NCBI RefSeq assembly: GCF_014207185.1
Contig: NZ_JACHCP010000009.1
Location: 1-64,000 of the forward strand
Direction: 5' to 3'
DNA: 64,000 nucleotides
Source of the DNA: Rhodanobacter sp. A1T4
GTDB lineage: Bacteria > Pseudomonadota > Gammaproteobacteria > Xanthomonadales > Rhodanobacteraceae
Position numbers and translations under genes: made by a program. Each line of letters begins with the position of its first letter. The stretch's first letter is position 1. The notes below the pieces were generated by a model. The model made no database searches and had not been told where the DNA came from. It saw only the letters and a program-made list of their open reading frames with translations. This document shows, in pieces, positions 1-64,000 of this stretch.

Positions 1-95
1 GTTCGGCTGCTGTGCTCAACTATGCAGGCAAACAGTTCACCCATCAGGTGTCGCCAAGTGATTACGCGTTTCTCGTCTGCGCTGACAACCCCTAA
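1..95 (+). CDS. 3' end of a cassette-encoded protein (cut by window edge)
   Basis: An open frame runs in from the left edge and stops at the TAA inside the first half-site of the first attC. Only about 30 C-terminal residues are visible, ending in FLVCADNP. The position directly before an attC and the use of its R'' TAA as stop codon match other cassette genes in this array. Function cannot be judged from this fragment. Confidence 0.6.
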   Translation, partial: SAAVLNYAGKQFTHQVSPSDYAFLVCADNP

Positions 96-146
96 CCACT
101 CATTCGAGCCGAACGGCTACGCCGCCGCTCAATTCAAGCGTTAGGC
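90..146 (+). other. attC site 1
   Basis: It begins with CCCTAAC and ends with GTTAGGC, with a central imperfect inverted repeat of the GGACGGC...GCCGCC type. It closes the cassette whose 3' end enters from the left edge. Confidence 0.85.
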
Positions 147-152
147 CTTTCA

Positions 153-470
153 TTGAGCATCGCAGAATTTCAATTCAAGTCAGCCTCGTCAAGCGAGCTC
201 GTGCTGCCGCTTTCCGAGGCTCTCGAAGCGTTGCAACTTATGGCGCAATCGGGCGTCTCTGTTTTGGGCTGGGATGGTTGGCTCCGCTACCCCGATGGTA
301 AGCTCGGCCATTCACAGCAACACCAAGGCACCGCGTCAGCTCCACAGCTAAGTCAGGCCGAGTTATATGCTTGGTTCCGCAGCACCATGCAAGACTCGCA
401 AGTTGAGCATCACCACAATCCGGAGGTATCTGGCAGTGAGCTTCTTTTTTGCATCACGTACCAGGCCTAA
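153..470 (+). CDS. Integron cassette protein, unknown function (105 aa)
   Basis: This is the first complete cassette. The frame opens with TTG 6 bp after attC1 and ends on the TAA of the R'' site of attC2, so the whole cassette is coding. The product is a small soluble protein with a Trp-rich centre (GWDGWLRYPDG) and no signal peptide or membrane segment. I do not recognise the family. The TTG start is the only one that uses nearly the full cassette; a later start is possible. Confidence 0.6.
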   Translation: MSIAEFQFKSASSSELVLPLSEALEALQLMAQSGVSVLGWDGWLRYPDGKLGHSQQHQGTASAPQLSQAELYAWFRSTMQDSQVEHHHNPEVSGSELLFCITYQA

Positions 471-514
471 CAACTCGTTCAAGGCTTTGCCGCGGCTCAA
501 TTCTAGCGTTAGGC
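465..514 (+). other. attC site 2 (short, diverged)
   Basis: GCCTAAC...GTTAGGC. At 50 bp it is about 7 bp shorter than its neighbours, and the central arm reads GGCTTTGCCGCGG instead of GGCGGACGGC. It is therefore the most divergent site of the array. Confidence 0.85.
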
Positions 515-519
515 ACCAA

Positions 520-876
520 ATGACAGATTCGGACGAAACCACCATTTTGTATCGCCCTGTTGGGCCGGAGGAGCTCGAACTTCTGCGAGCTTCCGGCTTC
601 ACTCGCTGGCCACCCAGGCTTCCCGGGCAACCTATTTTCTATCCAGTCACTAACGAGCAGTACGCTGCTGAGATTGCGGAGAAATGGAACGTCAAAGACA
701 GTGGGTACGGTGCGGTCACACGTTTCTCGGTCCGCTCATCATTTATGTCCAACTACCCCATTCAAAAGGTCGGCGGGGCTCTTCATACAGAGTGGTGGGT
801 TCCAGCCGGCGAGCTTGAGGCTCTCAATGACAACATTGTTGGCAAGATTGAGGTGCTGCGTGAGTTTGGTGCCTAA
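520..876 (+). CDS. Small conserved cassette protein of the family usually labelled ADP-ribosylation/crystallin J1
   Basis: A 118-residue protein begins with ATG 6 bp after attC2 and ends on the TAA of attC3 R''. The sequence has the recognisable layout of small bacterial proteins labelled ADP-ribosylation/crystallin J1: LYRPVGPEEL near the N-terminus, PPRLPGQPIFYPV, a V.RF.V segment, a WWVPAGELE motif and NDNIVGKIEV near the end. The label comes from databases and is not proof of ADP-ribosyl hydrolase chemistry, since the protein is far shorter than true ADP-ribosylglycohydrolases. It has no signal peptide, so it is probably cytosolic. The frame is open further upstream through attC2, but the ATG inside the cassette is the natural start. 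Confidence 0.75.
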   Translation: MTDSDETTILYRPVGPEELELLRASGFTRWPPRLPGQPIFYPVTNEQYAAEIAEKWNVKDSGYGAVTRFSVRSSFMSNYPIQKVGGALHTEWWVPAGELEALNDNIVGKIEVLREFGA

Positions 877-927
877 CATTTCGTTCAAGGCGGACGGCTT
901 CGCCGCCGCTTAACTCCAGCGTTAGAC
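871..927 (+). other. attC site 3
   Basis: GCCTAAC at the left and a variant GTTAGAC at the right, with central GGACGGCTTCGCCGCC. The variant right core belongs to the next cassette, whose own attC begins with the matching GTCTAAC. Confidence 0.9.
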
Positions 928-943
928 AACTATGGGAGGTGTC

Positions 944-1348
944 ATGCGGACATGGATTGCAATCGTTCTCGTTGCATTGCCTTCCGGGCTTTGCATTGCA
1001 CAAAGTGCTCCCGGCACAACCAATCTCGGGTGCCATGGCACGTACAGCAACTATGCGTCGGCCGACATACGAGAAACCCCTGTAAGCGGCATATATATTC
1101 AAGTCTCAAACGATAGTGTCAAAGTTCAGGGGGCGGCAGGTCTTGACGCAACCTACACCGTCATCAATCGGCAAGACAATGGCGTCGGTTTCCAACTGGA
1201 CTCAAACAAAGCATTTAGCGGCTTTCTCAACCGCTTCAGTGGTCAACTTTCGCTCATGGAGAGAGCCGGCGCGGTCAACGCCGATGGCAGTTTTCAAACT
1301 CGCCAAATCCTCAATGCGGTCTGCACCAAAGCTAGCGCCATCTTTTAG
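944..1348 (+). CDS. Secreted cassette protein, unknown function (134 aa)
   Basis: The protein starts MRTWIAIVLVALPSGLCIAQ, a classical signal peptide with likely cleavage after IAQ, so it is predicted to be exported to the periplasm. The rest is a small beta-rich domain with two cysteines, one near the mature N-terminus (GCHGTY) and one near the C-terminus (NAVCTK), which could form a disulphide. An in-frame ATG lies 12 bp upstream, but a GGGAGGT ribosome site sits between the two ATGs and is correctly placed for position 944. The cassette is bounded by matching GTTAGAC/GTCTAAC cores. I do not recognise the family. Confidence 0.65.
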   Translation: MRTWIAIVLVALPSGLCIAQSAPGTTNLGCHGTYSNYASADIRETPVSGIYIQVSNDSVKVQGAAGLDATYTVINRQDNGVGFQLDSNKAFSGFLNRFSGQLSLMERAGAVNADGSFQTRQILNAVCTKASAIF

Positions 1349-1362
1349 CTCCCGGCGAAGTT

Positions 1363-1419
1363 GTCTAACATCTCGTTCAAGGCGGACGCCTCCGGCACCG
1401 CTTAACTCCAGCGTTAGGC
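1363..1419 (+). other. attC site 4
   Basis: GTCTAAC at the left, complementary to the GTTAGAC that opens the same cassette at 921-927, and GTTAGGC at the right. The central arm is GGACGCCTCCGGCACC. Confidence 0.9.
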
Positions 1420-1616
1420 GTTTGCTCTGCCAGTGTTTCGTTTCGTGTGTTTCGCCCAGCTTCGCGCTTGCTTGTTGTCTCTCGCCGCAGCAGCACTTAG
1501 CGCGGCGTTACGGCAAGTCATGCGCCTGCAGAGCTGGTAGTTTGTAAGGGGCGGTTGCTCGGCGTTCTTCGCTTGTCCTGGCCAACGGCCTCGCCCAACC
1601 GAACCTCGCCGCAATC
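1420..1616. other. Cassette without a forward ORF
   Basis: The 197 bp between attC4 and attC5 hold no plausible plus-strand gene. A 66-codon frame runs on the minus strand from 1614 to a stop that is the TTA (TAA in reverse) of the attC4 right core. Its predicted product is Arg/Ala/Lys-rich (QARSWAKHTKRNTG near the end) and has no recognisable domain. The cassette may be non-coding, may carry a promoter or small RNA, or may encode this antisense-oriented peptide. I cannot separate these options by eye. Confidence 0.5.
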
Positions 1617-1672
1617 GTCTAACATCTCATTCAAGCGGACGGCTGCGCCGCCGCTTAACTCCAGCGTTAGGC
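1617..1672 (+). other. attC site 5
   Basis: GTCTAAC...GTTAGGC, central GGACGGCTGCGCCGCC, 56 bp. It closes the cassette without a forward ORF. Confidence 0.9.
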
Positions 1673-1736
1673 CCCCCAACAGCGCATGTACCGCCACAAT
1701 CGGCGAAAACCCTTGACCAATTTCACTCCAAACACC

Positions 1737-1964
1737 ATGAAACGAGTTTCCACCCTTGTCGCAAAAACCATTTGCATATTGTTGGCTGGCCTCGCGCTTG
1801 AAGGTTGCTTGCAGCTGGGCTTCAACAAAAACGGTCTCTATTGCACTGAAGGTCCGACTGATGTGGCACCTTCTTGCTTTGGACACTCTGCACCAAAATC
1901 GCCAGCCAGCGCTTCGCCAGCAACGGCAACCTCACTCAAAAAAGTTGATCCGAGTGAGCCCTAA
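1737..1964 (+). CDS. Putative cassette lipoprotein, unknown function (75 aa)
   Basis: From the ATG at 1737 the protein reads MKRVSTLVAKTICILLAGLALEGC, a signal peptide ending in a lipobox-like LEGC with an atypical Glu at -2. The mature part is short, with two further cysteines and a low-complexity Ser/Ala/Pro tail. The stop is the TAA of attC6 R''. An upstream in-frame ATG at 1686 would bury the hydrophobic segment, so the later start is preferred. It is probably attached to a membrane through lipid; no function is recognisable. Confidence 0.55.
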   Translation: MKRVSTLVAKTICILLAGLALEGCLQLGFNKNGLYCTEGPTDVAPSCFGHSAPKSPASASPATATSLKKVDPSEP

Positions 1965-2015
1965 CCACTCGTTCGAGGCGGACGGCTACGCCGCCGCTCA
2001 ACTCCAGCGTTATGC
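1959..2015 (+). other. attC site 6
   Basis: CCCTAAC at the left and the variant GTTATGC at the right. The right core matches GCATAAC at the start of attC7, which marks the two ends of one cassette. Confidence 0.9.
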
Positions 2016-2033
2016 CTCAAAGGGAGCATCCTC

Positions 2034-2438
2034 GTGAGTTGGGACATAAGCATTCAACGCTTCAGTCGCGTCTACACTTCGATTCAGCAAATTCCCAACG
2101 ATGAGCGTTGTGTCCCTCTTGGCTCGCAAGTCGAGGTGCGAGCTGCCATTTCTGAGGTTTTTCACGGCACCGATTGGAGCGATCCGACTTGGGGCAACTA
2201 CGATTTCCCAGGCGGCTCGATCGAATTCAACATGGGCAAGCCCGAGTCAAACAACGGCTTCATGCTCCACGTCCGCGCATCGGAACAAGTCGTCCCTCTT
2301 ATCGTTACTCTGTGTATTCAAAACGGCTGGCAAGCTTTGGACTGTGGCAGCGGTGAGTTTCTCGAGCAGTCCAATGAGCCGGCATCTGGTCAAGCTGCTT
2401 GGCTCGCTTATCGCAATCAAGTTCTCGGCAAGGCATAA
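2034..2438 (+). CDS. Conserved small cassette protein, unknown function (134 aa)
   Basis: The gene starts with GTG, preceded by an AAGGGAG ribosome site, and ends on the TAA of attC7 R''. The product is soluble and acidic, beginning MSWDISIQRFS and carrying a TDWSDPTWGNYD block, a SIEFNMGK strand and a C-terminal half with W.ALDC and FLEQS motifs. The pattern looks like a compact conserved domain rather than random coding, but I cannot assign a named family. Its GTTATGC/GCATAAC core pair differs from most of the array, pointing to separate acquisition. Confidence 0.6.
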   Translation: MSWDISIQRFSRVYTSIQQIPNDERCVPLGSQVEVRAAISEVFHGTDWSDPTWGNYDFPGGSIEFNMGKPESNNGFMLHVRASEQVVPLIVTLCIQNGWQALDCGSGEFLEQSNEPASGQAAWLAYRNQVLGKA

Positions 2439-2489
2439 CAACTCGTTCAAGGCGGACGGCTTCGCCGCCGCTTAACTCCAGCGTTAGGC
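2433..2489 (+). other. attC site 7
   Basis: GCATAAC...GTTAGGC with central GGACGGCTTCGCCGCC. The left core is the complement of the GTTATGC that opens the same cassette at 2009-2015. Confidence 0.9.
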
Positions 2490-2492
2490 CTC

Positions 2493-2915
2493 ATGAAGAC
2501 ACTCTTCCAAAAAGTAGCGTTGCTTGCGACCTTCATCATTTCCACCTCTGCATCTGCCACACAGGCGGAAGTTCGCTTCATAAAGTTTCCAAGCCGCGAT
2601 GTCGAGCGGTTAGGGCAGATCGATAAATTGACCATAACGGTAGCGTGCAGTCGGATATCGCAGCTTGCGAACATTCCGGAGCTGTATAACATCCGTATGG
2701 GTTACGAAATGCCCACCCGAAATGATTTCGAGGCAACACCAAGACTGGGCGCTGCAGCAGTTGACTTGCGGCGATGGAACAACGTCATAGGGATCTTAAT
2801 TCCGGCCGACGCAGATAGTGCGTCGTGCTTTTCTGTGACAGTTACAGCGGTAGGACGTGGCACAGGGGTTTCTGATGTCACACAGAAATGGACCGGCCAT
2901 GAGCTTGGCTTCTAA
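2493..2915 (+). CDS. Secreted cassette protein, unknown function (140 aa)
   Basis: The N-terminus MKTLFQKVALLATFIISTSASATQA is a clear Sec signal peptide with likely cleavage after SASA or TQA. The mature domain of about 115 residues has two cysteines, ACSR and SCFS, and alternates hydrophobic beta strands, as in small periplasmic domains. The ATG lies 3 bp after attC7, so the ribosome site must lie within the attC right arm or be weak. The stop is 5 bp before attC8. I do not recognise the family. Confidence 0.6.
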   Translation: MKTLFQKVALLATFIISTSASATQAEVRFIKFPSRDVERLGQIDKLTITVACSRISQLANIPELYNIRMGYEMPTRNDFEATPRLGAAAVDLRRWNNVIGILIPADADSASCFSVTVTAVGRGTGVSDVTQKWTGHELGF

Positions 2916-2920
2916 AGTTT

Positions 2921-2977
2921 GCCTAACAGTTCGTTCAAGGCGGACGGCTACGCCGCCGCTTAACTCCAGCGTTAGGC
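2921..2977 (+). other. attC site 8
   Basis: GCCTAAC...GTTAGGC with central GGACGGCTACGCCGCC, 57 bp, matching the array consensus. Confidence 0.9.
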
Positions 2978-2982
2978 CTTCA

Positions 2983-3216
2983 ATGCTCATACCTTTCTGG
3001 TTCAACGTGACTAAGGGTCTCGGCTTCGGCGTCACGGCTTCCACCGAGGCGGAAGCTGAGCAGCTACTGCGTCAATTTGGTTATCCGCCAAAAGAAGTTC
3101 AATTCACCAATGTCGTGCAAAATATTACCTTTGCAGAGCTAGACCAAAAGCATGTCGTTCCAAATTCCGGGCCTATGGTTGTTCGGGGTGTTTGGTATCC
3201 TCGGCACAATGTGTAG
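2983..3216 (+). CDS. Small cassette protein, unknown function (77 aa)
   Basis: The ATG 5 bp after attC8 opens a 77-codon frame that stops 6 bp before attC9. The protein is a small mixed alpha/beta chain with a helix-like TEAEAEQLLRQFG segment and an FTNVVQNITFAELDQ segment. It has no signal peptide. The frame is open further upstream through attC8, but that is attC sequence rather than gene. I do not recognise a family. Confidence 0.55.
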   Translation: MLIPFWFNVTKGLGFGVTASTEAEAEQLLRQFGYPPKEVQFTNVVQNITFAELDQKHVVPNSGPMVVRGVWYPRHNV

Positions 3217-3222
3217 CGTCCG

Positions 3223-3279
3223 GCCTAACCACTCGTTCAAGGTGGACAGCTACGCCGCCGCTCAACTCCAGCGTTAGGC
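3223..3279 (+). other. attC site 9
   Basis: GCCTAAC...GTTAGGC. The central arm is GGTGGACAGCTACGCCGCC, with small changes that weaken the inner stem compared with its neighbours. Confidence 0.9.
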
Positions 3280-3287
3280 CAAAAGAA

Positions 3288-3518
3288 GTGAAGTCATCTC
3301 TCACACGGCAGGAACGTCGGCATGCTCGCTTCGTCGAGGAGAGGCGGTCGCGCGCTGAGCAAAAGCGAAGCGCTATCGCATCTCAAAAGTTAGACCGGGC
3401 AAGTAAGCGCAGAGATCGAGTCAATCCAAGCGCTAGCGCCCCATCGTTACGCGAGGCCCTTTATCGTATATTTGGTGGGCCACTGGTTCGCCTCTACTAT
3501 GTGTTCAAGCGGCTCTAG
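3288..3518 (+). CDS. Small highly basic cassette protein (76 aa)
   Basis: A GTG start behind an AAAAGAAG purine run opens a 76-codon frame. The first 50 residues are packed with Arg and Lys (RQERRHARF, RSRAEQKRS, RASKRRDR), which suggests nucleic-acid or membrane-surface binding. The C-terminal 25 residues (LREALYRIFGG then LVRLYYVF) could form an amphipathic or membrane-touching helix. The gene ends 17 bp before attC10. No family is recognised, and the composition alone does not prove a DNA-binding role. Confidence 0.5.
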   Translation: MKSSLTRQERRHARFVEERRSRAEQKRSAIASQKLDRASKRRDRVNPSASAPSLREALYRIFGGPLVRLYYVFKRL

Positions 3519-3535
3519 GGCGCTGGCATGCTTGG

Positions 3536-3593
3536 GCCTAACAACTCGTTCAAGGCGGACGGGCTACGCCGCCGCTTAACTCCAGCGTTAGGC
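3536..3593 (+). other. attC site 10
   Basis: GCCTAAC...GTTAGGC, central GGACGGGCTACGCCGCC with one extra G, giving 58 bp. Confidence 0.9.
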
Positions 3594-3597
3594 ATCT

Positions 3598-4149
3598 ATG
3601 GCACAGACAACTACCATCCCGTTCAGCAAAACGAAAATTCTTCTGTTTTCATTAGCTGCCGCTGGTTTCGTAGCGCTGGGTTGCTTTCTGATACGAAAGC
3701 CTGACGGCTCTTTGCTGGAGCGTGGTTTCGGCGTTGTCAGCATAGTCTTCTTTGGCCTAGCTCTCCTCTTTGCTCTACGCAAGCTATTTGACTTCTCTCC
3801 GGGCCTCGTCCTAGATACCCGCGGATTGACTGACAACTCGAGCATATTTCCACGTGGCTTTATTCCTTGGTCAGACATATCCGGTCTGAGCGAGCAACAG
3901 ATCAAAAACCAGCGTCTTCTTTATGTGCTACTCAAGAACCCAGACAAATATATTGCATCACGTGGACCAATAATGCGGGCCGCACTGAAAGCGATGGAAA
4001 ACCGCATCCCTAGTCCGGTTGCCATTTCGTCAAACACTTTAGCCATTGGATTCGACGACATGGTCCAACTTATCAACAAGTATCTGTTGGCACAGTCGCT
4101 AGATGCGCCTAACAACTCATTCAAGGCGGACGCCTCCGGCGCCGCTTAA
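3598..4149 (+). CDS. STM3941-like membrane protein with an attC-encoded C-terminus (183 aa)
   Basis: The protein has an N-terminal pair of membrane segments (about residues 13-31 and 44-61) followed by a cytoplasmic domain with DTRGLTDNSS and FIPWSDISGL, the arrangement of the STM3941 family, whose function is unknown. The frame does not stop before attC11 but reads through it, adding APNNSFKADASGAA from the recombination site, and stops on a TAA inside the attC. This is the largest cassette of the array. The start ATG lies 4 bp after attC10. The family call rests on overall layout and is moderately certain. Confidence 0.7.
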   Translation: MAQTTTIPFSKTKILLFSLAAAGFVALGCFLIRKPDGSLLERGFGVVSIVFFGLALLFALRKLFDFSPGLVLDTRGLTDNSSIFPRGFIPWSDISGLSEQQIKNQRLLYVLLKNPDKYIASRGPIMRAALKAMENRIPSPVAISSNTLAIGFDDMVQLINKYLLAQSLDAPNNSFKADASGAA

Positions 4150-4163
4150 TTCAAGCGTTAGGC
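4107..4163 (+). other. attC site 11 (partly coding)
   Basis: GCCTAAC...GTTAGGC with central GGACGCCTCCGGCGCC. Its left 43 bp are translated as the tail of the upstream STM3941-like protein. Confidence 0.9.
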
Positions 4164-4170
4164 CTTCCAG

Positions 4171-4401
4171 ATGACTGACGATGTAGACCGATACATTGCT
4201 GGAGTTGACTTTTCTCGGCTCCCGGCACAAGCCGAGCCGGTGTTAGTTGCGCTTGGCCAGTTCAATGAGGGCAAGCCAGTTACGGCAACTTGTCCAACCT
4301 GTGGCCACGCAATCTCAGTTGAAGCTAGAGGCAACCCAACCTCTGCATGGCTACACTCATGCCCATGTGGGCTGTGCAGTGGTTCGTTCCGAGGCCTTTA
4401 G
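4171..4401 (+). CDS. Small cassette protein with a possible zinc ribbon (76 aa)
   Basis: The C-terminal half contains CPTCGH and, about 20 residues later, CPCGLC, so two CxxC-like pairs that could bind one zinc ion. The N-terminal half is acidic (MTDDVDRYIAGVDF). The protein has no signal or membrane segment. Zinc-ribbon pairs of this type occur in small nucleic-acid-binding or protein-binding modules, so a regulatory or partner-binding role is an inference only. ATG is 7 bp after attC11. Confidence 0.55.
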   Translation: MTDDVDRYIAGVDFSRLPAQAEPVLVALGQFNEGKPVTATCPTCGHAISVEARGNPTSAWLHSCPCGLCSGSFRGL

Positions 4402-4405
4402 GGCG

Positions 4406-4459
4406 TGCCAACTCGTTCAAGGCGGACGGCTTCGCCGCCGCTTAACTCAAGCGTTAGGC
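4406..4459 (+). other. attC site 12
   Basis: The left core is degenerate (TGCCAAC instead of GCCTAAC); the right core is GTTAGGC. The left change may reduce the activity of this site. Confidence 0.8.
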
Positions 4460-4479
4460 GAGCTCGACAAGGGGACTTT

Positions 4480-4818
4480 GTGAACATTGAGGAGCAACGC
4501 GAAAGTATTGAGTCAGGCTATGCATCTATGCGTTTCTTTATTTGGTGCATTGCGCTGGCCTCCATGCTCTTCGCTCAATCTCGTGCGCATTCGTTGGGTA
4601 GACTCGGCACGGACTGGATTTTCGTTGGGGCGGGCGCCCTAATCATGCTTGCAACTTTATTGGATATTCGCAGCGGTGCATCTACGCTCGTCCTGTCCAA
4701 ATTCAAACGTTCAGATGATTCGACAGGTTTCTGGACGTCAGTTGCAATCAGTGGACTATTAGGGGCAGTACTAGTTTTTGGTGCACTCGGTGATTTGTGT
4801 GGCCTATGGCAATTTTGA
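4480..4818 (+). CDS. Cassette membrane protein, unknown function (112 aa)
   Basis: GTG start behind a GGGG purine run, 20 bp after attC12. The product has three hydrophobic segments: about residues 17-32 (FFIWCIALASMLFA), 45-61 (DWIFVGAGALIMLATLL) and 86-104 (WTSVAISGLLGAVLVFGAL). It is therefore predicted to lie in the inner membrane with a short cytoplasmic N-terminus rich in Glu. No family is recognised. The frame is open through attC12, but starting there would encode attC sequence. Confidence 0.55.
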   Translation: MNIEEQRESIESGYASMRFFIWCIALASMLFAQSRAHSLGRLGTDWIFVGAGALIMLATLLDIRSGASTLVLSKFKRSDDSTGFWTSVAISGLLGAVLVFGALGDLCGLWQF

Positions 4819-4824
4819 CATTTC

Positions 4825-4881
4825 GCCTAACAAATCGTTCAAGGCAGACGGCTTCGCCGCCGCTTAACTCCAGCGTTAGAG
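4825..4881 (+). other. attC site 13
   Basis: GCCTAAC at the left and the variant GTTAGAG at the right. The right core pairs with CTCTAAC of attC14, the far end of the same cassette. Confidence 0.9.
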
Positions 4882-4886
4882 CGCAT

Positions 4887-5267
4887 ATGCAACTTCCTGA
4901 ATATCTTGCGGGATTCATTCAAGGCTTGAGCGCAGCCTCAAACTCGGTTTGGGATCAAGGTGGCCTCCAGCTAGAGATCGTCGCTGCCGACTCGGCAATC
5001 ACATGGCAGCCGCAAGCTCAGTCGACACAAGAGTTGCTTCTTGAGTTCTTTGCATGTGTCTGCGGTAACCGCTTAGGCGAGAGGACACACGAAACTTTGC
5101 CTTGCCTCAAGAGCTTCACGTCAGCACTGGGGCAAGCGTTTCCCGGTGGTTCATGCCATCTGCAGGTTGAGGAGCTTGAGGGCTCCTGGGCTTACAGGCT
5201 TCACTGCTTTGTCAAGCTGCCAGCTTGCTCTTCTTTATATTTCCGTCTTGGCTGGAGTGTCGACTGA
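4887..5267 (+). CDS. Cassette protein, unknown function (126 aa)
   Basis: ATG lies 5 bp after attC13 and the stop 4 bp before attC14. The soluble protein has a helical N-terminus (YLAGFIQGLSAASNSVW), several cysteines (FACVCGN, LPCLKS, SCHLQ, HCF, PACS) and a C-terminal SSLYFRLGWSVD strand. It has no signal peptide. The cysteines are not in a recognisable metal-binding pattern. I do not recognise a family. It sits in a cassette bounded by the distinctive GTTAGAG/CTCTAAC cores. Confidence 0.55.
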   Translation: MQLPEYLAGFIQGLSAASNSVWDQGGLQLEIVAADSAITWQPQAQSTQELLLEFFACVCGNRLGERTHETLPCLKSFTSALGQAFPGGSCHLQVEELEGSWAYRLHCFVKLPACSSLYFRLGWSVD

Positions 5268-5271
5268 TGCG

Positions 5272-5328
5272 CTCTAACATCTCGTTCAAGGCGGACGGCT
5301 TCGCCGCCGCTTAACTCCAGCGTTAACC
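5272..5328 (+). other. attC site 14, last of the array
   Basis: CTCTAAC at the left and GTTAACC at the right, central GGACGGCTTCGCCGCC. No further attC follows in the window, so this is the distal end of the array as seen here. Confidence 0.9.
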
Positions 5329-5338
5329 AGCAACGAAA

Positions 5339-5770
5339 ATGCAAACGAACACGCCCGTCAGTTTCGATGAACTCCTCGCAGGTCTCGAGTGGGCGAGCGC
5401 TGCAGGTTCCTTCGAAAACGAGGCTTACGTCAACAGGATCAGCGGTAAGGTTTTCTGCTCATCGAGTAGCGCCGATGTAGAAGAGGATCTCCCGGAAGAT
5501 ATCGAAGACAACAAGGTCTACCTGGCACTCCCGAGCAAGGGGGATCTTGGTCTCGGGCGGGAGCTCGCCTTGCACTTTGTCGAGGCCCATTTGCCGGAGT
5601 CCTACGAACTTACCTATGGGTACTTTCAAAGCCGAGGCGCGTATCAACGATTTAAGGCATTGCTCGATCGAAAGGACCGACTTGAAGATTGGTACGCGTT
5701 CGAGCAGACGGCCGTGGAAGAGGCCCTGCGAAGATGGAGTGCGGAGAACGACCTGCAGCTCAAGTCTTAG
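5339..5770 (+). CDS. UPF0158 family protein (143 aa)
   Basis: The sequence shows the UPF0158 pattern: an N-terminal helix, an AYVNRISGKVFC strand pair, an acidic DLPEDIEDNKVYLALPSKGDL block, LGRELALHFVEAHLP, then GAYQRFKALLDRKDRLEDWYAFE and a C-terminal helix. Its biochemical role is unknown. The ATG is 10 bp after attC14, the spacing of cassette genes, yet no attC follows the stop. It is either the last cassette with its own attC lost or the first host gene beyond the array. UPF0158 membership is fairly certain; cassette status is not. Confidence 0.8.
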   Translation: MQTNTPVSFDELLAGLEWASAAGSFENEAYVNRISGKVFCSSSSADVEEDLPEDIEDNKVYLALPSKGDLGLGRELALHFVEAHLPESYELTYGYFQSRGAYQRFKALLDRKDRLEDWYAFEQTAVEEALRRWSAENDLQLKS

Positions 5771-5793
5771 CCGCGCCAGAACCTTTACGCTCA

Positions 5794-5851
5794 CGGCAAT
5801 GGCTGCTTTGCGGCATGCATTTGTATCTGGCGACCCGCCGGTGTTGGCCGG
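5794..5851 (+). repeat. Diverged direct repeat, copy A
   Basis: This stretch shares the blocks GCAATGGC, TTTGCGGC, GCATTTG and TGTTGGCCG in the same order and orientation with 8522-8578, at roughly three quarters identity by eye. The two copies bracket the hydrolase-regulator block. Confidence 0.5.
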
Positions 5852-5932
5852 ATAGCGACCGCTCCCCGTGTCGCTGTCCGAGGCATTTTTGTCGTCGCGA
5901 GCATCCGCTTTGGGGCAGTTTTCTAAGAAGTG

Positions 5933-6762
5933 TCAGGACCATTGTGACCAAAGCATGGATAGCGCCGCTTTTATGATCCGATCTCGCGCCAAAAGGTACG
6001 TGGTTGGATGCGACCCGCCCGAAACCACGACAAGTCGTAGATTGTCAGGGACGCCAGCAACCCGCAGAAACGAGAGCGGGGTCTCGCTATCCGCCGTGCC
6101 CTGGAATACGACAGCCGGCACACCCCGCGTGTTGGAAAGTGCTTCAGCCAGTGAATAGTCGTGTGGGAGGAGTCTTGAAACAGGTAGCAGTGCCAGCGGC
6201 GCCAGATACCACCGAGCGCTTAGCCGAAGGCGAATCGCTGATGAGCGCGCGGGTGCCGCGCTCTCGAGGATAAGCCCCGTCAGCTGTGACCTTGCGGCGA
6301 CGTAGGCGGCGACCATGGAACCCAACGAGCGGCCGTACACTACGACCCTCTGGCCTGGACATGTAGATTGGGCGGAAGCAACGACCCGAGCGCCTAGTGC
6401 CAAGATCTCATTCAGGTGAGACGTTCCGTGGGCACCATTTTGCCGCGGGTAGGCGACGGCCAAAACGGCGATTCCTTTAGCGGCGAATGCAGGGAATATG
6501 TCCTCCTCGTACGCCGAAAGAATGCCATGTTGGCCGGGAAAGAACACGACACATCCGACTGTCGGTTTTCCGTAGCGCCGCACCAACATGCTATTGCCGT
6601 CATCGCCGCTGATCGTTTGGAGCACTGGCGCGGTTGTATGCGCAGAGGGCGCAATGTGCGGAACACCATTGGCTCAAGCGCGAATCGCAACAAGTATGCC
6701 CCTGCGACGAAGTAAATCAGCACAAGTGCTGCAACCGTGAGAAGAAGTGTGCGGATCCTCAT
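5933..6762 (-). pseudogene. Alpha/beta hydrolase, probably broken by a frameshift
   Basis: Two minus-strand frames together look like one gene. The 5' frame encodes a membrane anchor from the ATG at 6762 (MRIRTLLLTVAALVLIYFVA...LLRFALE). The 3' frame, open from just after a TGA near 6672 down to 5933, encodes the hydrolase core with a VYGRSLGS nucleophile elbow, a QGTADSETP Asp region and a GGSHP His. The frames meet near 6670, where one extra base would join them. A GTG at 6625 could still allow translation of an anchorless protein. Substrate unknown; frameshift inferred from the sequence, sequencing error not excluded. Confidence 0.55.
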
Positions 6763-6878
6763 GATGTGGTCGACGTTCCTCAATAGCTGTCTGCCGCAGA
6801 GATGGCATATGCATCAACGCTTAAGCACAGCTGGCGAAAGCTGGCTGAGCAGAGTGACGATCGGCTGCAGGAAATCTG

Positions 6879-7799
6879 TTACGCAGTGGCGGACAACATC
6901 CGAGCGACCATCTGTGAACATACCTCTTCACTTGCAAGAAGCTGATGGCCCGCATCCGGTATGAAGTGGGTCTCACAACCAGGTATGAGGCCGGAAAACG
7001 CGCGGGCTGTTGATATGGGAACATTCGTATCCGCTGTGCCATGCCACATGAATACCGGAACCGTCAGCCTTTTGAGGTCGAGGTGCCAAGGGCGGCTCAC
7101 AAGTAAAAGGTCGCGATACGCGCCGTCGCCGCCTTGGCGAAAAATTTCTCTCGCTTGCATCCTTGCGTGTTCAGGATCTTGCGCTTCAAAAACACGCCTG
7201 TCCCATTCTGGCAATCGTAACCTTGCAAGCCGTTTCGACTTCAAACGTTCCAATTTCTCTGAGTCCTTTGAACCGAGCTCCGGCCGTTGCTTCTTAATGG
7301 ATTTGGCATTGATTGCGAACAGCACTCTCAAAATCAACGGCGCGTAGTTCGCCAGAAAAAAAGCAACTCTGTTTCCTGAATTCATCTCCTTCGATGAAGG
7401 CATTATCTCGGGCGGTCCCCCACTGCAAAGCAGCGTTGCAGACAATACTCGTTCTGGGGCATGAATCGCGCAAGCAATGGCATAGGGACCACCACCCGAC
7501 CCACCTGCAACGTGGTACCACGCAAGGCCGAGATGGTCAGCCAGTTCCTCTACATCCGTGGCCCAATCCATGATTGTTCGTCTGGGGGCTGGATCGGAAA
7601 TCCCATAGCCAGGTCGCTCGGGAACAATCACGCGTGCGTCGTTTTCCTTGATCCATGACGCGGTCTCCAACCGCGTCATGAAGCGGCAGCCGGGTGTGCC
7701 ATGAAACAGCAGCAATGGAATGCCATCAGGTTTGCCATATTCGGCGAAGCCGAGCTTTCTCCCGTCCTTGAGCCTTATGACATTGTCTTGCATTGGCAT
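6879..7799 (-). CDS. Alpha/beta hydrolase (306 aa)
   Basis: A complete alpha/beta-hydrolase-fold protein. The oxyanion motif LLFHGTPG lies at about residues 30-37, the nucleophile elbow is GGSGGG with Ser near 101, the acid is probably Asp in WHGTADTN, and the base is His in DAGHQL. There is no signal peptide, so it should be cytosolic. Likely chemistry is hydrolysis of an ester, lactone or epoxide, but no substrate can be deduced. It shares strand with the broken hydrolase downstream and with the winged-helix regulator upstream (41 bp gap), which suggests a regulated unit. Confidence 0.85.
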   Translation of the reverse strand: MPMQDNVIRLKDGRKLGFAEYGKPDGIPLLLFHGTPGCRFMTRLETASWIKENDARVIVPERPGYGISDPAPRRTIMDWATDVEELADHLGLAWYHVAGGSGGGPYAIACAIHAPERVLSATLLCSGGPPEIMPSSKEMNSGNRVAFFLANYAPLILRVLFAINAKSIKKQRPELGSKDSEKLERLKSKRLARLRLPEWDRRVFEAQDPEHARMQAREIFRQGGDGAYRDLLLVSRPWHLDLKRLTVPVFMWHGTADTNVPISTARAFSGLIPGCETHFIPDAGHQLLASEEVCSQMVARMLSATA

Positions 7800-7839
7800 T
7801 CCTTTGATTGATTGCTCACTGAATTAATGAACGATGGAT

Positions 7840-8388
7840 TCAACGCGCTTTCGTGGGCTTTTCTGGGAGCGTGACGATAGATACCGTTCGCCGTATCCGA
7901 TGCTGCGCAGGCTTGTGCTCAGCAAACTTTTTGACGAGTGCCGCCAACCCTTTCATGAAGCTGGCGAATTCCTCGGGTGTCGCAAGGATAGGAATCTGCA
8001 AATAGTGAACGTCATCGCCCACCACATCGATATCACCGGTCCGGGTATAGCGGCCAAAGTCCTCTAGCAACGAGGCGACAAAGATCGAGAAGTACTTCTG
8101 GTGAGTTTCTGGATCGATGGCTTTAATTTCTTCTTTGGTCAATCTGACGGTGCCGGGATCGATTCGATAGCTACGTTCCAAGGCACCACGCACGGGGGTT
8201 TCCGAAGCGACCGTCAAGACGCCCGCCTCGGTCAATCGGTTCAAATGCCTGTAAAGCGTGGCTTGCGGGATGTCGTGAAGATCTTTTGCCAAGTCCCGAA
8301 CGGTAAGGTTCGCTCTTCCTGCAAAAGCCCGCACGATCCTCAGGCGGATCGGGTGGACCAACACATCCAGAACGGTTTTTTTGGCCAA
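7840..8388 (-). CDS. Winged-helix (ArsR-like) transcriptional regulator (182 aa)
   Basis: The N-terminal 70 residues form a winged helix: LVHPIRLRIVRAF, then LTVRDLAKDLHDIPQATLYRHLNRLTEAG as helix-turn-helix, and a wing around ASETPVRG. The remaining helical part resembles the sensor/dimer region of ArsR-like regulators. It starts with TTG, and a perfect 8-bp inverted repeat lies 12-31 bp upstream, so self-regulation is likely. It is immediately upstream of the hydrolase gene on the same strand and probably controls it. The signal it senses is unknown. Confidence 0.8.
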   Translation of the reverse strand: MAKKTVLDVLVHPIRLRIVRAFAGRANLTVRDLAKDLHDIPQATLYRHLNRLTEAGVLTVASETPVRGALERSYRIDPGTVRLTKEEIKAIDPETHQKYFSIFVASLLEDFGRYTRTGDIDVVGDDVHYLQIPILATPEEFASFMKGLAALVKKFAEHKPAQHRIRRTVSIVTLPEKPTKAR

Positions 8389-8399
8389 AGGAAAATAAT

Positions 8400-8419
8400 C
8401 GTTATCAATTGTGATAACG
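8400..8419. promoter_or_regulatory. Operator-like inverted repeat upstream of the winged-helix regulator
   Basis: CGTTATCA and TGATAACG form perfect 8-bp arms around ATTG. The position just ahead of the regulator start fits a dimeric winged-helix repressor binding over its own promoter. Binding itself is inferred. Confidence 0.55.
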
Positions 8420-8521
8420 GTAGTCCGATCATATTGCCGATGTCAAACGGGTCATGCCCACAAGACTTTGGACATTGCAGGGATTAGCCGCATACCGTCG
8501 ACTGGTGCGATCTGACAGGTA

Positions 8522-8578
8522 CCGCAATGGCAGTTTTGCGGCCCGCATTTGAAGCACCTGACCGGCCGTTGTTGGCCG
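8522..8578 (+). repeat. Diverged direct repeat, copy B
   Basis: Counterpart of 5794-5851 in direct orientation. Shared blocks are GCAATGGC, TTTGCGGC, GCATTTG, GACC.GCCG and TGTTGGCCG. Confidence 0.5.
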
Positions 8579-8759
8579 ATTCTGTTGAAAAACTCCGACT
8601 TAACAAATAGACGTCCAAATTTTGAATCGCGACGGCAACGACAATTCGATTCTGTACAAATTTACACATTCAGGTCGACAGAAAGCGATTGTCGCGGCCG
8701 GATTTTCTCGCTGTTAAACGATCTCAAGTTTTCGAAGCGAGTTTTTCACACTATCGGCC
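8574..8759. repeat. Possible 186 bp MITE-like element with imperfect terminal inverted repeats
   Basis: GGCCGAT...TGAAAAACTC at 8574-8595 and its near-reverse complement at 8739-8759 face each other. The inside is AT-richer than the surroundings and has no gene. The rest of the 8389-9007 gap, from 8760 to 9007, shows nothing I can identify; the frames crossing it look like chance. Confidence 0.35.
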
Positions 8760-9007
8760 GATCTGGGATCGGTCGCGCAGATCTTCGCGGTGGTCTCTTG
8801 TCAGATCTTCGCCGACCGGAAGGAATCACTGGAGCATGCCGTTCAATCGCCCGCGGGGTGGCAGGTTTGGTAGCATTTTGGCTGGTGGGTTTGACAGCAT
8901 TTCCGGTGGCCGACTTGAGTGTGGAATCGACGGCGGCTTTGATCGAAATACGCAATCAGCTGACAGAAGAACCAAGTAGCGATCCCGGATCGCTCGTTGC
9001 CGTAAAT

Positions 9008-9763
9008 CTAAGTACGTAGGATGGTGATGCCCAATGCAGCCAGCGGCGCCGTCAATGCTTCAGGCGTTTCGCGTTCAACCACAATGGTGCTGGCCGCAGT
9101 GACTTCTGCTATGACGTAGGCGGAGGCAGAGTTGATCTTCTCTGCCGAGGCAAGCACCACAACCTCGGCGGCACGCGCAGCCAGTGCACGCTTGATGTAC
9201 GCCTCTTCCAGATCGCCCGTACTCAGTCCTGCCGTGGGATGCACGCCGGTGACGCCCATGAAGTACACGTCAGCACGAATATGTCCGATAGCCTCGATTG
9301 CCACGGCTCCTACCGTAACGACCGAATGCTTGAACAGGCGACCGCCGATCAGCACCACCTCGATGTGGGGATGACCAACCAGCTCAACGGCGATGCTGGG
9401 GCTGTGCGTGACAACCGTTGCCTGAAGCGTTGAAGGCAACTGCTTTGCCAACTGAACCGACGTGGTGCCGCCATCGAGGATGACGACCTGTCCGGGCAAG
9501 ATCAGTTCTGCCGCTTTGCGCGCGATGGCCGACTTAGCCACCGTACTGATCTGCTGCCGCTGTACAAAATCGGCGGCAGCTGGAGATGAAGGCAATGCCC
9601 CACCATGCACGCGCTGCAGCAATCCATCGCTGGCCAACTCGCGCAAGTCTCGACGAATGGTGTCTTCGGACACGCCGAAGGATTCGCTAAGTGCCTTGGC
9701 AATAACCTGACCGTCACGTTTGAGCGCGGCAAGAATGGCTTTTTTGCGATGAGTCGTCAGCAT
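9008..9763 (-). CDS. DeoR-family transcriptional repressor (251 aa)
   Basis: The start MLTTHRKKAILAAL fits the family; a frame extension upstream overlaps the divergent gene and is not needed. Residues about 5-60 form the DeoR winged helix, with SESFGVSEDTIRRDLREL and LLQRVHGGAL. The C-terminal sugar-phosphate isomerase-like sensor has VILDGGTTSVQLAKQLP, VVLIGGRL and FMGVTGVHPTAGLSTGD, so it probably responds to a phosphosugar. It diverges from the Nudix gene across an 83 bp gap that probably holds both promoters and the operator. Its regulon is otherwise unknown. Confidence 0.85.
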   Translation of the reverse strand: MLTTHRKKAILAALKRDGQVIAKALSESFGVSEDTIRRDLRELASDGLLQRVHGGALPSSPAAADFVQRQQISTVAKSAIARKAAELILPGQVVILDGGTTSVQLAKQLPSTLQATVVTHSPSIAVELVGHPHIEVVLIGGRLFKHSVVTVGAVAIEAIGHIRADVYFMGVTGVHPTAGLSTGDLEEAYIKRALAARAAEVVVLASAEKINSASAYVIAEVTAASTIVVERETPEALTAPLAALGITILRT

Positions 9764-9846
9764 GACATTTGCACGAAAATAATTGACATTGCATGATAAT
9801 GCACGATAAGGTTTTTCGCGTGTCCTGTCCAGACAAGAGTCGTGCA

Positions 9847-10449
9847 ATGACTGAAACCGCCGATCGGGTACGCGTCATCGAGAGCCATGTGCTGTCCGAC
9901 GATTGGTATCTATTGAAGAAGACGGTATTCGATTTCCGCCGCGCTGATGGCCGCTGGCAGCGCCAGCAACGCGAGACCTATGACCGTGGCAACGGTGCCA
10001 CGTTATTGCTCTATCAACTGACCTCGCGGCAGATTGTCCTGATCCGTCAGTTTCGTTTCCCTACCTACGTCAATGGCCACACCGGCATGATGATCGAAGC
10101 ACCCGCTGGCCTGCTCGATCAAGCCACGCCAGAGCGGCGAATCCGCGCCGAGGTGGAAGAAGAAACAGGCTATCGCGTCGGTGAGGTGCGCAAAGTCTTC
10201 GAAGCGTTCATGAGCCCCGGATCAGTCACCGAAAAATTGTTTTTCTTTGTCGCTGAGTACGATGCGACATCGAAGGTTGGCACAGGCGGGGGCATTGAAG
10301 CCGAGGGCGAAGACATCGAAGTACTGGAGCTTCCATTCGATGAAGCGCTGGCGATGGTTCGTCACGGCGAGATCGTCGACGGCAAAACCATCATGCTGCT
10401 TCAATACGCGGCGCTGCATATTTTTGATGCGCCAGAGCACGTCCCTTGA
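9847..10449 (+). CDS. nudK: Nudix hydrolase, NudK/GDP-mannose pyrophosphatase-like (200 aa)
   Basis: The Nudix box reads G-L-L-D-x4-E-x2-I-R-A-E-V-E-E-E-T-G-Y at about residues 98-119, with the acidic residues needed for Mg2+ binding. The DWYLLKKTVFDF start, QRETYDRGNGATLLLY, and EAFMSPGSVTEKLFFFVAEY match the NudK/ADP-sugar pyrophosphatase group, which hydrolyses nucleotide sugars to sugar phosphate and nucleotide. A longer frame opens at 9793, but the ATG at 9847 gives the usual family length of about 190-200 residues. The exact substrate (GDP-mannose or ADP-ribose) is an inference. It may be controlled by the adjacent DeoR regulator. Confidence 0.8.
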   Translation: MTETADRVRVIESHVLSDDWYLLKKTVFDFRRADGRWQRQQRETYDRGNGATLLLYQLTSRQIVLIRQFRFPTYVNGHTGMMIEAPAGLLDQATPERRIRAEVEEETGYRVGEVRKVFEAFMSPGSVTEKLFFFVAEYDATSKVGTGGGIEAEGEDIEVLELPFDEALAMVRHGEIVDGKTIMLLQYAALHIFDAPEHVP

Positions 10450-10844
10450 CGCCATGACAGCACCAGCAGCGAGCTAAAGTAACAGCTCAGCACCACCACA
10501 AACACTACAGTGCGTCGACGCAACTCATGCGCGTCGCTGAATTTCTCTCGCCCTACTCTCACCATTGGTATCGTTTGATTGCACCGCGCCGACGTGATGT
10601 CGAGCGTAGTCAGTTCCAATGCAAGGCGATGAGTTTGCCGGTGTGCCTGGGCCGTGCTTGCAGCATTAGATCGCACCTGCACCAAACCAACTTGCACCAG
10701 TGCACGAAGATGGTAATAGAGGCCATCTTCGCGGCGACCGAGTTGTGATGCGAGTTCCGCAACCATCGCTGCAACACCCAAGGCCTGAATCGCAGTAGCA
10801 AGTTCAGCACGAATTGGCGTGGTCAGCGCAGCGATCTTTTGCAT
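10401..10844 (-). pseudogene. HTH regulator, apparently truncated after the DNA-binding domain
   Basis: Residues 1-60 (MQKIAALTTPIRAELATAIQ, then VAELASQLGRREDGLYYHLRALVQVGLV) form an ArsR-like winged helix. After about residue 65 the sequence loses domain character and runs as Arg/Val-rich text into the 3' end of the Nudix gene on the other strand, overlapping it by 49 bp. This suggests loss of the original C-terminal part by frameshift or deletion. A 24-bp stretch with TTGAA...TTCAA ends at 10899-10922, between this gene and the protease, may be an operator. Alternatively a short DNA-binding protein is still made. Confidence 0.5.
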
Positions 10845-10971
10845 CCTCAATGAGACTGTTCACGAGTTTTCTCTATGCCATCAGTTGGCTTGTCCATTTT
10901 GAAATTCAATGAAATTATTCAATTAAGCATTTTTTCGCACAAGCACCTGAATCGTCAAAACGGAGATGAAC

Positions 10972-12849
10972 ATGACGCACAGACTGCCCTTAAAGGCATT
11001 ACTTGGCACAGTTGCTTTATTTCTTGCAGTGATGGCTCACGCCGACGATGCAAATACCGTATTTGAGCGCTTCAAGGCAGCAAGCGGTGGTGCAATATGG
11101 GATGGCGTACATTCACTGCAGAGCGTCGGCACAGTGAAAGCAGGCGGGCTTAACGGCGAATTCCATATGACTCAGGATCTTCTGACAGGCCGCTCCAGCG
11201 AAAGCTACAAGGCCGGCCCGATTGATGGTGCGCAAGGCTATGACGGGAAGCGATCGTGGGAACGCGAGCCCGGCAGCGAAGTCGCCGTGCATGATGCTCC
11301 TGAAGCGATCAGGCGCGCGCGAAGCTCAGCGTGGGTCGATGCGCATGGTTATTGGTATCCGCAACGTATTGCCGCAGTCTATGGAAAAGTGGAAATACGC
11401 GAGCTTGAGGGCAAGAGTTATAGCGTTATCGAAGCAACGCCTGATAAGGGGGATCCAATCACGTTATGGATCGCGGCTGACACCGGTCTCCTTGCACGCA
11501 TCGTCCAACGTCAAGGTCAGGACATCTCAACGACGGTGCTTGACGATTATCGCGATGTCGATGGCGTGCGTTTGCCGTTTCGCTATCTTACCGACCTGAC
11601 CGACGCCGCTGGTCGCACGGATCCGCGCAACCACGAAGAAATCCAAATCAACCACATCAATGCCAATATCGCGGTATCCAATAGCGACTTTGCCGTCCCT
11701 GCAATGGTCTCTACTGCGCATATCGGTGACGCCAGTGGCATCACCAGCATTTCGTTTGATCTGGTCAACAACCATATTTATGTCAACGGCGCAGTGGATG
11801 GCAAGCCAGCACGTTTCATGGTCGATACCGGCGGTCAAAACTTGCTCACGCCATCGGCGGCGAAGAAATTCGGATTGAACAGCGAAGGCAAAATGGCCGC
11901 AGGTGGAGTGGGAGAGAAAAACATCGATCTGGCGTTTGCTCGCGCGAAGCAAGTAAGCGTCGGTACGGCAACCCTCGCAAATCCGGTGTTCTTGGTAGTT
12001 GATCTAGGTGAACTGCCGAAGGTCGAAGGCGTTACGTTAGATGGTCTTGTTGGCTACGAGATGTTCCAGCGATTCGGCGTAAAAATAGATTACGCAAAAA
12101 GGCAGCTGACGCTTTCTGACCCGAAGAAGTTTTTACCGCCGCCGGGCTCTACTGCGCTGGCATTCGACTTCGATGGTCATATGCCGATCGTGTCCGGTGT
12201 ATTGGACAACATACCGGTGCGACTCAGTGTCGACACGGGTTCGCGCGACTCACTAACCATGAGCGCACCGTTTGTACATGCGCACGGTCTGATCGAAAAA
12301 TACCAGGCTGCGCCAGAAAGCGTAACTGGTTGGGGGGTCGGCGGAGCATCACGCGGACACCCGGCTCGGCTGGGCGAGCTGCGGCTCGGCAACCAGAGCA
12401 TCAACAATATTGCGGGCGACTTGTTCACCGGCACCAAGGGTGGCTTCACGAATCCCGACCAGGCGGGCAATCTCGGTGGTGGCGTGTTATGGCATTTTGT
12501 CGTTGCATTCGATTATGCAAACAAGAAAATGTACCTCGCACCAAACGCCGACTTTGGCAAACCCGACGCTTTCGATCGTAGCGGCCTGTGGCTGCTCACG
12601 GACAATGACACGCTGAAAGTCGCCGATGTTGCCAAAGATAGCGCGGCTGAGCGTGCAGGTTTGCATGTCGATGACCGCATTCAATCAATCGATGGTGCGC
12701 CAATTTCCACAAAGTCACTCGCGGACTGGCGCCGTCAATTACGCGAACTGCCAGTTGGCACGAGAATGACTGTTGAATTTGAGCGCGGCAATAAAAGCAG
12801 TGACACAACACTGATCTTGGCCGATCGGATTCCAGCCACGATGAAATAA
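10972..12849 (+). CDS. Secreted two-domain aspartyl protease-like protein with C-terminal PDZ domain (625 aa)
   Basis: The start at 10972 is preceded by GGAG at 7 bp and gives MTHRLPLKALLGTVALFLAVMAHA, a signal peptide. Residues about 28-250 resemble an outer-membrane lipoprotein-sorting-like beta domain. Two retropepsin-like domains follow, with catalytic-type FMVDTGG near 284 and SVDTGS near 420. A PDZ domain closes the protein (VAKDSAAERAGLHVDDRIQSIDG, about 550-615). Proteins of this plan are predicted periplasmic aspartyl proteases; two DTG motifs in one chain could form a single active site as in pepsin. The target is unknown. Divergent from the HTH regulator. Confidence 0.8.
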   Translation: MTHRLPLKALLGTVALFLAVMAHADDANTVFERFKAASGGAIWDGVHSLQSVGTVKAGGLNGEFHMTQDLLTGRSSESYKAGPIDGAQGYDGKRSWEREPGSEVAVHDAPEAIRRARSSAWVDAHGYWYPQRIAAVYGKVEIRELEGKSYSVIEATPDKGDPITLWIAADTGLLARIVQRQGQDISTTVLDDYRDVDGVRLPFRYLTDLTDAAGRTDPRNHEEIQINHINANIAVSNSDFAVPAMVSTAHIGDASGITSISFDLVNNHIYVNGAVDGKPARFMVDTGGQNLLTPSAAKKFGLNSEGKMAAGGVGEKNIDLAFARAKQVSVGTATLANPVFLVVDLGELPKVEGVTLDGLVGYEMFQRFGVKIDYAKRQLTLSDPKKFLPPPGSTALAFDFDGHMPIVSGVLDNIPVRLSVDTGSRDSLTMSAPFVHAHGLIEKYQAAPESVTGWGVGGASRGHPARLGELRLGNQSINNIAGDLFTGTKGGFTNPDQAGNLGGGVLWHFVVAFDYANKKMYLAPNADFGKPDAFDRSGLWLLTDNDTLKVADVAKDSAAERAGLHVDDRIQSIDGAPISTKSLADWRRQLRELPVGTRMTVEFERGNKSSDTTLILADRIPATMK

Positions 12850-12850
12850 T

Positions 12851-12958
12851 CCGCACAACGTCAAAACCAAACCGGCCGCCTTCTTCACATCGGATCGCGC
12901 CGCCTCAATCAACGGCACGGAATTCGTGATCGATAGCGGAACGGTACCGACGGACTGA
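12851..12958 (+). pseudogene. C-terminal remnant of a short-chain dehydrogenase/reductase
   Basis: Translated in frame with the TGA at 12956, the segment gives FFTSDRAASINGTEFVIDSG and then TVPTD. This is the typical C-terminus of SDR oxidoreductases (ASDxAxxINGxxxxIDGG). Nothing upstream in this frame belongs to an SDR; the protease gene ends immediately before it. The fragment is a relic of a deleted gene and marks a past deletion or insertion junction. Confidence 0.6.
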
Positions 12959-13061
12959 TACGGAATTTTGGGGCGCCGTCACGGGTTAACATAAGGCAAG
13001 TCTCAAACAGGTCCGACGGGCTGGTGTTTGAACCACGCTCCGACTCCAAGGATCTGCTGCC

Positions 13062-14267
13062 ATGTCATCCTCTCCACCTGCTGAACCCGGCATTCGCGCC
13101 GTCGCGCCACACGGTGTCGGCATTGCCGAAATCTCGCTGGCGCTGGGAGGGTTGGCGATCGGTACGGCCGAATTCGCCGCCATGGGTGTGCTTCCCGAGA
13201 TTTCCAGGGATCTTGGCGTTTCCGTGCCACAGGCAGGTCATCTGATCAGTGCCTATGCGCTGGGCGTGGTGGTCGGTGCGCCGGCGATCACGATCCTGAT
13301 GGCGCGTACACCGCGCAAGGCGTTGCTCGTTGGCTTGATGCTGTTGTATGCCGTGGGCAATTTTGCGACAACGATTTTCCACAGCTACGGCGCGGTTCTC
13401 GTCTCGCGCTTCGTTGCCGGCCTTCCGCACGGTGCGTATTTCGGCGTGGCGTCGCTGGTGGCCGCTGCGATGGTGCCGCCATCCAAACGGGGCGAAGCCA
13501 TCGGCAAGGTCATCATGGGGTTGAGCGTGGCCAATGTGCTTGGCGTGCCGGCGGCGACCTGGCTTGGCGAGACGTTTGGTTGGCGCTCGACATTCATGGC
13601 CGTGGCGGTTATCGCGTTTCTTACGGCCGCAATGATTTATGTTTTCGTGCCGAGCGTGACAGCAGATAAAAACGCCAGCCCGCTGACCGAGCTGGGTGCG
13701 TTGAAGCGGCCGCAGGTCTGGCTGACACTGCTCGCGGCGGCTATCGGCTTCGGCGGCATATTTGCGGTCTACAGTTACATCACACCCCTGCTAACCGAGG
13801 TAACCCATCTGCCGCTGACGCGTGTACCGCTGATGTTGAGCTTGATCGGGATTGGCATGGTGGTGGGAAGCATCGTCTGCGGAAAACTCGCTGACCGCTG
13901 GCTCAAGGGCACGATGATCGGTATGTACGCCTTTACCGCGCTCATACTGACCATCCTGGTCTTCGTGGCGCACTCGGCTTCGACCATGATTGCCGTACTG
14001 TTTCTGATCGGTGTCTGCACGATGGTGACAGTGAGTTTTCAAGCACGCCTGATGGATGTCGCGGGCCATGCCCAATCGCTGGCTGCTGCACTGAACCACA
14101 GCGCGTTCAATATCGCCAACGCCCTCGGCGCATGGCTGGGTGGCATAGCCATTGCCGCCGGCTATGGATGGACGTCGACCGGCTGGGTGGGTCTGGGCCT
14201 GTCGCTCATTGGTATCGGCGTGCTGATCTGGTCGTTCGCGCTCGACCGGAGAAAAATCTCCGCTTGA
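13062..14267 (+). CDS. MFS transporter, AraJ/DHA1-like efflux permease (401 aa)
   Basis: Twelve predicted membrane helices, with the DHA1 signatures of the AraJ-like group: GTAEFAAMGVLPEISRDLGVS at the first helix, ARTPRKALL in the 2-3 loop, and SRFVAGLPHGAYFGVASLVAA in helices 4-5. These proteins export sugars or small drugs using the proton gradient, so this is an inner-membrane antiporter of unknown substrate. The first 20 residues are a hydrophilic extension. It stands alone, with the 3' end facing the DUF4105 gene. Confidence 0.85.
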   Translation: MSSSPPAEPGIRAVAPHGVGIAEISLALGGLAIGTAEFAAMGVLPEISRDLGVSVPQAGHLISAYALGVVVGAPAITILMARTPRKALLVGLMLLYAVGNFATTIFHSYGAVLVSRFVAGLPHGAYFGVASLVAAAMVPPSKRGEAIGKVIMGLSVANVLGVPAATWLGETFGWRSTFMAVAVIAFLTAAMIYVFVPSVTADKNASPLTELGALKRPQVWLTLLAAAIGFGGIFAVYSYITPLLTEVTHLPLTRVPLMLSLIGIGMVVGSIVCGKLADRWLKGTMIGMYAFTALILTILVFVAHSASTMIAVLFLIGVCTMVTVSFQARLMDVAGHAQSLAAALNHSAFNIANALGAWLGGIAIAAGYGWTSTGWVGLGLSLIGIGVLIWSFALDRRKISA

Positions 14268-14295
14268 ACCTCAATGCGCCCACGCCAGTTTCATC

Positions 14296-15306
14296 CTAGG
14301 GTCCGCGCAGACCCACACGTATCACCCTGGAAAAATCATCCGTGGGCAGACTGGCTCTGGCCCGATCGGTAACGCGCCCACGCCTGCGCAGCTCGTCAAT
14401 CGATACGCTTTTATCGAGTGCGCCGATTTCATACAGGTACTCCGGCAGGTAGCCGGTAAGCAGCAGGCGGACGTCGTACGGCAAGCCTGGGTCTATTCGT
14501 CGGGCCATGCCATAGACGATGGTGGTGCAGTTGGAAGTGATGGTGTTGTAGAACGCGGGTGTGGTCACCAGTTGGTTCGCCGCTTTCACGTAGGATAGAA
14601 ACAGCTCACGCATCGCCGTCTTGTCCATCCGCAGCGGATAAAGATAGTCATCCTCGCCACGAACATTTGTGCGCACACGAATGATATCGCGCTCGTCAGC
14701 CGCCGTAAGTACCATTTCGAACTGCTTGAAGAACCCGCCGATAGCCGAGTATTGCTGGCCGCGCTTCTTGCGAATCTCGACCGAAAAAACCACGTGGCGA
14801 CCATCGCTGAAGCCGAACGAGATCATCGCGTGGGCAATGGCCTCGCTGCCCCAGTACGACAACACGGCATCGGCCGAGACAAGCTGATCGAGATCGTAGG
14901 TGCGGGTATACCAGCGAATATCGTGGTCGTCTTCGGTTCGCCAGGTGAAGTCGCGCACATTGGTCAGCGTGACGTGGCTGCCATCGACCGTGCCGCTCAT
15001 CAGATGGGCCACGTCGTCTGCCCACACGCGATTATTGGAGGGTGCAATGGTCGACCACCACGCCATCAGCGCGCCAAAGACCAACACGTAGAAAGCCAGC
15101 GGCAACCAGCTGCGACGACTGATCGCGAAAGCGGCCAGCGAAATCACCACGATCGCCCAGACCAGGCTGCCGATGGTCCGCACCACGGCGCCGCCAGGTA
15201 ATTGAAACCACAGCGCCATCGCCCCCCATACGCCGGAAACGAACGTGACCAAGCCGACAAAGACACTGAGCACGGTGCGGCCAATCATCCAGCGTCTCTT
15301 GGTCAT
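14296..15306 (-). CDS. DUF4105 domain membrane protein (336 aa)
   Basis: The ATG at 15306 has a GGGAG site about 10 bp upstream; an extended frame begins at 15372 without one. Three to four N-terminal membrane helices (about residues 8-90) precede a large periplasmic DUF4105 domain with WYTRTYDLDQL, SFGFSDGRHVVFSVEIRK and the conserved FYNTITSNCTT, the Cys-Thr motif typical of this family. Function is unknown; DUF4105 proteins are thought to be envelope proteins. The gene is divergent from the lipase-like lipoprotein across a 115 bp gap, which may be a shared promoter region. Confidence 0.8.
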   Translation of the reverse strand: MTKRRWMIGRTVLSVFVGLVTFVSGVWGAMALWFQLPGGAVVRTIGSLVWAIVVISLAAFAISRRSWLPLAFYVLVFGALMAWWSTIAPSNNRVWADDVAHLMSGTVDGSHVTLTNVRDFTWRTEDDHDIRWYTRTYDLDQLVSADAVLSYWGSEAIAHAMISFGFSDGRHVVFSVEIRKKRGQQYSAIGGFFKQFEMVLTAADERDIIRVRTNVRGEDDYLYPLRMDKTAMRELFLSYVKAANQLVTTPAFYNTITSNCTTIVYGMARRIDPGLPYDVRLLLTGYLPEYLYEIGALDKSVSIDELRRRGRVTDRARASLPTDDFSRVIRVGLRGP

Positions 15307-15421
15307 TTCGCCACAACTCCCATCAATAGTTGCAAGCGTGCCGGTTTGGCGGCGCAATGACAATTCGCACAACGGTGCTGGCTGTCATTGTGGTGAGGCT
15401 TTGCGCCGCTAGAATGCAAGC

Positions 15422-17347
15422 ATGTCGATCAACTATCGAATAGCCGCATGGACGCTGCGAGGCATCGCCCTTGCCGGCCTCCTGGGCCTGTGTGCCTGCG
15501 CGATGGTGGACATGAAACACGTCACCTCGCGCGACTACGTTACCGACCGCCGCGCTGATGTGCTGGGTGCCAAGCGCCTCAGCGACAATACGGTGCAGGC
15601 ATTGAACGTGGTGGCGCTGACCACCGACGGCTGCGAGAAAGCGTTCGTCAGCTGTTCGGATACCATCCTGCAATCGACCGGCCTCAACGAAGAGCAGCGG
15701 CTCTCGGCGCTCTCCGAGCTTTGGCTGGCGAAAGCTATCAAGAACACGAAGTCGAATGCCGCTGCGATGGATGACGAAGCGCTTGATGCTTATCTGCAGT
15801 CCGCACGCTACGCCTACGCCTATCTCTTCTACACGGCACGCAAGCCGTCGGATCGCGCGTTCGAACTGCGCCAGGTGCAGGTAATCGACTTCTACAATTT
15901 CTCCGTGCAGCGCGCGGTAACGCGCTTTTTTGAAGAGCTGCCGAAGCTTGGTTCGGACTGGACGCAGGCCTCGGTCGCCGGCTGGACCATCACGCATCCG
16001 CAGACCGATGTGCGACTGTCGGGCGACGCGCAAGTGCCCGTAGAGCTGATCCCCGCCGCAGGCCTGCGCTTCAAGGGACTGCGCGATACCTACACCAGGG
16101 ATGGCTTTGGCTCGGAATTCGTCGCCATGGCGCCGCCGGATAGCGACTCCGACGCCGTGCCGTGGCGCAATCCCGACTATGTCTCGATGACCGGTGCGCT
16201 GGTTTTCGACGGCGCGACGTTGGGCGACGCACTCGCGACCAGACAGGTTCGGCTACTGGCCAAGGATCCGTATCGCGACGACACCATCACGCTCGCTGGG
16301 CGCGACGTACCGTTGGCCGCCAACTTTACGGCCGCCTATGGCGTATGGCTGGCGCGCTCGGGATTTGCCAGCCAGTCGATCCGTTCACTACTGGGCCGCG
16401 AAGGCGGCATCACCACACCGCGCGTGTTGCTGATGCAGCCATACGATCCGAACAGGCTGACCGTGGTGATGCTGCACGGGCTGGCGAGCAGTCCCGAAGC
16501 GTGGATCAACGTCTCGAACGAAGTCATGGGCGACGAAGACCTGCGCCGCAACTACCAGGTGTGGGAGGTCTACTATCCGACGAATGCCCCGGTCGCGGTG
16601 AACCTGGCGAATATCCGCAAGGCACTCGATGCCACGCTGAAGCACTTCGACCCGACGGGCAAGGCACGCGCGTCAAACAACATGGTGTTGGTCGGCCACA
16701 GCATGGGTGGCGTGATCGCACGACTGCTGGTGTCGTCGAGCAACGAGCAGCTGTGGAACGTGATACCGGTGCGCGCCAACCTGTCGGAAGCCAAGCGTCA
16801 AAAGCTGCGCCAACGACTCGCACCCTATCTCCAGTTCACCCCGATGCCGCAAGTAACCCGGGCCGTATTCATGGCCTCGCCACATCGCGGTACTCCACTA
16901 GCGCAAGGTCGACTGGCGCTGCTGTTTCGCGGACTGATCCGGCTGCCAGCAAGCCTGTTGGCGGAGGTAACGAATTTGTCCGACGTACTGAAGGATGCCT
17001 CGGCGACCGGCAAGCCCTTCCGTCTGCCCAACAGCATCGACAACCTCAGCGACAAGGATCCTTTCATCATGGCGACCGAGAATCTGCCGATCTCGCCGCG
17101 CGTGCGCTATCACACCATCGTCGGCGTGTATAAATCCAACGGCGGCCCGCTGGCCACGAGCAGCGATGGGATTGTGCCCTACTCCAGCGCGCATCTGGCC
17201 GGCGCCGACTCCGAACTCGCCATACCGTCGTGGCACAGCGTGCAGGAAACGCCGGCGGCGATCCTCGAACTGCGTCGAATCCTTCGCCTGCAGGAAGCGA
17301 CGACGAAACCATCGTCACCGGTGGCAACGATCAGCGCCGCGCGCTGA
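15422..17347 (+). CDS. Alpha/beta hydrolase lipoprotein, lipase/esterase-like (641 aa)
   Basis: The signal peptide ends in a lipobox (L23-C-A-C26), so the protein is lipid-anchored, probably in the outer membrane. An N-terminal helical domain of about 300 residues precedes a triacylglycerol-lipase-like fold with the oxyanion motif VVMLHGLASSPEAW near residues 349-362 and the nucleophile elbow GHSMGG near 423-428. The Asp and His are probably in the DGIVPYSSAHL and PSWHSVQ regions. Substrate is unknown. The last 17 bp overlap the convergent ethanolamine permease gene. Confidence 0.8.
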   Translation: MSINYRIAAWTLRGIALAGLLGLCACAMVDMKHVTSRDYVTDRRADVLGAKRLSDNTVQALNVVALTTDGCEKAFVSCSDTILQSTGLNEEQRLSALSELWLAKAIKNTKSNAAAMDDEALDAYLQSARYAYAYLFYTARKPSDRAFELRQVQVIDFYNFSVQRAVTRFFEELPKLGSDWTQASVAGWTITHPQTDVRLSGDAQVPVELIPAAGLRFKGLRDTYTRDGFGSEFVAMAPPDSDSDAVPWRNPDYVSMTGALVFDGATLGDALATRQVRLLAKDPYRDDTITLAGRDVPLAANFTAAYGVWLARSGFASQSIRSLLGREGGITTPRVLLMQPYDPNRLTVVMLHGLASSPEAWINVSNEVMGDEDLRRNYQVWEVYYPTNAPVAVNLANIRKALDATLKHFDPTGKARASNNMVLVGHSMGGVIARLLVSSSNEQLWNVIPVRANLSEAKRQKLRQRLAPYLQFTPMPQVTRAVFMASPHRGTPLAQGRLALLFRGLIRLPASLLAEVTNLSDVLKDASATGKPFRLPNSIDNLSDKDPFIMATENLPISPRVRYHTIVGVYKSNGGPLATSSDGIVPYSSAHLAGADSELAIPSWHSVQETPAAILELRRILRLQEATTKPSSPVATISAAR

Positions 17348-18707
17348 ACTCACCGGGCTGCCCACGCGCTATGCGCCCGCGCACAACCAACCAGTAATAC
17401 GCCGCGGCCAGCACAAACAAGCCGACAAAGATCGCGAACAGCACCGCGTTGTAAAACACCATCGTCAACAGGCAGATCAGCGCAGTCACCAGCGCGATAA
17501 AGGGAAACCACGGATAGCACGGCGCGCGAAACGGCCGCTCCAGCGATGGCTCGGTGCGCCGCAGCCGCAGCAGTGCCAGCATCGAGACCAGATAAAGCAC
17601 GACGGCGCCGAATACCGACAGCGTGACGATATTCGCGGTCAACGGCTGGCCGCCGATCTGCACCCAGCGATCGGAATAGATCGCCGCCACGCCGACCACG
17701 CCACCCGCTAGAATCGCCCAGTGCGGCGTGCGTCGACGCGCACCCAGCTGCGCCAGGATGGTCGGTAAAAAGCCTGCGCGCGCCAGCGCAAAGATCTGCC
17801 GCGAGTAACCCATGATGATGCCGTGAAACGAGGCGATCAGTCCGAACAGACCAATCGCCACCAGCATGTGCAGCCAGCCGCTATGGTTGCCCACGACCAC
17901 GCGCATTGCCTGCGGCAGTGGATCGTTGATATTGGCCAGCGTGCGCCAGTCGCCTACACCACCGGCGAACAACATGACGCCAAAAGCCAGCACGGCCAGC
18001 GTGCCGATACCGGCGATATAGGCGATCGGTACGGTGTGCCGCGGATCGCGCACTTCCTCGGCCGCCATAGCTGCGCCTTCGATCGCCAGATAAAACCAGA
18101 TCGCAAACGGAATCGCCGCCACGATGCCGCCCAACGCCTTGGCATCGAGCATGGCATGACCGGCCCAACCGTTGGCGGTGAAATGCTGCCAGGCAAAGCC
18201 AGGGGCGACCACGCCCATAAACACCAGTAGCTCGATGATCGCCAGCAGCGTGACGATCAGCTCGAAGGTCGCCGCAATGGTCACGCCGGCGATGTTCAAC
18301 GCCATGAAAACCACATACGCGCCGACTGCCACCAGCTTCGGCTCCAACGCGGGAAACTGCACGTTGAGATAGGCACCGATCGACAGCGCAATCGCTGGCG
18401 GCGCAAAGACAAACTCCACCACCGTAGCGAAGCCGGCGACCAGCCCACCCCAGGCGCCGAACGCGCGATAGCTGTAGGCAAACGGCCCGCCGGCGGACGG
18501 AATCATCGTCGTCAGTTCGGTGTAGCTGAAGATGAAAGTCACATACATCACCGTGATGAACACGGCAGTGACCAGAAATCCCAGTGTGCCCGCGCTGGCC
18601 CAGCCGTAGCTCCAGCCAAAGTATTCGCCCGAGATCACCAGCCCCACGGCAATGCCCCATAGGTGAAAACCGCTAAGTGTTTTCTTCAAGCCTGCTGCTG
18701 TGTTCAT
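17331..18707 (-). CDS. eat: Ethanolamine permease (APC family, 458 aa)
   Basis: Twelve-helix amino acid-polyamine-organocation transporter. It has the ethanolamine-permease features LWGIAVGLVISGEYFGWSYGW at the N-terminus, PSAGGPFAYSYRAFG in helix 2, and SFHGIIMGYSRQIFALAR in the middle. It imports ethanolamine into the cytoplasm for the EutBC lyase encoded just upstream; its start overlaps the end of eutC by 35 bp, which suggests translational coupling. The assignment rests both on sequence and on this context. Confidence 0.9.
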   Translation of the reverse strand: MNTAAGLKKTLSGFHLWGIAVGLVISGEYFGWSYGWASAGTLGFLVTAVFITVMYVTFIFSYTELTTMIPSAGGPFAYSYRAFGAWGGLVAGFATVVEFVFAPPAIALSIGAYLNVQFPALEPKLVAVGAYVVFMALNIAGVTIAATFELIVTLLAIIELLVFMGVVAPGFAWQHFTANGWAGHAMLDAKALGGIVAAIPFAIWFYLAIEGAAMAAEEVRDPRHTVPIAYIAGIGTLAVLAFGVMLFAGGVGDWRTLANINDPLPQAMRVVVGNHSGWLHMLVAIGLFGLIASFHGIIMGYSRQIFALARAGFLPTILAQLGARRRTPHWAILAGGVVGVAAIYSDRWVQIGGQPLTANIVTLSVFGAVVLYLVSMLALLRLRRTEPSLERPFRAPCYPWFPFIALVTALICLLTMVFYNAVLFAIFVGLFVLAAAYYWLVVRGRIARGQPGEFSARR

Positions 18708-19476
18708 CCGAGATGCCCGCCTGTGATGAAAGATCAGGTTTGAGTGCCGTGCCCGTCAGCTTGCGCTGGCGTGCTTCATGGACCAGCCACGCCAGCAGCG
18801 TGGCGGCCCGTTCGTAGCTGAGTCCGTCCGTGTGGATATTGGAGATGCAGTTGCGCAGCGAATCCGCCTGCCCCGGCTGCGGTGCCCAGGTCAGATAGAC
18901 ACCGAGACTGTCGGCGACGCTGAGGCCCGGCCGTTCGCCGATCAGCACCGCGACCATGCGCGCTCCCAGCCGTTGCGCGATGGCGTCGCCAAGGCCGACG
19001 CGCGCCTGCGTCGCCAGTACGATCGGTGCCATCGACCAGTCGCTGAGTCGTGCAGTGCAGGCGTCGAGCATCGCGACCGAATGATTCATCGCCGCGCGCG
19101 CCGACAAACCATCGGCGATTACGAAGGCGAGGTCGTACTCGCCGCGGGCTGCGTCAAGGGCATCTTCGCCCGCGCCCAGTTCGCGTCCCCAATCGGGCCG
19201 CAGCAGATAACTCTGCCGGTTGGTGGCGCGACTGCCGACCTCGATGCACTTACGGGGCATCAGGGCCTTGCGCAGCACGTCGATGTCCAGCGCCGCATGC
19301 ACCGCGTCGCGTGCCTGACTCGCGGCAGCCTGGAAATTCAGCAGCTCCTTCGTTGGCAAGGCATCGCCGGTTCTGCCGAGTCCAATGCGTGCGCGGGTGA
19401 ACTGGCGCAACCGCGCAAACGGATCGCGCGCCTGCTCGTCAATGACATGCCCATCGACAGCACGCTCGTCACTCAT
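18673..19476 (-). CDS. eutC: Ethanolamine ammonia-lyase small subunit (267 aa)
   Basis: Recognised by FTRARIGLGRTGDALPTKELLNFQ, YLLRPDWGREL, VIADGLSARA and the C-terminal RNCISNIHTDGLSYERAATLLAWL, all typical of EutC. With EutB it forms the adenosylcobalamin-dependent enzyme that splits ethanolamine to acetaldehyde and ammonia. The small subunit helps bind the cobalamin. The start overlaps the eutB stop by one base, so the two are coupled. The N-terminus is shorter than in enterobacterial EutC. Confidence 0.95.
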   Translation of the reverse strand: MSDERAVDGHVIDEQARDPFARLRQFTRARIGLGRTGDALPTKELLNFQAAASQARDAVHAALDIDVLRKALMPRKCIEVGSRATNRQSYLLRPDWGRELGAGEDALDAARGEYDLAFVIADGLSARAAMNHSVAMLDACTARLSDWSMAPIVLATQARVGLGDAIAQRLGARMVAVLIGERPGLSVADSLGVYLTWAPQPGQADSLRNCISNIHTDGLSYERAATLLAWLVHEARQRKLTGTALKPDLSSQAGISDEHSSRLEENT

Positions 19477-20864
19477 CAGGTCGGCGCCCCCAGCAACCGT
19501 CGCAGCGGCGCCCCGCCCGTTTGCGGCGGCGGCAGCCGACCTTCACCATCGAGCATGCCCATCTGCGCCAGCCAGCGTTCGAATTCCGGTGCCGGCTTCA
19601 ATCCGCGCGCATGGCGCAGGCCGAGCACGTCGTGGAACGACAGGCTCTGGTAGTTGAGCATCACGTCATCCGCGCCCGGCACCGCGATCAGGAAATTGAC
19701 GCCGGCGTTGGCGAGCAGATGCATCAGCACGTCCATATCGTCCTGATCCGCTTCGGCGTGATTGGTGTAGCAGACGTCGACACCCATCGGCAGCCCGAGC
19801 AACTTGCCGCAACAGTGATCCTCCAGACCCGCACGGATAATCTGCTTGGCGTCGTAGAGATATTCCGGGCCGATAAAGCCAACCACGGTATTCACCAGCA
19901 GCGGATCGAACGCGCGTGCCACCGCATAGGCGCGCACTTCCAGCGTCTGCTGATCGACGCCATGATGCTGACCGGCCGACAACGCGCTGCCCTGCCCGGT
20001 TTCGAAATATATGGCGTGTTGGCCGACCGTGCCGCGTTTGAGCGAACGCACCGCATCGTGCGCCTCGCGCAGCAGCGACAGGTTGACGCCAAAGCCGGTA
20101 TTCGCGCCCTCGGTACCCGCCACCGACTGGAACACCAGATCCAGCGGCGCGCCGCGCTCGATCGCCTGCACCGAGGTGGTGACATGCGACAGCACGCACG
20201 ACTGCATCGGTATATCGAAGCGTTGGCGCAAATCGTCGAGCAGCTTCAGCAGCGTGATGCAGTCGGACAGGCTGTCGCCGGCCGGATTGATGCCGATGAC
20301 CGCATCCCCCATGCCGAACAGCAGACCGTCCAGCACGGCCGCCGCGATGCCGGCCGGGTCGTCGGTCGGATGATTCGGCTGCAGTCGGCTGGCAAGTGTG
20401 CCCGGCAAACCGATCGTGCTGCGAAACGCCGTGACTACCCGACACTTGGCGGCCACGGCGATCAGGTCAGAGTTGCGCATCAGCTTGGACACCGCCGCGA
20501 CCATCTCGGGCGTCAAACCAGGCGCCAACGCGCCGAGCGTGGCGGCATCCGCTTCGTACGAAAGCAGCCAGTCGCGAAACTCGCCGACGGTGAGGTGCGC
20601 AACGGCAGCAAAGGCAGTGGCGTCATGCGTGTCGACGATCAGCCGGGTCACCTCGTCTTCCTCGTAGGGAACCAAGGCCTGTTCGAGGAAAGTCTTCAGC
20701 GGCAGATCGGCCAACGCGAAGCGAGCGGCGACGCGCTCTTCTTCATTCGTTGCCGCCAGTCCCGCCAGCTCGTCACCGGAGCGACGCGGAGATGCGCACG
20801 CCATCAGCGCGCGCAGGTCCTCGAAACGATAATGGGTGGAACCCACGGCCGCGGTATAGGCCAT
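19476..20864 (-). CDS. eutB: Ethanolamine ammonia-lyase large subunit (462 aa)
   Basis: A full-length catalytic TIM-barrel subunit, as in known EutB proteins (about 450-465 residues). Landmarks are YRFEDLRALMA near the N-terminus, the LFGMGDAVIGINPAGDS loop, FQSVAGTEGANTGFGVNLSLL, YFETGQGSALSAG and DVCYTNHAEADQDDMD. It needs adenosylcobalamin and produces acetaldehyde and ammonia. It is the first gene of eutB-eutC-eat. A plausible promoter upstream has TTGCGC and TAGTAT hexamers at about 20892-20921. No microcompartment or acetaldehyde dehydrogenase gene is adjacent. Confidence 0.95.
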   Translation of the reverse strand: MAYTAAVGSTHYRFEDLRALMACASPRRSGDELAGLAATNEEERVAARFALADLPLKTFLEQALVPYEEDEVTRLIVDTHDATAFAAVAHLTVGEFRDWLLSYEADAATLGALAPGLTPEMVAAVSKLMRNSDLIAVAAKCRVVTAFRSTIGLPGTLASRLQPNHPTDDPAGIAAAVLDGLLFGMGDAVIGINPAGDSLSDCITLLKLLDDLRQRFDIPMQSCVLSHVTTSVQAIERGAPLDLVFQSVAGTEGANTGFGVNLSLLREAHDAVRSLKRGTVGQHAIYFETGQGSALSAGQHHGVDQQTLEVRAYAVARAFDPLLVNTVVGFIGPEYLYDAKQIIRAGLEDHCCGKLLGLPMGVDVCYTNHAEADQDDMDVLMHLLANAGVNFLIAVPGADDVMLNYQSLSFHDVLGLRHARGLKPAPEFERWLAQMGMLDGEGRLPPPQTGGAPLRRLLGAPT

Positions 20865-21174
20865 CGACTTGCCCTCTCGCCGGTCGATTCGATACTAGCG
20901 GTCATTTTGTGCATTGCGCAACGACAGATCGCTCTACCCTGCATTTCCCTACTCAGGGTGGTGCCTGACCCACCGCCGGCAGGCTGATGAAACTGGCGTT
21001 GCTCACCTCGTGCTATACGCGTTGGGGTTGGACGGTACTTGATCCGGGTACACATCGATCAGCGTCATCACCCAGTCGCTATCGCTGCTACAACTCTATC
21101 GACAACTCCTGCCGCTTCCCAGCGATGGCTCGATGTTTATTGTCTCGGGCACAGCATCGCGATGATCGCAACAA
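20865..21174. other. Intergenic region upstream of eutB
   Basis: 310 bp with no credible gene. The minus-strand TTGCGC (20916-20921) and TAGTAT (20892-20897), 18 bp apart, may be the eutB promoter. I see no cobalamin riboswitch (no clear B12-box) and no obvious operator. Confidence 0.4.
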
Positions 21175-22023
21175 TCATGCTGTCGGCAAGCGATCCAGCC
21201 AGTCGCCCATCTGCTTCATGACCTGGATTCGCGCTGGCTCGGCCTCGTTCATCAGCTCGTGGTAGAGCGCGGCGAAATGGCGCGTGGTCAGCTGGTTGGT
21301 CGCCCATGCTCCGGCGGCGAAATCGGTGCTGCCAGAAGGATCCACCAGCTTGTCGGCACCGGCGACCAGCAAGAGCGTTGGCACTTTCAACAGGGCTGAA
21401 TCGGCAATGCAGGCGGCGCCTGCGCGGAAAATGAAGTCGGCCAGGCGCGGCGTAATTTTGTTGAAGACCAGCGGATCGTTGAGGTAGCCCGCGATGACAG
21501 AGGCATCGTGCGAAAGGTCGTCGACCTTCAAACCGTTGCTCAGCGGCAAATTCGGCAGCACCGACGCCAGCACATGGGCCAGCTTGCGCATGCCCGCGCC
21601 TTCCCAACTGCGCAGCGCCGGGGATGTCAACAGCATTGCGCCGGGTTTGATACGGCCATCCAATACGGTACGTGCCGCAACCAGGCCTCCCATGCTGTGA
21701 CCAAGCAACAGTGGTGGTCTCGAATGCCCGGCGGCGTAGTCGTTATAGACAGCCGTCAGATCGGTCAACAAATCGTCGTCGTGGCGCAATGCACCTCGCG
21801 GACCTTGTGTTTGCCCATGTCCGCGCTGGTCGTAGCTACGCACATCAAAGCCGCGCGCCTGGAACCAGGCGGCAACGTGCCGATAGCGCCCGCTGTGCTC
21901 GCCCAAACCGTGCACGAACAGCACGGCTCGCTTGGCATCCGGCAGTGGCCAGCTGCGACGGCGAAGTATCTGCCCGTCGGCCATGCGCTGATCGTCAAGC
22001 AGTCCGTCGTCTGCGCTGTTCAT
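21175..22023 (-). CDS. Alpha/beta hydrolase, monoacylglycerol lipase/lysophospholipase-like (282 aa)
   Basis: It has the serine-aminopeptidase/monoglyceride-lipase layout: FVHGLGEHSGRY oxyanion region, SYDQRGHGQTQGPRG, nucleophile elbow LLGHSMGG, Asp in VAGADKLVDP and His in HELMNE-preceding ALYHE. Such enzymes release fatty acids from monoacylglycerols or lysophospholipids. No signal peptide. Start chosen at the ATG at 22023; a longer frame from 22059 is possible. The enzyme is a plausible partner of lipid turnover, but not linked by operon to the eut genes. Confidence 0.85.
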   Translation of the reverse strand: MNSADDGLLDDQRMADGQILRRRSWPLPDAKRAVLFVHGLGEHSGRYRHVAAWFQARGFDVRSYDQRGHGQTQGPRGALRHDDDLLTDLTAVYNDYAAGHSRPPLLLGHSMGGLVAARTVLDGRIKPGAMLLTSPALRSWEGAGMRKLAHVLASVLPNLPLSNGLKVDDLSHDASVIAGYLNDPLVFNKITPRLADFIFRAGAACIADSALLKVPTLLLVAGADKLVDPSGSTDFAAGAWATNQLTTRHFAALYHELMNEAEPARIQVMKQMGDWLDRLPTA

Positions 22024-22199
22024 CGCACTGCACACGCCAGATTTTGCCGCTACGCCCATGGTCCAGCCCGGTCCTGAGTCAGAGATTGCGCATCATGCTA
22101 CGAGCCGCACTGCTGTTGCCACTATCTGGTGTGAGCAACGACCGATATTTCACCTAGTCATGTATATTTTTTGAGCCATCGCGCTTGAAGAGACTTCCC

Positions 22200-22364
22200 A
22201 TGGGCTGTCTACCCGTACCTCTGTTTTTTCTGATCGGCTTCGGTATCGGCTACTTCGTCGACGGCCAACACGGCGCGCTCTGGGGCGCCGGCATCGGGCT
22301 GGTTATCGGGTTGATTGGCATGGTTGTCATGATCAAGGCGATGCGTGGGAGCGACGGGCGCTGA
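22200..22364 (+). CDS. Small two-helix membrane protein (54 aa)
   Basis: The 54-codon frame starts with ATG behind a GAAGAGA purine run. The product begins MGCLPVPLFFLIGFGIGYFV, followed by a short polar turn (DGQHGALWG) and a second glycine-rich helix (AGIGLVIGLIGMVVMI) ending in a positive tail. This is a hairpin of two membrane helices with glycine-zipper spacing. It is convergent with the beta-glucosidase gene, overlapping its 3' end by 32 bp. I do not recognise a family; reality rests on composition and start context. Confidence 0.5.
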   Translation: MGCLPVPLFFLIGFGIGYFVDGQHGALWGAGIGLVIGLIGMVVMIKAMRGSDGR

Positions 22365-24573
22365 AGGTGGCTGCAGGGAGATCGACGCTTGTGTCGCTCT
22401 CGAATGAGGTCGCCGAATGTCCCAACTGGATGTGATAGCTACCGCCCGGCCGGCGCCAGTTTTTCTCCGTGGCATCGAACTCGGCGAGGATGTGCGGATC
22501 AGCGATGATTTCCACATGTTGCGTCGCGCCCTTCTTCAACGTGATCCGACTCCAACCGGCCAGTCGACGCGTATGCTTTTCCCCAGGCAGCGTGAGGTAA
22601 ATCTGCGGCACATCGATGCCATCACGAGTGCCTCGATTGGTGACATCAAACGCGACGGTCAGTTTTCCGTTTTCCCATTTCGCCTGCAGCTTGCTGTAAC
22701 CGAAGTTTGTATACGTCAGCCCGTAGCCAAACGGAAACAGCGGCTCGATATTTTGCCGCTGAAACCAGCGATAGCCGACATCGGCACCCTCGATGCGGTA
22801 GTCGACCGTGTCGGCAGGCTGGCCTTGCGGAGGCACACCGATCGACGCCAAGCCAGCACCAGGAATCTGCGCTCGTGGCAACTGCGACTCATCCTTCGGC
22901 CAGGTCAACGGCAGACGGCCTGACGGAGCCACCTCACCGAACAACAGCCGCGTGATAGCTTCACCGCCGCGCGCACCCGGGTACCAGGCCTCCAACACCG
23001 CACTGGTTTGATCCAGCCACGGCATGTTTACCGGCCCGTTGTTTTCCAGCACCACGATGGTGTGCGGATTGGCCTTGGCAACGGCGGTGACCAGCGCATC
23101 CTGATTGTCGGGCAACACCATGTTCGGTCGATCGAACGACTCGGCATCCCACTGTTCGACGAACACCACGGCCACATCGGCGTGTGACGCCAGTTGGGTG
23201 GCTGCCGCGGTATCGTGACCGTCGTTGAACTGGACCTTACCCGGCAAGCGGCGGCTGATCGCTTCCAGCGGCGCGGAAGGCTGATAAACGCGTGGCCCTG
23301 GCCAGCCATCCGGCGACATGCCGGGTACTGCGTTGCCGGCAGGCGGATACACCACCGACGAACCGCCGCCGCTAAGCACACCCTTGTCAGCATGACCGCC
23401 AATCAGCGCGATCGATTTGAGCGATCCCGACAGTGGCAGCAGACCGTGCTCGTTGCGCAACAACACAGCGCCGGCTTCTTCCGCACGCAGAGCGACTTCG
23501 CCATCAGCGGCGAAGTCGATGGGCGCTGCCTTTGCCGGCTGATCGATCACCCCCACGGCAAACATGCTGCGCAGAATACGTCTGACCATATCGTCGACGC
23601 GTGACTGCGGCACCTCACCGGAAGCAATGGCCGCGCGCAGCGGCTGGTCGAAATACACCGCCGGGTCGAACACTTCGCCCGCCGATTCCTGATCGAGCCC
23701 GGCCAGTGCCGATTTGCCGGCGCTATGCACAGCGCCCCAGTCGGACATCACATAACCGGGATAACCCCAGTCGCGCTTCAGCACACTGTTGAGCAACCAG
23801 TCGTTTTCACAGGCGTACACCGCATTGAAGCGGTTGTAGGCGCACATCACCGAACCGGGATGGCCGATGCCGATGGCGATCTCGAACGCCAGCAGATCGG
23901 ACTCGCGCGCGGCGGGCTCGTCGATCTGCGCGCTGAGCGTATTGCGCCCGGTTTCCAGTGCATTGAGCGCGTAGTGCTTTACGGTGGCGATGACTTTTTG
24001 ATCCTGCACGCCACGCACCGCGTTACCCGCGATGGTGCCGGCCAGCAGCGGATCTTCGCCGGCGTATTCGAAATTGCGGCCATTGCGCGGATCGCGTTCA
24101 AGGTCGACACCACCGACCAGCATCACGTTGAAACCTTTTTTTCTTGCCTCACCGCCGATCATCGCGCCGCCAGCGTAGGCGATCTGCGGATCGAAGCTGG
24201 CAGCCGTCGCCAGACCGCTTGGCAGCGACGTCGCACCACCGCTCTTGTCTGCTTTTGCCACACCCAGTCCGGCGTCAGTCTCCTGCAATGCCGGCAGGCC
24301 GAGGCGGGCCAACGCCGGTAAGTAACCGGCCGAAGTAAGCGCGCCTGATGGCATCGCCCTGCCCTGGCTCGGTTGACCGAAGTCGGCGCGGATCAACCGG
24401 AACTTTTCATCCTGCGTCATCGCTTTTAGCACCAGCGCCGCGCGCTGATCCGGTGAGAGCGACATATTCATCCACGGTCGCGCCACTGGCGCGCTAGAGG
24501 CTGTGGCCCATGCCATGGCAGCCACGCTGCCGACGAAGAACAATCCAACTCCAAAATGGTTTGCGCGTGCCAA
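22333..24573 (-). CDS. Glycoside hydrolase family 3 beta-glucosidase (746 aa)
   Basis: A signal-like N-terminus (residues about 8-27) is followed by the GH3 N-domain with KHYALNALETGRN and the nucleophile motif VMSDWG (Asp near 278). The GH3 C-domain with ENNGPVNMPW and a fibronectin-III-like tail (PLFPFGYGLTYTNF...VTNRGTRDG) complete the fold. It should cleave terminal beta-glucosyl (or xylosyl) residues from oligosaccharides in the periplasm or outside the cell. It lacks a neighbouring transport operon. BglX-like, but the exact sugar is not determined by sequence. Confidence 0.9.
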   Translation of the reverse strand: MARANHFGVGLFFVGSVAAMAWATASSAPVARPWMNMSLSPDQRAALVLKAMTQDEKFRLIRADFGQPSQGRAMPSGALTSAGYLPALARLGLPALQETDAGLGVAKADKSGGATSLPSGLATAASFDPQIAYAGGAMIGGEARKKGFNVMLVGGVDLERDPRNGRNFEYAGEDPLLAGTIAGNAVRGVQDQKVIATVKHYALNALETGRNTLSAQIDEPAARESDLLAFEIAIGIGHPGSVMCAYNRFNAVYACENDWLLNSVLKRDWGYPGYVMSDWGAVHSAGKSALAGLDQESAGEVFDPAVYFDQPLRAAIASGEVPQSRVDDMVRRILRSMFAVGVIDQPAKAAPIDFAADGEVALRAEEAGAVLLRNEHGLLPLSGSLKSIALIGGHADKGVLSGGGSSVVYPPAGNAVPGMSPDGWPGPRVYQPSAPLEAISRRLPGKVQFNDGHDTAAATQLASHADVAVVFVEQWDAESFDRPNMVLPDNQDALVTAVAKANPHTIVVLENNGPVNMPWLDQTSAVLEAWYPGARGGEAITRLLFGEVAPSGRLPLTWPKDESQLPRAQIPGAGLASIGVPPQGQPADTVDYRIEGADVGYRWFQRQNIEPLFPFGYGLTYTNFGYSKLQAKWENGKLTVAFDVTNRGTRDGIDVPQIYLTLPGEKHTRRLAGWSRITLKKGATQHVEIIADPHILAEFDATEKNWRRPGGSYHIQLGHSATSFESDTSVDLPAATFSARRSHASP

Positions 24574-24703
24574 AGCGAACTCCTTTCTCGTTCAAGCCGA
24601 TAACCAAGGATGCCACGCTCGGTCAGGCGATGTCCGTGAACATGGTTCAGCCCAGAGGCTGCTGACAGACCGCAAATGCCATTGCAGCATGACAAAAACA
24701 GGC

Positions 24704-24733
24704 AACAAAAAACCCGCTCGACGGCGGGTTTTC
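24704..24733 (-). terminator. Rho-independent terminator after the tRNA cluster
   Basis: On the minus strand, AAAACCCGCC...GCGGGTTTTTT forms a short GC stem followed by a T run, just downstream of tRNA-Cys. Confidence 0.7.
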
Positions 24734-24758
24734 AGGGCTGCTTGCAGCCACAACGCAA

Positions 24759-24832
24759 TGGAGGCCTAGGTCGGAATCGAACCGGCGTACGCGGCTTTGC
24801 AGGCCGCTGCATGACCACTCTGCCACCAGGCC
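24759..24832 (-). tRNA. tRNA-Cys (GCA)
   Basis: Cloverleaf from GGCCTGG to CCAGGCC-type acceptor pairing with encoded CCA. The anticodon loop is CTGCAAA (anticodon GCA), and the T loop GGTTCGATTCC is canonical. It lies in the order pgsA - Gly - Gly - Cys, as in enterobacterial pgsA-glyW-cysT. Confidence 0.95.
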
Positions 24833-24929
24833 ATTGCGTGCTACTTCGCGATCATCCTTATCGAATCAGAATGATCGCAGGTTGCCTCTAAAAAACAAAA
24901 CCCCGGTAGTCCGAGGCTTTGCTGAAAAC

Positions 24930-25005
<76 letters not shown>

Positions 25006-25117
25006 AACTGAGCGGCGAATCATAGCAGAAGCAACTCGCCTGTGAATACCCGCCGCATCAAATGCCACTCTGATTTGCCGCTTTTTGAGCAACTACCTGC
25101 ACGCAAGTCCCAAACAG

Positions 25118-25145
25118 CAAAGCCCCGAACAAGTCGGGGCTTTGC
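25118..25145 (-). terminator. Hairpin between the two tRNA-Gly genes
   Basis: CAAAGCCCCGA and TCGGGGCTTTG form a perfect 11-bp stem around ACAAG. The T-tract on the minus strand is weak, so it may be a processing or partial termination signal. Confidence 0.5.
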
Positions 25146-25153
25146 TTGAAAAC

Positions 25154-25229
<76 letters not shown>

Positions 25230-25301
25230 ATTGGAGCCGGGCATTCTAATACGTGAATGCGGATCGTCAACCCCGCATCTCCCGATTTCGCACGATGGAC
25301 C

Positions 25302-25922
25302 TCACGCCTCGTGATCAGGCTTGCTGGCGCCTTGCGCCACAGGCACATCACCGCGAAGCATCGGCCATGCAGCGCGCAGGTAATAAACGCCTGACCAGAT
25401 GGTAAGGATGCCGGCGATCACCAGCAGGCCTTCGCCGATGTGATACAGCCGCAAGGCAGTGGCCTCCTTCTCGTGCTGCACGATCAGCACCACCAGCGCC
25501 ACCATCTGCATGATGGTCTTGAGCTTGCCGACCAGCGCCACCTTCACTGTGGCACTCATGCCAATTTCAGCCATCCATTCGCGCAATGCCGACACACTGA
25601 TCTCGCGGCCGACGATGACAGCCGACGTCAGTGCCAGCAGGATGCTCGACCAGCCACTGGTCGGATCGGATTCGACCAGCAAAAACAGTGTCACCGCCAC
25701 CATCAGCTTGTCGGCGACCGGATCGAGAAACGCACCAAACGCCGAGGTCAGGTTCATCCGGCGTGCCAGGTAACCGTCCAGCCAGTCGGTAATCGCCGCG
25801 AGCACGAACACGATGGCCGCCGTGATGTTGTGTCCCGGAAACGGCAGGTAAAACACCGCGACCATCACCGGCAGCAACGCGACGCGGAAGAGGGTCAGCC
25901 AGGTTGGCAGGTTGATGCGCAT
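25302..25922 (-). CDS. pgsA: CDP-diacylglycerol-glycerol-3-phosphate 3-phosphatidyltransferase (206 aa)
   Basis: The CDP-alcohol phosphotransferase motif DWLDGYLARRMN...GAFLDPVADK (D-x2-D-G-x2-A-R-x8-G-x3-D-x3-D) is complete. The enzyme makes phosphatidylglycerol phosphate, the first committed step to phosphatidylglycerol and cardiolipin, in the inner membrane; several hydrophobic helices are visible. MRINLPTWLTLFR is the family start; the frame extends upstream without support. It lies downstream of uvrC on the same strand, as in many gammaproteobacteria. Confidence 0.95.
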   Translation of the reverse strand: MRINLPTWLTLFRVALLPVMVAVFYLPFPGHNITAAIVFVLAAITDWLDGYLARRMNLTSAFGAFLDPVADKLMVAVTLFLLVESDPTSGWSSILLALTSAVIVGREISVSALREWMAEIGMSATVKVALVGKLKTIMQMVALVVLIVQHEKEATALRLYHIGEGLLVIAGILTIWSGVYYLRAAWPMLRGDVPVAQGASKPDHEA

Positions 25923-26024
25923 TTGAAGTCCAATGGTTTGTTGCAGTGTCGCATGGCATAGCTTCAACGGATGAACAAAAGCTGCAGGGATCAAGCCGAA
26001 AATACAAAATCCGGACCAGAAATT

Positions 26025-27866
26025 TCACGGATGCAGACTGGCATAGATTCGCTCTGCCAGACCACGATCAATACCCTTTATCTGCATCAACTCCTCGACG
26101 CCGGCGCTCTCGACGCCAGACAAACCGCCGAATGCCTTCAGCAGCGCCGAGCGACGGCGTGCACCGATGCCAGGTACGTCTTCCAACACGCTGCGCTCGC
26201 GGGCCTTTTCCCGTCGCTTGCGATGACCGCTGATGGCGAAACGGTGGGCCTCGTCGCGCACCGCCGCCACCAGATGCAGGGCCGGCGATGACGAACCGGG
26301 ATGCAGCTCGCGACCGAGACTGCCGGCGGCCTTGCGCGCCAGTACCAGGGTCTCTTCGCCTGCACGCCGGCCTGGCCCTTTGGCGACGCCAACCACTTCG
26401 ATGCCGGTGACGCCCAGTTCGCCCAGTACATCCAGCGCCTGCGCTACCTGGCCGTTACCGCCATCGATCAGGAGCACGTCGGGCTTCGCACCTTCGCCGT
26501 CAGCGACTTTGCGGAACCGCCGGGTCAGCGCCTGATGCATGGCAGCGTAATCGTCACCCGGCGTGATGCCCGCGATATTGAAGCGGCGGTAATGCGATTT
26601 CTCCGGCCCTTCAGGCCCGAATACCACGCACGAAGCGACAGTGGCCTCGCCCATCGTATGGCTGATGTCGAAGCACTCGATCCGTCTGGGCGAAAAATCC
26701 AGCTCAAGCACTTTCTGCAGGTCGTCAAAGCGCGTGCCCAGTGTCTGCCGGCTGGCCAGCCGAGCCGTCAGCGAGGCGCGCGCATTGCGCTGAGCCATCT
26801 GCAGGAATTGCGCGCGATCGCTGCGCACGCTGGATTTCAGCTCCACCACGTGACCGGACTGTTCGGCCAGCAGCTCGGCGAGCATGGCCTGGTCGGCAAT
26901 CGGCTCACCGAGAATCAGCTCACGTGGCACCGGCCGGTCGAGGTAGTACTGCGCGATGAACTGCGCCAGCACGTCGGGCGATTCGGCATCCAGCGGCAAC
27001 CGCGGAAAGAAATCGCGTGTGCCCAGGCTGATGCCGTTGCGGAAAAACAGCACGCTGACGCAAGCGATGCCCGATTCGATACTGCAGGCGATCACATCCA
27101 TGTCGGCGCTGGCGCCCTGCACGTGATACTGCGCCTGCAGTTGGCGCAGGGCCGCGACCTGATCGCGCAGGATCGCCGCGCGCTCGAACTGCAACGCCTT
27201 GCTGGACTGCTCCATGGCCTCGCCCAGTTCGTCGAGCACGGCATTGCTGCGGCCTTCGAGAAACATCTGCGCATGGCGCACGTCGCTGGCGTAATCGTCT
27301 ACGCTGATAAGCTGTACGCACGGCGCCGTGCAGCGGCCAATCTGGTGCTGCAGGCAGGGCCGCGAACGGTTGCGGAAATAGCTGTCCTCGCACTGGCGCA
27401 CTTTGAACAGCTTCTGCATCAAGCTGAGGCTTTCACGGACCGCGTAAGTGCTCGGATAAGGTCCGAAAAACTTGCCCTTGAGGTTCTTTGCGCCTCGATG
27501 AAACGCCAGCCGCGGATAATCCTCACCGTTGGACAGGTAGATGTATGGATAGCTTTTGTCGTCGCGCAGCAGGATGTTGTAGCGCGGCTTGAGCGACTTG
27601 ATCAGCTGCGATTCCAGCAGCAGCGCCTCGCCCTCGGTCCTCGTGACCGTGATCTCGACACGGGCGATCTGCGACACCATCGCCGCAATGCGCGGCTCCA
27701 TCCGCGGCTTCAGGAAATAGCTGCCGACGCGCTTCTTGAGATTGCCCGCCTTGCCGACGTAAAGCAGCTCGCCCTCGTCATCGAAATAGCGATAGACGCC
27801 AGACGAGGTCGTCAGCGTCTGAACAAAGACTTTGCCGTCGAACGGCTGCGGTGGGGGAACCTGCAT
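26025..27866 (-). CDS. uvrC: Excinuclease ABC subunit C (613 aa)
   Basis: N-terminal GIY-YIG nuclease (GVYRYFDD...LLYVGKAGNLKKRV, residues about 18-40), a cysteine pair region (CQHQIGRCTAPC), UVR domain, RNase H-like endonuclease domain (ECFDISHTMGEATVASCVVF, IDGGNGQV) and C-terminal helix-hairpin-helix (LEDVPGIGARRRSALL). It makes both incisions in nucleotide excision repair after UvrAB recognises damage. Length is normal for the family. The gene begins 9 bp after the phosphatase stop and is followed by pgsA. Confidence 0.97.
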   Translation of the reverse strand: MQVPPPQPFDGKVFVQTLTTSSGVYRYFDDEGELLYVGKAGNLKKRVGSYFLKPRMEPRIAAMVSQIARVEITVTRTEGEALLLESQLIKSLKPRYNILLRDDKSYPYIYLSNGEDYPRLAFHRGAKNLKGKFFGPYPSTYAVRESLSLMQKLFKVRQCEDSYFRNRSRPCLQHQIGRCTAPCVQLISVDDYASDVRHAQMFLEGRSNAVLDELGEAMEQSSKALQFERAAILRDQVAALRQLQAQYHVQGASADMDVIACSIESGIACVSVLFFRNGISLGTRDFFPRLPLDAESPDVLAQFIAQYYLDRPVPRELILGEPIADQAMLAELLAEQSGHVVELKSSVRSDRAQFLQMAQRNARASLTARLASRQTLGTRFDDLQKVLELDFSPRRIECFDISHTMGEATVASCVVFGPEGPEKSHYRRFNIAGITPGDDYAAMHQALTRRFRKVADGEGAKPDVLLIDGGNGQVAQALDVLGELGVTGIEVVGVAKGPGRRAGEETLVLARKAAGSLGRELHPGSSSPALHLVAAVRDEAHRFAISGHRKRREKARERSVLEDVPGIGARRRSALLKAFGGLSGVESAGVEELMQIKGIDRGLAERIYASLHP

Positions 27867-27875
27867 GCCGAGACT

Positions 27876-28382
27876 TTAGCGCGCCGCGCTGCGTGATGCT
27901 GCTGCCAACGACTCGCCGCGCCGAAGTCGAACGATCAAACCATCCACACCCTGCTCCGCCAGCTTCAATACATGCCGGAATGCATCCAGGTCCTCGTAGT
28001 AAGGATCGGGCACGATCGGTGGGACGTACGGGTCCAGGCCGGCCGCGTCGAGAAAGAGGCTCACACGATCTTTGTCATCGACGGGACTGTGTTCGCGCAG
28101 CAAGGCAAGGTTGTCATCGTCCATCGCCAAAATTGCGTCGAAGCGACTGAAATCATCGGCAGCCAGCTGCCGCACGCGATGATCGCGCAAGCTGTAGCCT
28201 GCTTCCTCGGCGACGCGTATCGAGCGGGGGTCCGCACCCTGCCCCACGTGCCAGCCTCCGGTACCGCAGGAATCTACCGCGACCGACAGCCCCGCGTCAG
28301 CAAACCGCTGGCGAGCGACCGCAGCCACCAGCGGCGAGCGACAGATATTGCCCAGGCAGACGAAGAGTATCGATGAGGTCAT
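27876..28382 (-). CDS. Low-molecular-weight protein-tyrosine phosphatase (168 aa)
   Basis: The start [17 protein letters not shown] carries the P-loop C9-x5-R15-S with both catalytic Cys and Arg. The general-acid Asp is in the [12 protein letters not shown] motif. The fold is that of LMW-PTP enzymes, which remove phosphate from tyrosine residues, in bacteria often on exopolysaccharide kinases. A longer upstream frame has no family support. No capsule genes lie nearby; it shares strand with uvrC, 9 bp away, so co-transcription is likely. Substrate is not known. Confidence 0.9.
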
Positions 28383-28544
28383 GGCGTGAAGATATTCGAA
28401 GAAACCGCTGTGCTTTTTAGATGGGGCCGTAGACCCCGCGAGCAAGGACTGCGGGACACGATTCCCCCGTGTTGCGCAATGCGGAACCACATCGGCATCG
28501 AGCAGGCTAAAATGGGGATCGGCCCACGTCAAAGGAAACACCGA

Positions 28545-29747
28545 GTGATCATTCATCCCAAGGTTCGAGGCTTTATCTGCATCACCGCGCATCCCGTGGG
28601 TTGCGCGAAGAATGTGCAGGAGCAGATCCAGATCACCGAGGCGCTGGACAAGCCATCGATCGGCCCCAAGCGTGTGCTGGTGATCGGCGCTTCGACCGGC
28701 TATGGCCTAGCCAGCCGCATCACCGCGGCGTTCGGCTATGGCGCGGCGACCCTAGGGGTTTTCTTTGAAAAGCCGGGTACGGAAAAGTGCGGCACAGCCG
28801 GCTGGTACAACGCCGGCGCGTTCGACAAACTGGCCAAGCAGGCCGGCCTTTTCAGCAAATCGATCAACGGTGACGCGTTTTCGAATGAAGCACGCCAGCA
28901 CGCCATCAATATCATCCGCAATGAGATGGGTGGCCAGATCGATCTGGTGGTCTATTCGCTTGCCTCGCCCGTGCGCAAGCTGCCCGGCAGCGGTGAACTG
29001 AAGCGCTCGGCGCTCAAAACTATCGGCGAGGTTTATACCGCCACCACGGTCGACACCAACAAGAACGCCGTGGTCGAAGTCTCGGTGGAACCAGCGACGG
29101 AGCAGGAAGTGGAAGACACCGTCGCCGTGATGGGCGGCGAGGACTGGTCGCTCTGGATCGACGCGCTGAGCGAGGCCGGCGTGCTGGCGGACAACGCCAA
29201 AACCGTCGCCTACAGCTACATCGGCACCGAAATCACCTGGCCGATCTACTGGCATGGCGCGCTGGGCCGGGCCAAGCAGCATCTCGATCGCACCGCCAGC
29301 GAATTGCGCGAGCGGTACAAAGCGAAAGGTCTTGCCGCGAACGTGGCCATGATGAAGTCCGTCGTGACCCAGGCCAGCGCGGCGATTCCGGTGCTGCCGT
29401 TGTATATCGCGCTGGTGTTCAAAGTGATGAAGGAAAAAGGCCTGCATGAGGGCACCATCGAGCAGGCCAACCGCCTTTTTCGCGAGCATTTGTACCGTGC
29501 CGACGGTCAGGCGCCGGTGACCGACGAAGAGCACCGCCTGCGGCTGGACGACTGGGAGCTGCGCGAAGACGTGCAGGCGCGCTGCAAGGAGCTGTGGCCG
29601 CAAGTCACTACCGAGAACCTGTTCGAGATCAGCGACTACGCCAGCTACAAGCATGAGTTCCTCAAGCTGTTCGGCTTCGAACGCGCAGACGTCGACTATG
29701 AGGTGGATGTGCCGACCGTACTCGCCTTTGATTGCGACGAGCTTTGA
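28545..29747 (+). CDS. fabV: Trans-2-enoyl-ACP reductase FabV (400 aa)
   Basis: The GTG at 28545, with an AAAGGA site 8 bp upstream, gives the family N-terminus [20 protein letters not shown]. The NADH-binding region is [17 protein letters not shown], and the catalytic Y-x8-K is present in [11 protein letters not shown]. Length of about 400 residues is standard. FabV reduces the enoyl-ACP double bond in the last step of each fatty acid elongation cycle and is naturally insensitive to triclosan. It diverges from the tyrosine phosphatase gene. Confidence 0.95.
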
Positions 29748-29756
29748 GTGATCTGT

Positions 29757-29787
29757 TACGCCGTCGATTCAACGATACGACGGCGTA
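29757..29787. terminator. Hairpin between fabV and kdsB 3' ends
   Basis: TACGCCGTCG and CGACGGCGTA form a perfect 10-bp stem with an 11-nt loop, between two convergent genes. There is no strong T run, so it may act as a bidirectional, weak or factor-assisted terminator. Confidence 0.4.
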
Positions 29788-29825
29788 CATCTCAATCTGC
29801 GGACAGCTTGATCAGCGCTGGTTGA

Positions 29826-30602
29826 TCAGAGTTGCGCCTGCAGCCACTGCTCAGCACGCTGCAAGTCCTCGAGCGTGTCGATGCCTGGCGGAAACGGTTC
29901 GGGCGTCATGCGCACGGCAATGGCGTAGCCGTGCTCGAGCACACGCAGCTGCTCCAGCGACTCGGCCTGCTCCAGCACCGTGCGCGATAACGTGGTGTAT
30001 TGCTTGAGAAAGCCCGCACGATAGGCGTAGATGCCGATATGCCGCAGAAACGGCAGCTCGACGGGCAGCGTGTCACGATCGATCGCGAAGGCGTCGCGTG
30101 CCCACGGCAGCGGCGCGCGGCTGAAGTACAACGCACGACCACTCTCGGCACGTACCAGCTTCACCACGTTGGAATCGAACAGCTCGTGCGCCTCGGCGAT
30201 CGCGGTGGCCAGCGTGGCCATCGGTGCGTCATCCTCGGCCAGCGCGCGCGCCACTTCGCGAATACCCGCCGCCGGCGCAAACGGCTCGTCACCCTGCAGG
30301 TTCACTACAATGGCGTCGTCAGCCCAGCCGTAATAAGCGGCGCATTCGGCGAGCCGGTCGCTGCCGGAGGCGTGATCCGGACGCGTCATGCAGATATCGA
30401 CACCCTGCCCGACCAGTGCATCGGCGATGCGTTGATCATCCACTGCCACTACCACCTGACTCGCGCCAGCCTGCAGCGCACGCTGGGCCACCCGCACCAC
30501 CATCGGCACGCCGGCAATGCTTCGCAGCGGTTTGCCCGGCAAGCGGGTCGACGCGTAACGAGCCGGAATGGCGACAATGAAGTCGGGTACAGCGTCAGTC
30601 AT
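29826..30602 (-). CDS. kdsB: 3-deoxy-manno-octulosonate cytidylyltransferase (258 aa)
   Basis: Begins [19 protein letters not shown], the nucleotide-binding motif, followed by [35 protein letters not shown] and HIGIYAYR, all characteristic of KdsB. It activates KDO to CMP-KDO for lipopolysaccharide inner-core assembly in the cytoplasm. It is transcribed from the aroA side and separated from aroA by a 168 bp hairpin element. Confidence 0.96.
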
Positions 30603-30629
30603 GAGAGTCTCTCGGCATGGGAGCCAAGC

Positions 30630-30797
30630 CTAGGAGCCTGGGCAGCAGAAACACAAGCGGCTGCGGCTGCGCTCTTTTGGCCAGCTTTTCCGCTCCTTTT
30701 CGTTGAATAGCTACGGCTATTCGCCTCAAATGAGCGAAAAACCTTACTAAAAAGTGCTTTGCCTCGCTCGCTTGGTTTCTACCGTCCAGGCTCCTAG
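30630..30797. repeat. MITE-like 168 bp hairpin element
   Basis: CTAGGAGCCTGG at 30630-30641 and its exact reverse complement at 30786-30797 form 12-bp terminal inverted repeats. The interior folds on itself around GAATAGC-TACG-GCTATTC, with flanking arms (GCTTTTCCGCTC... against ...GAGCGAAAAACC) that pair imperfectly. It contains no gene. Its position between aroA and kdsB could affect transcription of kdsB. Confidence 0.7.
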
Positions 30798-30829
30798 CCG
30801 CAACGACGGCGTGAGGCGAACCGGCGAAC

Positions 30830-32146
30830 TTAATCGATCGCCCGCAGCGCGAAACCGCAGCCGTTAGCCAGTTCAAGAAAACCAGGAAATGACGTGGCCA
30901 CGTGGCTGCAATCGTTGATCCGCACCGGCGCTTCGGCGACCAGACCGGCCACTGCAAAGCTCATCGCGATGCGGTGATCAAGATGGCTTTGCACCGAACC
31001 GCCACCAAGCTTGCCACCGTGGATGATCGCGCCGTCGGGCGTCTCTTCGATGCACGCGCCGAGCGCACGCAGCCCAGTAGCCATCGTCGCGATGCGATCG
31101 GATTCCTTTACCCGCAACTCGGCCGCGCCGCGGATCGTCGTGGTTCCCGTTGCCACCGCCGCCGCAATGAACAGCACGGGGAACTCGTCAATCATGTCAG
31201 GCACCAGCGACTCGGGCAGCTCGATGCCGTGCAGCGGTGCATAACGAACGACGAGGTCGCCTACCGGCTCACCACCGCTCTCGCGTGGCGACTCGATCGC
31301 AATATCGGCCCCCATCAGGCGCAGCGCATGCAGCAAGCCGGTGCGGCGCGGATTCAGGCCTACCGCCGGCAGGCGCAGGTGTGAACCCGGCACGATGCTG
31401 GCAGCGACCAGGAAAAATGCTGCCGAGGAAAAATCGGCTGGCACTTCGACGTCCGTGGCGCGCAGCGTGTGACCTCCCTCCAGGCTGGCATGACCTGGCG
31501 AAAAATCGATCGGCCAGTCGAAGGCAGCCAGCATGCGCTCGGTGTAATCGCGGGTCGGATGCGGTTCGATGATCTCGGTCACGCCTTCACTGTAAAGGCC
31601 AGCCAGCAGCAGGGCCGACTTCACCTGTGCGCTGGCAACCGGCAATTCGTAACGGATGCCGCGCATGGCCTGACCACCGTGCACGATCAACGGTGGCAGC
31701 CCGTCGCGGCTATCGATGCGCGCGCCCATCTGTATCAGCGGATCAGTCACTCGACGCATGGGTCGCTTCGACAGCGATGCATCGCCGACCAGTTCGCTGT
31801 CGAACGTCTGCCCAGCCAGCAAGCCGGTGAGCAGGCGCATGCCGGTTCCCGCGTTGCCGCAATCAAGTGGTTCGGAGGAACCGCGCAAACCGTGCAGGCC
31901 AACACCGTGGACCACTCGCTCGCCGCTCGATGGTGTCTCGATGCGCACGCCTAGCTTCGACAACACCGCCGCGGTGGCGCGGGTATCTTCGCCTTCCAGA
32001 AAACCGTGGATACGCGACGTACCCTCAGCGATCGCGGACAGCATCAGGGCACGGTGCGAGACGGACTTGTCGCCCGGCACACGGAGTTCGCCATGCAGGG
32101 ACTGACCCGGCTGACTGCTCCAGTCAAGACTGCTTCGATCGGACAT
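30830..32146 (-). CDS. aroA: 3-phosphoshikimate 1-carboxyvinyltransferase (EPSP synthase, 438 aa)
   Basis: The conserved VPGDKSVSHRALM, LDCGNAGTGMRLL, GDASLSKRPMRR, SAQVKSALLLAGL, DMIDEFPVLFIAAA and LRVKESDRIA motifs are all present. It joins phosphoenolpyruvate and shikimate 3-phosphate in the chorismate pathway. GDKS and SAQVK occur in glyphosate-tolerant class II enzymes, but NPRRTG differs from the NxTR-type motif. Start chosen at MSDRSSLDW; the frame upstream has no support. It follows pheA on the same strand by 69 bp in the serC-pheA-aroA order. Confidence 0.96.
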   Translation of the reverse strand: MSDRSSLDWSSQPGQSLHGELRVPGDKSVSHRALMLSAIAEGTSRIHGFLEGEDTRATAAVLSKLGVRIETPSSGERVVHGVGLHGLRGSSEPLDCGNAGTGMRLLTGLLAGQTFDSELVGDASLSKRPMRRVTDPLIQMGARIDSRDGLPPLIVHGGQAMRGIRYELPVASAQVKSALLLAGLYSEGVTEIIEPHPTRDYTERMLAAFDWPIDFSPGHASLEGGHTLRATDVEVPADFSSAAFFLVAASIVPGSHLRLPAVGLNPRRTGLLHALRLMGADIAIESPRESGGEPVGDLVVRYAPLHGIELPESLVPDMIDEFPVLFIAAAVATGTTTIRGAAELRVKESDRIATMATGLRALGACIEETPDGAIIHGGKLGGGSVQSHLDHRIAMSFAVAGLVAEAPVRINDCSHVATSFPGFLELANGCGFALRAID

Positions 32147-32215
32147 GGTCAAACGACTTTCTCCAGAACGATTTCTTCGACAACGATCCATGCTGTATTG
32201 CGCACATCGATCATC

Positions 32216-33319
32216 TCAGGGCAACGCCACTGGATAGGAACCCAGCACGCGAACGGTAGCCGCGGTTTCGCTGATTTCCCCAACCGCCGCCTGCAGCTTG
32301 GCTTCATCGATATGACCGGACACATCGATGAAAAACGCGTACTGCCACTTGCCGGTATGCGCCGGCCGCGATTCGATGCGGTTGAGGCTGACGTCGTGCT
32401 TGGCGAACGGGCTGAGTACGGCGTAGAGCGCGCCCGGCTGATCGTTCACCGTGACCAGCAGCGAGGTGCGGTCATTGCCTGATGGCGGAAACAGCGAGCG
32501 ACCGATCACCAAGAACCGCGTGGTGTTGTCGGCGCGATCCTCAATGCCCGTGGCGAGCGTCTTCAGCCCATAGATCTTGCCAGCCGTCTCACCGGCAATG
32601 GCCGCGGCGTCATCTGCATGCCGCGCCATTCGCGCCGCTTCGGCGTTGCTGCCCACCGCAATGCATTCGACGCCCGGCAGGTTGATGCGCAGCCAGGTCT
32701 TGCACTGCTGCAGCGACTGCGCATGCGCGTAGACACGCTTGACGTCCTCAAGCTTACCCGCCAGCGAATGCAAGCATTGATGCACGCGCAGTTCCACTTC
32801 GCCGCAGATGGTGGCCTTGGAAGTGAGGAACATGTCCAGCGTGACCTGGATCATGCCCTGGCCGGAATTCTCCACCGGCACCACGCCGAAGTCGGCATGG
32901 CCAGCCGCGACTTCCTGAAACACTTCTTCGATGCTGCCCAAAGGCAAACCATAGGCGGCATGACCGAAATGCTTGCGCACGGCCTGTTCGCTGAAGGTGC
33001 CTTCCGGGCCGAGAAAACCGATCTTCAGCGGATCTTCCTGCGCCAGGCACGACGACATGATTTCGCGGAAAAGCCTCACCATCTCGGTGTCGGAAAGCGG
33101 GCCATCGTTGCGGTCCACCACCATGCGCAGCACATGGGCCTCGCGCTCGGGCCGGTAATAATCGATCGCCGACAGCCCCTCGCCCTTCACCTTCGCCACT
33201 TCCTGCGCGCGGTTGGCACGCTCGGAAATCAGCTGCTGGATCTGCCGATCGATGCTGTCGATGCGCTCGCGCATTTCGGACAGCGGAGTCTTGGGATCGG
33301 TCGTACCACGATCAGTCAT
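32216..33319 (-). CDS. pheA: Chorismate mutase/prephenate dehydratase (367 aa)
   Basis: N-terminal AroQ chorismate mutase (MRERIDSIDRQIQQLISERANRAQEVAKVK...EREAHVLRMV), then prephenate dehydratase with IGFLGPEGTFSEQAV, VVPVENSGQG and NTTRFLVIG, and a C-terminal ACT domain (SLLVTVNDQPGALYAVLSPF and NRIESRPAHTGKWQYAFFIDV), the phenylalanine-sensing part. It converts chorismate through prephenate to phenylpyruvate. Located between serC and aroA, 75 bp and 69 bp away. Confidence 0.97.
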   Translation of the reverse strand: MTDRGTTDPKTPLSEMRERIDSIDRQIQQLISERANRAQEVAKVKGEGLSAIDYYRPEREAHVLRMVVDRNDGPLSDTEMVRLFREIMSSCLAQEDPLKIGFLGPEGTFSEQAVRKHFGHAAYGLPLGSIEEVFQEVAAGHADFGVVPVENSGQGMIQVTLDMFLTSKATICGEVELRVHQCLHSLAGKLEDVKRVYAHAQSLQQCKTWLRINLPGVECIAVGSNAEAARMARHADDAAAIAGETAGKIYGLKTLATGIEDRADNTTRFLVIGRSLFPPSGNDRTSLLVTVNDQPGALYAVLSPFAKHDVSLNRIESRPAHTGKWQYAFFIDVSGHIDEAKLQAAVGEISETAATVRVLGSYPVALP

Positions 33320-33394
33320 TAGTGTTGCCGCCTGGAAGTAAAGAAGTCCAAATTACACATTGCATTTTGCCTGAAAAACGCCATCGCCGGCCAG

Positions 33395-34492
33395 TCAACC
33401 GTGCTGTTTGGCGAAGTCGCGCATGAATGCCGTCAGCACTTGCACTGCTTCGAGTGGCACCGCGTTGTACAGCGACGCGCGCATGCCGCCCACGGCCTTG
33501 TGCCCCTTCAGCGCCAGCAAACCGGCAGTTTCAGCTTCCTTGAGGAACGTGGCATCCAGTGCACTGTCGTGCAGGGTGAAAGGGACATTCATGCGTGACC
33601 GCGCCGGAACATCGATGGGATTGCGGTAATAGCCGCTGGATCCATCGATCGTGCCGTAAAGCAGCTCGGCCTTGGCGCGATTGCGCTCAGCCATCACCGA
33701 CAGCCCACCCAATGCATGGAGCCACTGAAAAGTCAGCCCAGCCAAGTACCAGCCCCAGGTGTTGGGCGTGTTGAGCATCGAATCGTTGGCAGCCTGTTCG
33801 GCAAAACGGAAAATCTTCGCCATCGGCCGGCCGGCCCGCTGCAGCAGATCGCGGCGAATGATCATCACGACAAGGCCGGACGGACCGATGTTTTTCTGCG
33901 CGCCGGCATAGATCAGGCCAAAACGCGACACGTCCAATGGCTCGGACAGAATGCTCGATGACATGTCGGCCACCAATGGCACCGTACCGACATCGGGAAC
34001 CTCATGAAACTCCACGCCATGAATCGTCTCGTTCGGCGTGTAGTGCACGTAAGCCGCGCCCGGGTCGAGCTGCCAGTTGTCGCGCGTGGGGATGCGGCGG
34101 TAGTCGTCAGCTTTGGCGCTGGCCGCCACATTGACGTGCAGATACGGCGCCGCCTCGCTGATGGCCTTGCTGCTCCAATGGCCGGTATCGATGTAATCGG
34201 CGCTGTCGCCTTCAGCTGCGAGGTTCATCGGAATCTGCGCAAACAGCTGGGTCGCCCCGCCCTGCAGGAACAACACGGCGTAATCGGCGGAAATGCCCAT
34301 CAGCGTGCGCAGGTCGGCCTCGGTCTGCGCGGCCATCTCGACGAAGCGCTTGCCGCGGTGCGACTGCTCCATCACCGAGGAGCCGCTACCATTCCACTCC
34401 AGCATCTCGCGCTGGGCGCGATCGAGCACTTCTTGCGGCATGGCGGCCGGACCGGCGCTAAAATTCCAGACTCTGCTCACGTGCGGTTGCAT
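33395..34492 (-). CDS. serC: Phosphoserine aminotransferase (365 aa)
   Basis: The pattern WNFSAGPAAMP at the N-terminus, FLQGGATQLFAQIPMNL, DMSSSILSEP and the PLP-lysine region LIYAGAQKNIGPSGL (Lys near 200) are typical of SerC. It forms 3-phosphoserine from 3-phosphohydroxypyruvate with glutamate, and also works in pyridoxal phosphate synthesis. First gene of the serC-pheA-aroA-kdsB run. A GTG 12 bp into the frame is an alternative start. Confidence 0.97.
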   Translation of the reverse strand: MQPHVSRVWNFSAGPAAMPQEVLDRAQREMLEWNGSGSSVMEQSHRGKRFVEMAAQTEADLRTLMGISADYAVLFLQGGATQLFAQIPMNLAAEGDSADYIDTGHWSSKAISEAAPYLHVNVAASAKADDYRRIPTRDNWQLDPGAAYVHYTPNETIHGVEFHEVPDVGTVPLVADMSSSILSEPLDVSRFGLIYAGAQKNIGPSGLVVMIIRRDLLQRAGRPMAKIFRFAEQAANDSMLNTPNTWGWYLAGLTFQWLHALGGLSVMAERNRAKAELLYGTIDGSSGYYRNPIDVPARSRMNVPFTLHDSALDATFLKEAETAGLLALKGHKAVGGMRASLYNAVPLEAVQVLTAFMRDFAKQHG

Positions 34493-34576
34493 CCATCGAT
34501 TGACTGTCCACGCATTATGACGCGGTGCAGAACGCGATAGCTAACCAGGAGGCTGTTGGCGCCCGAGGAGTACAAC

Positions 34577-35347
34577 TTAGAAATGGATCAGCAGTATCGA
34601 CGCAATGCCTAACGCAATCAGGGCAGCCGTAGTGATCAGCCACCACACTTCACCCGTTGGGCCAGCGGTCTCTTCTGGCAGTTTCGCCGCCGGAGGCGGT
34701 TCGCGCATGACGATCTCAGGCTCAGGCTCCATGCCCGGCGCATCGACCACGAAACGGTGCATGGCCACAGCAATCTGATCGTCGGGTTGCAGCGCCAGAC
34801 TTTTCGCGATGACCCCGTTGACCCGCAGCGGGAATCGCTCGGAGTCTTGCGTGACCTCCAGCAAAAGCCTGCCTTCCTCCCAATGAATACGCAGCGAGGC
34901 CATTTCGCCCTGCGGCAATTCCAGCGGATAACGGCCTTGTGCACCCAGTTCGAGGCTGGTCTCCAGCGGCAATACCCGCCCGGAAAGCGGACCGGATACT
35001 GCACGCAGCGCCACCGTGCAACGTATCTGTTTCGGTAGAATAGGCGAGGATCGCAGCGCAGGATCCTGATCGGCACGCAGCAGCATGCGGCAGTCACCCA
35101 CGCTGATCACATCACCCGCACGCAACAGCGCCCGCTCGCGCACTGGCCGCGCATTCACATGGATACGGCTCGCCGCCGGCAATACCTGCAACACCAGGCC
35201 ACGGCGATCCTGCTGAATGCGCAGGTGCTTCGCCGCCGCCTGCGATGTGGCCAACACGAGGTCATTGTCGGGCGCGCTACCAATGGTCAGCTGCGCCTGC
35301 GTCCAATGGAAATCCTCGCGGGCCACATTGGGAAATTCGATGCGCAT
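34577..35347 (-). CDS. FHA-domain membrane-anchored protein (256 aa)
   Basis: An N-terminal forkhead-associated-like domain (LTIGSAPDNDLVLATSQAAAKHLRIQQDRRG) is followed by LRAGDVISVGDCRML, a second similar unit, and a C-terminal single membrane helix (LITTAALIALGIASILLI). FHA domains bind phosphothreonine peptides; here the canonical Ser-x-x-His is partly replaced (AAAKHLRI), so binding is uncertain. It would be tethered to the inner membrane with the domain in the cytoplasm. It may be transcribed ahead of serC (84 bp gap). Confidence 0.7.
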   Translation of the reverse strand: MRIEFPNVAREDFHWTQAQLTIGSAPDNDLVLATSQAAAKHLRIQQDRRGLVLQVLPAASRIHVNARPVRERALLRAGDVISVGDCRMLLRADQDPALRSSPILPKQIRCTVALRAVSGPLSGRVLPLETSLELGAQGRYPLELPQGEMASLRIHWEEGRLLLEVTQDSERFPLRVNGVIAKSLALQPDDQIAVAMHRFVVDAPGMEPEPEIVMREPPPAAKLPEETAGPTGEVWWLITTAALIALGIASILLIHF

Positions 35348-35461
35348 GGATCAACCAGTAGAAAGACAACAAAACTTTACCATGCAGCCCATCACGTCCT
35401 GACGCATCGCCCTCATTAAGATTTTTGTGTTTAAGATCGGCATTCGTTCAAGGAGTCCGTT

Positions 35462-35737
35462 ATGCCCCAAATCGATATACGTCGGCCACACCAGCTCTCG
35501 ATACCCGAGGCCCGTACCGTGGTCGACAAAGTTGCCGTGAAGATGCGTGAAAAATTTGCCACCGAGAGCCAGTGGCAAGGCGATACGCTGAAATTCTCTC
35601 GATCCGGCGTGAACGGCACCATTGCCGTCGGCAGCGACGCGGTTGTGGTTCACGCGGAGCTGGGGCTGATGCTCTCGCCGATGAAGGGCATGATCGAACA
35701 GGAAATCCGGCGCAAACTGGATGAATATTTCGCCTGA
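35462..35737 (+). CDS. Polyhydroxyalkanoic acid system family protein (91 aa)
   Basis: The 91-residue protein with PQIDIRRPHQLSIPEARTVVDKVA, FSRSGVNGTIAV, and the C-terminal MLSPMKGMIEQEIRRKLDEYF fits the PHA-system (granule-region) family, whose role is unknown. The start ATG has an AAGGAG site 7 bp upstream. No PHA synthase is visible in the window. It diverges from the FHA gene. Confidence 0.85.
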   Translation: MPQIDIRRPHQLSIPEARTVVDKVAVKMREKFATESQWQGDTLKFSRSGVNGTIAVGSDAVVVHAELGLMLSPMKGMIEQEIRRKLDEYFA

Positions 35738-35840
35738 TCGATATTTACCGACTTTGTTGATGATTCTTTAACCAAACGCTTATCCATGGCATAATCGGCG
35801 GCTTAGCAGCCATGCCGGCTGTGCGTGACTACCGGAACAC

Positions 35841-36059
35841 ATGGCCAAAGACGACGTCATCGAAATGGAAGGCACGGTCCAGGAGACCCTGCCCAACACC
35901 ATGTTTCGCGTGCAACTTGAGAATGGGCACGTCATCATCGCCCATATCTCCGGCCGCATGCGCAAGCACTACATCCGCATCCTTACCGGCGACAAGGTCA
36001 AGATCGAAATGACCCCGTACGACCTGAGCAAGGGACGCATCACGTATCGCATGAAGTAA
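35841..36059 (+). CDS. infA: Translation initiation factor IF-1 (72 aa)
   Basis: The 72-residue protein is [20 protein letters not shown]... with the OB-fold segments [21 protein letters not shown] and [26 protein letters not shown], the hallmark of IF-1. It binds the ribosomal A site at initiation. A CATAAT hexamer at 35790-35795 could be its -10. A strong terminator follows. Linked to clpA-clpS downstream on the opposite strand, as in many proteobacteria. Confidence 0.99.
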
Positions 36060-36093
36060 TCGGCATGCAGTAAAGCCGATCTCTCTGGACACG

Positions 36094-36120
36094 AAAAAGC
36101 CGCGCAATGCGCGGCTTTTT
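36094..36120. terminator. Bidirectional terminator between infA and clpA
   Basis: AAAAAGCCGCGC-AAT-GCGCGGCTTTTT is a perfect 12-bp stem with A and T tracts on both sides, between convergent infA and clpA. Confidence 0.9.
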
Positions 36121-36176
36121 GCGTTGTTGCAAGAAAGCTGTCCGGAATCGGACGCCGATCCCGAACAGCTATAGGC

Positions 36177-38453
36177 TCAGGCTGCTGGCTCGGTAACTTC
36201 GGCCGGCTCGATGGTTTCGCAATCCACCTGCAACTCACCATCCCGAACGCTCAAGCGAACCAGGCCACCATCCGTCAACTTGCCGAACAGCAGCTCGTCG
36301 GCCAGCGCACGCTTCACCTTCTCCTGAATCACCCGCGCCATCGGACGCGCGCCCATTTGCGGATCGAAACCATGATCTGCCAGCCAGCGGCGGGCATCGG
36401 AATCGACATCCAGGCTGACATGCTTCTCGGTCAGCTGACTTTCCAGCTCGATCAGGAACTTGTCGACCACGCGCAGGATGTGCTCGAAATCGAGCGCACC
36501 GAACTGAATGATCGCATCCAGCCGGTTGCGGAACTCCGGCGTGAAGGTGCGGCGGATCACTTCCATCGCATCCGAATCATGCTTCTGCTCGACAAAGCCC
36601 ATGCTGCGGCGTGAGGCCAGCGCAGCACCCGCATTGGTCGTCATGACCACCACCACGTTCTTGAAGTTGGCTTCGCGACCGTTGGTATCCGTCAGCACAC
36701 CGCGATCCATGACCTGCAACAGAATGTTGAATACATCCGGATGCGCCTTCTCGATCTCGTCCAGCAGCAGCACCGCGTGCGGATGCTTGACCACCGCCTC
36801 GGTCAACAGGCCACCTTGGTCGAAACCGACATAACCCGGAGGCGCACCGACCAGCCGCGACACGGAATGACCTTCCATGTACTCCGACATGTCGAAACGG
36901 ATCATCTCGATACCGAGCTGCATCGCCAGCTGCTTGGTGACTTCGGTCTTGCCAACGCCGGTGGGGCCTGCCAGCAAGAAGCAGCCGATCGGCTTGGATG
37001 GATCGGCCAGACCCGAACGGGCCATCTTGATCGAAGCAGCCAATGCCTCGATCGCCGGATCCTGACCGAACACCACCATCTTGAGATTTCGCTCGAGATT
37101 GCGCAGCACGTCGCGATCGGAGGCCGAGACCTGCTTGGCCGGAATACGCGCCATCTTGGCCACGATGTACTCGACCTCGGTCACATCGACCTTGCCGGTG
37201 CGCTGGTCTTCGGGCAGCAGCCTCTGACGTGCGCCAGCCTCGTCGATGACGTCGATGGCCTTGTCCGGCAGCAGACGATCGGGGATGTGTTTGACCGACA
37301 AATCCACCGCGGCCTTCAATGCCTCGTTGGTATACGAGACGTGGTGATGCTCTTCGAAACGCGAGCGCAGGCCTTTGAGAATCTCAAGACTGTCGGCCAC
37401 GGTGGGCTCGACCACGTCGATCTTCTGGAAGCGACGGGCCAGCGCGCGATCTTTCTCGAACACGCCGCGATATTCCTGGAACGTGGTCGAACCGATGCAG
37501 CGCAACTCACCCGATGCCAGCATGGGCTTGATCAGGTTGGAGGCATCCATGGTGCCGCCCGACGCCGAACCCGCACCGATGATGGTGTGGATTTCGTCAA
37601 TGAACAGGATCGCACCTGGCTGCTTTTTCAGCTGGCCGATCACCGCCTTCAGGCGCTTCTCGAAGTCGCCGCGATATTTGGTGCCGGCAACCAGAGCGCC
37701 GAGGTCCAGCGACCAGATCGTGGCGCTTTCCAGCACCTCGGGCACTTCACCATCGACGATGCGCTTGGCCAGACCTTCGGCCAGGGCCGTTTTGCCCACG
37801 CCAGCTTCGCCAACGTACAGCGGGTTGTTCTTGCGGCGGCGGCAGAGCACCTGGATCGTGCGCTCGATCTCGTCGGCGCGCCCGATCAATGGATCGATCT
37901 TGCCTTCCAGCGCCAGTTCGTTGAGATTGCTGGCAAACTCATGCAGCGGATTGCCCTTCGGCTCGCCGCTCTCTTCGCCTTCACGCTCGGTGCTCGGGCT
38001 GCTAGTCGCCGCGTCATCGCCAATCTTGGCAATACCGTGCGAAATGTAATTCACCACGTCGAGTCGGGTGATTTCCTGCTGATGCATGAAATACACCGCG
38101 TGCGAATCCTTTTCCCCGAAGATCGCCACCAGCACATTGGCGCCGGTAACTTCCTTTCGGCCTGAGGACTGCACGTGATACACGGCCCGCTGCAGCACCC
38201 GTTGAAAGCCCAGTGTCGGCTGCGTATCGCGCTCGTCGCCCTGCGGCAGCACCGGCACGGTTTCGAGGATGATGCGTTCGAGTTCTGACGACAGCCTAGG
38301 CAGATCCACGCCGCAGGCGCGCAGTGCGCCGAGCGCCGACTGGTTTTCGGTCAGCGCCAACAGCAGATGCTCCACTGTCATGAATTCGTGGCGCTGTTCG
38401 CGGGCCTGCTTGTAGCAATGGCCGATGGTGACTTCCAGATCCTTGCTGAACAT
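36177..38453 (-). CDS. clpA: ATP-dependent Clp protease ATP-binding subunit ClpA (758 aa)
   Basis: The N-terminal Clp repeat domain (MFSKDLEVTIGHCYKQAREQRHEFMTVEHLLLAL) is followed by two AAA+ modules with Walker A (GEAGVGKTALAEGLAKRI; AGPTGVGKTEVTKQL) and Walker B (LFIDEIHTI; LLLDEIEKAH). The C-terminal part carries the ClpP-contact loop, not assigned here. It unfolds substrates for ClpP and works with ClpS, encoded 66 bp upstream on the same strand. The ATG at 38453 gives the normal length of 758. Confidence 0.98.
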   Translation of the reverse strand: MFSKDLEVTIGHCYKQAREQRHEFMTVEHLLLALTENQSALGALRACGVDLPRLSSELERIILETVPVLPQGDERDTQPTLGFQRVLQRAVYHVQSSGRKEVTGANVLVAIFGEKDSHAVYFMHQQEITRLDVVNYISHGIAKIGDDAATSSPSTEREGEESGEPKGNPLHEFASNLNELALEGKIDPLIGRADEIERTIQVLCRRRKNNPLYVGEAGVGKTALAEGLAKRIVDGEVPEVLESATIWSLDLGALVAGTKYRGDFEKRLKAVIGQLKKQPGAILFIDEIHTIIGAGSASGGTMDASNLIKPMLASGELRCIGSTTFQEYRGVFEKDRALARRFQKIDVVEPTVADSLEILKGLRSRFEEHHHVSYTNEALKAAVDLSVKHIPDRLLPDKAIDVIDEAGARQRLLPEDQRTGKVDVTEVEYIVAKMARIPAKQVSASDRDVLRNLERNLKMVVFGQDPAIEALAASIKMARSGLADPSKPIGCFLLAGPTGVGKTEVTKQLAMQLGIEMIRFDMSEYMEGHSVSRLVGAPPGYVGFDQGGLLTEAVVKHPHAVLLLDEIEKAHPDVFNILLQVMDRGVLTDTNGREANFKNVVVVMTTNAGAALASRRSMGFVEQKHDSDAMEVIRRTFTPEFRNRLDAIIQFGALDFEHILRVVDKFLIELESQLTEKHVSLDVDSDARRWLADHGFDPQMGARPMARVIQEKVKRALADELLFGKLTDGGLVRLSVRDGELQVDCETIEPAEVTEPAA

Positions 38454-38519
38454 TCGGATCGTCTCCGCTTGCAAAGTTGAGCGGCCAGTTGCGCCGCGAT
38501 GATCACGAAGTGGGGTCGC

Positions 38520-38846
38520 TCAGAGCTTTTCCATAGTGCATAACAACGGGTGTTGATGTGAGCGTGAATATTCGTTGACGTGAGTCACTTTGGTCTCAGC
38601 GACCTCCCGTGTAAAGACGCCGCAAACTCCCTTACCGCGAGTATGCACGTGCAGCATCACCTGAACCGCCTGCTCCTGATCGAGATTGAAGAAGCTTCGC
38701 AATACCTCTACCACGAAATCCATCGGGGTAAAGTCATCATTCAACAAAAAGACCTGAAAAAGTGGTGGACGAGCCACTTCGGGCTTGGCGACTTCCACCG
38801 CCAGACCGCGACCGCCGCCTTGTTCGTGTTCGGATTCGTGGGCCAT
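38520..38846 (-). CDS. clpS: ATP-dependent Clp protease adaptor ClpS (108 aa)
   Basis: The [20 protein letters not shown] core contains the N-degron-binding residues (N-D-D and downstream M-H-V-H), and [25 protein letters not shown] is the typical C-terminal half. ClpS delivers N-end rule substrates to ClpA. It has an N-terminal extension as usual. Transcribed ahead of clpA. Confidence 0.97.
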
Positions 38847-38977
38847 GGTTTCTTGGGTAGCTCATCTTTGATACGAAGTATACGCCGCAGCGGATGCTGC
38901 TTTTTCGAGCTGCAGCGGCTCGGGCACACCCCTAGGTGATGGCACAATGGCCACTTTTCCAGTGCTGTCACGCGTCC

Positions 38978-39496
38978 ATGATCGAACCCGTTGCCAATGC
39001 CGATACCAATGCTGATATTTGGCGCCCCCACGTCACCGTGGCCTGTGTGATCGCCGATGGCGACCGTTACCTGATGGTCGAGGAAGAGGTGAAGGGTCAG
39101 CTCGCCTACAACCAGCCCGCCGGTCACCTCGATGATGGCGAAAGTCTGCTTGATGCTGCCGTACGCGAGACGCTGGAGGAAACCGGCTGGACCGTGGCTT
39201 TAGAACACCTTATCGGCATTCATCAATGGCGCAGCACCGAACACGGCGATGCAGTGATCCGTTTCAGCTTCGCCGCCAGGGCGCTGAGGCATGATGCCGC
39301 ACGCCCGCTGGACACTGGCATTCAGCGCGCCTTGTGGCTGACCCGCAGCGAAATCGCCGCGCTGGGCGACCGACTGCGCAGCCCACTGGTACTGATGAGC
39401 ATCGATGCGTGGCTTGCCGGCCAGCGGTTACCCTTGAACGCGCTCGGTTATCTCCCTGATCACGACGCTGCGCTGCCCGCGGGCAAGACCGTATGA
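38978..39496 (+). CDS. Nudix hydrolase, NudJ-like (172 aa)
   Basis: The Nudix box [23 protein letters not shown] (G-x5-E-x7-R-E-x2-E-E-x-G) is complete. The lead [22 protein letters not shown] and [17 protein letters not shown] match NudJ (phosphatase for thiamine and nucleoside pyrophosphates). The start at 38978 matches the usual short N-terminus; ATGs at 38936 and 38939 would add 13-14 residues. Its end overlaps the mnmA start by 4 bp (ATGA), which suggests coupling, a neighbourhood known from gammaproteobacteria. Confidence 0.85.
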
Positions 39497-40647
39497 AGGT
39501 GATGCTCGGCATCTCCGGCGGCGTCGACTCGTCGGTCGCGGCGTTGCTGCTGCAGCAGGCCGGGCATGAAGTCGATGGCCTGTTCATGCAGAACTGGGAG
39601 GAAGACGACCGCAGCGGCCCGTGCACCACCGATGCGGACCGCAAGGATGCCGTGGCCGTCTGCGGCCGACTGGGCATCCCATTCCATGCACGCAATTTCG
39701 CGGCCGAATATTGGGACGGCGTGTTCGAGCACTTTCTTGCCGAATATCGTGCCGGCCGCACGCCGAATCCCGATGTGCTGTGCAACCGTGAAATCAAATT
39801 CAAGACGTTTCTCGACGAAGCACGCTCGCTGGGAGCCGAAAAAATTGCTACCGGCCATTACGCGCGCGTCGACGGCAAGGACGGGGCCTATCGCCTGCTT
39901 CGCGCCGTGGATGCAGCCAAGGACCAGACCTATTTCCTGCACGCACTGGGGCAGCAGCAGCTGGCCGCAACGCTTTTCCCCGTCGGTGAGATCGAAAAGC
40001 CGCGCGTACGCGAAATGGCGCGAGAAGCCGCGCTGCCTACGCATGCGAAAAAAGACTCCACCGGCATCTGCTTTATCGGCGAACGCGATTTCCGCAGCTT
40101 TCTGGCGCAGTACATTCCTGCGCGCGCCGGCGAAATGCGCACGCCTGAGGGCGAGTTGATCGGCCAGCATCAGGGCGTGATGTATTACACGCTGGGCCAG
40201 CGCAACGGGCTGGGGATCGGCGGCCGGCACGGCGCCAGCGGTGAAGCCTGGTATGTGGTCGGCAAGGACGTGCCTGCCAACGTGCTGTACATCGCGCAGG
40301 GGGGCGAGAATCGCTGGCTGTATTCCGAGCGGCTGCAGACCGAGGCACCCACCTGGGTGGCTGGCACAACCCCAGGCACGCACTTTCGGTGCACCGCCAA
40401 AACCCGTTACCGCCAGATCGACCAGCCCTGCACTGTCGAAGTCCGGGAGGATGAGCTTGAAGTACGCTTTGACGACCCGCAGCGCGCTGTCACGCCGGGC
40501 CAATCCGTCGTCTTCTATGAAGGTGAGGTTTGCCTCGGCGGCGCGATCATCGCTGCCACCGACGCGCCGTACGGCGGCTTGCTGCCAGCATTCACGCCCT
40601 CACCTACATCAACGTTTGTTTCCGGAGAACCGCAAGCTCGTGTTTGA
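39493..40647 (+). CDS. mnmA: tRNA-specific 2-thiouridylase MnmA (384 aa)
   Basis: ATP-PPase motif SGGVDSS at residues 8-14, catalytic Cys in DVLCN (near 97) and in GICFIGE (near 193). The rest ([30 protein letters not shown]-type stretch [10 protein letters not shown]) matches MnmA. It puts sulphur on position 2 of the wobble uridine in tRNA-Lys, Glu and Gln. It is followed by hflD, the usual gammaproteobacterial order. Confidence 0.97.
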
Positions 40648-40657
40648 AACCTTTGCC

Positions 40658-41281
40658 ATGAATGAAGAGCGCGTGCTCGCCCTTGCCGGCCTGTTCCAGG
40701 CCTGTGCGCTGGCACAGCAGCTCGCCAATGAAGGACGTTGCGATGAAGGCGTCATGGAAGCCAGTGTGGCCAGCATTTTCCGAATCGACGCGCCATCGGT
40801 CGTTGGCGTATACGGCAATATCTCCGGCGTGCGGCTGGGCCTGCGCAACCTGATTGCGCAGCTGGATGAAAGCGACCGCGACATGTCGGTCACGCGCATG
40901 GTGGTGACCGTCATGCGGCTGGAGCGCAGCCTGTCGCGGCGACCGGAGCTGCTCGAAAAGCTGCAGCAGGGCATCGTTGCCGCGCAGCGTCAGGTGGAGC
41001 ACTTCGGTCAGGGCTCGACCCAGGTCTTCGGCCGGCTGGCCGAGCTGTACGCCTCCACCCTGTCCACACTGAAACCCCGGGTGATGGTCAGTGGCAACCC
41101 GCAGCAACTGGCACAACCGGCGGTGGTGGAGAAGGTTCGAAGCAATCTGCTGGCGGCAGTGCGCTCGGCGGTGCTGTGGCGGCAGGTCGGTGGTCGGCAG
41201 TGGCAGCTGATCCTCTATCGGCGCCAGTGCAGCATGCTGGCACGCGGCATGTTGACCGGAGCCACACTGGACAACCGCTGA
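40658..41281 (+). CDS. hflD: High-frequency lysogenization protein HflD homologue (207 aa)
   Basis: An all-helical, mid-size protein, with ERVLALAGLFQACALAQQLA at the N-terminus, SVASIFRIDAPSVVGVYGN, GLRNLIAQLD and a C-terminal RSAVLWRQVGG segment, as in HflD/YcfC. In E. coli it acts near the membrane and was found through its effect on phage lambda lysogenisation; its cell role is unclear. A GTG at 40640 that overlaps the mnmA stop is an alternative start. Position after mnmA is the standard order. Confidence 0.9.
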   Translation: MNEERVLALAGLFQACALAQQLANEGRCDEGVMEASVASIFRIDAPSVVGVYGNISGVRLGLRNLIAQLDESDRDMSVTRMVVTVMRLERSLSRRPELLEKLQQGIVAAQRQVEHFGQGSTQVFGRLAELYASTLSTLKPRVMVSGNPQQLAQPAVVEKVRSNLLAAVRSAVLWRQVGGRQWQLILYRRQCSMLARGMLTGATLDNR

Positions 41282-41362
41282 CGGCTGCGGTCCACTCGGC
41301 CGACCTTCCTGAAACGCCATGCAAAGACGGGCACGGTACATGAGGGTCGATCAGGAGTGCTC

Positions 41363-41476
41363 GTGCTGGATCTGCTTGGAACGGTCGGCGCCGTGCTTAT
41401 CCTGGTGATCGTGGTTCGCCACAGGCACCTGAAACTGCCCTATAACGACTCGATCGATGGGCCGCACTTGAGCTGA
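41363..41476 (+). CDS. Possible 37-residue membrane peptide
   Basis: GTG start with AGGAG 5 bp ahead opens a 37-codon frame. Residues about 4-18 (LLGTVGAVLILVIVV) form one membrane helix, followed by RHRHLKLPYNDS. The strong ribosome site and the charge distribution suggest a real small protein, but nothing else supports it. It lies between hflD and a two-component regulator gene. Confidence 0.35.
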   Translation: MLDLLGTVGAVLILVIVVRHRHLKLPYNDSIDGPHLS

Positions 41477-41581
41477 ACACGTCAGTTAACGATGTCCTCA
41501 TCCAAAAGGTCTGCACAAGCATTCTCGTCCACCATGCATTGGAACCCTGCCCGCCTTAGTTGCAGCCACCGGTAGCCCGAC

Positions 41582-42247
41582 GTGCACATTCTGCTTGTGG
41601 AAGACGACATCCAGCTCGGCGAAGCGATCCGGCACGCGCTGGAGCAACAGTCCTATGCCGTTACCTGGCTGCGTGACGGCAACGAGGCTGCTCGCGCGCT
41701 GCGCGACCCCACGGCCGACTTGGTGCTGCTAGATCTCGGCCTGCCCGGCAAGGACGGCATGGACGTATTGCTAGAGGCTCGACGCCAAGGAGTGAAAACG
41801 CCCATCCTGGTGCTGACTGCGCGCGACGCCATCGACACCCGCATCCGCGGGCTGGATCTGGGTGCAGACGATTTTCTGGTGAAACCTTTCCATCTCGGCG
41901 AACTGGCCGCGCGCATCCGCTCGCTGACCCGTCGCGCGCAGGGCCTGGCCGACAACCTGATCGAAGCGGGCGGCATGCGGCTCAACCTTTCGACCGCCGA
42001 AGTCGAATTCCGCGGTGAAAAGGTCAGCCTGACCCGGCGCGAATTCGCACTGCTGCAGGTGCTGATGGAGCGCGCCGGACGCATCGTGCGCCGTGATGCG
42101 CTCGAAAACTCCGTTTATGGGCTCGATACAGTGGTCGAACGCAATGCGATCGAGGTGCAAGTGCACTGGCTGCGGCGCAAGCTCAGTCCCGAGGTGATCA
42201 CCACGGTGCGCGGTATTGGCTACATGGTGCCGCGCGAACCAAAATGA
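41582..42247 (+). CDS. OmpR/PhoP-family response regulator (221 aa)
   Basis: Receiver domain with acidic pocket E7-D8-D9, phospho-acceptor D51 (LLDLGLPG), Thr in LVLTARD and Lys in DFLVKPF, then an OmpR winged helix (LTRREFALLQVLMERAGRIVRRDAL, VHWLRRKLS). Start is GTG. It is phosphorylated by the sensor kinase encoded directly downstream. The next genes on the same strand are an RND efflux system, so efflux control is a likely but unproven role. Confidence 0.93.
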   Translation: MHILLVEDDIQLGEAIRHALEQQSYAVTWLRDGNEAARALRDPTADLVLLDLGLPGKDGMDVLLEARRQGVKTPILVLTARDAIDTRIRGLDLGADDFLVKPFHLGELAARIRSLTRRAQGLADNLIEAGGMRLNLSTAEVEFRGEKVSLTRREFALLQVLMERAGRIVRRDALENSVYGLDTVVERNAIEVQVHWLRRKLSPEVITTVRGIGYMVPREPK

Positions 42248-42342
42248 GATCGCTGCGATGAGTGCAGCTCCATGGAGAGCCGATCGATGAGAACACCCCT
42301 ATCAGGGCAGCTCCATCATGGCGGCTCCATGAGCGCATCTGC

Positions 42343-43743
42343 ATGAGCGCACCGATGAGAGCTGCCAGCCTGCGCACACGCCTGACCTGGCTGATCATCG
42401 CGGTGCAGGTCGGCGTGCTGATTCCGCTGGGCGTGCTGAGCTATCAGCGCGAGCTCAGCGAAATGGATCACCTGCTGGACGGACGCCTGGCACAGGCTGG
42501 TCGCACGCTGGGAACACTGATCGAACATGTCTCCTCTTTGCCGGGGCACAACGCGGGCAACGCCGTGCTGCCGGCTGATGCACTGCGCGGCGTGATGGTT
42601 CGGGTGCATGAGCGCAACTTCGAGCCCGAAGTCGGCTTTCAGGCCTACGCCGCCGATGGACGTCTGCTCGCCGCCACCGCCAATCTCGCCACGCTGTCGC
42701 CGCCTCCCGCCGACGAGCGCGGCTTTCGCGATTTGAGCCTGCAGGATCAGACGTGGCGTATCTTCACGCTGAAAAATCAGGCTGGACTGGTGATCCGCAT
42801 CGGTGAGCGCTCCGACAACCGCCATGCCATCACCCGCACGCTGGTCATGGAACACAGCCTGCCGCTGATCATCGGGTTGCCGTTGCTGGCGTTGCTGGTG
42901 AGCTGGGCGGTCGGGCGCGGGCTGCGGCCGCTGGACCGTCTTACGGAGCAGCTAGCCAGTCGCTTGCCGGGCAGCCGGCAGCCCGTTGCCGTTGATGACA
43001 CACCGCGCGAGATCACGCCGCTGGTACTGGAACTCAATCAGCAGATCGAGCGACTGGAAGACACCATCGAACGCGAACACCGCTTTGCCGGCGATGTGGC
43101 CCACGAGCTACGCACGCCGCTGGCCGCCACCATGATCCATCTGGAAAGCGCGCAGATTGCGGGCAGTGCGGAGGAAGTCGATGCCATGCTGCAAAGTGCC
43201 CAGATGGGTCTGGCACGAATGGCACGACGGATCGAGCAGATCCTCGCACTGGCACGACTGGAAGCTGGCGCCGCATCCGAGCAGCGCGCACGGATTGAAC
43301 TGATCACGCTCACCACCGAAGTGATCGAAGAACTGGCGGCACTGATCGCCGAAAAGGACATCGCGCTCAGCCTCACACACGACATCGATGAAGTCTGGGT
43401 CAGTGGGCACGAAGTGGCGCTGACCGCGATGTTTCGCAACCTGATCGAAAACGCGCTGCGCTACTCGGGATCGGGAGGCCAGGTGGACGTGGCCATCCAG
43501 CGCGAAGGCGATGCAGTCATCATCGCCATCTCCGACGATGGTCCGGGCATTCCGGTCGAGAAGCGTGAAGCAGTCTTCGAACGCTTTCATCGCGAGGTGG
43601 AAAGCGAATCGCGCGGTTATGGTCTGGGCCTCAGTATCGTGCAGCGCGCGATCCAGCTGCATCAGGCAAACATCGAGCTATTGGCCTCGCCATTCGGTAG
43701 CGGGCTGCAGGTGCGCATCCGTATGGCCAGCGCGGACCGTTGA
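42343..43743 (+). CDS. Sensor histidine kinase (466 aa)
   Basis: Membrane helices at about residues 15-33 and 172-191 flank a periplasmic domain of about 140 residues. A HAMP-like linker leads to the dimerisation helix with phospho-His in VAHELRTPLAA (His near 254). The ATPase domain shows N-box NLIENALRYS, G1 DDGPGIP and G2 YGLGLSIV. QseC/PhoQ-type layout. It pairs with the response regulator upstream (95 bp gap to the chosen ATG). An upstream frame extension is less likely. The signal is unknown. Confidence 0.9.
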   Translation: MSAPMRAASLRTRLTWLIIAVQVGVLIPLGVLSYQRELSEMDHLLDGRLAQAGRTLGTLIEHVSSLPGHNAGNAVLPADALRGVMVRVHERNFEPEVGFQAYAADGRLLAATANLATLSPPPADERGFRDLSLQDQTWRIFTLKNQAGLVIRIGERSDNRHAITRTLVMEHSLPLIIGLPLLALLVSWAVGRGLRPLDRLTEQLASRLPGSRQPVAVDDTPREITPLVLELNQQIERLEDTIEREHRFAGDVAHELRTPLAATMIHLESAQIAGSAEEVDAMLQSAQMGLARMARRIEQILALARLEAGAASEQRARIELITLTTEVIEELAALIAEKDIALSLTHDIDEVWVSGHEVALTAMFRNLIENALRYSGSGGQVDVAIQREGDAVIIAISDDGPGIPVEKREAVFERFHREVESESRGYGLGLSIVQRAIQLHQANIELLASPFGSGLQVRIRMASADR

Positions 43744-43917
43744 TCACAGCCGATTGCCAGCTACCCGACAAACGGCCATTCAGCTGACAGCAGGCCGCGC
43801 GAAGCATCCAAAAAGGTTTAGCAAAGGCTGGCTTGCCATGATCCGTGGCAATCGCTGACCGTACCGTGGAGCTCTCCGTGGTGGTCATTGAACGCTGCTG
43901 CCATCTGGAAAACCTCC

Positions 43918-46900
43918 ATGCTCGGTCTTGTTCGCTTAGCCCTGTCACGACCCTACACCTTTGTTGTGCTGGCGCTGGTCATCCTTATCGCTGGCCCGCT
44001 GGCCGCATTGCGTACGCCGACCGATATCTTCCCGAACATCGGCATCCCGGTGATCAGCGTGGTGTGGACTTATAACGGCCTGCCGCCCGACCAGATGTCC
44101 GGCCGCGTGATCTATTACTACGAACGTCAGCTGACCACCTCGGTCAACAATATCGAGCACATCGAATCACAGTCGCTGCCCGGTGCCGGCGTGGTGAAGA
44201 TCTTCTTCCAACCCGGCACCGATATTCGTACAGCTACGGCACAAGTCACCTCGATCTCGCAGACGGTGGTCAAGCAGATGCCACCGGGCATTACGCCGCC
44301 ACTGATCCTCAACTACAACGCCTCCACGGTTCCCGTGCTGCAGATGGCGCTGTCGAGCAAGACGCTGTCCGAATCCAAGATCCGCGACATTGCGCAAAAC
44401 GAGGTTCGACCCACGCTTGTATCGGTCAACGGCGTGGCGATTCCGACGCCATACGGCGGCAAGCAGCGTCAGATCACCATGGATCTGGATCCGCAGGCAC
44501 TCGATGCCAAAGGTCTGTCCGCACAGGACGTCGCCAACGCGCTGGCCTCGCAAAACCAGATCATTCCGGTCGGCACCGCCAAGATTGGCACGTACGAATA
44601 TCACGTGCAGCTCAACAACAGTCCGAAAGCCTTCTCCGATCTGAACAACCTGCCAATCAAGACGATCAACGGCGCCACCATCACCATCGGCCAGGTCGCC
44701 CACGTACGCGACGGTTCTCCGCCGCAGAACAACGTGGTGCGCGTGGATGGCAAGCGCGCGGTGCTGATGCCGATCCTGAAAACCGGTAGCGCTTCGACGC
44801 TGGCCGTGGTCGCAGGCATCAAGAAGCTGATGCCACTGATCGAGGAGACGATGCCGCCCTCGCTGAAAATATCGATGCTCAACGATCAATCCGTGTTCGT
44901 GAAATCGGCGATCGCCTCGGTCGCGCGCGAAGGCATCATTGCGGCGTTGCTGACCTCGGTGATGATCCTGGTCTTTCTCGGCAGCTGGCGCTCCACCGTC
45001 ATCATCGCGGTGTCGATCCCACTCTCGATCCTGTCGGCCATCGCGCTGCTGTCCGCCACCGGGCAGACGCTCAACGTGATGACCCTGGGCGGCCTGGCGC
45101 TGGCCGTCGGCATCCTCGTCGACGATGCCACGGTGACCATCGAGAACATCAACTGGCATCTCGAGCAGGGCAAGGATGTCAAGACAGCGATCCTCGACGG
45201 TGCGGCGCAGATCGTCACGCCCGCCTTCGTCTCGCTGCTGTGCATCTGCATCGTGTTCGTGCCGATGTTCATGCTCGACGGCATCGCCGGTTTCCTGTTC
45301 CGGCCGATGGCGCTGGCGGTGATTTTCGCGATGGCCTCCTCGTTCGTGCTCTCACGCACGCTGGTGCCGACCATGGCGATGTTTCTGCTGAAGCCCCACA
45401 TCATCGAGGGCGGCAGCGGCGACCATCCGGAAGATGGCTATATCAACCACCACGATGGCGATCAACATCATGCCCACCGCAACGTGATCGTGCGCAAGGC
45501 GATTGCGTTCCAGCTCGCCTTCGAACATCGCTTCACCAGGATTCGTGACGGCTATTACGCGATGCTCGGTGCGGCGCTCGCCCATCGGCGTAACTTCATC
45601 CTCGGTTTTCTGGGCTTCGTGCTGATCTCGTTTGCGCTGGTGCCATTCCTCGGACGCGACTTTTTCCCGAATGTCGACGCCGGATCGATCGCACTGCATG
45701 TTCGCGCACCGATGGGTACTCGCGTGGAAGAAACCGCGGCAGAGTTCGATCACATCGAACAGACGATCCGCCAGATCATTCCCGCCGACCAACTCGACAC
45801 CGTGATCGACAACATCGGCTTGCCGTTGAGCAGCGTCAACCTTGTCTACAGCAACACCGGCACCATCGGTCCGCAGGACGGCGATATCCAGATCTCGCTG
45901 AAGGAAGGCCATTCACCAACGGCAGACTTCGTCAAGAAGCTGCGCGAGCAGTTGCCCAAATCATTCCCGGGCACCGAGTTCGCGTTTCTACCAGCCGACA
46001 TGACCAGCCAGATCCTCAACTTCGGCGCGCCGGCACCGCTCGATGTATCGATCACTGGCCGCAACAGCGATGAAAACGAAGCGTATGCAATGCAGATCAT
46101 GAAGAAGCTGCGCGCCGTACCGGGCATCGCCGACGTGCGGTTGCAGCAGAGCACCAGCTATCCGCAATTGAACGTGCATGTGAATCGTACCCGCGCCGAT
46201 GCCCTGGGTATCACCGAGCGTGACGTGACCAACAGCATGGTCGCCTCGCTCGCGGGTAGCGGTCAGGTCGCGCCGGCGTTCTGGCTCAATCCGAAGAACG
46301 GCGTGTCGTACGCCATCGTTGCCGCCACGCCGCAGTACAAGATGGATTCGATGGCTGACCTGGCGCGGCTGCCGGTGACGTCGTCTACCGACAAGTCCAG
46401 CCAGATGCTCGGCGGCATCGCCAGCTTCACGCGCGAACCCAGCGCCGCAGTCGTTTCGCACTACAACATCCTGCCCTCGTTCGACATCTATGCGTCAGTG
46501 CAGGATCGTGATCTCGGCGCGGTGAGTACCGATGTCAACAAGGTGCTGGCGCAGTTCGCCAAGAGCCGACCCAAGGGTACCCTGGTCACCTTGCGTGGAC
46601 AGGTCGGCACTATGAACGAGGCCTTCAGCGGCTTGCTGTTCGGCCTGCTCGGCGCGGTAGTGATGATCTACCTGTTGATCGTGGTCAACTTCCAGTCGTG
46701 GCTCGATCCGTTCGTAATCATCACGGCGCTCCCCGCCGCGCTGGCCGGCATCGTATGGATGCTGTTTGTCAGCCACACGACGTTGTCGGTACCCGCACTG
46801 ACCGGCGCGATTATGTGCATGGGCGTGGCCACCGCCAACTCGATTCTGGTGGTGAGCTTCTGTCGCGAGCGGCTGGCCATCCATGGCGACGCGGTAAAGG

Positions 46901-47199
46901 CTGCGATGGAAGCCGGCTTTACCCGCTTCCGTCCGGTCTGCATGACTGCGCTGGCGATGATCATGGGCATGCTGCCAATGGCACTGAGCCAGGAACAGAA
47001 TTCACCGCTGGGCCGCGCCGTGATCGGCGGCCTGCTGTTTGCCACCTTTGCCACGCTGCTGTTCGTACCGGTGATTTTCAGCCTCGTGCACGCCGGCGAA
47101 AAGCACGCCGTTTCCGCCGACTCAAATTCACCCGATCCAAATTCACCTGATTCAATTTCACCCGTTCTGATGCCTGGAGAAAATCCTCATGTCGCCTAA
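43918..47199 (+). CDS. RND-family efflux pump inner-membrane permease (1093 aa)
   Basis: The length and layout (twelve helices, two large periplasmic loops) are those of the RND superfamily. Key signs are the N-terminal LVRLALSRPYTFVVLALVIL, the proton-relay stretch VGILVDDATVTIENI in helix 4, and repeated FLGSWRST. An unusual His/Asp-rich stretch (GDHPEDGYINHHDGDQHHAH) lies in the cytoplasmic loop near residue 510. Substrate is unknown; the pattern fits drug or solvent export more than metal export. It is the first of three efflux genes, overlapping the adaptor by 11 bp. Confidence 0.93.
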   Translation: MLGLVRLALSRPYTFVVLALVILIAGPLAALRTPTDIFPNIGIPVISVVWTYNGLPPDQMSGRVIYYYERQLTTSVNNIEHIESQSLPGAGVVKIFFQPGTDIRTATAQVTSISQTVVKQMPPGITPPLILNYNASTVPVLQMALSSKTLSESKIRDIAQNEVRPTLVSVNGVAIPTPYGGKQRQITMDLDPQALDAKGLSAQDVANALASQNQIIPVGTAKIGTYEYHVQLNNSPKAFSDLNNLPIKTINGATITIGQVAHVRDGSPPQNNVVRVDGKRAVLMPILKTGSASTLAVVAGIKKLMPLIEETMPPSLKISMLNDQSVFVKSAIASVAREGIIAALLTSVMILVFLGSWRSTVIIAVSIPLSILSAIALLSATGQTLNVMTLGGLALAVGILVDDATVTIENINWHLEQGKDVKTAILDGAAQIVTPAFVSLLCICIVFVPMFMLDGIAGFLFRPMALAVIFAMASSFVLSRTLVPTMAMFLLKPHIIEGGSGDHPEDGYINHHDGDQHHAHRNVIVRKAIAFQLAFEHRFTRIRDGYYAMLGAALAHRRNFILGFLGFVLISFALVPFLGRDFFPNVDAGSIALHVRAPMGTRVEETAAEFDHIEQTIRQIIPADQLDTVIDNIGLPLSSVNLVYSNTGTIGPQDGDIQISLKEGHSPTADFVKKLREQLPKSFPGTEFAFLPADMTSQILNFGAPAPLDVSITGRNSDENEAYAMQIMKKLRAVPGIADVRLQQSTSYPQLNVHVNRTRADALGITERDVTNSMVASLAGSGQVAPAFWLNPKNGVSYAIVAATPQYKMDSMADLARLPVTSSTDKSSQMLGGIASFTREPSAAVVSHYNILPSFDIYASVQDRDLGAVSTDVNKVLAQFAKSRPKGTLVTLRGQVGTMNEAFSGLLFGLLGAVVMIYLLIVVNFQSWLDPFVIITALPAALAGIVWMLFVSHTTLSVPALTGAIMCMGVATANSILVVSFCRERLAIHGDAVKAAMEAGFTRFRPVCMTALAMIMGMLPMALSQEQNSPLGRAVIGGLLFATFATLLFVPVIFSLVHAGEKHAVSADSNSPDPNSPDSISPVLMPGENPHVA

Positions 47200-48382
47200 C
47201 CACGATGCTCCAGCGCAGCGCCCGCTGCGGCTGGGCCGTCCCATCGCCATCGTTCTCGTACTGGCGGTGCTGGCAACGGCGATAGGGCTGGCCGTGCGCG
47301 CGCACGACTACCACCAGTTGGTCAGCTGGACCAATGCGCAGGAACTGCCAACGGTGCAGCTGGCACCGATAGCGGGCAAAAGCGATAACCATGCGATGAC
47401 CTTGCCCGGCCGCGTCGATGCGTGGATCAGCGCACCGATCCATGCCCGCGTCAGCGGCTACCTGAAAAGCTGGGACAAGGACATCGGCAGCACGGTGAAC
47501 GCCGGCGATACGCTAGGCATCATCGATACGCCGGAGCTCGACCAACAGTTCGAACAGGCCAAGGCCGTGCTGGTGCGTGCCAAGGCCGATCAACGGCTGG
47601 CGCAGGTCACCAGCCAGCGCTGGCAGCATCTGCTCAGCTCCAACTCGGTATCCAAACAAGAAGCCGATGAAAAGAGTGGTGAGGCCGAAGTGGCCGCCGC
47701 CAACGTGCTCTCGGCGCAGGCCGATGTGGACCGACTTGCTGCGCTGGAGTCGTTCAAGCACATCACCGCACCTTTCAGCGGCACGGTGACCAGCCGCAAT
47801 ACCGACATTGGCGATCTGATTTCATCCACCAGTGAAAACAGCCCTGCCTTGTTCACGGTGGCCGACACCAGCAAGATGCGTCTGTACGTGCGCATTCCCC
47901 AAGGCTACGCGGCATCGATCAAGCCCGGCATGACAGTCAACCTCAGCGTGCTCGAACATCCGGGTGAAACCTACAAAGCCACGCTGATCGGCTCGTCGGG
48001 CTCGGTCAATCAGGAGTCCGGTTCGTTGCTTGCGCAGTTCGAAGCACCCAACCCGCATGGCGAACTGTTGCCTGGCGATTACGCGGAAGTGACGCTGCCG
48101 GTCGCGGTCAACACGCATCTGATCACCGTGCCGGCAACCGTGCTGATCTTCCGCGCCGCCGGTCCACAGGTCGCGGTGCTGGGTGCGGACAACCGCGTAC
48201 AACTGCGTGATATCCACATTGGCATGGACTTGGGTGACGCGCTGGAAATCGATCACGGCCTGCAGCCAGGTGATCGCATCATCGATCATCCGCCGGATTC
48301 GCTGTCGCAGGGTGACGAGGTGCAGCTTGCGGCCGCGGCTTCGAGCGGGAACGCCACGCATGAACAGCCGAAGCAGGGTTGA
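47189..48382 (+). CDS. RND efflux periplasmic adaptor (membrane fusion protein, 397 aa)
   Basis: An N-terminal membrane anchor (about residues 18-37) leads to a lipoyl-like HARVSGYLKSWDKDIGSTVNAGDTLGIIDTPELDQQFEQA, a helical hairpin, and a beta-barrel (FSGTVTSRNTDIGDLI, ALFTVADTSKMRLYVRIPQ). This is the normal order of the MFP/HlyD family. It links the pump with the outer-membrane factor. The first codons overlap the pump gene; the outer-membrane factor follows 4 bp later. Confidence 0.95.
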   Translation: MSPNHDAPAQRPLRLGRPIAIVLVLAVLATAIGLAVRAHDYHQLVSWTNAQELPTVQLAPIAGKSDNHAMTLPGRVDAWISAPIHARVSGYLKSWDKDIGSTVNAGDTLGIIDTPELDQQFEQAKAVLVRAKADQRLAQVTSQRWQHLLSSNSVSKQEADEKSGEAEVAAANVLSAQADVDRLAALESFKHITAPFSGTVTSRNTDIGDLISSTSENSPALFTVADTSKMRLYVRIPQGYAASIKPGMTVNLSVLEHPGETYKATLIGSSGSVNQESGSLLAQFEAPNPHGELLPGDYAEVTLPVAVNTHLITVPATVLIFRAAGPQVAVLGADNRVQLRDIHIGMDLGDALEIDHGLQPGDRIIDHPPDSLSQGDEVQLAAAASSGNATHEQPKQG

Positions 48383-48386
48383 TACC

Positions 48387-49886
48387 ATGCGCATCCTATC
48401 CACCATTCGCAAGCAGCGATCGCGTTGGCAGACTGGTGCTCGTCATGCATTGGCCGGTTGTCTGCTGACCGCACTGGCTGGTTGCTCATTGGCGCCGACG
48501 TACCATCGTCCCGATATCGCCATACCCGCCAATTACAAGGAGGCATCCGGACTGTGGGCGCCTGCTGCGCCCGCCGATACGCTCGCCCGGGGCGACTGGT
48601 GGCAGATCTTTGGTGATACGGCGCTGGATGGACTGGAGCACAAGCTGGACGCCAGCAATCCTTCCCTGGCGGTCGCACTATCGCGCTACGACATGGCGCA
48701 TGCCTACGAGGGCGAGCTTCGTTCCGGTCTGTTTCCGCATCTGGGTGTGGACGGCGGACCGTCGAACAATCGCCAGTCGAACAATCGTCCGCTGCGCGGC
48801 AGCAACCAGCCGAACGAATACGACGCCAACACCGCGCAGTTTTCGGCGGACTACGAGTTCGATTTCTGGGGCCGCGTACGCAATGAAGTAGCCGCCGGCA
48901 AGGCGCAGGCACAAGCGGCTGATGCCGACCTGGCCTCGGCAAAACTGAGCCTGCAATCGCAGCTCGCCGATCTGTATATCCAGCTGCGCGGCTATGACAT
49001 CCAGGCGCACATTCTCGCCGATTCGCTGGATGCCTATCGCAAGGGTCTCGTGCTCACGCAGAACCGTATGGAAGGCGGCATTGCCTCGGGTCTGTCGGTT
49101 GCACGCGCCAAGAACCAGCTATCCGACGCCATGGCACAGGCCGCCGAAGTAACCGCGCAGCGTGCGCTTACCGAGCACGCAATCGCCACGCTGGTGGGCG
49201 TATCAGCGTCTCAGTTCTCGCTGCCATCTTCGGATATTCAGATCGGCCTGCCGATGATCCCCTCCGAAATACCTTCCACCCTGCTGCAGCGCCGCCCTGA
49301 TATCGCTGCCGCCGAGCGACGCACATTCGCCGCCAACGCCGATATCGGCGTGGCGCGCGCAGCGTTCTATCCAAGCTTCAGCCTGTCCGCTCTTTTCGGC
49401 TGGCAGAACACCGGCAACGGCAGCCTGCTCAGTGCTGGCAACCGCATGTGGGCGCTCGGCCCGATCGGTGCATTGAGTCTGTTCGACGGTGGCTTGCGGC
49501 GCAGTCGCGAGCGCGAGGCGAAAGCCGGATTTGATGAAGCTGCCGGGCAATACCGCGTCACCGTGTTGACGGCCTTTCAGCAAGTGGAAGACAACCTGTC
49601 GCTACTGACCAATCTCAGTCACGAAGCGCATGACGAGGATGATGCGGCAACGGCCGCGCAGGACGCGGCAACGATTGCAACGAACCGCTATAGCGAAGGT
49701 ATCGTCAACTATCTCGACGTGGTAACGGCCCAGACCAGCTACCTGCAAGCCAAGCGCAACGCCGAGCAAGTTCGTACCCGTCGTCTACAGGCCAGCGTGA
49801 ATCTCATTCGTGCCCTGGGCGGCGGCTGGAGCGACTCAGACATGAAAAAGCCGCCAACCGATCAACCGGTGGCGGCTGTTCCATGA
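48387..49886 (+). CDS. Outer-membrane efflux factor, OprM/NodT type (499 aa)
   Basis: A lipoprotein signal ends in the lipobox L-A-G-C. The mature protein has two repeated OEP (TolC-like) units, with FGDTALDGLEHKLDASNPSLAVALSRYDMA and RRPDIAAAERRTFAANADIGVARAAFYPSFSLS, and the C-terminal VTAQTSYLQAKRNAEQVRTRRLQASVNLIRALGGGW. It forms the trimeric exit tunnel for the pump. Strong terminator downstream. Frame upstream of 48387 is antisense to nothing and not needed. Confidence 0.95.
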   Translation: MRILSTIRKQRSRWQTGARHALAGCLLTALAGCSLAPTYHRPDIAIPANYKEASGLWAPAAPADTLARGDWWQIFGDTALDGLEHKLDASNPSLAVALSRYDMAHAYEGELRSGLFPHLGVDGGPSNNRQSNNRPLRGSNQPNEYDANTAQFSADYEFDFWGRVRNEVAAGKAQAQAADADLASAKLSLQSQLADLYIQLRGYDIQAHILADSLDAYRKGLVLTQNRMEGGIASGLSVARAKNQLSDAMAQAAEVTAQRALTEHAIATLVGVSASQFSLPSSDIQIGLPMIPSEIPSTLLQRRPDIAAAERRTFAANADIGVARAAFYPSFSLSALFGWQNTGNGSLLSAGNRMWALGPIGALSLFDGGLRRSREREAKAGFDEAAGQYRVTVLTAFQQVEDNLSLLTNLSHEAHDEDDAATAAQDAATIATNRYSEGIVNYLDVVTAQTSYLQAKRNAEQVRTRRLQASVNLIRALGGGWSDSDMKKPPTDQPVAAVP

Positions 49887-49899
49887 GTCGCGCAAAAGC

Positions 49900-49925
49900 A
49901 AACGGCGGGCCGTGCCCGCCGTTTT
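49900..49925 (+). terminator. Terminator after the RND operon
   Basis: AAACGGCGGGC-CGT-GCCCGCCGTTTT: an 11-bp stem with T run, 13 bp past the outer-membrane factor stop. Confidence 0.85.
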
Positions 49926-50049
49926 CCGTCCTTGGGTCGAACTCCTTTCCGATAACTCGTTACAGCTAAAGCCTGACACGCACAGATGACACTACGACAT
50001 CAGAGCGATGACAAATCTCTTGTCATCGCGCTTGCTCCGAGAACGACGA

Positions 50050-51396
50050 TCAGAACTTGTAGCTGAGCATCACGCGGTTATACGTAAACGGCTGGTTTCC
50101 TGGATTCAGGTTGTTGAGGCCGCCCGAGGATTTTTCCCAGCGGTCGCGAATCTGAAAGCCCTTCATGAAACCATCAAAGTTATAGATGATGTCGAAGTAG
50201 GTATCGTGGAAGCTGCCGTTCAGATCGGTGGTGTACTTCGCATACGCAGCAACCAGCTGCACCTTCTTGTCGAAGAGGTCATAGGAGAACTTGGCCTTCG
50301 TTGCATGGCCCGGGCCGGCTTCCACCAGACCACGGATCATCGAGGTCGTGTACAGCGGATCAGTCGCGTAGCTGGCGGTGAACGGCGAGATGATCGAACC
50401 GTCACCGATGACCGAACCGGTCTCCTTCTCAACCTTGTTGTACATGAGGTCGAAGCGGCCATTCGGGATCACGACGCCGAGGTCGGCACCCCAGACACGG
50501 CTCTTCACGTTGGTGCCGGCAATGTTGTTGATCTTGAGCTTGTTTGCCACCAGCACGTTGTCCGAACCACCGCCGCTCTCGGTCAGCCCCTGCAAGCCAA
50601 TGACGGGGTTGAAACCGGTACCGGTGTCGAAAACATAGCTGCCGTCGGCATAGCCCATGCGAGCGAAATCGAGGAAGTCGTAGTACCAACCCTGCGCCTT
50701 CAGGCCGCCGTTGACATACGTGCTACCCAACGCCCACGTGCCACTGGTTTGTTTCGCGGTCAACGGCAACCCCTGGTTACCACCGTAAAGCGTGTCGCCC
50801 TCATAGAGGGCAGCGTAGTAGTTGTTGTCGTTGAAGTAGTCATCGGACGTGCGGCTCTTGTAGCTAAGCTCGCGGATTCCGATAATGTTCCAGCCGGTGA
50901 TCGGCGTGAAAACAGTGCTCAGTGCTTCGTACGAGTTAGGCAGCAAGCGGCCATCGCTGTTACCCATCCACGGCGTGTTCAAATACTGGTAACCGGCGCG
51001 CGCCATAACCCAGTCATTCTTGTACTGCAGGTAGGCCTGGCTCAGCGCCGTGAGCGAATCGTTGGCCCCCATCAGCGTGGTATCGACCCGCTTCGGATTG
51101 TCGGCCAGCGAACCCAACGAATTCGCACTGACCAGCGAGGCGCCGGCACTGAAACCATCCAGCGAGGCGGTCTGTGCATTGAGCAGAATCGAGCCGCCAA
51201 AGGCGCGGGCGCTCGGCTTCGCCGCAACGTCATAATCATAGGTGCGGTTGAAGTCGTAAAGACGAAGCTCACCATCCACATGACCCTGCGTGAACAGGTC
51301 ACTGAAGGTATTGATATTGGCATCATCGGCGTGCGCGACTACGCTGAGTGTGCCGAGCACGGCAGCAATGGCTGCGGCGACGATTTTATTGCGCAT
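50050..51396 (-). CDS. OprD-like outer-membrane porin, phosphate-starvation linked (448 aa)
   Basis: Signal peptide MRNKIVAAAIAAVLGTLSVVAHA, then an OprD-type barrel with alternating strands and a C-terminal YNRVMLSYKF ending in Phe, the outer-membrane insertion signal. Mid regions such as DDYFNDNNYYAALYEGDTLYGG and AQGWYYDFLDFA resemble OprD porins. A near-ideal Pho box lies about 130 bp upstream on this strand, so it is likely induced by PhoB when phosphate is low. The transported solute is unknown; phosphate or organophosphate uptake is an inference from regulation only. Confidence 0.85.
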   Translation of the reverse strand: MRNKIVAAAIAAVLGTLSVVAHADDANINTFSDLFTQGHVDGELRLYDFNRTYDYDVAAKPSARAFGGSILLNAQTASLDGFSAGASLVSANSLGSLADNPKRVDTTLMGANDSLTALSQAYLQYKNDWVMARAGYQYLNTPWMGNSDGRLLPNSYEALSTVFTPITGWNIIGIRELSYKSRTSDDYFNDNNYYAALYEGDTLYGGNQGLPLTAKQTSGTWALGSTYVNGGLKAQGWYYDFLDFARMGYADGSYVFDTGTGFNPVIGLQGLTESGGGSDNVLVANKLKINNIAGTNVKSRVWGADLGVVIPNGRFDLMYNKVEKETGSVIGDGSIISPFTASYATDPLYTTSMIRGLVEAGPGHATKAKFSYDLFDKKVQLVAAYAKYTTDLNGSFHDTYFDIIYNFDGFMKGFQIRDRWEKSSGGLNNLNPGNQPFTYNRVMLSYKF

Positions 51397-51786
51397 GATG
51401 AGAAGCTCCGCATCGAGTTAGTAAAGACGTACGACGGAGGCGACACTCAAAAGTGTCTGTTAAATTCACTTAACGCCCCATCTCGAAGCGCAGCATGCCG
51501 CGCATACGTGACGCTTACGTATACAAATAATGACAGTTAGATGACAGCAAACACCACAAGCATTTAACGTGGGCATCCCATAAGCAACTGATGCCCCGCC
51601 ACTTCCGCTTCGAGTCATTCTCGCTTCCTATCGAAGCATTTGGGAGCCATGACTAGATGTATACGTGATTGCATTGCGACACAAACAGCTATGCAAATCA
51701 CGGGAAACGGGCAATCAACGATTGAGAACCTTCTTAAAAGGCATGCACCGATCAAGGCATTGAACGGTGAATGCTATGCTCATCGC
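51397..51786. other. Intergenic region between porin and RNase T gene
   Basis: 390 bp. It holds the porin Pho box. A frame from 51640 runs into the RNase T gene, but its first part has no family support. I see no other gene or clear promoter. Confidence 0.4.
51528..51547 (-). promoter_or_regulatory. Pho box of the OprD-like porin
   Basis: On the minus strand CTGTCAT-CTAA-CTGTCAT gives two perfect 7-bp direct repeats at 11-bp spacing, the PhoB site consensus. Confidence 0.8.
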
Positions 51787-52461
51787 ATGTCATATACCCC
51801 CCTTACCTCCCCTGCCCGCATGGCGGAACGCTTCCGCGGTTTTCTTCCTGTTGTCGTCGATGTAGAGACGGGAGGGTTCGATGCCGAACACGATGCGCTG
51901 CTAGAGATTGCGGCTGTGACAGTAACCATGGATGCCGGTGGTTATCTGCGTCCTCACCAGACCATATCGACCCATGTCGAGCCATTCCCAGGCGCCAATA
52001 TCGACCCGCGCTCGTTGGAAATCACCGGTATCGATCCTTATAACCCGCTACGTGGCGCGCTGACCGAACGCCTGGCGCTGGATCATATTTTTCAAGCGGT
52101 GCGACAGGCCGTACGCGAGGCCGATTGTCAGCGAGCGATCCTGGTCGGGCACAACGCGGCTTTCGATCTGGGTTTTCTCAATATGGCGGTGCGTCGTTGC
52201 GGCAATAAACGCAATCCGTTTCACCCCTTCAGCTGCTTTGACACCGTAAGTTTTGGTGGGCTCGCTTTTGGTCAGACCGTATTGAGCAAGGCTGTGCTGG
52301 CGGCAGGCCATACATTCGATGGTCGTGAAGCGCACTCGGCTGTCTATGATGCCGAACGGACGGCAGACCTGTTCTGCACGGTGGTCAATCGCTGGCGGCA
52401 ACTGGAACTCCTGGAGCAGGAGCATGCTGCGATTGACGCTCCACAGGCAGGCTTGGGCTAG
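51787..52461 (+). CDS. rnt: Ribonuclease T (224 aa)
   Basis: A DEDD exonuclease with FRGFLPVVVDVETGGFD (ExoI), VGHNAAFDLGFLN (ExoII) and HSAVYDAERTADLF (ExoIII, DEDDh). It trims the 3' ends of tRNA and other stable RNAs and helps tRNA end turnover. The start at 51787 matches the family; a longer frame to 51640 is unsupported. It lies between the porin and pst genes but runs in the same direction as pst. Confidence 0.95.
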   Translation: MSYTPLTSPARMAERFRGFLPVVVDVETGGFDAEHDALLEIAAVTVTMDAGGYLRPHQTISTHVEPFPGANIDPRSLEITGIDPYNPLRGALTERLALDHIFQAVRQAVREADCQRAILVGHNAAFDLGFLNMAVRRCGNKRNPFHPFSCFDTVSFGGLAFGQTVLSKAVLAAGHTFDGREAHSAVYDAERTADLFCTVVNRWRQLELLEQEHAAIDAPQAGLG

Positions 52462-52516
52462 GTTTTTCGGCTGGCCGTGGTGCATTTATCGCAATTCCTG
52501 ACAGCAATATCTTGCG

Positions 52517-52536
52517 TTGTCATCTTTTTGCAACAT
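52517..52536 (+). promoter_or_regulatory. Pho box of the pst operon
   Basis: TTGTCATCTTTTTGCAACAT matches 14 of 20 positions of the PhoB consensus and lies about 75 bp ahead of pstS. Confidence 0.6.
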
Positions 52537-52610
52537 TCATCTCATCTCATTGCAACACGAAAGGCCTGAAATGGCGGGGTCCAATCCTCCGCCCCTCATA
52601 AGGAGCTACC

Positions 52611-53645
52611 GTGTTGATCACTCGCAAATCTTCGTTCCGATTCGCGGCCGTTGCCGCGATCGCCGTGTCTTCGACGTTTGCCGTCGCCGCCCAGGCAACC
52701 GATATCACCGGCGCTGGCTCCAGCTTCGTGTATCCGGTCATGTCCAAGTGGTCGGCTGCGTATGCCGAGAAGACCGGCAATCATCTTAACTACCAGTCCG
52801 TCGGTTCCGGCGCCGGTATTGCACAGATCAAGGAAGGCACCATCGATTTCGGTGCGTCCGATGCCCCGATGAAAGCCGAAGACCTGCAGCAGTTGGGCCT
52901 GGGGCAGTTCCCGGTCGTGGTCGGCGGCATTGTGCCGGTGATCCATATCGAAGGCATCGCGGAAGATCAGGTCAAGCTCGATGGCACCACTTTGGCCGAC
53001 ATCTTCCTCGGCAAAATCACCAACTGGAACGACCCGAAGATCGCCGCGTTGAATGCCGGCCTCAAACTGCCGGCCGGCAAAATCACCGTGGTCCATCGTT
53101 CGGATGGTTCGGGTACTTCGTTCAACTTCACCAACTTCCTCTCCAAGGTCAACGCGGACTGGGCCAGCAAAGTGAAGTTTGGTACTGCGGTGGAATGGCC
53201 GACGGGCGTGGGTGGCAAGGGCAACGAAGGCGTGTCGCAGTACGTGCGCCAGATTCCGGGTTCCATCGGTTACGTTGAGTATGCCTACGCGGTGAAGAAC
53301 AAGCTGGCCTGGGTTGATCTGAAGAATGCCAGCGGCAATTTCATCAAGCCGAATGCCGCTGCTTTCGCCGCCGCTGCCGCAACTGCCGACTGGAAAAGTG
53401 CAAAAGATTTCAATCTGGTGATGACCAATGCACCGGGTGCTCAGGCATGGCCGATTACTGCCACCACCTGGGTAATCATGTACAAGACGCCAAAGAACGT
53501 CGCGAACAGCAAGGTAGCCTTCGACTTCTTCAAGTGGTCGCTGGAAAAAGGTCAGGAAGACGCTTCATCACTCGACTACGTGCCGCTGCCGGCAGCATTG
53601 GTCTCGCAGATCGAGGCTTACTGGGCATCTGATTACAAGCAGTGA
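52611..53645 (+). CDS. pstS: Phosphate ABC transporter substrate-binding protein (344 aa)
   Basis: GTG start with AAGGAG site. Signal peptide ends at AVAAQA. The mature protein begins TDITGAGSSFVYPVMSKW and has VGSGAGIAQIKEGTIDFGASDAPM and VHRSDGSGTSFNFTNFL, the phosphate-binding loops of PstS. It captures phosphate in the periplasm and delivers it to PstCAB. Its level is normally highest of the operon; a hairpin follows before pstC. Confidence 0.98.
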   Translation: MLITRKSSFRFAAVAAIAVSSTFAVAAQATDITGAGSSFVYPVMSKWSAAYAEKTGNHLNYQSVGSGAGIAQIKEGTIDFGASDAPMKAEDLQQLGLGQFPVVVGGIVPVIHIEGIAEDQVKLDGTTLADIFLGKITNWNDPKIAALNAGLKLPAGKITVVHRSDGSGTSFNFTNFLSKVNADWASKVKFGTAVEWPTGVGGKGNEGVSQYVRQIPGSIGYVEYAYAVKNKLAWVDLKNASGNFIKPNAAAFAAAAATADWKSAKDFNLVMTNAPGAQAWPITATTWVIMYKTPKNVANSKVAFDFFKWSLEKGQEDASSLDYVPLPAALVSQIEAYWASDYKQ

Positions 53646-53709
53646 TATCGCAGGCGGTGATCAGCTTCCAGCCTTCATCGCCCGCTGCATAGCAATACTT
53701 GCTGCAACG

Positions 53710-53737
53710 CCGCCCTTTTCCGGAAGGGCGGCTTTTC
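53710..53737 (+). terminator. Attenuator-like hairpin between pstS and pstC
   Basis: GCCGCCCTT-TTCCGG-AAGGGCGGC followed by TTTT. Its place after pstS suggests partial termination or 3' stabilisation, which would give more PstS than PstCAB. Confidence 0.65.
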
Positions 53738-53802
53738 GCTAGAAGCAGCTGTCACAGCTTCGCTACATCCGGTTTTCTGTTTGCTTGAGGATTGCATCGC
53801 AC

Positions 53803-54822
53803 ATGTCAGCGCAACCCGGCACCCTCGCACCTCCCCGTGTTGTGGAGCAACGCACTCACCGCGACGCCCGCCAGGAGCAATTATTCCGATGGCTGCTCAA
53901 AGGCTGTGCCCTGCTGGTGCTGGCCTCACTGCTCGGTGCCGCAGGAGCCACGTTGTGGGGCGGTCGCGAGGCCTTCGCCAAGTTTGGCTGGCACTTCCTG
54001 GTCAGCACCGCGTGGGATCCGGGCAACGACGTCTACGGTGCGCTCGTGCCGGTCTATGGCACCATCGTCACCTCACTTATTGCTTTGCTGATCGCCGTAC
54101 CGGTGAGTTTCGGCATTGCGCTTTATCTGTCCGAAGTAGCACCCACCTGGCTGCGCACGCCAGTGTCGTCAGCCATTGAACTGCTGGCTGGTATCCCTTC
54201 GATTATCTACGGCATGTGGGGACTGTTTGTCTTCGCGCCGTTCTTTTCCGAGCACATTAAGCCGTGGCTGACCAGCAACCTCGGCAACAAGCCTGATGAT
54301 GGCAAGCTGTCGTGGGTGGTCCAGCATGTGCCCTTTGTGGGCAAGCTCTTCGGTAGCGACTACCCCTTCGGCGCCAGCATCCTGGTTGCCGGCATCGTGC
54401 TGGCGATCATGATCATCCCGTTCATTTCCTCAGTGATGCGCGAGGTGTTTCAGACGGTACCGACGCGGCTGAAGGAGTCCGCCTATGCGCTGGGCTCCAG
54501 CACGTGGGAAGTATCCTGGGACATCGTGCTGCCGTACACGCGCTCGGCGGTGATCGGTGGCATTTTCCTCGGCCTCGGACGCGCGCTCGGCGAGACGATG
54601 GCGGTGGCCTTCATCATCGGCAACTCGATGACGTTTTCGGCATCGCTGCTCGATCCCGGTACCTCGATTGCTTCGACCATCGCCAACCAGTTCAGCGAAG
54701 CCTCGGGCCTGCAGAAATCGTCGCTGATGGCGCTGGCGTTTCTGCTCTTTGTGGTCACCTTTATCGTGCTGCTGATCGCTCGGTTGATGCTGCGCCAGTT
54801 GAAGCGCAAGGAGGGTAACTGA
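53803..54822 (+). CDS. pstC: Phosphate ABC transporter permease PstC (339 aa)
   Basis: Six membrane helices with ALLIAVPVSFGIALYLSEVAP, AGIPSIIYGMWGLFVFAPFF and the EAA loop YALGSSTWEVSWDIVLPYTRSAVIGGIFLGLGRALGETMAVAFIIG. It forms the channel with PstA. A frame extends to TTG 53785, but the ATG at 53803 is preferred. Ends TGATG with pstA, one-base overlap. Confidence 0.96.
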   Translation: MSAQPGTLAPPRVVEQRTHRDARQEQLFRWLLKGCALLVLASLLGAAGATLWGGREAFAKFGWHFLVSTAWDPGNDVYGALVPVYGTIVTSLIALLIAVPVSFGIALYLSEVAPTWLRTPVSSAIELLAGIPSIIYGMWGLFVFAPFFSEHIKPWLTSNLGNKPDDGKLSWVVQHVPFVGKLFGSDYPFGASILVAGIVLAIMIIPFISSVMREVFQTVPTRLKESAYALGSSTWEVSWDIVLPYTRSAVIGGIFLGLGRALGETMAVAFIIGNSMTFSASLLDPGTSIASTIANQFSEASGLQKSSLMALAFLLFVVTFIVLLIARLMLRQLKRKEGN

Positions 54823-55688
54823 TGAGCTCCATCTATCTGCGCCGCCGCATCACCAACTGGCTGGCGATGGGATTCAGTGCCTTGGCCACGCTGATCGGGC
54901 TCACCTTTCTGGCCTGGATTCTCTGGGAGACCCTGCGCCAGGGCATCAGCGCGCTGAATTTCAAGCTGTTCACTGGTATTACCGCCAACGGTGACGAGGG
55001 TGGCCTGGCCAATGCGATGGTCGGTAGCCTGATCATCAACTTCCTCGGCATCGCCATCGCCACACCGATCGGCGTACTGGCAGGCACTTGGCTGGCCGAA
55101 TACGCCAACCGTACCAAGCTGGGTGAGACCATCCGGTTTCTCAACGACATTTTGCTGTCCGCACCGTCGATCGTGATGGGTCTGTTTGTCTACACCATCA
55201 TCGTGCTGCCCAGTACGGTGCTGACCCATGGCTCGACGAGCTTTTCAGGTTTTGCCGGCGGCGTCGCGCTGGCGCTGATCGCCCTGCCAGTGATCGTGCG
55301 CACCACCGACGAGATGCTCCGATTGGTACCTTCCACGCTGCGCGAAGCGGCGCTGTCGCTGGGCGTGCCGCAGTGGAAGCTGACCATGCAGATTCTCATC
55401 CGCGCAGCGCGCTCGGGCATCATCACTGGCGTACTGCTGGCGCTGGCGCGCATCTCGGGCGAAACGGCACCTCTGCTGTTCACCGCGTTCGGCAACAACT
55501 ACATGACGCTGAATCCCATCGACAAAATGTCCAGCCTGCCGCAGATCATCTATCAATACGCCAATGATCCGGGCGATACAGCCCATGCCATGGCCTGGGC
55601 TGGCGCGTTTGTGGTCACCATGTTCGTGCTGCTGTTGAGCCTCGGCTCCCGTCTGGTCTTCTCTCGCAACAAGGTGTCCCATGACTGA
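54822..55688 (+). CDS. pstA: Phosphate ABC transporter permease PstA (288 aa)
   Basis: Six helices, with [39 protein letters not shown] and the EAA loop [48 protein letters not shown], as in PstA. Partner of PstC in the inner membrane. It overlaps pstB by 8 bp, so translation is coupled. Confidence 0.96.
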
Positions 55689-56490
55689 TTCTGCCCTGGC
55701 CGTAAACACGGCTCAGACCATGGCCGCGCCGCTGGCTGACACCAAGATCACGGTGCGCAACCTGCACTTTTACTACAACGGTTTCCATGCGCTGAAAGGC
55801 ATCAACATGGACATACCGGAGAAGAAAGTCACCGCGATCATCGGTCCTTCCGGCTGCGGCAAGTCAACGTTGCTGCGCATCTTCAACCGCATCTACGCGA
55901 TCTATCCCAAGCTCGAGGCCAAGGGTGACATCGTGCTCGATGGCGAGAACATTCTCGATCCGGGCTATTCGATGAATCGCCTGCGCAGCAAGGTCGGCAT
56001 GGTGTTTCAGAAGCCGGTGCCGTTTCCGATGACCATCTTCGAAAACGTGGCTTACGGCATCCGCCATCACGAAAAGCTGTCCAAGTCCGACATGGAAGGT
56101 CGAGTGGAGCAGGCGCTGCGCAGCGCTGCGCTCTGGGATGAGGTGAAGGACAAGCTCAAGCAGAATGCGCTCGGCCTCTCCGGCGGCCAGCAGCAGCGCT
56201 TGTGCATTGCCCGCGCGATCGCGCTGAAACCCGAAGTACTGCTGCTTGACGAGCCGACCTCGGCGCTCGATCCGATCGCCACCAGCCGCATCGAGCAACT
56301 GGTCGAAGAGCTGAAAAGCGAGTTCACCATCGTCATCGTGACGCACAATATGCAGCAGGCGGCACGCTGTTCCGATCTCACCGCTTTCATGTACATGGGT
56401 GAGCTGATCGAGTTCGACAACACCGAAAAAATCTTTACCAAGCCCGGCAAAAAGCAGACCGAAGATTACATCACCGGCAGATTTGGCTGA
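55681..56490 (+). CDS. pstB: Phosphate ABC transporter ATP-binding protein PstB (269 aa)
   Basis: Walker [10 protein letters not shown] at residues 55-63, Q-loop VFQKPVPFP, signature LSGGQQQR, Walker [12 protein letters not shown] and switch His VTHNMQ. The tail ending in DYITGRFG is typical of PstB. It powers phosphate import through PstCA. PhoU follows after 104 bp. Confidence 0.98.
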
Positions 56491-56594
56491 GTCGAAACAG
56501 TCCCTCTTCCTCGCGGGGAAATCCCTCACAGGAACAGGTTTGAGTGAGACGCTAGCCGGCTCGCACTCGATACTCGAAGCATGAGAGAACACCT

Positions 56595-57320
56595 ATGAGC
56601 AGCACTGGCAAAGAACACATCATCAAGAGCTACGACGGCGAATTGACACGGCTCACTGGCGAAATCGTGCGCATGGGCGAGTTGTCGGTGAGCCAACTCG
56701 AAGCAGCCATCGACGTGATCGACCGTCGCGATGAGCGCGCCGCACAGCGCGTGGTCGGCAATGACGACGCGATCGACCAGCTCGAACAGGAAATAAGCCA
56801 TGACGTGGTGCGCCTGCTGGCGCTGCGCGCGCCGATGGCCGGTGACCTGCGCAACGTGTTTGCAGCACTGCGTATCGCCGCGGATATCGAACGCATCGGC
56901 GACTACGCCGCCAATGTGGCCAAGCGCTCGATCCCGCTGTCGATGGTGGCGCCGGTGGCGCCCACGGCCGGCCTGGGCTACTTGGCCGAACTTGCCGCCA
57001 CGGAAGTACGCGACGTGCTGCTTGCCTATCGCGACCAGAATGCCGAGAAGGCTTATCAGGTGTGGAAGGACGACGCCGAACTCGACGATGCCTATACCGG
57101 CTACTTCCGCCAGTTGCTCACCTACATGATGGAAGATCCGCGCAATATCACGCCATGCACGCATCTGCTGTTCATGGCCAAGAACATCGAAAGGATCGGC
57201 GATCACGCCACCAACATCGCCGAGAACGTGTGGTTCCAGGTCACCGGCGAGCCGCTGAACAAGCAGCGCACCAAGCGCGATTTCACCTCGAATCCCGAAC
57301 TCGGCAAGCTTGGCGAGTAA
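56595..57320 (+). CDS. phoU: Phosphate signalling protein PhoU (241 aa)
   Basis: Two repeats of a three-helix PhoU domain with the metal-site motif IAADIERIGDYAANVAKRS and NIERIGDHATNIAENVW. It links the Pst transporter to PhoR, switching the Pho regulon off when phosphate is plentiful. Last gene of the pst cluster; a terminator follows 35 bp later. Confidence 0.97.
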   Translation: MSSTGKEHIIKSYDGELTRLTGEIVRMGELSVSQLEAAIDVIDRRDERAAQRVVGNDDAIDQLEQEISHDVVRLLALRAPMAGDLRNVFAALRIAADIERIGDYAANVAKRSIPLSMVAPVAPTAGLGYLAELAATEVRDVLLAYRDQNAEKAYQVWKDDAELDDAYTGYFRQLLTYMMEDPRNITPCTHLLFMAKNIERIGDHATNIAENVWFQVTGEPLNKQRTKRDFTSNPELGKLGE

Positions 57321-57355
57321 AAAATAACGCACTGTGCGTTGCTTTGCCTGAATCC

Positions 57356-57386
57356 AAAAAGGAAGCGCCTGATGCGCTTCCTTTTT
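57356..57386 (+). terminator. Terminator after phoU
   Basis: AAAAAGGAAGCGC-CTGAT-GCGCTTCCTTTTT, a 13-bp perfect stem with T run. Confidence 0.9.
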
Positions 57387-57451
57387 GTTTTAGCTGGCCG
57401 ATAAAGGCCATCCATGTCACCAACGGAATATTGATCAGCTGAGTCGATGAA

Positions 57452-57745
57452 CTACCACAGCGGCAAAGTGCGACCCTCTTCACGCGCACGCTTGCGCAGG
57501 CGCGTGCCGTGCACAATGCCGAATACGCCGATGATGATCCATGCCAGCTCCATCAGGAACGCCGGCCAGTTGACCGGACCCAGTCCAAACACCAGCGACA
57601 GAATCACCCCGAGCGCACCCAGCACATTCAATAACTGGTAGATAAGGCCGTTGCCGCGGATCTTGTGCACCTGCAACAGCAAGTAGGCAAGCAACACGAA
57701 AAAAACACCGATGTAACCGACCCAGTCATGCCAGAAAAGATTCAT
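57452..57745 (-). CDS. Small membrane protein, CBU_0592-like (97 aa)
   Basis: Three hydrophobic helices: WVGYIGVFFVLLAYLLL, LNVLGALGVILSLVFGL and AFLMELAWIIIGVFGIVHG, then a basic C-terminus. The layout with DW.GY.GV...Y.L at the start fits CBU_0592-like proteins of unknown function. Its start overlaps the rlmB stop by 4 bp, so it is co-translated with rlmB and rnr upstream. Confidence 0.8.
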   Translation of the reverse strand: MNLFWHDWVGYIGVFFVLLAYLLLQVHKIRGNGLIYQLLNVLGALGVILSLVFGLGPVNWPAFLMELAWIIIGVFGIVHGTRLRKRAREEGRTLPLW

Positions 57746-58488
57746 TTCACTGCACTCCGTTGACGCAAGGCCTCGAATAAAACCACACCGGTAGCGACAG
57801 ATACGTTAAGACTTTCCATCGTGCCCGGCATCGGAATCTTCGCCACGAAATCGCACAGTTCACGGGTCAGGCGACGCATACCCTCGCCTTCGCTGCCAAG
57901 GACGATAGCCACCGGTCCCTTGAAATCAACCGCGTAAATCGATGTCTCCGTCTCGCCGTCCAGACCGGTGATCCAGACACCTGCGTCCTTCAGCTCGCGC
58001 AGCGTACGCGCGAGATTGGTCACCGCAATCAGCGGCACACGATCGGCGCCGCCGGCCGAGGCACGCCGCACCACGGGAGTAAGGCCGACAGCACGATCCT
58101 TCGGCACGATCACGGCCGTCACCTTGGCGGCGGCCGAGCTGCGCAGGCAGGCACCGAGATTGTGGGGATCGGTCACCCCATCGAGCACCAGCACCAGCGT
58201 ATTGCTGCCGTCGCGCTCCATCAGTGCCGCCAGGTCATTCTCATGCGCCATTGGCGGCGCCTCATACAGGGCCGCCACGCCCTGGTGGCGAGCCTCCCCA
58301 GCCAGCTTGTCCAGTTGCTCGCGCGGACGATGGTTGACCGTAATCTTCAGCGCCTTGGCGCGCTCGGCCAGCTCCAGCACGCGCGCATTGCGCTGTCCCT
58401 GCTCGATGACCAGCTCGCGCACACGCTCCGCATCGTTACTCAGTGCACCTTCGACCGGGTTGATCCCGACGATCCAGCTCTCACTCAT
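57742..58488 (-). CDS. rlmB: 23S rRNA (Gm2251) 2'-O-methyltransferase RlmB (248 aa)
   Basis: SPOUT-type methyltransferase with an N-terminal substrate-binding domain and C-terminal knot: LDGVTDPHNLGACLRSS, VIVPKDRAVGLTPVVRRASAGG, IVLGSEGEGMRRLTRELCD and IPMPGTMESLNVSVATGV. It methylates G2251 in the P-loop of 23S rRNA. Start overlaps the rnr stop by 4 bp; rnr-rlmB order is conserved in gammaproteobacteria. Confidence 0.97.
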   Translation of the reverse strand: MSESWIVGINPVEGALSNDAERVRELVIEQGQRNARVLELAERAKALKITVNHRPREQLDKLAGEARHQGVAALYEAPPMAHENDLAALMERDGSNTLVLVLDGVTDPHNLGACLRSSAAAKVTAVIVPKDRAVGLTPVVRRASAGGADRVPLIAVTNLARTLRELKDAGVWITGLDGETETSIYAVDFKGPVAIVLGSEGEGMRRLTRELCDFVAKIPMPGTMESLNVSVATGVVLFEALRQRSAVK

Positions 58489-61223
58489 GGTTTACCTTTC
58501 GGTTTCGGTTTACGCGGGCCGCGCTTGCGGTTGCCGCTCGATGGGGTTGATGCAGGAGCAGGCGCGGCGTGGCTGGATCGGCTCTGCCCCTTGCCGCGAC
58601 TCGGTCCGCTCGATCGATTCGACGCTGAATCGGCAGGAGCTGATCCACGGCGCGGGCGATTGCCGGACTCGGCAGGTCTGGTAGACGAGTAAGAACGCGT
58701 CGGCGGCAAGTTATCGCCATGTCCGCTGCGCACGGGCGCTTCCGGAACCTCGGATTCCTTGCGGCCGAAAGCGCGGCCGATGGCCTTGGCCGCACGGCCA
58801 AACATGCCCTGCGCTTTCGCTTCAGCTACAGGCTTCTTCGGCAAGGAATAACGCTCGCCACTCGCTGCGTAGTTGTACGCCTTGCCAGGTGCCTGGGCTG
58901 GAGCTGCAACAGCTCGCGTAGGTACCAATCTGAAATCGATCTTGCGATCTTCCAGACTCGCACGCAGCACCTGCACGCGCACATGATCGCCGAGACGGAA
59001 CTGCGTGCCGGTGCGCTCGCCTTTCAGCAGTTTGCGGATCGCATCGAAGTGGTAGTAGTCGTTGGCAAGCTGGCTGATGTGCACCAGACCCGACACCTTT
59101 GACTCGTCCAGCTCCACGAACAGGCCGAACGAGGTCACGCCGGTCACCACACCTTCGAACTCGCTGCCAATGTGCTTTTCCATCCACGCGCACTTGAAAC
59201 GCTCGTCAACATCGCGCTCGGCCTCTTCGGCACGGCGTTCGCGCTGCGAACAGTGAATTGCCATCGCCGCCATTTCGGCTGGACTATAGCTGTAATCGCT
59301 GGGTTTGCCGTTGGTCAGCGCGTAGCGAATGGCGCGGTGTACCAGCAGATCGGGATAGCGACGAATCGGCGAGGTGAAGTGTGCATAAGCCGTCAGCGCC
59401 AGACCAAAATGACCTCGGTTATCCGGCTGATACGCCGCCATGCTTTGCGAGCGCAACAGCACCGACTGGATCAATTCGCGCTCGGGGCGATCCTTCACCA
59501 TGCGCAGCACTTCAGAGAAGTCCGCTGGTGTGACGCGATCGACCGACGGCATGCTGAGTTTGAACTCACGCAGGAACTGCTGCAGATCTTCGTATTTCTC
59601 TGCCGGCGGCGGCTCATGCGCACGGAACAACGCAGGGATTTTCTTCTTCTCCAGGAACAGCGCTGCCTGTACGTTGGCGGCGATCATGCATTCCTCGATC
59701 AGCTTGTGCGCGTCGTTGCGCTCGGTCGCGCCCATCGACTCCACGCTGCCGGTCTGGTCGAGACGGAACTTCACTTCCGGCGTTTCAAAGTCGATCGCGC
59801 CACGCCGCTTGCGTTGCGCCACCATCGCCTTGTACAGCGCGTGCAGATTTTCCAGCTGCGGCAGCACGTCGGCGACTTCCTGCAAAGCATCTTCTTCGCG
59901 CAATCCCACCGCCTGCCAAACCTTGTCGTAAGTCAGTCGTGCGTGCGAACGCATCACGGCGTCATAAAACTTCGACTTGACTACATTGCCTTCGGCATCG
60001 ACCTGCATGTCGCAGACCATGCACAGCCGCTCGACCTTGGGGTTCAACGAACAGATGCCGTTGGACAGTGTCTCCGGCAGCATCGGCACCACGAACCCAG
60101 GGAAGTACGTCGAGGTGCTGCGCTCGTACGCTTCCTTGTCCAGTGCGCTGCCCAGGCGCACGTAGTGCGAAACATCGGCAATCGCCACGATCAGGCGGAA
60201 GCCACCGCCACGCTTGGGCTCGGCATACACCGCATCATCGAAGTCGCGCGCGTCGGCGCCATCGATCGTCACCAGCGGCAGCGAGCGGATATCCGTACGG
60301 CCCTCGCGCTCGGCAGCACTGACTTCGGGCTCGACCTGCGCGGCATCGCGCAGCACTTCTGGCGGCCATTCGTGCGGCAGGTCGTGGCTGGCAATAGCCA
60401 TCTCCACCACCAGTGACGGCTGCAGACGTTCGCCCAGCACCGCACGGATCGCACCCTTCGGACCGCGTTGAGCGGTCGGCGGATCGGTGATTTCGACCAC
60501 CACGATCTGACCCGTAGTAGCACCCTGCTCTTCGCCGGGCTTGATCATCACTTCCTGATGGATACGTCGGTCGTCCGGCGTCACTGAGGTCACGCCGTTC
60601 TCGACGATCACGCGGCCGACCAGCCGCGATGAGCGGCGCTGCAGCACTTCGGCAATCGCGCCCTGGCGACGACCGCGACGATCGATACCGACAACGCTGG
60701 CCAGCACGCGATCGCCGTGCATTACGGCGCGCATCTGCTGTGGCGAGAGATACAGGTCATCGCCACCCGCGTCGGGACGCAGAAAGCCGTAGCCCTCGGC
60801 ATTGGCGATCACCACGCCGGCGATCAGGTCGAGCTTCTGCGTCGGCGCATAGCCGCCGCGACGCCCCAGCAGCAGCTGGCCGTCACGCACCATCGCGCCG
60901 AGCCGCTTGCGCAGCGCCTCGAGATCGGTCTCATCGAAGATTTCCAGCGCCTCGGCAATGCGCGCCTCAGTCAACAACTCACCGCGCTCCTCGAGCAACG
61001 CAAGAATCGCCTCGCGGCTGGGAATCGGGTGCTCGTACTTCTGTGCTTCGCGCGCCGCATGCGGATCACGCGCGGCAACGCCGGAAGCCTTGTTGCGCGG
61101 TTTCGATGGGCCGCTGGTGCGCGGGGCTCGTCCGGCAGGTTTCGCCCGGCCTTTGGTCGGGCCGGAGTCCTGTCCGTTTCCGGCCTGGCCCTTGCCGGAC
61201 TGGGGGGGTGTTTTTCTGGTCAC
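58485..61223 (-). CDS. rnr: Ribonuclease R (912 aa)
   Basis: Cold-shock domains precede the RNB catalytic domain (LVTIDGADARDFDDAVYAEP, with the Asp cluster, and PMLPETLSNGICSLNPKVERL) and an S1 domain (GVVTGVTSFGLFVELDESKVSGLVHI). It degrades structured RNA 3' to 5'. The N-terminal 70 and C-terminal 130 residues are long, disordered and rich in Lys, Arg, Pro and Ser, more than in E. coli RNase R (about 813). GTG start at 61223 is chosen; the frame is open to 61295, with no strong signal there. Confidence 0.95.
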   Translation of the reverse strand: MTRKTPPQSGKGQAGNGQDSGPTKGRAKPAGRAPRTSGPSKPRNKASGVAARDPHAAREAQKYEHPIPSREAILALLEERGELLTEARIAEALEIFDETDLEALRKRLGAMVRDGQLLLGRRGGYAPTQKLDLIAGVVIANAEGYGFLRPDAGGDDLYLSPQQMRAVMHGDRVLASVVGIDRRGRRQGAIAEVLQRRSSRLVGRVIVENGVTSVTPDDRRIHQEVMIKPGEEQGATTGQIVVVEITDPPTAQRGPKGAIRAVLGERLQPSLVVEMAIASHDLPHEWPPEVLRDAAQVEPEVSAAEREGRTDIRSLPLVTIDGADARDFDDAVYAEPKRGGGFRLIVAIADVSHYVRLGSALDKEAYERSTSTYFPGFVVPMLPETLSNGICSLNPKVERLCMVCDMQVDAEGNVVKSKFYDAVMRSHARLTYDKVWQAVGLREEDALQEVADVLPQLENLHALYKAMVAQRKRRGAIDFETPEVKFRLDQTGSVESMGATERNDAHKLIEECMIAANVQAALFLEKKKIPALFRAHEPPPAEKYEDLQQFLREFKLSMPSVDRVTPADFSEVLRMVKDRPERELIQSVLLRSQSMAAYQPDNRGHFGLALTAYAHFTSPIRRYPDLLVHRAIRYALTNGKPSDYSYSPAEMAAMAIHCSQRERRAEEAERDVDERFKCAWMEKHIGSEFEGVVTGVTSFGLFVELDESKVSGLVHISQLANDYYHFDAIRKLLKGERTGTQFRLGDHVRVQVLRASLEDRKIDFRLVPTRAVAAPAQAPGKAYNYAASGERYSLPKKPVAEAKAQGMFGRAAKAIGRAFGRKESEVPEAPVRSGHGDNLPPTRSYSSTRPAESGNRPRRGSAPADSASNRSSGPSRGKGQSRSSHAAPAPASTPSSGNRKRGPRKPKPKGKP

Positions 61224-61355
61224 TAAAATACCTTGAGGTGTTCGCGCTGCGAAGGATGACACGACGCGATGAATAGGGTGAAAAAGAGTTGACAAGCCAC
61301 CGGCAGGTGCCTACATTACGCGGCTCACGCAGCTTGTACAGCCGGGTGACACCCT

Positions 61356-61442
61356 GCCCGGGTGGCGGAATTGGTAGACGCACTAGCTTCAGGTGCTAGC
61401 GGGGGCAACTCCGTGGAGGTTCGAGTCCTCTCCCGGGCACCA
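61356..61442 (+). tRNA. tRNA-Leu (CAG)
   Basis: 87 nt class II tRNA with GCCCGGG acceptor, long variable arm (GGGGGCAACTCC), anticodon loop TTCAGGT (CAG), T arm GGTTCGAGTCC and encoded CCA. Confidence 0.96.
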
Positions 61443-61450
61443 ATTGTAAA

Positions 61451-61485
61451 CGAAGGCCGCCCCACAAAGGCGGCCTTCGTCTTTT
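61451..61485 (+). terminator. Terminator after tRNA-Leu
   Basis: CGAAGGCCGCC and GGCGGCCTTCG form an 11-bp stem with a CCACAAA loop, followed by TCTTTT. Confidence 0.85.
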
Positions 61486-61548
61486 GGGCGATCGGCTGGC
61501 GGGCCAATCAGCGATACGATAAGAACTTCTGCTCAACGGAGTTCGACC

Positions 61549-62013
61549 ATGTCACGTCCGCCACTGCCACCTTTCACCGAAGCCACGGCGATCCAGAAAG
61601 TGCGCATGGCCGAAGACGCGTGGAACGGCCGCGACCCCGCCAAGGTTGCACTGGCATATACGCCCAACAGCCAGTGGCGCAACCGCGCGGAGTTTATCAA
61701 CGGCCGCGAAGCCATCGAAGCGTTTCTGGCACGCAAATGGGCGAAGGAGCTCGACTACCGACTGACCAAGGAACTGTGGACCTTTGCTGACAACCGCATC
61801 GCCGTGCGCTTTGCCTACGAATACCACGACGACAGCGGCTACTGGTTTCGCGCTTATGGCAACGAGAACTGGGAATTCGACGAGGAGGGCTTGATGCAGC
61901 GTCGTCTGGCCAGCATTAACGAACATCCCATTGCCGAGGCAGATCGCAAGTTTCACTGGCCGCTGGGCCGTCGGCCGGATGACGCGCCCGAACTGAGCGC
62001 ATTGGGCCTGTAA
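61549..62013 (+). CDS. DUF1348/SnoaL-like nuclear transport factor 2 family protein (154 aa)
   Basis: A compact cone-like fold protein: [88 protein letters not shown] and a C-terminal [11 protein letters not shown]. These are the conserved blocks of DUF1348, a SnoaL-like group of unknown reaction. Soluble and cytosolic. It stands between the tRNA-Leu terminator and the convergent VOC gene. Confidence 0.85.
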
Positions 62014-62027
62014 AAGCCCGTGACGTT

Positions 62028-62435
62028 CTAAATGGTCGCCGGACCTTTCAGTTCGATCATATTGCCCTGCGGATCGAACAGGTAGATCGACGGACCCTCA
62101 CCTTCTGCACCGTATCGCGATCCCACCTCGCCGATGCGCACACCATGCGCCGCGAGATGCGCCAGGATCGATGCTTCGTCGTAATTCTGCACACGCAGGC
62201 AAACATGATCCACGTTGTGGGCTTGCTCTCCCAGCGCGGCGCCACCAAAGCGTCCAAGCTTGCCGTCAATGCTGATGAGATCAATGAGCGAAGCGCCAGC
62301 TCGCAGCTGAACCAGGCCGATCTCGTCCTGCCTGCGTTCTTCATGACAGCCGAGTACGTCGCAATAGAAACGTTGCATGGCTTCGATGTCGACGGCGCGA
62401 AAGACGATGTGGTCGATTTCACCGATGCGAATCAC
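62028..62435 (-). CDS. VOC (glyoxalase-like) family protein (135 aa)
   Basis: The GTG at 62435, with CTGGAG 9 bp ahead, gives VIRIGEIDHIVFRAVDIEAMQRFYCDVLGC, the first beta-alpha-beta half of the vicinal-oxygen-chelate fold. A metal-ligand type His lies in DHIVF, another in VDHVCLRV, and a Glu in MIELKGP. The protein is a likely metal-dependent isomerase, lyase or dioxygenase of unknown substrate. The long upstream extension of the frame overlaps the glycine riboswitch and is not coding. Confidence 0.85.
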   Translation of the reverse strand: MIRIGEIDHIVFRAVDIEAMQRFYCDVLGCHEERRQDEIGLVQLRAGASLIDLISIDGKLGRFGGAALGEQAHNVDHVCLRVQNYDEASILAHLAAHGVRIGEVGSRYGAEGEGPSIYLFDPQGNMIELKGPATI

Positions 62436-62526
62436 GGCGGCATGCTCCAGTGCGAACGAATGGGTGAGACGTAACGCGTGTGGCCGGCAGTGTATCGAGC
62501 TGTCCCAACAGCAACAATGTGGGATC

Positions 62527-62555
62527 GCAACATGCGGCCGCAGGGCCTGTATAAT
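62527..62555 (+). promoter_or_regulatory. Promoter of the glycine-riboswitch/gcvP transcript
   Basis: A perfect TATAAT at 62550-62555 with a weak -35 (GCAACA) 17 bp upstream, about 15-20 bp before the riboswitch. Confidence 0.6.
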
Positions 62556-62569
62556 CAGCGGGGTAAACG

Positions 62570-62775
62570 TATGGTGGGAGAAGCGGTGGCCTGAAGCTGG
62601 GCCAATCCGCTGCCGAAGACGCAACGCCCGTAATCGCTCAGGCTCCTGTACCACCACGCGCAAACACTCTGGAGAGACCGGTTCAATCCGGCGCCGAAGG
62701 TGCACGAAACGCCGCGATCCTATCGATCGGTGGGCATTTCCAAACTCTCAGGCAAAAGGACAGAGGGGCGCCTAC
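62570..62775 (+). ncRNA. Tandem glycine riboswitch (gcvT motif)
   Basis: Two glycine-type aptamers follow in tandem. Aptamer 1 has TGGTGGGAGA, GCCGAAG and CAGGC; aptamer 2 has TCTGGAGAGA, GCCGAAGG and CTCTCAGGCAAAAGGACAGAG, the classic conserved blocks. It lies directly upstream of gcvP. In this family glycine binding usually turns expression on, so catabolism rises with glycine. The 62436-62812 gap contains this element and its promoter. Confidence 0.93.
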
Positions 62776-62812
62776 GTGCGGCACGGCACGTTGCCTTTGG
62801 ATGCCTCCAGTC

Positions 62813-64000
62813 ATGACCCAGTCCAACTCGTCTTTCTCTCGTACCCCTTCGTTGCGCGAGCTTGAGCATCATCACGCGTTTATCGAGCGCCATATCGGCC
62901 CCAACGATGCCGAGATCGCGCAGATGCTGCACGTCATCGGCCATGAGTCGCTGGAAACGATGACCGACGCTATCGTGCCGGCTGCGATCAAATCGTCCGC
63001 GCCACTGTCGCTGCCGCATGCCATCACCGAAGTCGAGGCGCTGGCCAAGATCCGCGTCATCGCCAACAAAAACCAGGTGTTCCGCAGCTTTATTGGCCAG
63101 GGTTACTACGGCACCCATACGCCGAACGTCATCCTGCGCAACATCCTCGAGAATCCGGCCTGGTATACCGCCTACACGCCGTACCAGGCGGAGATTTCGC
63201 AGGGCCGCATGGAGGCGCTGATCAACTTCCAGACGTTGTGCGCCGACCTTACCGGCATGGAGATCGCCAACGCATCCCTGCTGGATGAAGCCACCGCCGC
63301 GGCCGAGGCGATGACCCTGGCCAAGCGTTCGTGCAAGTCCAAGTCCAACGTCTTTTTCGTGTCGCGCGGCGTGCATCCGCAGACGCTCGAAGTGTTGAAC
63401 ACCCGCGCCGAGGCGATGGGCCTGGAGCTGCACATCGGTGAGGATACCGAAGCCGCCAGCGTCGATAGCTTCGGCGTGCTACTGCAGTACCCGAACACCT
63501 TCGGCCAGATCAACGACTACAAAGCGCTCGCGGATGCCACGCATGCGCGCGGCGGCCTGGTTGCCGTCGCCACCGACTTGCTTGCGCTGACCTTGATCGC
63601 CGCGCCGGGCGAATGGGGCGCGGATATCGTGGTCGGCAACTCGCAGCGCTTCGGCGTGCCGTTCGGCAACGGCGGCCCGCATGCGGCCTTCATGGCCTGT
63701 CGCGACGCGTATAAGCGTTCGATGCCCGGCCGTCTGATCGGCGTCTCCATCGATGCCGAAGGCAAGCCGGCGTACCGCCTGACCCTGCAGACACGCGAGC
63801 AGCACATCCGCCGCGAGAAGGCCACGTCCAATATCTGCACCGCGCAGGTGCTGCTGGCGGTCATGGCGAGCATGTATGCCGTGTATCACGGTCCGGAAGG
63901 GCTGACCCGCATCGCCCGCCGCGTGCATCGCCTCAGCGCCATCCTGGCCGGTGCGCTGGGCAAGGCCGGCATTGCCGTCGGTCCGGATTTCTTTGACACG
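62813..64000 (+). CDS. gcvP: Glycine dehydrogenase (decarboxylating), P protein, 5' part
   Basis: The frame from ATG 62813 stays open to the right edge (about 396 codons of some 950). It begins [18 protein letters not shown], then [45 protein letters not shown] and [15 protein letters not shown], all GcvP N-terminal marks. It decarboxylates glycine with PLP, passing the aminomethyl group to GcvH. The PLP lysine lies beyond the window. It is under the glycine riboswitch. Confidence 0.97.

Follow-up and report, generated by a model that had tools for sequence, protein, structure and literature searches.

An integron cassette array in Rhodanobacter sp. A1T4, most probably without its own integrase, and an IS3-family element located in attC sites

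The cassette array and its attC sites

We analyzed a 64,000-nucleotide stretch of the Rhodanobacter sp. A1T4 draft genome (C9:1-64000, hereafter the window), which starts at base 1 of its contig. Its left end carries the fourteen attC sites that a preliminary description of this DNA had placed at 90-5328, all at that place and on one strand, and the thirteen complete cassettes claimed were found between them (Table 1). A scan of the whole window against Rfam returned four tRNAs and a glycine riboswitch, and nothing else.

Table 1. Features at the left end of the window; the bit scores of the attC sites come from covariance model R1, which was trained on these same 14 sites.
Feature	Position	Strand	Remark
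Incomplete first cassette (c00), 3' end	1..89	+	first 95 window bases = reverse end of contig C10
attC site 1	90..146	+	74.9 bits
Cassette 1, ORF 153-470	147..464	+	Pfam: no family
attC site 2, shortened	465..514	+	53.3 bits
Cassette 2, ORF 520-876	515..870	+	Pfam: no family
attC site 3	871..927	+	85.3 bits
Cassette 3, ORF 932/944-1348	928..1362	+	hydrophobic segment at N terminus
attC site 4	1363..1419	+	79.6 bits
Cassette 4, without convincing ORF	1420..1616	+	non-coding family, ~181-200 bases
attC site 5	1617..1672	+	74.4 bits
Cassette 5, ORF 1737-1964	1673..1958	+	N terminus lipoprotein-like by eye
attC site 6	1959..2015	+	80.5 bits
Cassette 6, ORF 2034-2438	2016..2432	+	Pfam: no family
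attC site 7	2433..2489	+	86.2 bits
Cassette 7, ORF 2493-2915	2490..2920	+	second copy on C5 (L012:1625-2055)
attC site 8	2921..2977	+	87.2 bits
Cassette 8, ORF 2983-3216	2978..3222	+	Pfam: no family
attC site 9	3223..3279	+	78.2 bits
Cassette 9, ORF 3288-3518	3280..3535	+	Pfam: no family
attC site 10	3536..3593	+	83.9 bits
Cassette 10, ORF 3598-4149	3594..4106	+	two hydrophobic segments
attC site 11	4107..4163	+	84.6 bits
Cassette 11, ORF 4171-4401	4164..4402	+	Pfam: no family
attC site 12, R'' damaged	4403..4459	+	77.1 bits
Cassette 12, ORF 4480-4818	4460..4824	+	two hydrophobic segments
attC site 13	4825..4881	+	76.4 bits
Cassette 13, ORF 4887-5267	4882..5271	+	Pfam: no family
attC site 14, last, atypical R' end	5272..5328	+	78.4 bits
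UPF0158-like gene	5339..5770	+	PF03682, 27.2 bits (cut-off 21.1)

The sites share a mean column identity of 90% and are 56-57 bases long in 12 of 14 cases, the exceptions being site 2 (50 bases), in which a block around GGCGGAC is missing, and site 10 (58 bases). A pattern of the left half, allowing at most three mismatches, matched 12 of the 14 sites in the window, as compared to 0.05 expected from dinucleotide shuffles; sites 2 and 5 were the two not matched. The sites combine R'' and R' cores with a foldable bottom strand carrying extrahelical bases, as attC sites do, site 2 being shortened, site 12 having a damaged R'' core (GCGTGCC in place of GCCTAAC) and site 14 an atypical R' end (GTTAACC). 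Sites, cores and orientation bear out the identification as an integron cassette array.

Using the alignment of the 14 sites, 93.1% of cells were paired in the attC structure, as compared to 22-43% when the structure was slid along the alignment. The count of double-change pairs did not exceed that of shuffles (180/500), and the folding energies of the 11 bottom strands analyzed were modest, with z < -2 in two (sites 5 and 14); the two top strands folded scored like bottom strands. In the covariance-model check proposed earlier, model R1, built from the 14 sites, recovered 86 sites (E<=0.1) in 18 places of the draft genome, the window sites included, and therefore at least 72 further ones; this total is a minimum, as scoring covered 150 of the 5477 first-look candidates. 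Four of the places have a lone attC site (C1:343316, C2:640152, C5:167733 and C5:185033).

A forward ORF was taken as the cassette gene in 12 of the 13 cassettes and, in line with the claim of mostly unknown genes, none of the 12 proteins reached the curated cut-off of any Pfam family. Five of the twelve had been predicted to be exported or membrane proteins; at a Kyte-Doolittle cut-off of 1.6 over 19 residues this held for four (cassettes 3, 5, 10 and 12), whereas cassette 7, the N terminus of which resembles a signal peptide by eye, reaches 1.38.

On the right, the UPF0158-like gene immediately after the last attC site may represent either the last cassette minus its attC or the chromosomal boundary. 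Right-flank synteny was tried as a locator of the array and dropped, the flank genes being mostly without counterparts: relatives of the first hydrolase (35-73% identity) occur in 5 other of 31 genomes, and synteny could not place the array because the six other flank genes were not found in the related loci examined. A stretch after the last gene (window ~5790-5850) is shared with contigs C2 and C13 and was followed to three places.

Integrase genes and the left neighbour of the array

Searching the genome contigs with the TIGR02249 profile, we found one intact integron integrase gene (intI), on contig C12 (480 bits, cut-off 265), one truncated intI fragment on C5 (C5:20477, 133.5 bits) and seven further matches of 24-78 bits, all below the cut-off; the same profile found no intI inside the window. 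The intact gene adjoins mfd, which encodes the transcription-repair coupling factor, and is followed by an attI-like region, recognized by eye, and then by a cassette array. The truncated gene lies ~18 kb from the C5 array, with ~15 kb of other genes in between. Compared with the C12 IntI, that of Dyella sp. S184 shows 96% identity, and IntIs from Rhodanobacter and Frateuria reach 89-95%; judged by record title, the relatives retained (80 of 214) come largely from Xanthomonadales. An IntI this close to those of Dyella, Rhodanobacter and Frateuria supports the assignment to a xanthomonad-type chromosomal integron.

The integrase had been expected just left of the window, and a search there for intI and attI had been recommended. 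Overlaps between contig ends instead lead from the window to arrays on C5 or C16, which have no adjacent intI, while the array headed by the intact intI on C12 leads into C6; the expectation of an integrase directly left of the window is probably wrong. Among the contig ends compared, a set that excludes six masked contigs and the C9 right end, only C10 shares the first 95 bases, and c00 is probably a duplicated cassette that interrupts the assembly. The left neighbour would stay undecided if two separate repeats intervene. Taken together, these results make it likely that the attC repeats belong to a xanthomonad-type chromosomal-integron cassette array, most probably a CALIN (an array without integrase), a reading based on 95-base contig-end overlaps rather than on reads. 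This had been the fallback in the preliminary description and is the better reading.

Two other placements appear improbable. The window might continue an array whose own intI or attI sits inside the unassembled gap, given that the DNA immediately left of base 1 is absent from the assembly. Such an intI would need to belong to an unassembled repeat, and the profile search, with its single gene above the cut-off and single clear fragment, argues against this possibility, which we hold to be unlikely. It is also quite unlikely that the array headed by the mfd-linked intI on C12 extends into the window as its distal part. The attC family and the orientation relative to intI do match those of the window, and the C12 sites (10 model sites and two interrupted by an insertion sequence (IS), the latter seen by eye) run to the end of the contig. 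However, C12 ends within a second copy of this IS, the right end of C6 starts with the 95-base tail of that same IS, and C6 contains two more sites oriented like the array, one with a weak score (28.3 bits). The overlap of the window start with C10 alone, among the ends compared, also speaks against the C12 placement. The C6 DNA past the IS tail shows no attC half and instead another transposase-like frame, which weakens the case for a C12-C6 join.

High site identity and a G+C-rich palindrome are also found in REP-like repeats, but the reading as another interspersed repeat family is refuted by the placement of the sites beside intI in related species. Of 15 other loci searched with model R1, 8 contained sites, 63 altogether, every one on the opposite strand to intI and 61 lying 5' of it (at locus L071, against the usual placement, two of three sites lie on the 3' side). 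The cores of the sites, their unit structure and constant orientation, and the duplication of a whole attC-bounded unit also speak against a different repeat family.

Returning to the CALIN reading, cassette 7 recurs in the C5 array with 430 of 431 bases identical (541 of 544 with its bounding attC sites), suggesting movement between the two arrays that, given this near-identity, was probably recent. According to the available sections of PMC11023631, the integron integrase recombines the folded bottom strand of attC, and cassettes are thereby excised, moved among arrays and re-inserted in one orientation. On this reading, the window array would be movable in trans. In the model we propose, each cassette pairs its own attC with a short gene, except for one whose insert is non-coding; the intact C12 IntI would act on the window array in trans; one duplicated, unassembled cassette would join the window to the C5 or C16 arrays; and most window cassettes would be silent for want of a nearby Pc promoter. 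The locus illustrates a genome with many cassette arrays apart from its one intact integrase and a cassette copied between arrays.

The cassette 4 family and an IS3-family element within attC

Cassette 4 belongs to a family for which 45 same-genus genomes gave 27 matches, spread over 13 of them. An alignment of 21 copies has no 3-periodicity, and stops interrupt every frame in 10-18 of the 21; this multi-copy family without conserved reading frame may be new. RNAalifold paired 96.1% of cells versus 94.2% in shuffles (0/500 as high), and the covariation score exceeded that of all shuffles, a control that ignores the relatedness of the copies; the count of double-change pairs was not above shuffles (294/500), and folding energies were unremarkable. 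Searches of six loci with copies against Rfam, which we take to include the sRNA-Xcc1 family, gave no match at E<=1 for the cassette 4 family, and a simple scan found no sigma-70-like site in window 1-5900. The family is a candidate regulatory cassette spreading as a unit.

In 17 of the 45 same-genus genomes we found an IS3-family element that lies mostly inside attC at one position, GGA^CGG^CTTCG on the top strand (read from A1), in the upper stem and beside an extrahelical base. An attC half adjoins 34-35 of 46 IS ends, no clear half is seen at 11-12, and the opposite half was found at none of the 46. Among distinct flanks 33 of 45 passed (two flanks were merged into one, itself attC) and on recheck 35 of 46, with a single borderline end (G022, L186), whose result varies with the shuffles, accounting for the difference; by eye, three more failing ends (G019, G050 L187 and G059) resemble decayed attC. 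A search by protein alone yielded 12 transposase-bearing elements in 11 of the 45 genomes: eight have attC on both sides and three on one, while the last has a non-attC right end and a left end that was not located.

Across the order, the IS end pattern was present in 17 of 250 genomes. Outside the genus, 12 of 19 flanks, from loci that were fetched and long enough to score, beat all 200 shuffles; the seven that failed come from G155 (twice), G248, G096, G283, one G274 end and one G190 end, and by eye those of G155 (both) and G274 retain the attC right half. A plasmid search with the IS gave only short IS3 matches, in two Streptomyces records.

IS3-family elements have inverted ends and create a short target duplication of 3-5 bases. 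The C12 element has such ends and a short duplication, and duplications of 3-4 bases were seen in 8 of 10 IS copies; L215 has none, and L220, with too short a left flank, has no duplication score. The element has the two ORFs of an IS3 transposase, OrfA matching PF01527 and OrfB NF033516 (272.8 bits, cut-off 160), and the models hit by OrfB are those for IS3, IS481, IS6 and IS2 in NCBIfam and rve/DDE/HTH in Pfam. The IS1111-attC group of the IS110 family was reportedly treated by Tetu and Holmes (2008) and Post and Hall (2009); OrfB matched no IS110 model of NCBIfam or Pfam at E<=0.001, placing the element outside that group.

Overall, these sequence comparisons make it fairly likely that a dedicated IS3 group inserts at one attC-hairpin position and in one orientation, in integrons of the genus and of other Xanthomonadales families, and that the cassette 4 family spreads in several copies per genome. 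The attC-located elements may split arrays and help to make integrase-less arrays like that of the window.

Comparison with known integron systems

The cassette row itself is an ordinary kind of thing. As far as described in parts of PMC12444791, Xanthomonas integrons consist of attC arrays in which the short cassette genes are mostly unknown, with arrays away from the intI locus in about half of the genomes; both features recur here, whereas the intact intI adjoins mfd rather than ilvD, and at least 86 attC sites are spread over 18 places of the draft. The same portions describe sRNA-Xcc1/symE cassettes of Xanthomonas, in which an integron cassette carries a non-coding RNA; cassette 4 differs in having no Rfam match in the six loci searched and no convincing ORF. 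In Vibrio, gene-less cassettes bounded by attC had promoter activity in most of 29 tested, and these promoters were not predictable in silico (PMC11014356, in part). Cassette 4 is likewise ORF-less and attC-bounded, but its family is multi-copy across species.

Insertion sequences targeting attC are represented by the IS1111-attC group of the IS110 family (parts of PMC12444791, PMC11089894 and PMC11187229). The portions of the literature searched, including those of PMC12444791, PMC11089894, PMC1382264 and PMC11187229, contain no description of an attC-located IS3 element, and the element found here may be new. It shares the attC target with the IS1111-attC group but is of the IS3 family, with 3-4 base duplications and insertion in the attC upper stem, and would be a second attC specialist unrelated to that group. 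If these elements are true specialists, they would make it possible to test how a DDE transposase chooses a folded, recombination-active site as its target, and would offer a concrete route by which arrays could break up into CALINs.

An ordinary array within a dispersed integron system

A reading of window positions 1–6600 together with a repeat search bore out the fourteen one-direction attC sites of the preliminary description, all on the plus strand and sharing a mean identity of 90% in their alignment. A left-half attC pattern recovered 12 of the 14 sites, against 0.05 expected by shuffling. The structure tested (R box, L box with an unpaired base, upper stem and short loop, with three unpaired bases on one side) paired in 93.1% of the cells of this alignment, and in 22–43% when the partners were slid. 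Its covariation score was matched by 4 of 500 shuffles; since the count of pairs changed on both sides (three) was reached by 180 of 500 shuffles, covariation adds little to the case. Single-strand folding energies were modest (z below −2 in 2 of 11 bottom strands).

Using a covariance model built from the same sites, the check proposed at the outset, we obtained at least 86 genome-wide matches (E ≤ 0.1), distributed over 18 places and 11 contigs, at least 72 of them outside the window, a lower bound given that 150 of 5477 first-look candidates were scored. Four lone sites, on C1, C2 and C5, lie away from the listed arrays and are possible cassettes inserted at secondary sites. In addition, three places share a resembling sequence some 60 bases long (TGCTTTGCGGCATG...): 3' of the last gene of the window, directly downstream of the final attC in the C2 array, and on C13.

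The integrase gene had previously been placed to the left of the window; TIGR02249 detects one complete copy in this genome, on contig C12 beside mfd and not in the window (480 bits, cut-off 265). The adjoining gene is a 3' part whose best NCBIfam match, transcription-repair coupling factor (mfd), falls under the cut-off because the scored piece is cut. On the 5' side of intI an attI-like region, identified by eye, is followed by an array. A truncated second intI on C5 has four attC sites of its own on its 5' side, and the other seven TIGR02249 matches score 24–78 bits. The nearest titled relative of IntI is from Dyella sp. S184 (96%), and from the titles of such relatives we infer the family Rhodanobacteraceae for the source; matches at E ≤ 1e-60 were found in 34 of 41 genomes, its own included.

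Fifteen other loci were scanned, 11 from related species chosen by IntI and 4 by the window's flank gene. Eight contained 63 attC sites, every one on the strand opposite intI and 61 on its 5' side, the other two, both in L071, being on the 3' side. Of the seven loci lacking matches, three (L066, L068 and L069) break off at the contig edge less than 150 bases from intI on the 5' side, and the remaining four are the flank-gene loci (L151–L154). In six relatives picked from those at hand, the sites at E ≤ 0.001, all counts being lower bounds, numbered at least 18 (G041), 29 (G042), 28 (G046), 102 (G016), 104 (G009) and 32 (G001). Two arrays of G009 adjoin intI and another, on its C3, is without intI at E ≤ 1e-60, and the sites listed for G046, a single-contig genome, fall in at least three separate clusters. 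The window array is a real and ordinary part of a xanthomonad integron system, most probably of CALIN type (an attC array without adjacent integrase gene).

Coordinates of features on contigs and extracted loci (L)
Feature	Position	Remark
Window array, 14 attC sites	window 90-5328	plus strand
ORF-less cassette (cassette 4)	window 1420-1616	
Cassette 7	window 2490-2920	second copy on C5
TGCTTTGCGGCATG... stretch	window 5790-5850; L013:7525-7585; L021:16224-16275	about 60 bases
Complete intI	C12:130024-130965	
Truncated second intI	C5:20477-20794 (L002)	133.5 bits, TIGR02249 model positions 2-107
IS3 element copies	L011:5763-7011; L011:9467-9876 (contig C12)	inside attC
C5 array	C5:69-2634	then genes with below-cut-off matches to MFS transporters, TonB-dependent receptors
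C16 array	C16:69-5127	then large reading frames, one without NCBIfam match
C6 attC sites	C6:456535; C6:457189	42.6 bits; 28.3 bits
Lone attC sites	C1:343316; C2:640152; C5:167733; C5:185033	

Contig ends and the left neighbour of the window

The window begins at base 1 of its contig, C9, and its left neighbour is inferred from overlaps between contig ends, which reach 95 bases in this assembly. The end of C12 falls inside an IS, the tail of which forms the end of C6; as C6 also carries attC sites on the matching strand, the C12 array most likely continues into C6. Directly after this tail, at the right end of C6 (L055), inspection by eye shows the start of another transposase-like frame, through which the IS may have lost its tip. 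The first 95 bases are common to C9 and reversed C10, ending just inside an attC, and those of C5 and C16 are likewise common, comprising, in array direction, the closing portion of an attC plus 68 bases of the cassette that follows. All four ends would be accounted for by a single duplicated cassette lying between {C5, C16} and {C9, C10}. The truncated intI lies about 18 kb from the C5 array.

Cassette content

None of the 12 forward cassette ORFs of the window array (75–183 aa) reached a Pfam cut-off. Five of the products had been predicted to be exported or membrane proteins; four of the twelve have hydrophobic segments over threshold. The second copy of cassette 7 is identical at 430 of 431 bases, or 541 of 544 with the bounding attC sites, at whose outer edges the match stops, as would be expected had IntI recently copied the cassette from one array to another.

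Within the genus, the ORF-less cassette is matched 27 times, in 13 of 45 genomes (up to six per genome); it is also matched in another genus of the family, with six of 250 genomes order-wide in all. The 21 attC-bounded copies that we aligned come from 19 of these 27 loci. Excluded were L228, L234, L236, L237 and L245, where attC was not found at both ends, L240 and L248, which duplicate the places of L229 and L242, and L241 (the other G055 copy). Whichever frame was considered, stops occurred in 10–18 of the 21 copies, variability across these copies lacked a three-base periodicity (permutation p 0.71), and Rfam at E ≤ 1 gave nothing in six loci bearing the cassette. This cassette belongs to a multi-copy non-coding family, for which RNA, promoter and passenger are candidate roles.

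An IS3-family element inside attC

More interesting than the array that led to it is an IS3-family element of about 1.25 kb, which breaks the C12 array twice inside attC and occurs within attC sites, at a single position and orientation, in this genus and some other genera of the order (loci L155–L224). A pattern restricted to the IS end detected 46 ends in 17 of 45 genomes. Scoring the flanks against attC halves, with shuffled controls, identified an attC half in 33 of 45 distinct flanks, which becomes 34 of 46 ends when one merged end, also attC, is counted separately, and 35 of 46 upon recheck; the attC sites listed, at 86 × 57 bases, occupy about 0.1% of the 5.08 Mb genome. None of the 46 ends matched the opposite half, and the orientation of the element is thus constant.

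Eight copies complete at both ends, from eight genomes, each lie between the two halves of a single attC and show a duplication of 3–4 bases (CGG in five; CCG, CGC and CGGC in one each); not every one of them retains an undamaged transposase. According to the alignment of the window sites, the insertion position adjoins an unpaired attC base. Elements located by transposase alone had attC on at least one side in 11 of 12 cases, and copies from other genera often lie in attC-like sites of differing sequence (12 of 19 scorable flanks). Copies in L171 (G002 C17), L155 (G046) and L156 (G008) are bordered by attC at one end but by unrelated DNA at the opposite end, suggesting rearrangement through the IS.

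In the portions of the cited literature available, the elements targeting attC are IS1111-type, and the literature searched, with subscription papers mostly outside its scope, held no report of IS3 in attC. IS3 transposases are described there among cassette-associated proteins, accounting for 23% of those in the phyllosphere, with the target not named in the parts consulted (PMC11089894). In V. cholerae, one IS3 copy is said to interrupt the coding sequence of a cassette and a second to lie in the last cassette (PMC11023631).
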